40,137 nt of DNA, taken from positions 1-40,137 of the forward strand of contig DYEP01000129.1 of the NCBI GenBank assembly GCA_020725675.1, in the 5' to 3' direction. Of the stretch, positions 1 to 40,137 are shown in pieces (the first letter of the stretch is position 1; each line of letters begins with the position of its first letter). The notes under the pieces were generated by a model. It saw only the letters and a list, made by a program, of their open reading frames with translations. It did not search any database and was not told the origin of the DNA. The stretch is from Symbiobacterium sp. Lineage in GTDB: Bacteria; Bacillota; Sulfobacillia; DUSP01; DYEP01. The position numbers were made by a program, and so were the translations under genes.

Positions 1-98
1 CCACTGGGTGTTACCCAGCACCCTGCCCTTCGGAGCCCGGACTTTCCTCAGATACGGCCTTGCGGCACTTGTACCTGCGATCATCCAGTCTGCTCAAG
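1..98 (-). ncRNA. rnpB: RNase P RNA (bacterial type), 5' portion, cut by the window edge
   Basis: Reverse complement contains the hallmark 5' region GAGGAAAGTCCGGGCTCC followed by GGGCAGGGTGCTGGGTAACACCCAGTGG, as in bacterial RNase P RNA. Confidence 0.9.
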
Positions 99-134
99 TA
101 ACATATTATATGACTCTTGGGTTGTTATGTCAAC

Positions 135-698
135 TTAGAACTTCACTTGCGGCTTCTGTCGTGCCTCATCAGTGATCTCAAAATACGCCTTTTCAGCAAA
201 GCCGAAAAGCCTTGCCAGGATCACCGTAGGAAACCGCTTGATGGTGACATTGAATTCCTGTACCTTGTCATTGAATCTCATTCTTTCGGTCGCAAGTCGG
301 TTCTCGGTTCCTGTCAGTTCATCCTGCAGGCGAATAAAGGTCTTATCAGCCTTAAGCTCAGGATAGTTCTCAACTATTACCAGCAACCGAGCCAGCGCGC
401 TCTCCAGTTGCGAGGCAGCTTCAACCTTCTCCTGGACGGTCGTGCCTCCCGCTAACTTTGCTCGTGCTTCAGCAATTGCAATAAAGATCTCCTGCTCGTG
501 GGCTGCGTAGCCTTTAACTGTCTCCACCAGGTTGGGAATGAGGTCCCACCTGCGTTGCAGTTGGTTCTCTACCTGCGCCCACTGCGCCTGCACGGCTTCG
601 TTCAGCCCTACTAGCCTGTTATAAGTTGCAGCAAGCGAGCCGCCCACCACGAATAATATGAGTACGATTACTCCGAGTACAACAAGCACGTTCTTCAT
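135..698 (-). CDS. lemA: LemA family protein
   Basis: N-terminal TM then YNRLVGLNEAVQAQWAQVENQLQRRWDLIPNLVETVKGYAAHE, typical of LemA. Confidence 0.93.
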   Translation of the reverse strand: MKNVLVVLGVIVLILFVVGGSLAATYNRLVGLNEAVQAQWAQVENQLQRRWDLIPNLVETVKGYAAHEQEIFIAIAEARAKLAGGTTVQEKVEAASQLESALARLLVIVENYPELKADKTFIRLQDELTGTENRLATERMRFNDKVQEFNVTIKRFPTVILARLFGFAEKAYFEITDEARQKPQVKF

Positions 699-720
699 AT
701 GGTGTATCCCTCCTCACCAA

Positions 721-1686
721 CTACCAACCTCTTCCTGCACCCCCGCCCCCGCTTCGGCCGCCGCCAAACCCGCCCGAGGGTCTGCCTGCACCCCCAAAAC
801 CGCCACCAAACCACGGTCCCGGGCCTTTGGGCCTGACACTACCGGACTGAACGACCAACGGAGAAGTTCTGTACTGTTTTTCTACTGTGTACCCACACTT
901 TAAGCATTTGTAAATCTTAACAGCCAAGCCGGGGGTACTCGCTGTGGCTGGAACAATTACTCTGTCTATCGAAACCATCCGTGCCTTGCACTTTGGGCAT
1001 TTACGAGCCAGACCTGTGAAGAGCCTTGATACCACCAGCATTAGGATGATGAAAAACACACCTGCTATTACAAACGCGCCAATTGGGCTGGTTGAACGCT
1101 GCTCTGTGGTGGCATTTAGCTTTACATCATATGCTTCAGCAACGATCAAGGCCGCCTGCCGCAGCCCTGCAATAATACCCTGTGCAAAATCGCCGCGGGC
1201 AAAATGTGGGATTACATGTTCGTCCAGGATTTGTCCTACCATGCCATCGGTGAGTACGGGCTCAAGGCCGTAGCCTACTTCCACTTCAACGCGTCTCTCC
1301 TGTAGACAAATGAGCATCAAAAGACCGTTGTCGTAACCCTTCTTACCGATCCCCCACTGCTCAAAGAGGCGTACCGCATACGTCTTTGGATCATAAGGTG
1401 CAGAAGAGTCGACTATAGCAACTGCAAACTCCACTCCCGTACTTTGCTCCAGCTCAGACAGCATATTTTCAATGTTTTTTATACTGACCAAATCAAGGAT
1501 ACCAGCAAAGTCATTCGCATAGCCCCGCGGTGAGGGAAGCAACTCTGCAGGGTACGCTCTAAGAGGTACCAAGACCAGCAGTACAAGACATACAAAAAAC
1601 GCAAATAAGCCTCTGGCCTTCAAATAATGATACCTCCGATGTTTCATTCCCCACGCAATACTATCACAAATTCGGTGTTGCTTCAA
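721..1686 (-). CDS. TPM-domain (YgcG-like) membrane protein with a CxxC...CxxC zinc-ribbon-like segment and Gly-rich C-terminus
   Basis: Signal/TM, TPM motifs (YANDFAGILD, GVEFAVAIVDSS, YDNGLLMLICLQERRVEVEVGYGLE), CPKCKA...CLKCGY, and a GGGFGG...GGGGAGRGW tail. Confidence 0.88.
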   Translation of the reverse strand: MKQHRICDSIAWGMKHRRYHYLKARGLFAFFVCLVLLVLVPLRAYPAELLPSPRGYANDFAGILDLVSIKNIENMLSELEQSTGVEFAVAIVDSSAPYDPKTYAVRLFEQWGIGKKGYDNGLLMLICLQERRVEVEVGYGLEPVLTDGMVGQILDEHVIPHFARGDFAQGIIAGLRQAALIVAEAYDVKLNATTEQRSTSPIGAFVIAGVFFIILMLVVSRLFTGLARKCPKCKARMVSIDRVIVPATASTPGLAVKIYKCLKCGYTVEKQYRTSPLVVQSGSVRPKGPGPWFGGGFGGAGRPSGGFGGGRSGGGGAGRGW

Positions 1687-1708
1687 TGGAAAAGGTCCTT
1701 ACCTTTTT

Positions 1709-2809
1709 TCAGGAGAGTGTAAACACATCTACTTGCCGTTGAGAAATATAGACAGGAGTGTGGGAAAACTTGGCGTTTATCCAATTTGCCAATGTGTGGA
1801 GCACTGGCAATTCCGTTGCGAAGTGGCCCGCGTCGATTATCCCAAGTCCCCTTGCCAGAGCCTCTTGCGCCTCATGGTACTTAACATCGCCTGTTATCAG
1901 GATATCTGCTCCTTCGTGGCTTGCCTGCGTAACAAACGAGCCGCCACTTCCGGGGATAACCGCAACTGATGACACTTTCGTAGAAGCTGGCCCCACTAGC
2001 CTTACGCCTGTTCTGAGCGATTCCTTAACGCGAAGTGCCATGTCCTGAAGCGTGACCGGTTCATTGAGCCGTGCTATTCTTCCAAACCCATATACGTCTT
2101 GGCTGTTCTCGAGTGGGTACAGGTCAAAAGCAACCTCTTCGTAAGGGTGCACCTGGAATACCGCCTGCAGTACCTTTGCCACGTCTGCTTTTCTTACAAT
2201 GGTTTCGATCCTACACTCATCCACGGTCTCAAGCTTGTTTAGCTCTCCGATATAAGGGGTTGCTCCCTCAAGCGGGCAAAAACTGCCCTGGCCTTGCGTC
2301 ATGAACGTACAGTGGCTGTAATTTCCGATATGCCCCGCCCCGGCATCGCCTAGCGCTTTTCGTACCGCATCCTCGTGTCCTTTTGGAACAAATACTACAA
2401 ACTTGTAAAGCGGTGGGCTAAACCTGCCTCCAAACACTTTCTTCCCCGTCATACCGAGGGCAGAAAGCAGCGCCTCCGCAGTGCCTTCACGTGCCTTATC
2501 CAGATTAGTGTGCGCTGTATAAACACAAATACCGTTTTTGATGACTGAGCAAAGCGTGGCATCGGGCTCGCGATCCCAGTTGAGCCGCGATACCGGTCTC
2601 AACATAGCCGGGTGGTGAGTAATGATCAGATTTGCCCCATTTTCTATGGCTTCTGCAACAGTACCCGGGGTGAGATCCAGTGAAATGAGTACAGATGTGA
2701 CTTCCTGCCGCGAATCGCCCACCAGGAGTCCAGAGTTGTCCCATTCCTCCGCAAGATAAAGCGGGGCTCTTTCTTCAATTGTCCTCGTAATATCAAGTAC
2801 TCTGATCAC
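1709..2809 (-). CDS. Nif3-like dinuclear metal center protein (YqfO type)
   Basis: AEEWDNSGLLVGD, LIITHHPAM, YTAHTNLDKA, VHPYEEVAFDLYPL, and ILITGDVKYHEA motifs. Confidence 0.93.
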   Translation of the reverse strand: MIRVLDITRTIEERAPLYLAEEWDNSGLLVGDSRQEVTSVLISLDLTPGTVAEAIENGANLIITHHPAMLRPVSRLNWDREPDATLCSVIKNGICVYTAHTNLDKAREGTAEALLSALGMTGKKVFGGRFSPPLYKFVVFVPKGHEDAVRKALGDAGAGHIGNYSHCTFMTQGQGSFCPLEGATPYIGELNKLETVDECRIETIVRKADVAKVLQAVFQVHPYEEVAFDLYPLENSQDVYGFGRIARLNEPVTLQDMALRVKESLRTGVRLVGPASTKVSSVAVIPGSGGSFVTQASHEGADILITGDVKYHEAQEALARGLGIIDAGHFATELPVLHTLANWINAKFSHTPVYISQRQVDVFTLS

Positions 2810-3534
2810 TTCACTTCCTCCGTCTGAGAAATGGATACGAGCAACGCATGCAGGCGATTGAGCCTCATGGTGAGTTCACGATGTCGCTCTTTGGCCCTCT
2901 CGCTGCTTTGGCGGTCAAGCCGGGCCAGTATTCTCCGGTACCCTTGCATTTTATGGTGTATCCATCTCGTAAGCATAGGATGCCTTTTACTGTATAGTAC
3001 AGGACCAACTTCGTACAACGCTTCGTTGTCCACTGGGGTAAAGCCACCGTAAGCCACCACTATTATCTCGTAAAAACGTCCTCTCTCCTCTACTACTTCT
3101 TCGGCAAGGATACGATATGACGGACACAACCTGATCCGCAGTACCTCCCCTTGAATGGAAGGCTGCAGAATTAGGCATTTCATCGCCCTGGCTACTTCCT
3201 GACCGCGAAATAGGATATCTGCTATCATGCGCCCTCCCATCCCCGCGATGACCGCAACATCGCTCTCTCCTGGAGCAAGGGGCTCCAGGCCGTCGCCCAT
3301 CCTCAGGTCTACCTTCCCCGCCAGTCCTAGGACTTCGAGGAACTCCCTGGTGGCGTTGTACGGGCCTTCGGTGCGCTCGGTAGCAACCACTGATGGACAT
3401 TTGCCCGACATAATCAAATATGCAGGCAATAGCCCATGTCCAGTACCGATGTCAGCCACCGTGACGCCGTCCGGTATGGCCTCTGCAACTTTTCTAAGTC
3501 GCGGTGACAGTTCAAATGACCAGGACTTCAACAA
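2806..3534 (-). CDS. trmK: tRNA (adenine(22)-N1)-methyltransferase family
   Basis: VADIGTGHGLLPAYLI SAM motif, IAGMGGRMIADIL, and position next to the Nif3-like gene as in Firmicutes. Confidence 0.9.
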   Translation of the reverse strand: MLKSWSFELSPRLRKVAEAIPDGVTVADIGTGHGLLPAYLIMSGKCPSVVATERTEGPYNATREFLEVLGLAGKVDLRMGDGLEPLAPGESDVAVIAGMGGRMIADILFRGQEVARAMKCLILQPSIQGEVLRIRLCPSYRILAEEVVEERGRFYEIIVVAYGGFTPVDNEALYEVGPVLYSKRHPMLTRWIHHKMQGYRRILARLDRQSSERAKERHRELTMRLNRLHALLVSISQTEEVK

Positions 3535-3551
3535 AACATACCTCCCCGGGC

Positions 3552-4598
3552 TTACGGCAACAGAACGACTTTTGCTGCTTCCTGCGACAGAATCGCCTGA
3601 AAACCCTGTTCGAATTCTTCAAACTTGAACCTATGGGTGATCACAGGGGTCACGTCAAGCAGCCCTGACCCAAGCAGTGCGCTTGTCTTGTACCACGTGC
3701 TGAACATTCTCCTTCCAGTGATGCCTTCGATTCTGATGCCCTTCATTACCACGTCGTTACCGAGGTCGATTTCTAGAGGTCCGGGCGGTATTCCTAGCAT
3801 CGCGGCCCTTCCGCCATTCCGTAACGCTCGAAAGCACTGCCTTATCGCCTCAGGGTGGCCTGACATCTCAAGCACCACATCTACACCGTAGCCTCCGGAA
3901 AGGGACCTGAGAGTTTCCACCGGATCCTCGTGCCTAGGGTTGATCAGGTGTGTCGCTCCCATTCTTGCCGCAATAGACAACCTTTTTTCATTAGGGTCTA
4001 TCGCAAAAATCGCACGTGCGCCCGCTGCTTTAAGTACCCCCACAGAAAAGAGCCCTATGGGACCGCATCCGAATACCGCGGTCGACTCTCCTGTAACATC
4101 ACCAGAAAGCGCGGTATGCACCGCGTTGCCAATGGGTTCCAGCAAGCATGCGGTTTCCGGAGATAACACGGGGTCCACAAGCCAGAGGTTATCAGCAGGC
4201 ACGAGCGCATATTCTGCAAAACACCCGTTGATGTCCACTCCCAGGATGGTTACTTGGGCGCATACATGCTTCTGGTCAGTTCTGCACATCAAGCATTCGT
4301 TGCATATCACATGGCTCTCGGAGGTAACATAATCGCCGGCCTTCACCCGGGTTACATCACCAGCAACCTCGACAACGTGTCCAGAAAACTCGTGACCTAT
4401 GATAATCGGGGGGGTAATCCGGCCTGCCGACCATTGATCCCACTTGAATATGTGCACATCAGTGCCACATATGGAAGCAGCATCGACCTTCACCAGGGCG
4501 TGACCCGGCTGTATCCGAGGTATATCCACCACCTTGAGCTCAAGTCCAGGACCGGCGTGTGTTTTCATTACCGCCCTCATTTTCTCCACCCTCCGCAC
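3552..4598 (-). CDS. tdh: L-threonine 3-dehydrogenase (zinc-dependent MDR family)
   Basis: CGTDVHIFKWDQW, GHEFSGHVVEV, four-Cys zinc region (CNECLMCRTDQKHVC), ITGRRMFSTWYKTSALL, and adjacency to kbl. Confidence 0.92.
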   Translation of the reverse strand: MRRVEKMRAVMKTHAGPGLELKVVDIPRIQPGHALVKVDAASICGTDVHIFKWDQWSAGRITPPIIIGHEFSGHVVEVAGDVTRVKAGDYVTSESHVICNECLMCRTDQKHVCAQVTILGVDINGCFAEYALVPADNLWLVDPVLSPETACLLEPIGNAVHTALSGDVTGESTAVFGCGPIGLFSVGVLKAAGARAIFAIDPNEKRLSIAARMGATHLINPRHEDPVETLRSLSGGYGVDVVLEMSGHPEAIRQCFRALRNGGRAAMLGIPPGPLEIDLGNDVVMKGIRIEGITGRRMFSTWYKTSALLGSGLLDVTPVITHRFKFEEFEQGFQAILSQEAAKVVLLP

Positions 4599-4631
4599 CT
4601 CCGTTCAAGGGGCAGTGTGATGCTGTTCGGG

Positions 4632-5798
4632 TCAAGCCTGGATGCCTAGTTCATCCCTCACCCGGATGAATTGCTCGATTCCAAAATTCAGGTCGTCTTT
4701 GCTATGGGAGGCTGATATCATCGCTCGAATGCGGGCCTTGCCTTTCGGTACTGTAGGATAGCCTATCGACTGTGCAAACACCCCGTATTCAAACAGTTTC
4801 TTGCTAAAAGCCACGGCTACCGGCGCTTCCCCAAGCATAACAGGGGTGATAGGAGTAACAGATTTGCCGATGTCAAAGCCTGCCTGAGACATGCGTTGTT
4901 TAAAGTACCTGGTGTTATCCCAGAGTCTTTGCACCAGCTCGTCGCTCTCCTCAAGCAGGTCCACTGCAGCCAGCGCGGCACCTGCGTCCGCCGGCGTAAG
5001 AGCGCTGGAAAACAGGAATGGACGTGCTCGTTGTTTCAAATAGTCAACGAGTTCCCTGGTCCCCGCGACATACCCGCCGACCACGCCGAACGCCTTTGAG
5101 AGAGTACCTACCTCTATTTCAACCTGTCCGGTGAGACCAAAGTGATGTACGATACCACGTCCGTGCTCGCCCAGCACTCCTTCTCCATGGGCATCATCCA
5201 CCATGACTAGGGCTCCGTGTTTCTTCGCCACGGTTACAATGTCAGGCAGGGGCGCGATGTCCCCATCCATGCTGAACACTCCGTCAGTTACCACCAGTTT
5301 TCTGCGAGCCTGGTGCTCTGACAACTTCCTCTCCAGATCCTCGACGTCATTGTGAGCGTACCGTATGACTTTCGCCCTGGAAAGCCTGCAGCCGTCAATG
5401 ATGCTAGCATGGTTGAGTTCGTCGGAAAAGATGAGATCATCCTCGCCCACTATTGCCGGTATAGTAGCCAGGTTGGCTGCAAAACCCGATTGAAGCAGTA
5501 TGGTTGCTTCAGTGCCCTTAAAGCGCGCTAACCTTCTTTCACACTCAAGGTGAATGGACTGAGTTCCAGCAATCGTTCTTACAGCGCCAGGCCCGACGCC
5601 AAAACGGTCAATTGCCTCCTTCGCGGCGTCGCGAAGTCGTGGGTGATTTGCCAATCCCAGGTAGTTATTGGAACAAAGGTTCAGCACTTTTTTGCCGTCC
5701 GCAACAAACCAGGCATCCTGGGGAGACTGGATCTCCCGTATGTTAACCAGCAGTCCCTGGTTTGATAGCTCTTGGAGTTCTTCCCTCAAAAAGTGCAT
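4632..5798 (-). CDS. kbl: Glycine C-acetyltransferase (2-amino-3-ketobutyrate CoA ligase)
   Basis: [50 protein letters not shown] motifs, and a pair with tdh. Confidence 0.92.
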
Positions 5799-5869
5799 AG
5801 TTTCAACTCCTTTCCAAACATGTTGTATTCTTCACCCGCATATTCTATCCCTTCATCTACTTACTCAAC

Positions 5870-5895
5870 AAAAAAGCACGCAGAAAGTGCGTGCT
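5870..5895 (-). terminator. Rho-independent terminator after the tRNA cluster
   Basis: Minus strand AGCACGCA-CTTTC-TGCGTGCT followed by TTTTTG: perfect 8-bp stem plus U run. Confidence 0.9.
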
Positions 5896-5907
5896 GACGT
5901 TCTATGG

Positions 5908-5979
5908 TGGGGTGTACAGGATTTGAACCTGTGACCTCACGGATGTGAACCGTGCGCTCCACCGCTGAGCTAACACCCC
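5908..5979 (-). tRNA. tRNA-Val (anticodon CAC)
   Basis: Cloverleaf GGGGTGT...CACGG TTCACAT CCGTG...GGTTCAAATCC...ACACCCCA. Confidence 0.93.
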
Positions 5980-5993
5980 TCTATACTCTTTGG

Positions 5994-6065
5994 TGCGCCC
6001 GGTGTGGGTCGAACACACGACCGACCGGTTATGAGCCGGTTGCTCTGCCTCTGAGCTACGGGCGC
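5994..6065 (-). tRNA. tRNA with CAT anticodon (elongator Met or lysidine-type Ile)
   Basis: GCGCCCGTAGCTCAG...ACCGG CTCATAA CCGGT...TTCGACC...CGGGCGCA. It lacks the GGG/CCC anticodon-stem triad of initiator tRNA. Confidence 0.92.
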
Positions 6066-6199
6066 ACACTCATTAAGATTATACCACATTGATTACACAT
6101 TTCAAGCGCGGCCGCCAGATTTCAAAAAGCTACGTCACGCTTTTTGTCTTTGATGGATCTGATAAGCCCTTCCGGGTCCATCCGAAAGGGCTCATAATC

Positions 6200-6274
6200 T
6201 GGCTCCTCGTGCAGGGCTCGAACCTGCAACCCCTCGGTTAACAGCCGAGTGCTCTACCATTGAGCTAACGAGGA
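6200..6274 (-). tRNA. tRNA-Asn (anticodon GTT), CCA encoded
   Basis: TCCTCGTTAGCTCAATGG...CTCGG CTGTTAA CCGAG...GGTTCGAGCC...ACGAGGAGCCA. Confidence 0.94.
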
Positions 6275-6288
6275 ATGATGACATGGTT

Positions 6289-6317
6289 ATTATACAATAC
6301 GCGTTTATTGCCGTCAA
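6289..6317 (-). promoter_or_regulatory. Sigma-A-type promoter for the tRNA cluster
   Basis: Minus strand TTGACG-N17-TATAAT just upstream of tRNA-Asn. Confidence 0.85.
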
Positions 6318-6322
6318 CTGCA

Positions 6323-7435
6323 CTACTCCAGGTAGTCCTTTAGTTTCTTGCTTCGACTCGGGTGGCGCAGTTTTCTTAATGCCTTTGCTTCAATTTGTCT
6401 TATTCGTTCCCTTGTAACCCCAAACACTTGACCTACTTCTTCCAACGTTCGAGCACGGCCGTCATCGAGTCCAAAGCGTAGGCGCAAAACTTGTTGTTCT
6501 CTTGAGGTAAGACTTTCCAGCACTTCTTCTAATTGTTCTTTGAGCAGCATGAACGAAGCAGCTTCTGCAGGCGCAGGGGCATCTTCATCCTCAATGAAGT
6601 CACCCAGATGACTGTCTTCTTCTTCGCCAATGGGCGTTTCTAGCGATACAGGCTCTTGTGCGATCTTCAAGATCTCCCGAACGCGTTCAACCGGCACATC
6701 CATTTCCGCTGCTATCTCCTCTGGCAGCGGATCGCGGCCGAGCTGCTGAAGAAGGTGACGTGACACCCTTATCAGCTTATTAATAGTCTCCACCATGTGG
6801 ACTGGAATACGAATGGTCCTTGCCTGGTCTGCAATTGCCCGGGTGATCGCCTGCCTGATCCACCACGTTGCGTACGTGCTGAACTTATAACCCTTGCGGT
6901 AATCAAACTTCTCCACGGCCTTAATCAGCCCAAGGTTCCCCTCTTGAATCAGGTCAAGAAACAGCATCCCACGCCCCACATACTTCTTGGCAATGCTTAC
7001 AACAAGCCTGAGATTGGCTTCTGTGAGCCTTCTTTTTGCTTCCTCGTCTCCGGCCTCTATCCTGCGAGCGAGTAACACCTCTTCTTCTGCGCTCAAAAGA
7101 GGTACCTTGCCGATTTCTTTTAAATACATCCTTACCGGGTCGTCAATAGCGACCCCATCAGGAACCGCAATATCCGTTTCGTCTTCAGGTACCTCGGGCG
7201 CTGCTTCTTCCAAGGATTCCAGCGGCTTGCTATCATCTAAAATCTCAATGCCCTGTTCAGCCAACAATTCATATATTTCATCGATCTGCTCCGGGCTGAG
7301 GTCAACGTGCTGGAGCTTATCGATAATATCCTGGTAGCTCAGGGAACCTTGTTGCTTTCCGATTTCGATCAATTCTTTGATTCCTGGTTCCTTGATCAAC
7401 TTTTCCCTCAACCCTTTTTCCCTCCTTTGTCTCAA
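6323..7435 (-). CDS. rpoD: RNA polymerase primary sigma factor (RpoD/SigA)
   Basis: Sigma-70 regions 2-4, including [46 protein letters not shown] and [30 protein letters not shown]. Confidence 0.98.
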
Positions 7436-9237
7436 GCATCGTCGGAAGTACTCTTTGGTACCTTCATTCTGCGGAGAAGCTGATAGTATTCCCTGAGCAC
7501 TTCTTCCCCCACCGCTTCTCCTCTCGTTGTGCAGGCCTTGATACTCTCTTCTATCTGCTTGAGCCTTCTGGAGGTCTTGAAGTACTCGATGCGCCGGATG
7601 CAGTCGGATACCGCTTTCTCATAATCAACATATTGGTAATCTTCTGTAGCCAGCCTACCTAAAGAAGATGCAGCCACTTCGGAAAGGCCCTCAGCCAGGA
7701 TATATGATGGTAACTCCCTGTGCATATCATAGACTTCCAAGATCTTTTCTAAGATCTCTTTCAGATCATCGTGCTCAAATAATTCGGCGTCCAATACTCC
7801 CTGAAATCTCCCGATGATCTCGGGTTTGGAGATCAACGCCCTCAAAATCTCTGTTTCTGCTTTTCTCATACCTTCGCTGTCGGATAAATGTACAATTTTT
7901 TCCGCCTTTTTCAGGTCTTCTATATTATTCCTGCCACCGGACATTTTATCCCTTGCTCGAAAAATCTCCTGTCTAAGTGCATATTCCGTGACCTTCAAGC
8001 GTTCGCCGATCCGCTTTATATACAGGTCTTGTTCAACACGGCTCGTCATACCTCTCAAGATAGGAATGATGTTCGCCAAAGCCTTCAGTTTTCCTTCTAG
8101 AGTATTCAAGTCGAAACCGCCAAGAGCCTTCTCAATTCTGTAATCTGTAAGAGAAGGAGCCTCATTTACCGCTCTTTCAAAAACTTCTTTACCCTGGGTC
8201 CGGATACAATCATCAGGGTCCTTACCTCCTGGAAAAGCCGCCACATATACTCTCAGTCCTTCCTCCGACAGGAGCTCCATCCCTCGCTCTGTGGCGTTCT
8301 GCCCAGCAGTGTCCGTATCATATCCCAGTACTACATTCTTTGTAAACTGGGCAATGAGCCTTGCCTGCGCCTTTGTCAGCGCGGTCCCGAGCGATGCAAC
8401 GGTGTTACCAAACCCATACTGGTGACAGGTGATCGTATCCATATAACCTTCAACTAAGATCACCTTGTCCTTCAATTTGATGTGTTCTCTGGCAATGTGT
8501 AACCCGTACAGAACGTTCCCTTTGGAAAACAGCGCAGTGTCCGGCGTATTAAGATACTTAGGTTCGCTGCCGTCAAGTGAACGGCCGCCAAATCCAACCA
8601 ACTGACCGCGAGGGTTCCATATGGGAAACATGAGTCTGTTTCTGAACCTGTCATAATAGCCTCTGCCATTGTCACGCGCAACCGCGAGACCTGCAGCATA
8701 GACCTGGCTAGCGTCAAACCCCTTCTTCAAGAGAGCCCTGATTAAGGTCTCCCAACCTCCAGGCGCGTAACCTATCTGAAAGAGATCCCTGGTATGTGCG
8801 TCGATCCCCCGCCGCGCGCAATAGTCCAGAGCCTGCTTTCCTGCGCTTGAGTGCAGGGCTGCGATAAAGTACATGAGCGCATACTCCAGCACCTGCCTTT
8901 GGCTTTCCTTCTCTCTTCTGTGCTGTCCGTCTTCGCCGCGCCGCGTAAGTCGGATCCCTGCTCTGTCCGCAAGTAAGGTGAGCGCTTCGGCGAACTCCAC
9001 ATTCTCCTTTTTCATCACAAAAGCGAACACGTCGCCACCCGTCTGGCAACCGAAGCAGTAAAACATCTGTTTATCTGGGGAAACTGTGAACGAGGGGGTC
9101 TTCTCGCTATGAAACGGACAGAGCCCCACGTAGTTCCTTCCTCTTTTCTTCAGGCTCACATACTCCCCTATCAGAGAAACGATATCAATGCGGGCCCTCA
9201 CTTCGCGAACCGCGTCGTCACCCCTGTAGTCGGACAT
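7432..9237 (-). CDS. dnaG: DNA primase
   Basis: N-terminal zinc finger ([25 protein letters not shown]) and TOPRIM region ([20 protein letters not shown]). Confidence 0.98.
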
Positions 9238-9257
9238 GACATCATCCTCCGCTGGTT

Positions 9258-9297
9258 AAAAAAGCCTCACTCCTGCGATTCTGAGCAAGAATGAGGC
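9258..9297 (-). terminator. Rho-independent terminator upstream of dnaG
   Basis: Minus strand GCCTCATTC...GGAGTGAGGC followed by TTTTTT. Confidence 0.85.
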
Positions 9298-9507
9298 CTG
9301 CACTCAGGCAGATTGAATTCTCCTCGGAATGCTCCAAGCGCCGTCCTCGCTGCGTTCGTCAATGCCGGACCCTCTGCTATATATTCTCCATACCCGGACA
9401 GGCTCCTGCCCTCAGTCTCACTTGGGTACTGCAACTCGGAAGTTGACTCCAGGCTGAATCGATTATCGTTTTTGTCCATTCTTACCGATCTGCAGGTCGT
9501 TAAATGT

Positions 9508-10512
9508 TCAGCCTTGCCAAGATGCAGGCAAGAAGTACTTGTTGAAAGAGGCTACAGCATAACGATCAGTCATGCCGGCCACGTAGTCACAAACCAGCCG
9601 TTCGATGGGCTCTTGTTCACCATGGGAAATCTGAGGTAAGTCTTCTGGGTGTTCCAGGTAGTAATTGAAGAGCTGCTTTAGAAGCTGCTTTGCCTTATAC
9701 TCTTCTGCCTTGGCCGCTGAGTCTATGTACACCCGTTCGAACAAAAACTCGCGAAGGCGGTGTGTGGCCTCCCCGATCTCAGGACTCAGCGATACATAAG
9801 GCTTGCCATAGCTGTTTTCAATCAGGTCTGTCACCATTCGGTTAATGCGAGCTGAGTGTTCCCAGCCCAGGATCTGCATGAGTTCTCGCGGCAGGTCTTT
9901 TCTACTCAGTATGCCGCCCCGCAAAGCATCGTCAATGTCGTGGTTTATGTAAGCGATCCGGTCACAGTTCTTCACGACCCATCCTTCAAGCGTACTTGGC
10001 ACGTTATCACCAGTGTGGTTCAGTATTCCGTCCCGTACTTCCCACGTGAGGTTCAGTCCGGCACCTCTTTCAAGTCTATCGACCACCCTGAGGCTTTGCT
10101 CATTGTGCAAGAAACCGTGTGGCGGAAACACATCCTTCAAAAGTTCTTGAAGCGCCTGTTCTCCGCCGTGCCCAAAGGGCGTATGCCCAAGATCGTGTCC
10201 AAGCGCAATGGCTTCTGTTAGGTCCTCATTCAGCGCCAGCGCTCGGGCCACGGTCCTTGAGATCTGAGCCACCTCCAGCGTGTGGGTGAGCCTCGTTCGA
10301 TAGTGATCTCCTTCTGGGATGATGAATACTTGGGTCTTATGCTTGAGCCGCCTGAAAGCCTTGGAATGGATGATCCTATCTCTGTCCCTCTGAAAACAGG
10401 TGCGTACCGGGCAGGCTTCTTCGGCACGCTCCCTGCCTCTTGACCTCGCGCTCAATACGGCATACGGAGACAGTGTCCGCATTTCAAGCTCCTCAGTTCT
10501 CTCCCGTATCAC
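9508..10512 (-). CDS. dGTPase-like HD phosphohydrolase (probable GTG start about 10512)
   Basis: RDRDRIIHSKAFRRLKHKTQVF, RTRLTHTLEVAQI, LGHDLGHTPFGHGGE, and DRIAYINHDIDDA motifs. Confidence 0.93.
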   Translation of the reverse strand: MIRERTEELEMRTLSPYAVLSARSRGRERAEEACPVRTCFQRDRDRIIHSKAFRRLKHKTQVFIIPEGDHYRTRLTHTLEVAQISRTVARALALNEDLTEAIALGHDLGHTPFGHGGEQALQELLKDVFPPHGFLHNEQSLRVVDRLERGAGLNLTWEVRDGILNHTGDNVPSTLEGWVVKNCDRIAYINHDIDDALRGGILSRKDLPRELMQILGWEHSARINRMVTDLIENSYGKPYVSLSPEIGEATHRLREFLFERVYIDSAAKAEEYKAKQLLKQLFNYYLEHPEDLPQISHGEQEPIERLVCDYVAGMTDRYAVASFNKYFLPASWQG

Positions 10513-11098
10513 ACGCCCCACCCCAGTAAGCATACATACGCTCCCTGACCCCGGGAAAGTTTCGTACATGGCGAGTAAGTACCACGAATGTGGTTCCCAG
10601 AGCAAGGAAAAACAGCGGAACGCTTTGAGACGCAACGAGTATACCAAAGGGCAAATGTAGTGTAAGTACTACAGCTGCAGTATAGACCTTTCTCGTCACC
10701 AAAAGTACCGCGGCGCCAACCAGAGCGCACAGCAACAGCACCTGCCAGTTTACCAGCAGAAGGCCGCCCGCTCCTGCGGCCAGGCCCTTGCCGCCCCGAA
10801 ACTTAAGAAAAATCGAGTAGCAGTGCCCCGTTACCACGCCAAACAGGGCGATCAATCCCGCAGCGTCAGTACAGACAAACCTTCGTGCTAGATACACAGC
10901 AGTGAAACCTTTCGCAAAATCCAATAACCCGACAACGACCCCAGTCGGGATGCCCAAGGTCCTGGAGACATTCCTCGCTCCCAAGTTACCCGAGCCCATC
11001 TGAGACAGGTCCTTCCCCCTTACCCTTCCGGACAGGTAGGCAAAAGAGACCGAACCTATTAGATAACTCCCCAACAGTACGACAGCATAGATTAACAC
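10493..11098 (-). CDS. plsY: Glycerol-3-phosphate acyltransferase PlsY (probable GTG start about 11098)
   Basis: GSYLIGSVSFAYLSGR, SGNLGARNVSRTLG, GHCYSIFLKFRGGKGLA, and an SD-like AAAGGAG upstream. Confidence 0.93.
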   Translation of the reverse strand: MLIYAVVLLGSYLIGSVSFAYLSGRVRGKDLSQMGSGNLGARNVSRTLGIPTGVVVGLLDFAKGFTAVYLARRFVCTDAAGLIALFGVVTGHCYSIFLKFRGGKGLAAGAGGLLLVNWQVLLLCALVGAAVLLVTRKVYTAAVVLTLHLPFGILVASQSVPLFFLALGTTFVVLTRHVRNFPGVRERMYAYWGGACDTGEN

Positions 11099-11985
11099 CT
11101 CGCCACTCCTTTCGCAGGAGACAACACGCGCAGACCCCCAGGTACCACGCAGGCATCTACAGGGGTACACCCATGTACATTACCATCAAAGAGTTTCTCC
11201 ATCCGCTCGTGTGTCGTGATCCTGATCGAGCGAGTGCGGTGGATGGATACCCTGGGGTGTGACAAGTGCCTACCCTTATATGCCTTAGGCAGAGTGAAAA
11301 GAAAGTCGATCTTTGATAGTTCCCGCACCAACACTACGTCAAACAGACCGTCTGTCACGGAGGCTTCTGGCGCCAGCAACAGCCCTCCGCCGGTGCGGTA
11401 GATGTTCATAATGAACACAGCCGAAAACTTGTCACGAATGATTTCATTATCCATAACTATTTCCATCTCATACGCCCGAAGACACTGCAGCACCGACAGG
11501 ATCCCCGCGAGTATATGCAAAGGGCCGCGGAAAATGCTGGAGTGTGTATTGACGTAACGCATCGCATCGGTTGCATAGGCAAGTCCAAGGATAATGCCAA
11601 AGTATCCTTCGACATCACGTCCCACGTCCATCTGAATGGTAGGTGCAGTGAGGAGAGCCCGGGCAGCTGCTCTCAGGTCCTTCGGCATCCCCAAAGCCAT
11701 TGCAAGGTCATTTCCGGTGCCGGCAGGAATGATGCCAAGAGCGGTATCCGTACCGGCAACCCCCTGAAGCACCTCTCCCATGGTACCGTCGCCTCCGACA
11801 GCCACTACGTAAGGCCAGCCTTCATACACTGCCAGTCGTGCGACGTCGGCGGCATGCCCTGGCCGTTGCGTATACTCCACATGGAACTCGGCTCCGTGTG
11901 CAGTGAACTCTTCTACAATAGCATCCACGCTCGCCTTTCCTCTCCCTTTGTCTGCCCAGGGGTTTACAATGATCTTGTATGCCAC
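11092..11985 (-). CDS. Diacylglycerol kinase-family lipid kinase (DgkB/YegS type)
   Basis: VNPWADKGRG, VAVGGDGTMGEVLQG, LGIIPAGTGNDLAMALG. Confidence 0.93.
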   Translation of the reverse strand: MAYKIIVNPWADKGRGKASVDAIVEEFTAHGAEFHVEYTQRPGHAADVARLAVYEGWPYVVAVGGDGTMGEVLQGVAGTDTALGIIPAGTGNDLAMALGMPKDLRAAARALLTAPTIQMDVGRDVEGYFGIILGLAYATDAMRYVNTHSSIFRGPLHILAGILSVLQCLRAYEMEIVMDNEIIRDKFSAVFIMNIYRTGGGLLLAPEASVTDGLFDVVLVRELSKIDFLFTLPKAYKGRHLSHPRVSIHRTRSIRITTHERMEKLFDGNVHGCTPVDACVVPGGLRVLSPAKGVARC

Positions 11986-12008
11986 CCGGTTCTCTCCTCC
12001 CCTTTTGC

Positions 12009-14654
12009 CTATTTCCCGGTAATCTGAGCCTGTGCAGCAGCGAGCCTTGCCACCGGTACTCGGAATGGAGAACAGCTGACGTAGTCCAGTCCAGCATGGT
12101 GACAGAACCTTATGGAATCCGGGTCTCCACCGTGCTCACCACATATCCCGATCTTGAGTCCAGGCTTTTTTGCGCGACCCTTGCTCACAGCCATCTTAAT
12201 AAGCTCTCCCACACCTGCAGTGTCAAGGCTCTGGAAAGGGTTCCCTGATAGCACCTTTTCGTGGATATAGTGGTGTAGAAACTTCGCTTCAGCGTCATCA
12301 CGGCTGAACCCATAAGTGGTCTGGGTAAGGTCATTGGTACCGAATGAAAAGAACTCCGCGTGTTCTGCTATTTCGTCCGCGGTCAGCGCAGCCCGGGGCA
12401 CCTCTATCATGGTACCGACCTTATAAGGGATGCGTACGCCTGTCCGTGCCATGACCGCCTCCGCCACTTTGTCAATGCGCTCTTTCAAAGCGGCGAGCTC
12501 CTGAGCGATACTGACCAGCGGTATCATCACCTCCGGACGCACATCCATACCTTTCTGTATGAGCTCGGCAGCTGCGGAAAAGATAGCCTCAGCCTGCATC
12601 TCATAAATCTCCGGGTATACCATGCCCAGCCTGCATCCCCGGAAACCCAGCATGGGATTGGCTTCTGCGAGGGCACGCGCCTTTTTCAGGAGGTTTTGCC
12701 TATCTTTGATCTCCGTTTCGGGCGCACCGGAAACACGCAGCCTCTCGATCTCAAGCACCAGGTGTTCTATGTTGGGCAGAAACTCGTGAAGCGGCGGGTC
12801 CAAGAGCCTGATCGTGACAGGGTAGCCTTTCATCGCTTCGAGGATCCCTACAAAATCCTGCTTTTGCATGAGGAGAAGTTTGTCGAGTGCTGCCTTCCTT
12901 TCTTCTGCAGTAAAAGCAAGGATCATTTCCTGCATCACAGGGAGACGGTCTTGTGCCATGAACATGTGCTCTGTTCTGCATAAGCCGATCCCTGTCGCAC
13001 CAAACTCCCTTGCCCTTCTAGCGTCCTCTGGGGTATCTGCATTGGCGTACACGCCCAGCCTCTTGATCTCGTCCGCCCAGCCGAGAAGTTCTCGGAACTC
13101 GTCCCCCGGATCCGGGTTTACCAGCGGAACTTCACCCATTATGACCCGGCCTGTTGAACCGTCGATGGAGACCACCATACCTTCTTTGATCTCCCTGCCG
13201 TTCACCTGCGCCACCCGGGCCTCCGGGTCAATGCGCATTTGTTCGCACCCCACCACGCACGGTTTGCCCATGCCCCGCGCCACGATGGCAGCATGGCACG
13301 TCATGCCCCCCCTGCTTGTAAGGATACCTTGAGCATGTACGATGCCGTGCATATCATCCGGGGTTGTCTCTGGTCTGATTAAAATAACTCGTTCCCCGCG
13401 CGAACCTCTGGCCTCTGCCACGTCTGCGTCAAAGACTGCCTCGCCAGTTGCGGCGCCGGGCGATGCAGGCAACCCGGACGCGATCACATCTAGCTGCGCC
13501 GTAGCGTCTATCCCTCTGTGGAGGATCTTCTCCACGTGCGACGGTTCCACACGCATCAGGGCTTCTTCTTTGGTAATGAGCCCTTCGTTTGCCATGTCGT
13601 AAGCGATCTTCACTGCGGCCTTGGCTGTTCTTTTCCCTGTCCTGGTCTGCAGTAAATAGAGCCGTCTCTTTTCAAATGTAAACTCTATGTCCTGCATATC
13701 CCTGTAATGCTTCTCCAGCAGATCCGCCATCTTCAGGACATCCCTGTATACATCAGGCAGTTCGCTCTCCATATCACTCAGGGGCTTCGGAGTACGAATA
13801 CCAGCCACCACATCCTCCCCCTGGGCGTTTGTCAAGTATTCACCAAAACGCACCCTTTCACCATTCGAGGGGTTGCGGGTAAACAGTACCCCCGTACCGG
13901 AATCCTCCCCCATGTTCCCAAACACCATAGCTTGGATATTTACGGCAGTACCTAGGTCATCCGGGATCTTGTTGATCTTTCGATACAGCTGTGCCCTCGG
14001 ATTGTTCCATGAACGGAATACAGCTGTAATCGCCTGTTCCAGCTGAACATCCGGATCCTGCGGGAAACGTGTGAGCTCCTTGTACTCGCCGATCAGTTCT
14101 CTTAGCGCATCCAGTCCCAGCATGTGGTCAGAAGTAACCGAGTGCTTCTCCCGCATCCTGGCGAGCACCCGTTCATACGCATCATGGACTACACCCAACA
14201 CCACATTACCAAACATCTGAATCAAGCGCCGGTAACAGTCGTAGGCGAAACGGGGATCGCCCGTCTCACGTGCTAGTCCTTCGACAGTATCATCATTTAA
14301 GCCCAGATTTAAGATGGTGTCCATCATGCCGGGCATGGAGACGGCCGCTCCCGACCGTACGGATACCAAGAGAGGACTGCTCCTGCCACCGAATGTACGC
14401 CCGGTCTTCTTCTCCAGCACCCGGATACCGCCCAGGACTGCGTCCATCAGTCCTTCCGGCATTATGCCACCCTTGTTATAATAATCAGTGCATGCGACGG
14501 TAGAAATGGTAAAGCCAGGCGGCACAGGCAACCCGAGCCTGGTCATTTCGGCAAGGTTTGCGCCTTTGCCACCGAGCAGAGCGCGCATATCAGCCCTGCC
14601 TTCTTCGAACAGAAACAAGTACTGCTTAGAATCCATGTTGTCCCCCTCCAGCAA
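12009..14654 (-). CDS. ppdK: Pyruvate, phosphate dikinase
   Basis: FEEGRADMRALLGGKGANLAEM, GGMTCHAAIVARGMGKPCVVGC, GTNDLTQTTYGFSRDDAE, and GICGEHGGDPDSI. Confidence 0.97.
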   Translation of the reverse strand: MLEGDNMDSKQYLFLFEEGRADMRALLGGKGANLAEMTRLGLPVPPGFTISTVACTDYYNKGGIMPEGLMDAVLGGIRVLEKKTGRTFGGRSSPLLVSVRSGAAVSMPGMMDTILNLGLNDDTVEGLARETGDPRFAYDCYRRLIQMFGNVVLGVVHDAYERVLARMREKHSVTSDHMLGLDALRELIGEYKELTRFPQDPDVQLEQAITAVFRSWNNPRAQLYRKINKIPDDLGTAVNIQAMVFGNMGEDSGTGVLFTRNPSNGERVRFGEYLTNAQGEDVVAGIRTPKPLSDMESELPDVYRDVLKMADLLEKHYRDMQDIEFTFEKRRLYLLQTRTGKRTAKAAVKIAYDMANEGLITKEEALMRVEPSHVEKILHRGIDATAQLDVIASGLPASPGAATGEAVFDADVAEARGSRGERVILIRPETTPDDMHGIVHAQGILTSRGGMTCHAAIVARGMGKPCVVGCEQMRIDPEARVAQVNGREIKEGMVVSIDGSTGRVIMGEVPLVNPDPGDEFRELLGWADEIKRLGVYANADTPEDARRAREFGATGIGLCRTEHMFMAQDRLPVMQEMILAFTAEERKAALDKLLLMQKQDFVGILEAMKGYPVTIRLLDPPLHEFLPNIEHLVLEIERLRVSGAPETEIKDRQNLLKKARALAEANPMLGFRGCRLGMVYPEIYEMQAEAIFSAAAELIQKGMDVRPEVMIPLVSIAQELAALKERIDKVAEAVMARTGVRIPYKVGTMIEVPRAALTADEIAEHAEFFSFGTNDLTQTTYGFSRDDAEAKFLHHYIHEKVLSGNPFQSLDTAGVGELIKMAVSKGRAKKPGLKIGICGEHGGDPDSIRFCHHAGLDYVSCSPFRVPVARLAAAQAQITGK

Positions 14655-15492
14655 TAATGTGAAGCACCTTTGCGGCAGTCTCCTCCACTGCCCTGTGTGT
14701 TACATCCACCACAGGACACCCAAGACGCCGAAAGAGATCTTCAGCATACTTCAGCTCGTGCAGGATGCGCTCCAAAGACGCATAATTCGCAGCAAGTCCA
14801 AGTCCCATCGCCCGGAGTCTCTCCTGCCTGATCTCAAGAAGCGTCTGAGCAGCAATAGTGAGTCCTACGATCCTCTTCTTTTCGATCCGGAACAATTCCT
14901 TAGGCGGCGGCACTTCCGGAACGAGGGGAATGTTCGCCACCTTGTAGCAACGCTGGGCAAGATAAAGGCTTACCGGAGTCTTGGAAGTCCTTGACACGCC
15001 AAGCAGTACTACATCAGCTTTCTCCAGCGACCTGGGTTCCTTTCCGTCATCGCACTTCACGGCGAACTCAACCGCTTCGATGCGCCTGAAGTATTGTTCG
15101 TCCATTCTGTGCACGAGCCCCGGTTCGAGTTTGGGCCTGACCGATGTGATTCTGGATAGTGCCTCCACCACCGGCCCCATGATGTCCACGGCGGGCACAT
15201 TGTGTTTTTCTGTCTCTTCCTTCATGGCAGTTCGAAGTTCCGGAACAATCAGTGTGTACACAATGGCCGCGTTACCACGCTCGGACGCCTGCCTTACCAC
15301 ATCTACCAGAGTGGTGAGGCTGTCTATGTGAGACACTCTCCGAAACTCTACACGTCCCGAATTAAACTGGCTCGCGGCAGCTCTTGCCACAAGTTCCGCT
15401 GTCTCGCCGATGGCGTCAGACACAATGTAGACAAGAGGCTCTTTGTTCCCATCCAAACCGCTCTTAGCTCCTTCCCTATCGTAACTCTCCAA
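14626..15492 (-). CDS. PPDK regulatory protein family kinase/pyrophosphorylase
   Basis: VYIVSDAIGETAELVARA, LLGVSRTSKTPVSLYLAQRCYKVANIPLVP, and position next to ppdK. Confidence 0.94.
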   Translation of the reverse strand: MESYDREGAKSGLDGNKEPLVYIVSDAIGETAELVARAAASQFNSGRVEFRRVSHIDSLTTLVDVVRQASERGNAAIVYTLIVPELRTAMKEETEKHNVPAVDIMGPVVEALSRITSVRPKLEPGLVHRMDEQYFRRIEAVEFAVKCDDGKEPRSLEKADVVLLGVSRTSKTPVSLYLAQRCYKVANIPLVPEVPPPKELFRIEKKRIVGLTIAAQTLLEIRQERLRAMGLGLAANYASLERILHELKYAEDLFRRLGCPVVDVTHRAVEETAAKVLHIIAGGGQHGF

Positions 15493-17533
15493 GTTCCGCC
15501 ACTTTCCCGAGGACTTCGCCTGTCCTTTTCAAAAGAGCCAACCTGTTAAGTCTTATGTCGTCGTCCTCTACCATCACAAGCGTGCGGTCAAGGAATTCGT
15601 CAACAGGTCCGCGCAGTTTCGCTACCTTTTCAAGATAAGACCGGAACTCTTCTCGCTCATAGAGCGTGCTCAGCTCGGTCTCGGCAGCTCTCAAAGCGCG
15701 GTAAAGGGATATTTCTGGTTGTTCTACCAGCAGATGTTCACGTACCTCGCCTTCCTTTGAGTTCCTTGCCAGGTTCATCACACGTTTATATGCAAGGAGC
15801 AGGTCTTCTATTCTCTCATGTGTGAGAAATTCTCGGAGCGCCTGGATCTTCCTCCAGCTCCTCTCCACAAAATCTATCCCGTGATAAAGCACAGCATCGA
15901 CAATATCCGGGCGTACGCCTTCGTCGGTAAACAGCACCTTCGCCCTCTGAACCAGGAAGGACTGAAGATCAGCCACCGCCCGACGTTGATGTTCATCAAA
16001 GCCAGTGTAGTTCGCGACTGCTTTTTCCACAGCCTCGCGGAGATCCAGCCGCAGCCCAGATTTCCACAACACCGATATGACTCCAAAGCCTGCCCGTCTG
16101 AGTCCAAGAGGGTCCTGTGAACCTGTAGGTTCTTTTCCGATGAGGAAGTATCCTGCCAGCGTGTCGAGTTTATCACAGACCGATATGAGGGCGCCTTCGG
16201 GCGTCGCGGGCACCGCTCCTCCGGACCGGCGGGGCAAGTGGTGCTCCAGGATGGCAGTAGCTACGACCGGGTGCTCCCCGTCGTGCAGCGCCAGTTCCCT
16301 GCCCACATAACCTTCAAGCTCGGGGAACTCATATACCAGATGGGTCACAACATCCGCTTTGCAAAGATAGGCGGCGCGGAGTGCGCGTTGCCGTTCTTCC
16401 TTTGAGAGAAGGTGCCCAAAATCCTGCACAAGCGCCTGTACCCGCATCACCTTGTTCAGAAGCGTGCCGAGCTTCTCCTGGAATACGATGCGTGCAAGCT
16501 CAGGTACGCGTTCTTCAAGTCTACGGGACGTGTCCTCGTTATAGAAAAACCTGGCGTCTTTCAGCCTTGCTGTGATGACTCTCTCGCAGCCAGCTACTAC
16601 GTTCTCAAGGCCCGGGCCTTCCCCGTTGCGGACAGCAATGAAATAGGGGAGCAGCTCGCCTTCCTTCTGTACCGGGAAAAAACGCAGGTGATGTTGCATA
16701 GTCGTAGCAATTACCTCTCGCGGCAAGCTTAAGAACTCCGAATCGATCGTCCCGCGAAACACGCCAGGCCACTCACAGAGATATACCACCTCCTCCAGCA
16801 ATTCATCAGGGAGAACAGCCTCACCTCCTAGCTCCTCTGACAGGCCCCTCGCACGCCTGATGATCTCCTCTCTGCGCTCATTCTGATCGATCATCACATG
16901 TGCGCTCCTCATGGCTTCGAAATAGCGTGATGCGTGGTCAACTAAGACCGGCGCTTCACAGTGAAGCCTATGCCCCCTCGACGTACGGGAGGATTTTACG
17001 CCAGCCAGCTCAAAGGAGATGATGTCGGCACCCAACAGACACAAAACCCATCGGATTGGCCTGACGAAGCTGAAATCTAAATCGCCCCATCGCATAGCGC
17101 GCGGGAACTCAAGCGAACGAACAAAAGACGGAAGCACCCTCTCGAGTACGCGGAGGGCCGGCTCCCCTCTCTCGGTCTTTACAGCATATACATATTCGCC
17201 CGACGGAGTGTCCTTAATTTCCAATTCGGATACCGTTACGCCCCAAGACCGAGCGAATCCCTCCGCAGCCCGCGTGGGTTTTCCGTTTTCGTCAAATGCG
17301 GCCGCACGTGAGGGTCCACGCGCTGTGATCAGGCGATCCTCTTGTACCGCATCAATCTCACCTACCCAGACCACCAGCCTCCTGGGGGTCGCATAAACGC
17401 GCAAGTCCGAGTAAGGGAGCCTTGCTTCAGCCAAGATCGACTCGAATTTGGTACGAGCATCCTGTACGATCGTAGGCAACAAGGATGCGGGCATTTCCTC
17501 ACAGCCGAGTTCGAACACAAAGGGCATTCTCAT
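15476..17533 (-). CDS. glyS: Glycyl-tRNA synthetase beta subunit (ATG about 17533)
   Basis: [30 protein letters not shown], and the length and motifs of GlyS; ATGA overlap with glyQ. Confidence 0.97.
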
Positions 17534-18408
17534 GATTTCACCTCCCCCAACAGAGGAAAACCGGCTGCTTTCCTCTGCTCGAGGAACGCCCTTGCACAAA
17601 GCCTGGCCAGGTTGCGTACCCGGGCGATGAAAGCAGCTCGTTCCCCCACACTGATAGCTCCCCGTGCATCCAACAAGTTAAACGTATGGGATGCTTTAAG
17701 TACGTAATCATATGCAGGAAGGACAATCCCCTCTTTGAGCGCTACTTGGGCTTCGCTTTCATACGCATCGAATAAGCTGAACAGTAATTGCACTGAAGAA
17801 AAGTCGAACGCATACTTGGACTGCTCCACTTCGTTCTGGTGGAAAAGCTCTCCATAGGTGATACCGTGCGCCCATTCGATGTCGTAAACCGATTCCACGT
17901 TCTGAATATATGAGGCGATTCGCTCGAGCCCGTAGGTGATCTCCACCGTGACGGGCTTACAGTCAAGCCCCCCTGCCTGCTGGAAGTAGGTGAACTGCGT
18001 GACCTCCATGTTATCCAACCATACCTCCCAGCCCACGCCCCAGGCACCCAGGGTCGGAGCCTCCCAGTTGTCCTCCACAAACCGGATATCATGCACCTTC
18101 CTGTCAAATCCCAGCGCAGCAAGGCTGTCCAGGTATATCTCCTGGATATCGTCAGGAGAAGGCTTGAGCACCACCTGGAATTGCTGGTGTTGATAGAGCC
18201 TGTTGGGGTTTTCGCCGTAGCGCCCGTCCACTGGCCTGCGAGAAGGCTCTACGTAAGCGGCCCGCCACGGTTCAGGCCCAAGTACCCTCAGAAAAGTTGC
18301 AGGATTCATCGTACCTGCACCTTTCTCCACATCGTACGGCTCAAGTATCAAGCATCCCTGGTCTGCCCAGAATCTCTTAAGAGCTGCCACTATTTCTTGA
18401 AACGTCAA
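17530..18408 (-). CDS. glyQ: Glycyl-tRNA synthetase alpha subunit (probable TTG start about 18408 after GGAGG)
   Basis: [48 protein letters not shown] and [15 protein letters not shown]-like region. Confidence 0.97.
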
Positions 18409-18432
18409 TGTGAACACCTCCACAAACAATGA

Positions 18433-18660
18433 ATCCCGTTCCTGGTTATCCAGGGACGGGATGTTCCCGCGGTTCCACCCTGATTGGCCTGGCAACTGCC
18501 ACGACCCACTCATCACCCGGGGCTTTACTCCCTCCTGCACCCACAGGCGGTTTCTTCCCCATGCTCAGGAGCGCCTTCCCCCGCAAGGTATACCGGGTTC
18601 GCACCGCACACCGGCTCTCTGGGATACCACATGCGGCAGTACTACTCTCCGTCATTGCAG
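18433..18660 (-). promoter_or_regulatory. T-box leader (tRNA-Gly-sensing) upstream of glyQS
   Basis: Minus strand T-box AGGGTGGAACCGCGGG (18466-18480), Stem I features (GAGAGTAGTA; AGAGAGCCGG...GGTGCGAACCCGG), candidate GGC specifier (18573-18575), and hairpin ATCCCGTCCCTGG-ATAA-CCAGGAACGGGAT at 18433-18462. Confidence 0.93.
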
Positions 18661-18665
18661 ATACA

Positions 18666-18694
18666 AGCTTAGCAGATCCGTAGCATTGAGTCAA
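18666..18694 (-). promoter_or_regulatory. Promoter for the T-box/glyQS transcript
   Basis: Minus strand TTGACT-N17-TAAGCT just downstream of the DUF4342 gene stop. Confidence 0.65.
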
Positions 18695-18695
18695 T

Positions 18696-19121
18696 CTATT
18701 CGGGATTCATCATAGGGCCCGGGTTATCCGATTCGCCGTCGTCCGGCCTCCTCTTTCGCTCAATCTCTATCGTACACCTGCTGACAAGTGCAGCGATTAC
18801 GCCCAGGGCGGCGATGGCAGGTCCGAGTACGGCGCCCACTGCAGCGACAGTCACAGGGATCTCCACAATGGTCTGTTCGTTCTGCTTGACCACAATTCGG
18901 GTGACGTTTCCTTCATGCAATAATTCCCGCACCTTGCTCAGGAGCTCGTTACCCGTTACCGAAACACGCTCTTTCCATCGTGGAGCCGCACTTTGCATCT
19001 CCTCGATATAAATCAGGGCGTCCACCACATCTCCACCAGTCTTTTCCAGCGCTGCCTTTGCCTCTTTGTACGTGACGCCTGTCTTTTCCCTGATTATCTC
19101 AATCTTCTCTAAGGTCACCAA
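18696..19121 (-). CDS. DUF4342-type protein with UBA/TS-N-like N-terminus
   Basis: MVTLEKIEIIREKTGVTYKEAKAALEKTGGDVVDALIYIEE followed by a short hydrophobic segment. Confidence 0.8.
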   Translation of the reverse strand: MVTLEKIEIIREKTGVTYKEAKAALEKTGGDVVDALIYIEEMQSAAPRWKERVSVTGNELLSKVRELLHEGNVTRIVVKQNEQTIVEIPVTVAAVGAVLGPAIAALGVIAALVSRCTIEIERKRRPDDGESDNPGPMMNPE

Positions 19122-19878
19122 TGTTTATTTGCCCCCTTTCGTCGCTTACAAGGTCTAGAAAGGATAAAGAGTTAGGAACCCTGTCGATTATACGAGAGAT
19201 GTAAAGTGAAAATGCCTGTTTGAGTTCTTGGTTCATCTCCCGTGAAATGCCCGCATTCATGGCCCTGCCGGCGTCCATACCGGATAACCCTCTCAACGCA
19301 GCCAGGGTAGGTGCGGATATCAGCAGGTCTCCTGGCTCTGCCCTGCACCTTTTACATACCACTCCGCCCCTTGAAGGACTGAACCTGGCATGGCCTTCGA
19401 CTGTCAAGCCGCATTCCACGCACCTGTCGATCCTGGGGGCAAAACCCGTAGCCTGCATCAGTCTTATTTCAAAGCACCTGAGTAACGCGGGCTTTAGGTT
19501 CCCCCCATCAAGCGCACTTAACGTAACCAACAGCAAGTCAAACACTTGTTCATTTGCATCACGTTCTTCTGTAAACAGGTCGGTGAGCTCTCCAACGTAC
19601 GTCGCGCGAGCGAGTACCCCGAGGTCCTCCCGGATCCTCCTGTGGGAGTTGATGATATCGGCCTGGCTCAGGCTGTCAAGCCCCTTCCCCTGGAACAATC
19701 CTGCATTTACGTGGGAAAACAGCTGCGTACTCCCCAGCAGTCTGCTCCGGGGCCTCCGCGCGCCGCGAGCAATGCCCCGCACCTTGCCAAACTGCTTGGT
19801 GTACAGGGTGAGTATTTTGTCCGCCTCGGAGTAATCCTGGGATCTTAAAACGATCGCTTCGGTCCTGTACAGAGCCAT
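19099..19878 (-). CDS. recO: DNA repair protein RecO
   Basis: YRTEAIVLRSQDYSEADKILTLYTKQFGKVRGIARGARRPRSRLLG and CVECGL...CKRC zinc motif. Confidence 0.95.
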   Translation of the reverse strand: MALYRTEAIVLRSQDYSEADKILTLYTKQFGKVRGIARGARRPRSRLLGSTQLFSHVNAGLFQGKGLDSLSQADIINSHRRIREDLGVLARATYVGELTDLFTEERDANEQVFDLLLVTLSALDGGNLKPALLRCFEIRLMQATGFAPRIDRCVECGLTVEGHARFSPSRGGVVCKRCRAEPGDLLISAPTLAALRGLSGMDAGRAMNAGISREMNQELKQAFSLYISRIIDRVPNSLSFLDLVSDERGQINIGDLRED

Positions 19879-20028
19879 TCGGCATCCTGCCCCTATGATT
19901 TCTCAGTATGACCTGGTTTACACTCTCCTACCGCAAGAAAGTGTCCCCATCCAGCAAGCACAAGCCGCATGCAGTTGTCACCATGTTAAACAGACGCCAT
20001 GCCCAGCAAACATCCGGCACTTCGCACC

Positions 20029-21402
20029 TCATGCTATCCGGTGCATGAATACGGTAGCAAGCCAGAAATAAATGAGAAGACCTGTCACGTCGATGACTGT
20101 AGTAATGAACGGCCCTGCGGCAACCGCCGAATCCACTCCGATACGTTCCATTATCATCGGTATCAGCGTACCCATCACTGACGCAGTGATCAGGGTCAAA
20201 CTCATCGCTGCCCCTACTACAAGACCCAGGAACGGCGAGCCCTGCCAGGCCAGTGCGACCAGAGAGACCAGGGTGCCGCAGATCAGCCCAAGAAGCATCC
20301 CCACTTTCGCTTCTTTGAACACCGTGCGGAATACTTCCTTTTTGTCCACTTCACCGGTGGCAAGACCTCGCACGACCACTGCGAAGGACTGGGTGCCGAC
20401 GTTACCTCCCATGTCCATCAGCACCGGGATGAAATATGCCAGCGCGACAACAGACTCCAAAGTAAGCGTGAATCCCTTGATCACGTTCGCGGATATGAAA
20501 TTGCCAAAGAGCAAGAATATCAACCAGGGAAGCCGCCGGGAAACCTTCACCCAGACGCCTTTTAGGAGCTCCTCTTCCTCGTCGGCGCCGGTCCCAGCCA
20601 TCCGGTAGAAATCCTCCGTAGTCTCTTCTTCAATCACGTCCATCGCGTCGTCAAAGGTCACAATGCCGAGAAGCTTACCATCATCGTTGATTACGGGTAC
20701 CGCTAACAGGTCATACTTGGAGATGGTCTTGGCTACTTGTTCTTGATCTTCATTGACGTGTACTGAAACCACGTTCCGGCGCATGATTTCCTTAAGACTT
20801 GTCTCAGGTTTTGCCACTATGAGTTCTCTGAGCGAGACCACACCCACAAGCTTGCCGGTCTCATCCACGACATACAGGTAATACACGGTCTCAGCATCAG
20901 GCGCCATGATCCTCATCTGTTCTATGGCCTCATGAGCGGTTAGATGCTCCGGGAAAGCGATGAATTCGGGCGTCATGATGCCGCCTGCAGTGTCGTCCTT
21001 GTATCCGAGGAGTTCCTTGACTTCCGCGGCTTCCTCTTCCTGCAGCAGTTCCAGTATCTCCCCGGCCTCTTCTGGCTCCACTTCACCGATAAGGTCAGCT
21101 ATATCGTCGGTGGACATCTCGTCAAGAATTTTGGATGCCTGGTCAGGTCCGAGGATGCGCAGGATGGCAGATTGCTCGTCATAGTCAAGTTCGTGCATCA
21201 CTGCGGCGATAACTTCGTCCTGAAGCAACTCCAGGATCTCTCGGCGCTCACTTTCGTCCAGTTCATCTATAATATCAGCCAGGTCGGCAGGATGTAACTC
21301 CTCGTTAAGAAACCGGACAAGTCCTTCTTTGTCTTTGCTTTCTACCAGCTCTTTCAGTGCAGCAAGTATTTCTTCAACTGATCTTTCCACGCATCCCACC
21401 AC
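20029..21402 (-). CDS. mgtE: Magnesium transporter MgtE
   Basis: N-domain ELHPADLADIIDEL, two CBS domains, and TM domain with PVLMDMGGNVGTQSFAVVVRGLATGE. Confidence 0.95.
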   Translation of the reverse strand: MVGCVERSVEEILAALKELVESKDKEGLVRFLNEELHPADLADIIDELDESERREILELLQDEVIAAVMHELDYDEQSAILRILGPDQASKILDEMSTDDIADLIGEVEPEEAGEILELLQEEEAAEVKELLGYKDDTAGGIMTPEFIAFPEHLTAHEAIEQMRIMAPDAETVYYLYVVDETGKLVGVVSLRELIVAKPETSLKEIMRRNVVSVHVNEDQEQVAKTISKYDLLAVPVINDDGKLLGIVTFDDAMDVIEEETTEDFYRMAGTGADEEEELLKGVWVKVSRRLPWLIFLLFGNFISANVIKGFTLTLESVVALAYFIPVLMDMGGNVGTQSFAVVVRGLATGEVDKKEVFRTVFKEAKVGMLLGLICGTLVSLVALAWQGSPFLGLVVGAAMSLTLITASVMGTLIPMIMERIGVDSAVAAGPFITTVIDVTGLLIYFWLATVFMHRIA

Positions 21403-21469
21403 CCCTTCGAGTCTTGTGTTAAGAGAGAATCCGTTTCCTGCGTCCTAGGATATTCTAGCACAGCTACCG

Positions 21470-21530
21470 TAAAAAAGAAAGCGTGAGAGTTCTCTCACAC
21501 CCTCCCACGAGCTCTTACTTTCTCTCACGC
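21470..21530 (-). terminator. Terminator between era and mgtE
   Basis: Minus strand GCGTGAGAG...CTCTCACGC followed by TTTCTTTTTT, with an internal GTGAGAGAACTCTCAC hairpin. Confidence 0.8.
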
Positions 21531-21551
21531 AGTGTTGCACAGCCAGGCATG

Positions 21552-22469
21552 CTACTGGTCACTACCATAACCCATTTGCCTGAGCCACACATCTTTGTTT
21601 CTCCATTCCTTTCTCACCTTCACCCACAGGTCAAGGTACACCCTTGCGCCCAGCAGCGCCTCAATTTCGGTGCGAGCGCCCGAACCTATTTTGCGGAGCA
21701 TCGCACCTCGGTCACCTATAATGATACCCTTTTGAGATTCCTTTTCTACATAGATGATGGCCCGAACATACAGTAAGCCTCCCGGTCTCTCCTTTATGTC
21801 TTCGACTTCCACAGCGACTGAATGCGGAACCTCGTCATGCGTGAGTCCAAGCACCTGCTCGCGTATAAGTTCAGTTATGATAAACTGCTCTGGCCTGTCC
21901 GTATACATATCATCAGGGTAATACTTCGGCCCTCGAGACAGCCTTTCCCGGATCGCTGCTTTTAACAGCTCTAGGTTTGTGGCTTTTAGAGCGGAAACCG
22001 GCAGGACTGGAGCCCCAGGTACGAGGGCAGCTTTAGATTTCAACTCATCATCAATTTCGTCTGAAGGTACCAGGTCCGCCTTATTCGCCACGATCAGCAC
22101 CGGTGTCTCTAAAAGGCGCAGTTCTGAAGCAATGAATTGATCTCCTTTGCCTGTCTCAGTATTGGCTTCTACCACGAAGAGTATTAGGTCCACTTCTGAC
22201 AATGTCTGCCTGGCTACCGTCACCATATATTCTCCCAGCCTGTGCCTGGGTTTGTGGATCCCGGGCGTATCCAGGAACACCACCTGCATGTATTCAGTCG
22301 TAAGCACCCCGGTTATTCTGTTCCGAGTGGTCTGGGGTTTGTCTGAAACGATGGCGACCTTATGCCCTACCAAGGCGTTTACCAGAGTAGATTTGCCCAC
22401 GTTGGGCCTTCCTACAACAGCGCAAAACCCGGAACGAAACAAATCAGATGCCATGTTCGCAGCTCCCAA
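21552..22469 (-). CDS. era: GTPase Era
   Basis: GRPNVGKSTLVNALVG, DTPGIHKPRHRLGEYM, NKADLV, and C-terminal KH region with GIIIGDRGAMLRKIG. Confidence 0.98.
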   Translation of the reverse strand: MGAANMASDLFRSGFCAVVGRPNVGKSTLVNALVGHKVAIVSDKPQTTRNRITGVLTTEYMQVVFLDTPGIHKPRHRLGEYMVTVARQTLSEVDLILFVVEANTETGKGDQFIASELRLLETPVLIVANKADLVPSDEIDDELKSKAALVPGAPVLPVSALKATNLELLKAAIRERLSRGPKYYPDDMYTDRPEQFIITELIREQVLGLTHDEVPHSVAVEVEDIKERPGGLLYVRAIIYVEKESQKGIIIGDRGAMLRKIGSGARTEIEALLGARVYLDLWVKVRKEWRNKDVWLRQMGYGSDQ

Positions 22470-22854
22470 CTACATGTGCACGAGCAAATGGGTAAGGAAG
22501 CAGCTGCTCCAGCACCACTGTCTGCACTCCTTTTGGACCTACAGCGATCACTTTCATATTTGGAGAAAACTCGGCTAGTGCCTGCCTGCACGCCCCACAG
22601 GGAAACACAGGCTGTTCCGAATCGGTTACTACTGCGATGGCAGAAAACTTCCTGGCGCCCTGCGCCACTGCGGAAAATAGGGCGACTCTTTCTGCACACG
22701 TGGTCAGTGAGTACGAGGAGTTTTCCACATTGCAGCCGGTGAACACCCTGCCGTCTGCGCACAGCAGCGCCGCGCCCACCTGGAACCCTGAATATGGGGA
22801 ATATGCGTTACGCTTCGCTTCAAGCGCCAACGCGATCAGCTCGTACTCTGACAC
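22444..22854 (-). CDS. cdd: Cytidine deaminase
   Basis: AYSPYSGFQVGAALL, TGCNVENSSYSLTTCAERVALF, PCGACRQALAEF. Confidence 0.96.
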   Translation of the reverse strand: MSEYELIALALEAKRNAYSPYSGFQVGAALLCADGRVFTGCNVENSSYSLTTCAERVALFSAVAQGARKFSAIAVVTDSEQPVFPCGACRQALAEFSPNMKVIAVGPKGVQTVVLEQLLPYPFARAHVVGSCEHGI

Positions 22855-23465
22855 TCGCCTTCTCTCCCTTCTTTCAGCGGATCCACTATACCGATGGATA
22901 CAACCAGTTTAAGCCCTTGCTCCACGGTCATGTCAAGTCTCTTTACATCTTTTCTTGGTACCAATACCAAGAATCCGGATGTTGGATTCGGCGCTGTGGG
23001 CACAAACACGTTCAACATGTCTTCTCCTGTCAGGCTATTGATCTGTTCCGATGTTTCGCCAGTGACAAAGCCGAGGGAATAAACCCCAGCCCTCGGGTAC
23101 TCCACCAGGACCACCCTCCTGAAGGATGTCTCCGAGGGGTTCAAGAACACAGATACCATCTGTTTAACGGTCAGGTAAACACCTCTCGCAAGCGGCATTT
23201 TGGTAATCAGGTTTTCTCCAAAAGTGATCATCTGTCTGCCGAGGATATTTGTAGCCAATAGCCCCGTTAATACAATCACTGAAAGACCTACTACGATACC
23301 AAGGCCCGGAATGTAAATCTGAAAGCGCGCAAACCACCGGCCTACAATCCCATCGGCAAAGCGGAAAAACCAATTCAGAAAATGTATGGTGACCAACGTA
23401 GGCAACAGTACTGCGAGACCTGTAAGGAACAACCGTCTGAGTCTTGCCATCCATTTTACCTCCAT
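22836..23465 (-). CDS. DUF502 family membrane protein
   Basis: Two TMs, LFLTGLAVLLPTLVTIHFLNWFF, GLGIVVGLSVIVLTGLLATN, and VFVPTAPNPTSGFLVLVPRKDV. Confidence 0.9.
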   Translation of the reverse strand: MEVKWMARLRRLFLTGLAVLLPTLVTIHFLNWFFRFADGIVGRWFARFQIYIPGLGIVVGLSVIVLTGLLATNILGRQMITFGENLITKMPLARGVYLTVKQMVSVFLNPSETSFRRVVLVEYPRAGVYSLGFVTGETSEQINSLTGEDMLNVFVPTAPNPTSGFLVLVPRKDVKRLDMTVEQGLKLVVSIGIVDPLKEGREGECQSTS

Positions 23466-23941
23466 ACTCTTCGTCCGACCGAAGACAACGCCGAATAGCC
23501 CAAGACAAGCCAGATCACTGATAGCAGAATACCCAGCGCCGGCTTTGCTCCGAAGAGATCCATCAGTGCATCAGGTATCATGTCCAGCCTGGGTAGAAAA
23601 ATAGCAGCGCCAAGGCCTAACGCCACTATTGACGTAAACAGCACCGCAGCCGCGGCCACATTCTTTGCAATCCGTGCAAGCGGGTGGTACCCTTGAGCTG
23701 CCAGATCAACACACACTTCTATCGACGTATTCACCATCTCGGTAACAAGTACCATGGCCGAAGCGAAGATCAGCGCATAAAGTTCATAAGCGGAAACGGA
23801 AAGTACCACCCCGGCCGCTGTGGCGGTGTACGCGGCCAGGAAGTGAAACCTGAGGTTTCTTTGTGTAGCATATGCGTGTACCAGTCCGGCCCAGGCGTAG
23901 GCAAAGCTCTGATAAACCGTACGAAACCTGGGAATATACAT
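23456..23941 (-). CDS. Diacylglycerol/undecaprenol kinase (DgkA family)
   Basis: FAYAWAGLVHAYATQRNLRFHFLAA, LVTEMVNTSIEVCVDLAAQGYHPLARIAKNVAAAAVL. Confidence 0.92.
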   Translation of the reverse strand: MYIPRFRTVYQSFAYAWAGLVHAYATQRNLRFHFLAAYTATAAGVVLSVSAYELYALIFASAMVLVTEMVNTSIEVCVDLAAQGYHPLARIAKNVAAAAVLFTSIVALGLGAAIFLPRLDMIPDALMDLFGAKPALGILLSVIWLVLGYSALSSVGRRVWR

Positions 23942-23946
23942 ATCGC

Positions 23947-24399
23947 TTAAAGCCCCGCTTCTCTTAAGATTGCATCCTGCTCGCTGTTCATCCGCTCCCT
24001 GCCGTATTCGTCCGCGTCATCGTAGCCAGCGATATGCAGCACTCCGTGAGCAACGAGGACGGCAAGCTCAACAGCAAGACTATGGCCGTACTCCTCCGCC
24101 TGGCGGTTTGCAGTCTCTACCGAGATGATCACGTCGTGCAGGTCAGGTATATCGTATGGCACCTGCGGTTCGTCTGGCCCAGGTTCTCTCGTGGTGAAGG
24201 CCAAAACGTCCGTCGGTCCGAGGATTCCCTTGTAACGCTGGTGAAGCTCTGCTATCTGCTCGTCATCCACTAAGCTTATAGTAAGCTCGCCGGCAATGGC
24301 GCCACGTGTAGATGCGTGTAAGGCCACCTTTTCTAACAGCGCCAGGACCTCCTCCTCAATCTTTATCTTCTCCTGGTTGTTCAGGCACACCACTTCCAT
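23947..24399 (-). CDS. ybeY: Endoribonuclease YbeY (probable ATG about 24399)
   Basis: LVAHGVLHIAGYDDADE (H-x3-H-x5-D-like motif) and YKGILGPTDVLAFTTREPG. Confidence 0.94.
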   Translation of the reverse strand: MEVVCLNNQEKIKIEEEVLALLEKVALHASTRGAIAGELTISLVDDEQIAELHQRYKGILGPTDVLAFTTREPGPDEPQVPYDIPDLHDVIISVETANRQAEEYGHSLAVELAVLVAHGVLHIAGYDDADEYGRERMNSEQDAILREAGL

Positions 24400-26473
24400 C
24401 CTGCTGTCTCCCCTTTTCCATCTCGCGTAGCACACTTTCGGGATACTCAAGCCGAGGGTGAAAGATCCCTGATAACACCCTGACGAACGTATCACCGATG
24501 ACATCTAGATCCCTGAGCGTAAGGTCGCACCGGTCCAGCTGCCCGTCGTTCAGTCTATCCTTTATGATCTTCCTCACAACAGCCTCTATTCTAGCAGGGG
24601 TAGGTTTTGTCAAAGACCTTACAGATGCCTCAACCGCATCGGCTAGCATAACAATAGCTGATTCCCTGGTCGAGGGCTTGGGCCCCTCGTAACGAAAGTC
24701 CTGCTCTGATATCTGTATGTCCTTCCCGTTATCTAGCGCCTTAGTGTAAAAGAAGGATACAAGGGTAGTACCATGATGCGACCTTATGAACTCTACTATG
24801 GGCTCAGGCAGGTGATGCTCCTTCGCCATATCCACGCCGTCTTTTACATGGGATGTGATAATTAACGTGCTCAGGCTCGGTGACAGCTTCTCGTGCGGGT
24901 TATCTGTACCAAACTGGTTATCTATGAAAAAGTACGGACGCTTCACCTTGCCTATATCATGGTAGTACGCCCCGACTCTGGCCAACAGCGAGTCCCCGCC
25001 TACCGCCTCCGTAGCCGCTTCGGCGAGGTTGGCTACCATCACGCTGTGATGATATGTGCCGGGCGCCTCCATTAGCAATCTCTTCAGAAGCGGCTGGTTT
25101 GGATTGCTCATTTCAAGTAGCTTGATGGGCGTTATGATCTGAAAGAGGGTCTCAAGGTAAGGCAGGGAACCTATAGTGAGTATCCCGCATATCACACCAT
25201 TTAGTGCAGCCCAGGCGTATGTCTTCAGCGCTGTTACGTCCGCAAAGTATATATTGAGCAAGATGCCGCCAGTTACAGCCACCGCCAGGTTGCTCACCGA
25301 TACAAAGAAACCAGCTCGCATGAAATCTGAACGCTGCCCAACACGCATGACGCCATATACCCCGGCAATACCACTGAATATTGCTGCCAGCAAGAAACCC
25401 ACATCTCCACCGTACATCATCGAAACAGCTACTGAAATCAAAAGCCCCACTACGATGGCAAGCCGCGCTTCAAGTAAAGTAGCGAGCAACATTGTACCTG
25501 CTGCCACTGGTGCCAGGTAAAATGATATGGGTTTGAAAAGTTGGGCCAGCAATATGGTTCCGGCAATCACCAGTACCATGAGCAACAGCCTGGCTTCATC
25601 ATCCCAAATCTGTCGCGCAAACAGCCTCAGGTAGATAGCGACGGTGCCAAGGAGCAAAGCCGCGAGGAGGGCTGAACCCACCAGCTCACGAACGCTCCCG
25701 CCTGTCCTCAAAAGTCCGAGATCCCGAAGTATGGCGATATGCTCAGGCGTCACCCTGGTTCCTTTTCGAATGATGATCTCTCCGCGCGCAAACTTCACAG
25801 GCTCCACAGCGTCCATAGCCTGCTTCTTTCTTGCTTGGGTTTCCGCCTCGTTGAACATAAGGTTGGGGCGGAGCGCCGGCGGTCCCACCGAAAGCAGGAA
25901 TGTAATGATTTCCTTAGGCAGTTCCAAAGCCCTGATCTGCGCCTCGATCTGCCTTCTGTAATTCTCAAGCGCGTCTGCTTTGATGCCTGATTGCATCGCA
26001 GAATCCAGCATTTCCAGAAGCATAGTTTCCACTGTCTGTAAGGTTTCATCAGATGCGGAAAGGAGCGCTACTGATACGCCGTTGTCAAAGCCCATTTTCT
26101 CCAGCTCCTGGGCTTTTGCCTCTTCGTCAAGATCATCGTTTCTCCGCAGGTCAAAGATCAGCGAAAAGATCTCCTCCACTGATGATAGAACACTCTGAGC
26201 GACAGTGGCATCCTGATGGTATACGTCGGGAACCGCGTTGGCAGCCTGCTCTCTTAGGCGTTCCGTCGCAGTCTTATCGATCGCTTCCTTCGTTACAGTT
26301 ATGTCGCGCGGAGCTGCTTCCCCCACCTCTAGGTGCACGCGCATAGGAGTGAGGTTTGCATAAAGTATGGCCCAAAGGAAAAAAAAGGCCGTAACAAGCA
26401 GCGACACTCGTCTAATGATCCTGCTGGGAACGAATGATGAAAGTCTTGCCCAGTTAGACATGTTTCCGAACAA
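24356..26473 (-). CDS. 7TM-HD (YqfF/PgpH-type) membrane phosphohydrolase
   Basis: N-terminal TM and extracellular region, 7TM region, and HD domain GTYHHSVMVANLAEAATEAVGGDSLLARVGAYYHDIGKVKRPYFFIDNQ. Confidence 0.95.
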   Translation of the reverse strand: MFGNMSNWARLSSFVPSRIIRRVSLLVTAFFFLWAILYANLTPMRVHLEVGEAAPRDITVTKEAIDKTATERLREQAANAVPDVYHQDATVAQSVLSSVEEIFSLIFDLRRNDDLDEEAKAQELEKMGFDNGVSVALLSASDETLQTVETMLLEMLDSAMQSGIKADALENYRRQIEAQIRALELPKEIITFLLSVGPPALRPNLMFNEAETQARKKQAMDAVEPVKFARGEIIIRKGTRVTPEHIAILRDLGLLRTGGSVRELVGSALLAALLLGTVAIYLRLFARQIWDDEARLLLMVLVIAGTILLAQLFKPISFYLAPVAAGTMLLATLLEARLAIVVGLLISVAVSMMYGGDVGFLLAAIFSGIAGVYGVMRVGQRSDFMRAGFFVSVSNLAVAVTGGILLNIYFADVTALKTYAWAALNGVICGILTIGSLPYLETLFQIITPIKLLEMSNPNQPLLKRLLMEAPGTYHHSVMVANLAEAATEAVGGDSLLARVGAYYHDIGKVKRPYFFIDNQFGTDNPHEKLSPSLSTLIITSHVKDGVDMAKEHHLPEPIVEFIRSHHGTTLVSFFYTKALDNGKDIQISEQDFRYEGPKPSTRESAIVMLADAVEASVRSLTKPTPARIEAVVRKIIKDRLNDGQLDRCDLTLRDLDVIGDTFVRVLSGIFHPRLEYPESVLREMEKGRQQDGSGVPEQPGEDKD

Positions 26474-26476
26474 ATC

Positions 26477-27475
26477 CTAACCCTCCTGGGATTGCTCTGC
26501 CGATTTCCTTTGCTCGTGAGCTTCGTACGCCCGTATGATGCGCTGAACCAGCTCGTGCCTTACCACATCTCTTTCTGTCAAGTATACGACGGATATGCCC
26601 TGCACTCCCGCGAGCACGGTACGGGCTTGGTCAAGTCCTGACTGAATGCCCTTGGGCAAATCCACCTGGGTAATGTCACCCGTCACTACTGCGCGGGAAC
26701 CAATGCCCAGTCTGGTCAAGAACATCTTCATCTGTTCCGGCGTGGTGTTTTGCGCCTCGTCAAGAATAACGAAACTGTCGTCTAGCGTCCTGCCCCGCAT
26801 GTAGGCGAGCGGAGCGACCTCTATCAGTCCCTTATTCATGTATTTCTGGAAGGTGTCAAGACCCAGCACATCAAACAGCGAATCATAAAGAGGCCGCAGA
26901 TACGGGTTTACTTTCTCCTGGATATCTCCTGGCAGAAAGCCCAAGCGTTCCCCTGCCTCAACTGCAGGTCTTGTGAGTATAATCCGGTTAACCTCTCGGT
27001 TCCTGTAAGCAGCGACAGCCATCGCCACAGCAAGATAAGTCTTGCCTGTGCCCGCAGGTCCGATGCCCAGTACGAGCGCATTCTTTCTTATGGCATCAAT
27101 GTATTGCCGCTGGCCGAGCGTCCTGGGTTTTAGTTGCTTTCCTCGAGCGGTGATCAGTATTGTATCAGAGAATACCTCCGAAAGCCTGTCCCCATTGCCT
27201 TCTCTGGTCATCCTTATGGCATAGCGCACTTCCGAACCTGTAAGCGGAGCTCCGTGTCTTCCAATCTCCATAAGACGACTAAAAAGGGTGGTCACACGCT
27301 CCACCTCTTCTTCCTCGCCTGAGATTATTAGTTCATTTCCCCGCGGAATGATCCTGACGCGGAAAGCTCTCTCCACAGACTCAAGGTGCTCATCATTCCG
27401 CCCAAGCAGGTTTTGAGCCATCTCGTTATCGTCAATCAGCACTCTACGCTCAACTACTCCTGTACCCTCGCTCAA
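26477..27475 (-). CDS. PhoH-like ATPase
   Basis: LGIGPAGTGKTYLAVAMAVAA, RLGFLPGDIQEKVNPYLRPLYD, and FVILDEAQNTTPEQMKMFLTRLG. Confidence 0.96.
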   Translation of the reverse strand: MSEGTGVVERRVLIDDNEMAQNLLGRNDEHLESVERAFRVRIIPRGNELIISGEEEEVERVTTLFSRLMEIGRHGAPLTGSEVRYAIRMTREGNGDRLSEVFSDTILITARGKQLKPRTLGQRQYIDAIRKNALVLGIGPAGTGKTYLAVAMAVAAYRNREVNRIILTRPAVEAGERLGFLPGDIQEKVNPYLRPLYDSLFDVLGLDTFQKYMNKGLIEVAPLAYMRGRTLDDSFVILDEAQNTTPEQMKMFLTRLGIGSRAVVTGDITQVDLPKGIQSGLDQARTVLAGVQGISVVYLTERDVVRHELVQRIIRAYEAHEQRKSAEQSQEG

Positions 27476-27492
27476 CCCGATGAATTACCCCC

Positions 27493-28704
27493 TTAGTGAC
27501 TGTCACCCGGTACAGGTAAAGCAATCGGAACAGTCACGCCCACCTCTTCAATGGTCTCCACTACGACCCTGACTCCCACATGGTGGGTACCCTGTTCCAC
27601 GACCTCAGCCCAGATACACGCCCTCTCAACCCCAGGAGGCGCAAATGTTAGCGCCTTCTTCAGCGCCATGTCTCTGGCCTGGTTTTTTGCCTGTTCGGGT
27701 GTTAGCAATATGTTATAGCGATTCGTTTCATAATAATTAACAATGATGACTTCGACGGGGACCTTGATATTCCTCCAGATCGGGGCTTTGTACGTCCGGA
27801 CCTCTTCCTGGTAGTATTGATAGGGTATGTCAGTCAGACTCTGCCAAATTACATTGTTATTACCAAATCTTACCCCTACAGATCTGACCTTATTCCCGGT
27901 TCGTACATAAGTATCAATGTTGTAGTACGCTTCGGCATATCCTTCATACCAGCACTTCGCCTTGACTTCCCCACGCGCACGGGTGAGCTGCACTACCCCG
28001 TCTGCTGCCGGTTCAAGACTCCCCGTGATCAGTACCTGACCGGCCTTGACTGTATCCCCTTTCTTTACCAGGGCACGACCTTTTAAGACCATGATCTCGG
28101 TAATCACTCCGTTGCGGGCAGAAACCACGTCAGCAGGTTCAAAAGGGTCGGCCTCCTTGGGCCTTTGGGTCTTCTCGACAACTTCAATGATCACTACGGT
28201 CCCGCGGATCTTGACGCCTGCCCACGACAAGCCCGGTATTTCAAGAACTAGTTCTTGCTGCACGTCCTCAGTGTTCACTCGGAACTTGGGGGCTCCCACA
28301 TAGACGCCTGCTTTCTTGGCTGCATCCAGTATTACACTTTCTTCCAGATGCTCGCATCCGACCACTTGGATCATCCAGATCACAGACGATAGCGCATACA
28401 CCCCCAGAGCACACAACAGCGCTCCAAGGTAGAAGATCCTGTACTTCCTCACCCTGTGCAGTACAAATGGCAACCCGACACGGTCAAGAATCCTCACTTT
28501 GCACCCGGATCGGCGCACAACCGGCCGAATCCTCGGAAAATCTCCCACTCCGATCTTGCAGATAAGTCCGTCACCAGTTCTCCTTAGATCCCACAGAACA
28601 ATACCGCGCATCAGGGCTAAATTCACGAATTTCTCCAGGTTCCCCCCGATGACGGATATCAAAAGGTGCCCACGCAAGTACTGCCAGAGGCCCAGAATGA
28701 ACAC
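27493..28704 (-). CDS. yqfD: Sporulation protein YqfD
   Basis: GYAEAYYNIDTYVRTGNKVRSVGVRFG region, FVNLALMRGIVLWDLRRTGDGL N-terminus, and position next to yqfC/phoH. Confidence 0.92.
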   Translation of the reverse strand: MFILGLWQYLRGHLLISVIGGNLEKFVNLALMRGIVLWDLRRTGDGLICKIGVGDFPRIRPVVRRSGCKVRILDRVGLPFVLHRVRKYRIFYLGALLCALGVYALSSVIWMIQVVGCEHLEESVILDAAKKAGVYVGAPKFRVNTEDVQQELVLEIPGLSWAGVKIRGTVVIIEVVEKTQRPKEADPFEPADVVSARNGVITEIMVLKGRALVKKGDTVKAGQVLITGSLEPAADGVVQLTRARGEVKAKCWYEGYAEAYYNIDTYVRTGNKVRSVGVRFGNNNVIWQSLTDIPYQYYQEEVRTYKAPIWRNIKVPVEVIIVNYYETNRYNILLTPEQAKNQARDMALKKALTFAPPGVERACIWAEVVEQGTHHVGVRVVVETIEEVGVTVPIALPVPGDSH

Positions 28705-28719
28705 TCTCTCACCTCAAAC

Positions 28720-29001
28720 TCATTGGTGGTTGAACTCGACACCTCTGATGCGCCCTACTACCGTGATCTCCTCCTTGAGTATGGAAGCGATAGAAAGTCC
28801 GTAGCCACTAATGGTTATCGTTCCGACCTCTGCTGCCACCACCACTCGGTCAGGGGTATAAGACAGAATGCCTTTGTGATTTACGATTTCGACTTCAAGG
28901 TCCCCCAGCATGGTGATCCTGGGCAGGTCAAGTACCACGTCCTTTGGCATCTCGAGCAATTCCGTAAACTTTTTTCTCAAGTCGGCCAGCCTATCACTCA
29001 C
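28720..29001 (-). CDS. yqfC: Sporulation protein YqfC
   Basis: LPRITMLGDLEVEIVNHKGILSYTPDRVVVAAEVGTITISGYGLSI. Confidence 0.9.
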   Translation of the reverse strand: MSDRLADLRKKFTELLEMPKDVVLDLPRITMLGDLEVEIVNHKGILSYTPDRVVVAAEVGTITISGYGLSIASILKEEITVVGRIRGVEFNHQ

Positions 29002-29404
29002 GCTGATCCACCCCCTCCTGAAATGATATTCACCTGGTACTCACCGAATACTCCGCAAAGATTGCACATATTCCGCCCCGGATCGATCAGACATTCGGTC
29101 AGAATGCCTGCTAGTTCCTTATCTTCCTAATGAACTAAGACGGAAGAAGGATCTTCCCTCAGGGCAGCAAGATCGAGTCTACAATCAGGTGTTACATTGA
29201 AAAGGCGCCCGGAGTGTGCCCCACACCCACGTCATACCAGCAAAAGACCCGCATAATCCCCTCTTCGTCGCTCTCAAACGGAAATAAATTTATCAGTACC
29301 ATGCTTTCTGCAAAACACTTGTGCAACGACCAAAACAGAGCCAACACAGAAATGAGCATGGGATTATGACAAAGAGATTTCGAAATAGCGGGTCTTGCAT
29401 CATT

Positions 29405-29570
29405 CTACCAGGAGGTGGCCAGCATCTTTCAGAAAAGGGGGCGCCCCATGGTGGCTCACCCTGCGCAGCGTTGTAGGTATCCGCGCCAGGGTGAACCCCA
29501 AAGGGTTGAAGTGGGTAATCAGGCTCTCAAGGACAACTCCTTACAGTACAAGGAAGCGTCATCCGTTCGG
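29405..29570 (+). pseudogene. Possible decayed, frameshifted N-terminus of a tyrosine recombinase/integrase
   Basis: GGAGG then GTG GCC AGC ATC TTT CAG AAA (M-ASIFQKRG); the adjacent frame continues KGGAPWWLTLRSVVGIRARVNPKGLK and then the first frame resumes EVGNQALKDNSLQYKEASS. This resembles Arm-type integrase N-termini. No catalytic domain is present. Confidence 0.35.
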
Positions 29571-29633
29571 TCCCGCGGTCGCACAACGCCCAAGCAGGAA
29601 GACCCATCTTCGCTCGCTCTGCATATTGCCCTG

Positions 29634-30665
29634 TCATCCCTCGAACAGAAAGGTTGTCCCGTGGTCATCAGGTGTGCCTGAGCTCAAAAGACTTGAGACC
29701 ACTCTCCTGAGCATGCCAAATCGTTCCTCCGGTATGTGCAGTGGAACCACGCACCCGGGTCCAATTACTATTCCAGTGTCACCTACTTGGTCAAGCGCAT
29801 CTTTCACATGGGCTCTTAGCTCATCTTCGTCCGCAGTATGTAGTACTTCCCACTCGTCGATACCGCCTATCAACACCTTATCAGTCATCCTGCGTGCCTT
29901 GGATAGAGTGACTGAAACCCGTCGGTCATGCCAGTTGACCGCTTCCATCGGGTAGTCGATTAGCTCCTCGAACATCGGTTCCAGACCATGGATGTGTAAA
30001 ATGTTAAACCACATACTCTTCGTGATCTCAGACAGCACCTCGAGGTCGTAGGGTTTTCCGAACGTGGAGTAGTCCTTCCAAGAAAGCCTGTCCCTGGTTG
30101 CCATTTGTGTCGCAAAGAAGATGCCATCTACTCCCAGACGGCCCAGTTCTCTCACAAAAGCCCGTGTAGTAGCCGTAATCGTCTCAAGCCCTGCCAGCAC
30201 GAGGTCAGGATGCTCCTTCATGTGTGAAAATAGGTTGTCTCCACACATCTTGATGGCAGTGGTCAGTGGGCTAAAAACAGTACCAATGACCGGTACCTGG
30301 TTTTTGAATTCGGAAACAACCAGCGATGTGTAATAGAGTTCCCGACCCAGGGCACCTTCTTTAGGATCAAGTGGTTTAAGCCCTGTCCAGTCAAGGGGTT
30401 CCTTTATGCCGAACTCAATGACTTCACCCACTTCATCTTCCTTCTCGGGCCACCGGATTACTGACCCCCAGTCCTCCACGGAAAATAGGCCGTTGTAGCA
30501 GAGCTTTAGGAAATCCCATTCCCAGGCCTTTTGGTGCTGGCACGTCAGCGCAAAGAAGCGGTCTGGGTCTCTATCGATAATGGGTACATGTTTCCAGAGG
30601 CTGAGTGCGGGCCGATCTATGTCGCGTTTCTCCATGACTCTTCTTATTCTTTCTACGGGTTTCAT
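29634..30665 (-). CDS. Uroporphyrinogen decarboxylase (URO-D) superfamily protein, MtaA/CmuA-like fold, not canonical HemE (probable ATG about 30665)
   Basis: KPVERIRRVMEKRDIDRPALSLWKH, FDFLKL-like WDFLKLCYNGLFSVEDWGSV, ILHIHGLEPMFEELIDYPMEAVNWHDRRVS, and VLIGGIDEWEVLHTADEDE. The 'NWHDR...GGID' pattern is typical of the superfamily. Confidence 0.85.
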   Translation of the reverse strand: MKPVERIRRVMEKRDIDRPALSLWKHVPIIDRDPDRFFALTCQHQKAWEWDFLKLCYNGLFSVEDWGSVIRWPEKEDEVGEVIEFGIKEPLDWTGLKPLDPKEGALGRELYYTSLVVSEFKNQVPVIGTVFSPLTTAIKMCGDNLFSHMKEHPDLVLAGLETITATTRAFVRELGRLGVDGIFFATQMATRDRLSWKDYSTFGKPYDLEVLSEITKSMWFNILHIHGLEPMFEELIDYPMEAVNWHDRRVSVTLSKARRMTDKVLIGGIDEWEVLHTADEDELRAHVKDALDQVGDTGIVIGPGCVVPLHIPEERFGMLRRVVSSLLSSGTPDDHGTTFLFEG

Positions 30666-30690
30666 TCGGGGCTCTCCTCTCTTTTTCATT

Positions 30691-31980
30691 CTAAACAAAG
30701 TCAGGCATCAAGAGCCTGGGAAGGAATAGTAGCACATCACCGAGAAATACTCCCATCACGATGATGATCAGAGTGAGGATAACAAGCGGCAGGGCAGCCC
30801 GGAACGCCCTGGGGGCAGAGATCTCTCCGATATCTGACGCTATAAGGAGGCATATTCCGTAAGGTGGAGTGACCATGCCCAACGAGAGCGTAAGTACCAC
30901 AATAATCCCCAGGTGGACCGGGTGTACGCCTGCCATCTCTCCTAACCCCTGGATAATGGGGAGGAATATGATGATGGCCGTGATGGGGCTAAGGAACGTT
31001 CCGATGATCAGCAGCAGCGCCACAATCAGAAGCAGCACCCCCGTAGCTGACGCTGTGATGCCAGAAATTAGTGAAGCAATAGCTTCCGGAGCGTCCAGGT
31101 ACCCGATGAGCCACCCCATAATACCGGCGTTGGCCACGGCAAACATGGCAAGGGAGTAGTTTACTACTGAGTCTCCGAACACTCGTACCAGTTGTCGGAG
31201 CGAAAGCGAACGATAGACGCCCACGATGAGCAGCATTCCGTATACCACTGCGACCGCTGCCGCTTCCGTGGCGGTGAAAACCCCTCCCACGATTCCCCCG
31301 AGAATAATGACGGGAAGCATCATTGGTAACGCTGCATGTGCTAACGCACGTAACATGTCCCGGGGCGACCTTTTCGGGTTCGCGGGATAGCCCTTTTTCA
31401 GGGCCAAAAAGTAGGTGTAAGCCATCTGGACCAGCCCTATGACAACTCCGGGCAACAATCCCGCCAGAAACAGCGCACCTATAGACACCGTCCCCATGGC
31501 ACCATAGATGACCATCATAATGCTTGGAGGAATGATGACGCCGAGGGTAGATGACGCCGCAGTAATGGCTACGGAAAAATCCGTATCATACCCCGCCTTT
31601 TTCATCGCGGGAATGAGCATAGAACCGATTCCCGCAGTGTCTGCCGCTGCTGAGCCCGAAAGCCCCGCAAATAGCATGCTCACCATGACGTTCACGTGCC
31701 CCAGTCCTCCACGGACGTGTCCTACAAGCGCATCGGAGACGCGTACAAGTCTGTCTGTGATCCCACCGTCATTCATGAGCCGACCAAGCAAGAGGAAAAA
31801 GGGTACTGCAAGAAGCGGAAACGAGTTGACGCTGGCAAACATCTGATTAATGACGCTCATGAAAGGTAGCCCAAGGTGTGTAATGGTGATCATGGAGGAC
31901 AAACTCAATGCGAATGCCACCGGGACCTTCAATGCAACCAGTATAAAGAAGCTGCCCAGCAGAATCACAAGAGGGTTCAA
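30691..31980 (-). CDS. TRAP transporter large permease (DctM-type)
   Basis: About 430 aa, polytopic; PFFLLLGRLMNDGGITDRLVRVSDALVGHVRGGLGHVNV and GLSGSAAADTAGIGSMLIPAMKKAGY. Confidence 0.96.
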   Translation of the reverse strand: MNPLVILLGSFFILVALKVPVAFALSLSSMITITHLGLPFMSVINQMFASVNSFPLLAVPFFLLLGRLMNDGGITDRLVRVSDALVGHVRGGLGHVNVMVSMLFAGLSGSAAADTAGIGSMLIPAMKKAGYDTDFSVAITAASSTLGVIIPPSIMMVIYGAMGTVSIGALFLAGLLPGVVIGLVQMAYTYFLALKKGYPANPKRSPRDMLRALAHAALPMMLPVIILGGIVGGVFTATEAAAVAVVYGMLLIVGVYRSLSLRQLVRVFGDSVVNYSLAMFAVANAGIMGWLIGYLDAPEAIASLISGITASATGVLLLIVALLLIIGTFLSPITAIIIFLPIIQGLGEMAGVHPVHLGIIVVLTLSLGMVTPPYGICLLIASDIGEISAPRAFRAALPLVILTLIIIVMGVFLGDVLLFLPRLLMPDFV

Positions 31981-32471
31981 ACAGACCCCCCCTTCCTGGC
32001 ATAGGCGGCGATGGTACGCACCAGGTGATACGTATTCTCAAGATGGAAAAGCAGCATCCCTACACCGGAAACCGGGATCGCAAAGAAGAAATACGCTTGG
32101 GAAATGCCGATGGAGGTGGAAAATGTCTTAAGTCCCATCTTTCCGAACCTGTACCCATGGAAGATCATGACGTATATAAGCACGTATATGGAAACGGTAG
32201 CAATGGCATCAAGGGCCAAGTTCAGCGCGGCGAACTTCCTTGGAAAGACCTCCACCACGTAGTGTTTCTTTTGTCTGACCGCAACAGCTGACCCCAGAAA
32301 AACGGTCCACATAAAACATGCCAATGCCACTTCATTGGTCCAAAGAAGCGGCCAGTGAAAGTAGTTACGGGAAAGTACCTGGAGAAATATAACGAAAGTA
32401 AACACGGATAGCAGCACTACTGAAACAAAAATAAACACGCGTTCCAGTATGCGATTTACCAAAGTCAACAA
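31977..32471 (-). CDS. TRAP transporter small permease (DctQ-type)
   Basis: Four TMs, NYFHWPLLWTNEVALACFMWTVFLGSAVAVRQKKHYVVE; ATGA-type overlap with the large permease. Confidence 0.93.
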   Translation of the reverse strand: MLTLVNRILERVFIFVSVVLLSVFTFVIFLQVLSRNYFHWPLLWTNEVALACFMWTVFLGSAVAVRQKKHYVVEVFPRKFAALNLALDAIATVSIYVLIYVMIFHGYRFGKMGLKTFSTSIGISQAYFFFAIPVSGVGMLLFHLENTYHLVRTIAAYARKGGSV

Positions 32472-32509
32472 AGATCACCCCCGAAGGGGGGGAGGGGTTT
32501 TCCCTCCCC

Positions 32510-33538
32510 TTATTTCAACGCTCTGATCATTTGCAGGATGTCGGAAGCCTTCAGCTCTCTTGCCAGCTCATCGTGAAGTGGAGCCAGTGCCTCAACGAAC
32601 CTGGCCTTCTCAACTTCAATCACTTCTACCTTGTACTCAGGAAGCCTGGCCAGTATTTCCCTGTCCGCTTGCTTGCCTTTCTCCGTGCCCAGTACACCCG
32701 CCTCAAGCGCCACATCTTCTATGACCTTCCTGTATTGCTCTGGAATCTTGTCGTACGTCGTCTGGCTCATGCTGAAGTGGGTTACCATGTACTGGTGCTC
32801 GGTCTTTGAATGGTACCTCGCAACCTCATACAGTTTGCTCGAGAAGTATCCGCTGATGGTACTCTCAAATGCGTTGACCACTCCCGTCTGCATAGCGGAG
32901 TAGATCTCGTTCCAGGGCAGTGATGTTGGCACAGCACCGAGTTGAGACCACAGCTTACTCTCGATAGGAGAGCCGGGCAGCCGCATCTTAATCCCCTTGA
33001 GGTCCTCAGGAACCCGAACCGGTTTTATGTTGGTGGTCAAGTTTCTGGTACCGCCCCCCGAAAGAGAGAGCAGCCTGAGCCCCAGGTCCTTGTCCTCATA
33101 TAGTTTTTGGAAGTACTTGAAAACCGGGCTGTCCTCGCCGATAACTTTCTCGAAGTGTTCCTGGCTTTCAAACAGGTAACTCAGCCCGAAGATCCCGAAT
33201 TCCGGTACGAATGGAGCCGCGTTTTGTGTGCCACCAATTACAAAGTCTATGGTACCAATGCGCATCTCATCGATGGTGGTCTGGTCATTTCCTAACGTGC
33301 CACCCGGGTACACGCTGACTTTTACTTTACCGCCCGTGCGCTTTTCCACTTCCGTAGCGAAGTAGTTGGCCATATCGATCCACGGGTGTGGCTCGCTCAC
33401 GACTGTAGCCAGCCTGAGCTTGTACTCCCTGTCTTCGCCAGGTTGCATAACCGTTGAACCAGGCTTGCTACAGCCAGTGATCTGGGACGCAACAAGTACT
33501 GATAATAGTGCTAGGACCAGGAATCTGTTCATTGACAA
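32510..33538 (-). CDS. TRAP transporter substrate-binding lipoprotein (DctP-type)
   Basis: Lipobox ITGC; VVSEPHPWIDMANYFATEVEKRTGGKVKVSVYPGGTLGND and GGTRNLTTNIKPVRVPEDLKGIKMRLP. Confidence 0.95.
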   Translation of the reverse strand: MSMNRFLVLALLSVLVASQITGCSKPGSTVMQPGEDREYKLRLATVVSEPHPWIDMANYFATEVEKRTGGKVKVSVYPGGTLGNDQTTIDEMRIGTIDFVIGGTQNAAPFVPEFGIFGLSYLFESQEHFEKVIGEDSPVFKYFQKLYEDKDLGLRLLSLSGGGTRNLTTNIKPVRVPEDLKGIKMRLPGSPIESKLWSQLGAVPTSLPWNEIYSAMQTGVVNAFESTISGYFSSKLYEVARYHSKTEHQYMVTHFSMSQTTYDKIPEQYRKVIEDVALEAGVLGTEKGKQADREILARLPEYKVEVIEVEKARFVEALAPLHDELARELKASDILQMIRALK

Positions 33539-33560
33539 CTCACTCCCCCGTTACTTACCC

Positions 33561-33577
33561 CCGGCGACTGTCACCGG
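33561..33577. promoter_or_regulatory. Imperfect 17-bp palindrome upstream of dctP; candidate operator
   Basis: CCGGCGAC-T-GTCACCGG, arms match except one position. Confidence 0.4.
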
Positions 33578-33763
33578 CGGTCTATCAAAAATATTTTATC
33601 TACTATGTATTATAATAGATTTCTTTGTTTTCCGGTATAGGGTAGTTACTCCTGTGTTCACACATTTGCCCATTTTTCTTGCCACGGTCAGAGAACCCCT
33701 TGCCCTTCCGGGCTCAGGGCTTTCGCCTTCAATTGAATGTGCGGCCAAGCAGGTTTTTCCGAA

Positions 33764-33793
33764 TTGTCAAGTAGCTCCAGGCAGATATATAAT
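33764..33793 (+). promoter_or_regulatory. Promoter for the XRE-cupin regulator
   Basis: TTGTCA-N18-TATAAT about 75 bp upstream of ATG 33868. Confidence 0.6.
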
Positions 33794-33867
33794 GAAATGC
33801 GCAACTACGGAATATTGAAAAGTTTTCTTTGCCAAAAGTCTGACACTTGGGAGGAATTGATTTACCT

Positions 33868-34446
33868 ATGGCGAATTTCTTTAGTGACAGTGAACTCAAT
33901 TTGTTAAACATCGGTCTCAAGATCAAGGCGTTACGGGAAGAACAGAATCTTAAGGTTAAGGACTTGGCAGAAATGACAGGGCTCAGCTCAGCGCTGATCA
34001 GCCAGGTTGAACACGGGCACACTCAACCTTCACTTGAAACTCTGTGGAAAATTGCAAGATCCCTGAATGTGCCAATAGGGTTCCTTTTTGAACAGACAGG
34101 CAAAGAAGGATTTGCCATCGTGAAAAGACATGAACGCAAACAGCTTTACATGCCGTCGTCCAATCTACGCTATCAGCTACTATCGCCTGACCTGAACAGG
34201 AAGATCGAGATGATCCTCATAGTACTAGAACCTGGGCAGGTCCAGGAGAAAATGACTATCAGCCATGAGGGGGAGGAATGCGGCTATGTGATCAGCGGGC
34301 AACTGGGCATAATCTACGGAGATTCCGAGTACGTCCTCTCCGAAGGCGACAGCGTGTACTACGATTCGAGGATCCCGCACAGATTTTTCAATCCTGGAGA
34401 AGTGCAATCGATCAGCGTTTGGGCAATGACCCCTCCATCCTTCTGA
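33868..34446 (+). CDS. XRE-family HTH regulator with C-terminal cupin domain
   Basis: HTH: IKALREEQNLKVKDLAEMTGLSSALISQVEHGHTQPSLETLWKIARSLNVPIGFLF; cupin: EGEECGYVISGQLGIIYGDSEYVLSEGDSVYYDSRIPHRFFNPGE. Confidence 0.95.
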   Translation: MANFFSDSELNLLNIGLKIKALREEQNLKVKDLAEMTGLSSALISQVEHGHTQPSLETLWKIARSLNVPIGFLFEQTGKEGFAIVKRHERKQLYMPSSNLRYQLLSPDLNRKIEMILIVLEPGQVQEKMTISHEGEECGYVISGQLGIIYGDSEYVLSEGDSVYYDSRIPHRFFNPGEVQSISVWAMTPPSF

Positions 34447-34522
34447 GGGAGCGGGTCGGTCGCTTTCCCAGGATTGACTCTAAGACGCCGTACACAACAT
34501 AAAAAGGGGGTTTATCCTATCA

Positions 34523-35917
34523 ATGTACTCGTGGGTTCTATTCATCTACGTCGGGGTGATCCTGGCAATCGGCTTCGGTACTGCGCGTTATGTCAAAACC
34601 CTTGAAGATTTTGCTCTTGCTGGCAGAAACCTGTCTTTTCCCGTCTTGCTTGGTACGCTCTTTGCGTCATATGTCGGCGGTGCAACGGTAATCGGCTGGA
34701 CAGGCAGCTTTTACTCGCTTGGAATAGACTGGTGGTTCACTGCAGTTGGTGCTTTGCTGGGCGTGGCCGCAGCAGCGTTTATCATGTCAGAGCGGTGCAG
34801 GAGACTTGAGCAGTACACAGTGCCGGACTTGCTGGAGCTCCGGTACGATGCCAAGACAAGGGTCATTGGATCGCTCATGATCATACTGGGCGATGTATCA
34901 CTCATCGCGGTTCAGACCATATCTATAGCTGGCGTTCTCACAGCCTACTTCGGTTGGGAGAGGATACCGGCTATGATATTTGCCACCGTGGTCTTCATGG
35001 CCATCGCGCTAGTCGGCGGGATGATCGGTGTGGCTTTAACCGATGCAGTCCAGGCAGTGATCATAGCAGCCGGTCTGATGGTAGGTGTTGGCGCGGCTTT
35101 CAGTCACGCCGGCGGTCTTTCCGCTGTGTTTTCCAGCTTGCCCCCAGATTTTTTAAGCCCGCTGAACCACCTAACTCCCCAAAGTGCGTTCAACAATGCC
35201 ATAGCCGTGTTCGGAACTGTAGCTGTGTGGCAATCCATCATATTCTCTCGGGTCTTTGCAGCTAAAGATGTAAAGACCGCAAAGCGCGGAGTAGTGTGGC
35301 TCATCCCCGCCGGCTTCCTGGCATACTTCCTCGTTGCCATGCTCGGGTACTCCGCACGCGTGATCCTGGGACCGGGAGTTCCCGCCGGCTCTGTCTTTGC
35401 CAAGTTGGTGACTGAGGTTCTGAGCCCGGGTGTAGCAGTAGTACTCCTGGCTGTGGTGATTGGAGCCATAATCACAACTGTAAACTCGATTCTCCTGAGC
35501 GTCAGTGTAAACTTCACACGGGATCTTTACCAAAAGTTGTTCAGGAAAAATGCCGACTCAAAGGAACTGCTATTCGTGGGCCGTGCAAGTGTACTGGTGG
35601 TAGCTTTGCTTGCATTCTTGCTCGCAGCCGCTATGCCGGATATTGTCTCTGCAATTGTGTTTACGTATACAATGTACAGCGCAGCTCTTCTGGTCCCGCT
35701 CTATGGTGGCTACCTCTGGAAGAGAGCAACCGCTGCTGCAGGATTGCTGGGCGTAATCAGCGGGGCAGGTACCGCACTCACCTGGTACTTGCTTAAGAAT
35801 CCTCTCGGCTTGCCCCCGATGATCCCTTCAATAACTATCTCTCTGGTGGTCTTTGTGGTGGCGAGCCTCCTGACGCCTGAACCCTCTAAGGAGCAGCTAA
35901 AGGTCTTTGACGTGTGA
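34523..35917 (+). CDS. Sodium:solute symporter (SSS) family
   Basis: About 464 aa, 12-13 TMs; EDFALAGRNLSFPVLLGTLFASYVGGATVIGWTGSFYSLG and EQYTVPDLLELRY. Confidence 0.93.
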   Translation: MYSWVLFIYVGVILAIGFGTARYVKTLEDFALAGRNLSFPVLLGTLFASYVGGATVIGWTGSFYSLGIDWWFTAVGALLGVAAAAFIMSERCRRLEQYTVPDLLELRYDAKTRVIGSLMIILGDVSLIAVQTISIAGVLTAYFGWERIPAMIFATVVFMAIALVGGMIGVALTDAVQAVIIAAGLMVGVGAAFSHAGGLSAVFSSLPPDFLSPLNHLTPQSAFNNAIAVFGTVAVWQSIIFSRVFAAKDVKTAKRGVVWLIPAGFLAYFLVAMLGYSARVILGPGVPAGSVFAKLVTEVLSPGVAVVLLAVVIGAIITTVNSILLSVSVNFTRDLYQKLFRKNADSKELLFVGRASVLVVALLAFLLAAAMPDIVSAIVFTYTMYSAALLVPLYGGYLWKRATAAAGLLGVISGAGTALTWYLLKNPLGLPPMIPSITISLVVFVVASLLTPEPSKEQLKVFDV

Positions 35918-35925
35918 TTTGAGGA

Positions 35926-36681
35926 TTGGGAGTGCTGAACTTGGACATTACAAAACTCACCTGGCCTTCTATACAAGAAACACTACCGCTTCTGGACGCT
36001 CTGTTGATCCCGTTGGGTTCGACCGAGCAACATGGGCCTCACCTTCCAGTGAACAATGATACGTTCATCGCACGCAGCCTTGCAAGGCTCATCGTGAACG
36101 AGGCAGAAAAGCGAGGTAGGCGACTGGCCGTTGGCATAACAGTCCCGTTCGGTTGCTCTGATCACCACATCGCCTTCCCCGGTACTGTGAGTGTGAGTGG
36201 AGCAACGTACAAAAGCCTCATCAAGGAAGTGGCGCTTTGCTACAGAAGACATGGGGTGCGCGGATTGGTCTTCATCAACGGCCACGGAGGGAACAGCAGC
36301 ACCGCAAAAGCAGCGATCGAAGAGCTCAAAGCGGAGGCCGATTGGAAGTTGTTGTCCCTGTTCAACTATTGGGAATACTTGTATGATGTCGCCGTTGACG
36401 TTTTGGATTCTCGGTTCTTCTGCCACGCTTGTGAGGGAGAGACTTCACTGGCCAAGGCGCTCGGGCAACAGGTCTGGGAGGCTCAAGTATACGACGCGTT
36501 AAAAGATAACCCCTATCTTGCACAATATAATCTGCTCAATGGTGAAGCGTTTACACTACCCAGAGTAGATCAGATATCCGAAACGGGTGTGATCGGTGAC
36601 CCATCCAGAGCCACACAAGAGAAAGGGCATATACTGATCAGGGCTATCACGGATGCTGCCATTGGGCTGTTTACTGGATAA
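35926..36681 (+). CDS. Creatininase-family amidohydrolase
   Basis: LLIPLGSTEQHGPHLPVNNDTFIA, FGCSDHHIAFPGTVSVS, VFINGHGGNSSTA, and HACEGETSLAKAL. Confidence 0.93.
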   Translation: MGVLNLDITKLTWPSIQETLPLLDALLIPLGSTEQHGPHLPVNNDTFIARSLARLIVNEAEKRGRRLAVGITVPFGCSDHHIAFPGTVSVSGATYKSLIKEVALCYRRHGVRGLVFINGHGGNSSTAKAAIEELKAEADWKLLSLFNYWEYLYDVAVDVLDSRFFCHACEGETSLAKALGQQVWEAQVYDALKDNPYLAQYNLLNGEAFTLPRVDQISETGVIGDPSRATQEKGHILIRAITDAAIGLFTG

Positions 36682-36695
36682 CCAGAAAAAACCAG

Positions 36696-36727
36696 GTCCC
36701 CCTGCAATACGCCTCTCGCAGGGGGAC
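36696..36727. terminator. Hairpin terminator between convergent genes (better U-tract on minus strand)
   Basis: GTCCCCCTGC-N12-GCAGGGGGAC; minus-strand continuation CTGGTTTTTTC, plus-strand continuation TCCTTTC. Confidence 0.75.
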
Positions 36728-36742
36728 TCCTTTCATCAAGAG

Positions 36743-37129
36743 TTAAGTCCTCCAACCCGCCGCATAGGGTTTCCTTGCCCTGGGCGGGCCGAGTACCTCA
36801 GAGAGGACTATCCCTCGTATCAGCTCTTCGTCAGACAACGTGAGTGTCATTTCTGTGGGCTTACCTAAACGCTCATTATCCAGCAGCTCCACAGGCAGAG
36901 GCCTTGCAGGACCTTCACTCATAGACATCACCGGTTCCGGTACGCGCTCGGGTTCCACAGCCGGTACCTGAACCCTCTGTACCCGCCGTCCTGGCTCTTC
37001 TTTCGGTAGCATGGGACCAAGTGGCGGGTGGGGCCATTGGCTTCTCTTTTTTGGAGGTTCGCCTGCGAGTCTCCTGTAGACATTCAGGATGAAAATAAGA
37101 AGGAATACGAAGGTCATCAAGCCTTCCAT
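36743..37129 (-). CDS. Uncharacterised small single-TM protein downstream of floA
   Basis: ORF with N-terminal TM (FVFLLIFILNVYRRL), Pro/Glu-rich linker and C-terminal LSDEELIRGIVLSEVLGPPRARKPY; tight spacing to floA. Confidence 0.75.
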   Translation of the reverse strand: MEGLMTFVFLLIFILNVYRRLAGEPPKKRSQWPHPPLGPMLPKEEPGRRVQRVQVPAVEPERVPEPVMSMSEGPARPLPVELLDNERLGKPTEMTLTLSDEELIRGIVLSEVLGPPRARKPYAAGWRT

Positions 37130-37140
37130 GGCCGACCCCC

Positions 37141-38133
37141 CTACTTCTTTTCGGGCTCGGTTATCTTCGGTGCACCGGCACGAGAAATGGAGTCTCTCAT
37201 CTGGGTATCAGCCTGGATATTCTGAAGCTGATAGTAATCCATAACTCCTAGCTTGCCCTGCCTCAGTGCTTCTGCTAGTGCGCGAGGCACTTCGGCCTCC
37301 GCTTCCACCACTTTGGCTCTTTTCTCTTGAACTACAGCTCGCATCTCCTGCTCTTTTGCCACAGCCATGGCGCGTCTCTCTTCGGCCTTCGCCTGTGCGA
37401 TACGCTTGTCCGCCTCTGCGCGATCCGTCTCAAGCCGTGCGCCTATGTTTTCGCCTACATCCACATCTGCTATATCAATGGACAGTATTTCGAACGCTGT
37501 GCCCGCATCAAGCCCCTTCGCCAACACAGTCCTTGAGATCGTGTCTGGATTTTCGAGCACTTCCTTGTGGCTATCAGCTGAACCTATGGTCGTGACGATA
37601 CCCTCACCGACGCGCGCAATGACGGTATCTTCTCCGGCCCCACCGACAAGTCTGTCGATATTGGCTCTTACAGTAACCCGGGCGCGGGCCTTTAATTCTA
37701 TACCGTCCTTCGCAACTGCCGCTACAACAGGCGTCTCTATTACCTTGGGGTTAACACTCATCTGTACCGCCTGCAACACGTCTCTCCCTGCAAGGTCAAT
37801 TGCCGCCGCTCGCTCAAATCCGAGAGGAATTGCAGCTCTTTGTGCAGCGATAAGTGCATTTACCAGCCGATCTACGTTACCGCCGGCAAGATAGTGTGCC
37901 TCAAGCTTGTTGATGTTTACTTCAAGTCCTGCTTTCGTCGCCCTGATCAACGGGTTAATGATGCGGTGCGGCGGGACTTTCCGGAGCCGCATCCCCACGA
38001 GCGTGAAGATACCAATCCTGACACCGGCAGCAAGAGCGCTGATCCACAGGCCAAGCGGAATAAAACTGAACAGTATAGAAAGCCCTATGAACACGACGGC
38101 TATCAGGATTAAGCCTGTTAGCAATGTTTCCAC
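37141..38133 (-). CDS. floA: Flotillin-like protein FloA
   Basis: [75 protein letters not shown]. Confidence 0.96.
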
Positions 38134-38200
38134 TCATAAACCCTCCCTTATCGTCTGAAGTGCTGAGAGTGATCTTCTGGATGCTTATACTATCTTCCTC

Positions 38201-39517
38201 TCACGATTTACTATCATCTTCAGCCACTTCCCTTACGACCACGCGGGGCCCTTCTATGGAAATGACTTCTATCTTCCTGCCTTGCGGAATAAACCCCGAC
38301 TCTGAGACCACATCCACGCGCCTGCCGTTGATTGAGGCGACTCCGGAGGGTCTCAATATGGTGAGCGTAGTTCCAGTCTCACCTAGCAATTCCTGGTGCT
38401 CCCTCGGTGCTACGTAACCTGATTCCTTATCTTCCCTTGCAGTCAAAAGCAGCCTGTTGAACCACCCCTTCTTCGCTGCCAAACGGGCAAAGACGACAAC
38501 AAGCAGCAAGGTCGCCAGTATGGAGACCACCAGCGACTGCAGAGCACCTACAGCATTTGAAGATGCAAAGAACAGGCTGGCACCTATTGATATGATTCCC
38601 GCAATCCCGAACACTCCAAACCCGGGCATAAATGCCTCTACCATAAGCAATATGACGCCGAGGATGAACAGCACCAATACTTCCAGTCCTGCCAACCCGG
38701 CGATGAAATATGCTCCAAAATATGTGACCAGGGCTATTACGCCCAGTGTGCCTGGCACGCCCCAGCCCGCGGTGAAGAGTTCCAGGATTATACCAAGAAA
38801 ACCTATGCTGAGTAACAGCGGTCCAATGGTCGGACTCGTAACGAACTGTGCCAATCGTTCTGCAGTACTGACCTTAATCTCCACGATCCGTGCGCCTGAG
38901 AATCCCAGCTCTTCCAGGAGTTCTGCCCGGGTAGATACCACCCCGTCAATAAAGCCGAGTTCAAGGGCACGCTTTGCAGTAAGGGTGAGCAGCTTCCCTT
39001 CCTCTACCACGCCCGGTATCTCCACTGCAGCGTCAGCCATGGCCCGGGCAATTTGAGGGTCCCGGCCTCGGCGCTCCGCAGTTGCCTCAAGTTCAGACAC
39101 CCATGCGGATAACACCTTCTCGTCCAAAGGTCTTGGCTCAGCCGCCCCTATGCTGGATGAAGGTGCCATGTATATCCGTTCTGCAGCCAGGGCTATCAGC
39201 GCCCCTGCAGACCAGGCGCGCCCTTTGACAAAGGCCACCACGCGGACAGGTGAATCTATGATCACTTCCTTAATATCTAGTGCAGAATCAATAAGCCCGC
39301 CAGGAGTCGCGATCTCGATTACAACAAGATCCGCTCCTGCTCCCGCAGCAGTCTGAAGTCCCCTTTCTATCACGCCTGCTGTCCCCGGGCTTATGTCATT
39401 CTTCAAAGGAATGACGTACACCAACATGTCTTCCGCACTCATGCCGACAGAAGGTACAAGAATAATTAACAGGAGTACAAGCAGCAACGCGGCTTTCCTA
39501 AGATTCATCCGGCCCAC
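38201..39517 (-). CDS. NfeD family membrane-bound serine protease (ClpP-like plus NfeD domain)
   Basis: IEIATPGGLIDSALDIKEVI, WSAGALIALAAERIYMAPSSSIGAAEP, TM bundle, and OB-fold-like C-terminus. Confidence 0.95.
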   Translation of the reverse strand: MGRMNLRKAALLLVLLLIILVPSVGMSAEDMLVYVIPLKNDISPGTAGVIERGLQTAAGAGADLVVIEIATPGGLIDSALDIKEVIIDSPVRVVAFVKGRAWSAGALIALAAERIYMAPSSSIGAAEPRPLDEKVLSAWVSELEATAERRGRDPQIARAMADAAVEIPGVVEEGKLLTLTAKRALELGFIDGVVSTRAELLEELGFSGARIVEIKVSTAERLAQFVTSPTIGPLLLSIGFLGIILELFTAGWGVPGTLGVIALVTYFGAYFIAGLAGLEVLVLFILGVILLMVEAFMPGFGVFGIAGIISIGASLFFASSNAVGALQSLVVSILATLLLVVVFARLAAKKGWFNRLLLTAREDKESGYVAPREHQELLGETGTTLTILRPSGVASINGRRVDVVSESGFIPQGRKIEVISIEGPRVVVREVAEDDSKS

Positions 39518-39547
39518 TCCTTCCGGCCCTTGGTATCTTTGCTGTCT

Positions 39548-40009
39548 TTATACCTCCGAAAGTAGTTCCTTTACTATCCTATTCACGAGCTTGCCGTCGC
39601 ACCTACCACGAACCTTCGGCATTAAGGCACCCATGACGCGTCCCAGGTCCCCCAGACCCCGGGCCCCGAGCTCCGAAATAACGAGGGCGGCTAACTTTCT
39701 TATCTCCACCTCATCCATCTGTTCAGGCAAATATTCCATGAGGATGCTGATTTCTTGCATCAGCTGGTCGGCTGCGTCTTGTCTTCCGCATCTATTATAC
39801 TCCTCGATTGCCTCCCGTCTCTGTTTCACTTCGCGCGCGATCACATCGAGCACTTCGGCATCGCCAAGCGCACGTCCCTTATCGACCTCAGCGTTTTTTA
39901 TGGAAGCCCGGACCAGTCTGATCACTGAAAGCCGGAGTCTTCCATCTTCCCTCGCCTTCATCGCCGCCTTCATATCTTCAACCAGTCTATCCTGGAGATT
40001 CAAGACCAC
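39548..40009 (-). CDS. yqeY: GatB/YqeY domain protein
   Basis: LQDRLVEDMKAAMKAREDGRLRLSVIRLVRASIKNAEVDKGR and YLPEQMDEVEIRKLA. Confidence 0.95.
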   Translation of the reverse strand: MVLNLQDRLVEDMKAAMKAREDGRLRLSVIRLVRASIKNAEVDKGRALGDAEVLDVIAREVKQRREAIEEYNRCGRQDAADQLMQEISILMEYLPEQMDEVEIRKLAALVISELGARGLGDLGRVMGALMPKVRGRCDGKLVNRIVKELLSEV

Positions 40010-40074
40010 ACCCCCTCTGAAGATAGTAGAGCCGATAGTGAAAGACGACCGGGTAGCCGGCCGCCGACTGTTTC

Positions 40075-40137
40075 TTACTTAAACTTTCTTCTCCTCGCCG
40101 CTTCAGATTTCTTCTTCCGGCGAACGCTGGGTTTCTC
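40075..40137 (-). CDS. rpsU: 30S ribosomal protein S21, C-terminal end (cut by the window)
   Basis: Minus-strand translation EKPSVRRKKKSEAARRRKFK-stop, upstream of yqeY as in Firmicutes. Confidence 0.9.
   Translation of the reverse strand, partial: EKPSVRRKKKSEAARRRKFK

Follow-up and report, generated by a model that had tools for sequence, protein, structure and literature searches.

Gene content and layout of the cassette

Analysis of the window, i.e., the whole stretch of 40,137 nucleotides studied here, revealed a cassette of 7.7 kb (29002-36742) located between a small gene on the floA side and yqfC, beyond which the gene for YqfD (PF06898) follows at the left flank. The cassette is composed of two arms facing outward from about 330 bp of intergenic DNA, namely dctP-dctQ-dctM with a gene of the URO-D superfamily on the minus strand, and genes for an XRE-cupin regulator, a sodium:solute symporter (SSS), and a creatininase-like enzyme on the plus strand (Table 1). 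All seven ORFs were found at the positions, on the strands, and in the order given in a preliminary description of this DNA, and all seven products exceeded the Pfam cut-offs.

Table 1. Features of the cassette and of the edges of its insertion site (positions in the window)
Feature	Position	Strand	Remarks
yqfC	28720-29001	-	TIGR02856 87.7 bits (cut-off 77.8); left edge of insertion site, outside the cassette
URO-D-superfamily enzyme	29634-30698	-	PF01208 101.8 bits; final gene of the TRAP operon
DctM, TRAP large permease	30691-31980	-	PF06808 342 bits; TIGR00786 382 bits (cut-off 268)
DctQ, TRAP small permease	31977-32471	-	PF04290 86.7 bits
DctP, TRAP solute-binding protein	32510-33538	-	PF03480 251 bits; TIGR00787 201 bits (cut-off 175)
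Divergent intergenic region	33539-33867		329 bp
XRE-cupin regulator (HTH_3 + Cupin_2)	33868-34446	+	ORF itself 33847-34446
SSS (sodium:solute symporter) permease	34523-35917	+	PF00474 164 bits
Creatininase-family metallohydrolase	35926-36681	+	PF02633 188.3 bits (cut-off 31.3)
Strong hairpin with T-run, terminator-like	36696-36727		12 pairs, 8 GC; separates the plus arm from the floA side
Small gene, 128 aa	36743-37129	-	right edge of insertion site, outside the cassette; counterparts in eight relatives with conserved C-terminus EVLGPP or similar

In the minus arm, dctQ shares 4 bp with dctM, and dctM shares 8 bp with the URO-D gene, so that dctP-dctQ-dctM-URO-D was read as a single operon. 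On the plus strand, 76 bp lie between the XRE-cupin and SSS genes and 8 bp between the SSS and creatininase genes, these three being regarded as a second operon, and the stretch from the URO-D gene to yqfC (29002-29633) harbored no recognised gene. A survey of long ORFs showed that the three genes of the plus arm are the sole convincing plus-strand genes of the 40-kb window, the other long plus-strand frames overlapping minus-strand genes. Thus, the earlier statement that a run of minus-strand genes is interrupted here holds for this arm, but not for the TRAP-URO-D arm, which itself lies on the minus strand. As also described before, the cassette encodes two transporters of differing type (TRAP and SSS families) and two unrelated enzymes. 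Neither enzyme received an equivalog name, both scoring below the NCBIfam cut-offs. Elsewhere in the window, adjoining genes at 3552-5798 resemble, by eye, those for threonine dehydrogenase and glycine C-acetyltransferase.

DctP is probably a lipoprotein, judged by eye from an N-terminal stretch ending in ...ITGC, and the solved structures closest to it are those of TRAP binding proteins, among them that of the sialic acid receptor SiaP. For the XRE-cupin gene, the ATG at 33868 is a more likely start than 33847, since the homolog at locus L189 begins at the equivalent point with a similar upstream GGGAGGA. In regard to the intergenic region, the number of promoter-like sites (6) was close to that in shuffled sequences (5.8), so that only the single strong match, TTGTCA-18-TATAAT at 33764-33793 (+) with 11/12 matches, is of note; Rfam elements were not found in this region.

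The insertion site and the occurrence of the two arms

To compare the site, we used eight relatives of the same class that carry floA and yqfC on one contig. In all eight, floA is followed by a small gene, whose product ends in a conserved EVLGPP-like sequence, and then by yqfC. Because the window's small gene at 36743-37129, which gave no Pfam match, is the counterpart of this gene, it was assigned to the floA side and the insert was limited to 29002-36742; the block as previously delimited was thus confirmed with a slight correction at its right edge. In six relatives, the gap between floA and yqfC measured 447, 571, 824, 867, 954, and 1471 nt and the cassette was absent, and in one further relative it measured 2245 nt with one extra gene, alanine-dehydrogenase-like by inspection. 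The nearest relative (G001, same order) revealed a gap of 6350 nt, as compared with 8139 nt in the window, and an unrelated insert of 5.5 kb. Judged by eye from its translations, this insert encodes a membrane protein of 196 aa and a protein of 1436 aa in which PAS-like, GGDEF-like, and HD-GYP-like features were recognised. In four additional relatives (L063, L065, L069, and L073), yqfC did not appear in the stretch fetched behind floA. The cassette therefore does sit within a housekeeping block, as had been proposed, the site being closed up and cassette-free in most of these relatives, and since G001 carries a different insert at the same place, the site between the floA-side small gene and yqfC is variable in this lineage.

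GC and GC3 of the cassette did not depart from those of the flanks, and its composition thus bears no sign of recent transfer. A search of the cassette borders for long repeats or transposon ends yielded only short pairs of low identity. Insertion beside a tRNA gene was ruled out, the only tRNA genes of the window being located at 5.9-6.3 kb.

The occurrence of the plus arm was followed with the SSS protein, which was found at E <= 1e-60 in five of 399 genomes of the phylum, the window's own included, and in none of the 153 other genomes of the class (154 searched, with that of the window). The best match, in a distant member of the Bacillota (G111, locus L189), belongs to an XRE-cupin-SSS-creatininase cluster of the same order, with identities of 57, 66, and 41%, respectively; a gene similar to old yellow enzyme/BaiCD lies on its other side, and TRAP or URO-D genes were absent from the 18 kb fetched. 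In G272 (L190:4697-10919), genes for SSS (54%) and creatininase (40%) homologs are followed by those for an activase and a glycyl radical enzyme, the latter scoring 1365.6 bits against NF043068 (trans-4-hydroxy-L-proline dehydratase; cut-off 1100).

For the minus arm, a scan of contigs with the single URO-D sequence resulted in no matches; a three-sequence alignment was used as query instead, and the best 80 of 117 loci were kept. Among these, the only locus besides the window with the full dctP-dctQ-dctM-URO-D order was that of a Spirochaetales MAG (L102), with identities of 62, 56, 75, and 51%. This locus lacks the SSS-creatininase pair, the only creatininase homolog of the L102 genome is distant (E 1.5e-18), and a search of 295 genomes of this phylum revealed no other with a URO-D protein at E <= 1e-60. 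In L102, genes at 1029-4425 that by inspection encode EtfB, EtfA, and an FAD oxidase similar to GlcD face the TRAP-URO-D operon, which is a possible hint at the involvement of a 2-hydroxy acid.

Altogether, the TRAP-URO-D arm was detected in two genomes and the SSS-creatininase pair in three, that of the window being counted in both, so that the term portable is based on few cases. Among the samples of genomes searched, the window's genome was the only one to harbor both arms; within this scope, the view of the cassette as one self-contained module lacks support, each arm being found alone elsewhere, and the lack of co-occurrence in any other genome, named in the preliminary description as a result that would refute this view, is what was observed. 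No paper joining a TRAP transporter, a creatininase, and a uroporphyrinogen decarboxylase was found either. As the XRE-cupin gene, which encodes the single regulator of the cassette, is located 5' of the SSS gene in both the window and G111, the regulator is tied to the plus arm. Only the divergent geometry points to a possible control of the TRAP arm as well, and an operator common to the window and G111 was not found (no shared word of more than 9 bases).

The URO-D-family and creatininase-like enzymes

The URO-D gene product scored below every NCBIfam cut-off, e.g., with 25.7 bits for HemE (TIGR01464, cut-off 302.95) and 53.8 bits for MtaA/CmuA (TIGR01463, cut-off 235.4), and was also far below the curated cut-offs for MtbA and MtaA. 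Comparison with 87 relatives revealed W35, H37, D62, K65, H235, H237, G238, W256, H257, G279, and C316 as near-invariant. Three of these residues form an H-x-H...C motif (H235 in 87/87, H237 in 86/87, C316 in 83/87) that differs from the H-x-C...C of the MtaA/CmuA methyltransferases by a His replacing one Cys; in an alignment with 4ay7, H235 corresponds to the His of LHICG, H237 to its Cys, and C316 to the Cys of PGC. The H-x-C...C motif of MtaA binds zinc, and the window enzyme probably binds a metal, with H235, H237, and C316 as putative ligands. An AlphaFold2 model (mean pLDDT 94.2) gave the methyltransferase 4ay8/4ay7 as the best PDB matches, followed by uroporphyrinogen decarboxylases. 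In a FastTree phylogeny of 92 sequences, the window enzyme grouped with those of L102 (support 0.97) and G161 (1.0). The next to join were the enzymes of G344 and of four loci from Acetobacteraceae (0.92), and nodes at greater depth lacked support. Members of the H-x-H...C subfamily occurred in Chloroflexota, Armatimonadota, Bacillota, Acetobacteraceae, and archaea among the best 80 of 117 loci.

Though the commonest neighbor families of this subfamily are RsmD-like (Cons_hypoth95), NUDIX, and DUF1028, several relatives lie beside transporter genes: TctA in L055 (G011), TctC-like binding proteins in L096 and L114, a peptide ABC system in L099, Liv-type ABC genes with two URO-D genes in tandem behind them in G161 (L201:3649-12002), and an MHS permease in L150 and L084, with MHS and MFS permeases in Acetobacteraceae. 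The density of same-strand matches to the transporter families tested was 1.8x within 3.5 kb of the URO-D gene compared with farther out, a modest difference. Genes similar to M24 creatinase/prolidase were found within 3 kb of it at seven loci and farther out at one (p = 0.018, with loci treated as independent, which they are not), and nearby genes also included those for a C45-type hydrolase, an Asp/Glu racemase, and a dehydrogenase-like product. The common thread of these neighbors is amino-acid or peptide-type compounds, and the combination of TRAP, TTT, Liv, peptide ABC, or MHS transporters with M24 genes suggests chemistry on an imported amino-acid-type acid. As a pathway marker, the wider subfamily was rejected because housekeeping genes adjoin most of its members.

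Two further groups of loci came up in this comparison. In Acetobacteraceae, L079:817-8636 and L084:2392-10330 harbor two URO-D genes, an M24 creatinase/DoeA-like gene, an alpha/beta hydrolase, MFS and MHS permeases, and an Asp/Glu racemase, which looks like an undescribed catabolic cluster. In Anaerolineae (L078, L082, L105, and L133), the surroundings of the URO-D gene include an HD-domain gene resembling that at 24356-26473 of the window; three of these four loci are also near yqeY, in a block resembling the surroundings of the window's insertion site, possibly by coincidence.

The creatininase-like enzyme reached 82.3 bits against TIGR04448 (creatininase, cut-off 235) and 111.7 bits against TIGR03964 (the mycofactocin peptidase MftE, cut-off 172), and was below the cut-offs for IolN and ArfB as well. 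Its putative metal ligands E, H, D, H, and E (in EQHG, NND, NGHGGN, and CEGETS) are kept in all close homologs compared; NGHGGN takes the place of NGHYEN in creatininase 1q3k. Homologs follow an SSS gene in G111 and G272 and, by inspection, a TctB/TctA-like pair in G131 and an ECF-type transporter in G080. Based on these scores and neighbors, the enzyme is a hydrolase that probably acts on an imported amide and, by these tests, is not a creatininase.

The adjacency of SSS-creatininase and the trans-4-hydroxyproline dehydratase HypD in G272 is a possible clue to the substrate of this pair. The best HypD match in the window genome (G000) scored 617.6 bits against the cut-off of 1100 for NF043068, so that the clue is not directly transferable and is kept as a hint only. 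This genome also carries (G000:C157; L215, L217) two tandem genes for glycyl radical enzymes with an activase gene in between, their products being over the broad TIGR01774 cut-off and under every equivalog cut-off tested.

Proposed roles and comparison with known systems

Based on the separability of the arms and the variability of the site, we favor two independent units over one pathway, and we consider it probable that the site between the floA-side small gene and yqfC holds two independently portable catabolic units. The divergent layout with one regulator would also suit a single co-regulated pathway, in which the XRE-cupin protein represses both operons and the transporters and enzymes share one substrate or handle a compound together with its product. 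The shared 329-bp divergent promoter region and the XRE-cupin as sole regulator are in line with such a pathway, but each arm occurs alone elsewhere (L102; G111 and G272), no second genome with both arms was found, and no shared operator was detected; we regard it as unlikely. That foreign DNA was wrongly joined during assembly or binning would agree with a genome assembly in 253 contigs and with an SSS gene that appears in no relative of the class; this seems very improbable to us, as both junctions lie within one 40-kb contig, GC and GC3 equal those of the flanks, and the nearest relative also carries an insert at the same site. The two modules thus look like neighbors that were acquired separately, not like one new pathway.

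In the two units, DctP would capture a carboxylated solute that is imported by DctQM, and the URO-D enzyme would be the first to act on it in the cytosol, using a metal bound by two His residues and one Cys. The XRE-cupin regulator would sense a second solute or its product and control at least its own operon, the SSS permease would import this solute, and the creatininase-like enzyme would open an amide bond in it. By analogy with the related loci, the substrates of both units are likely amino-acid-derived, i.e., an amide, a lactam, a hydroxyproline-type compound, or a modified peptide.

For the URO-D enzyme, corrinoid-type methyl transfer has to be weighed, in which an MtaA/MtvB-type enzyme would move a methyl group from the imported compound to a corrinoid protein whose gene lies elsewhere. 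Demethylases of the UroD superfamily are well documented (PMC13222342, PMC10418091), the best fold and sequence match is a methylcobalamin:CoM methyltransferase (4ay7/4ay8), and MtaA/CmuA-type models are the closest NCBIfam matches. However, TIGR01463 gave 53.8 bits where 235 are needed, one motif Cys position is His in 86/87, and no corrinoid protein was present among the window genes scanned or the 25 commonest neighbor families, which leaves methyl transfer with a low probability. A further reading, possible though on the whole doubtful, is that the H-x-H...C subfamily represents a new kind of metal enzyme, neither corrinoid methyltransferase nor porphyrin decarboxylase, which initiates the degradation of an amino-acid-type compound after import. 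Different bacteria would then have paired this enzyme with five or more kinds of transporter (TRAP, TTT, Liv, peptide ABC, and MHS), and the cassette described here would rank among the simplest forms.

Nothing in the cassette requires a new kind of system, and the cassette itself is an accessory locus for uptake, common in its general type. Its value is that it links the URO-D superfamily and the creatininase family, both large and for the most part without assigned functions, to transporters that probably import their substrates. Of all its parts, the H-x-H...C URO-D enzyme and its subfamily most deserve experimental work, and since DctP is one binding protein amenable to ligand screening, it gives a direct route to the substrate of this subfamily.

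As in TRAP operons with a 3' catabolic enzyme, DctP, DctQ, and DctM are over their cut-offs and an enzyme gene overlaps dctM; here the partner is of the URO-D family, a pairing found in one other genome (L102). The SSS permease belongs to the same family as PutP, its best equivalog by E-value (TIGR02121, 146.6 bits with 515.5 required), and PanF (123.8 with 328 required). With creatininase, MftE, IolN, and ArfB, the plus-arm enzyme has the Pfam family and the expected metal ligands in common, and anaerobic trans-4-hydroxyproline use is touched upon in G272, where SSS-creatininase is located directly upstream of HypD activase and HypD. Compared with the UroD-superfamily methyltransferases (MtaA, MtbA, CmuA, MtvB, and CdmB), no corrinoid protein or activator was seen near the window's URO-D gene, but its enzyme shares their fold (4ay8, TM 0.78-0.81, 20% identity) and retains two of the three motif residues, a His and a Cys.
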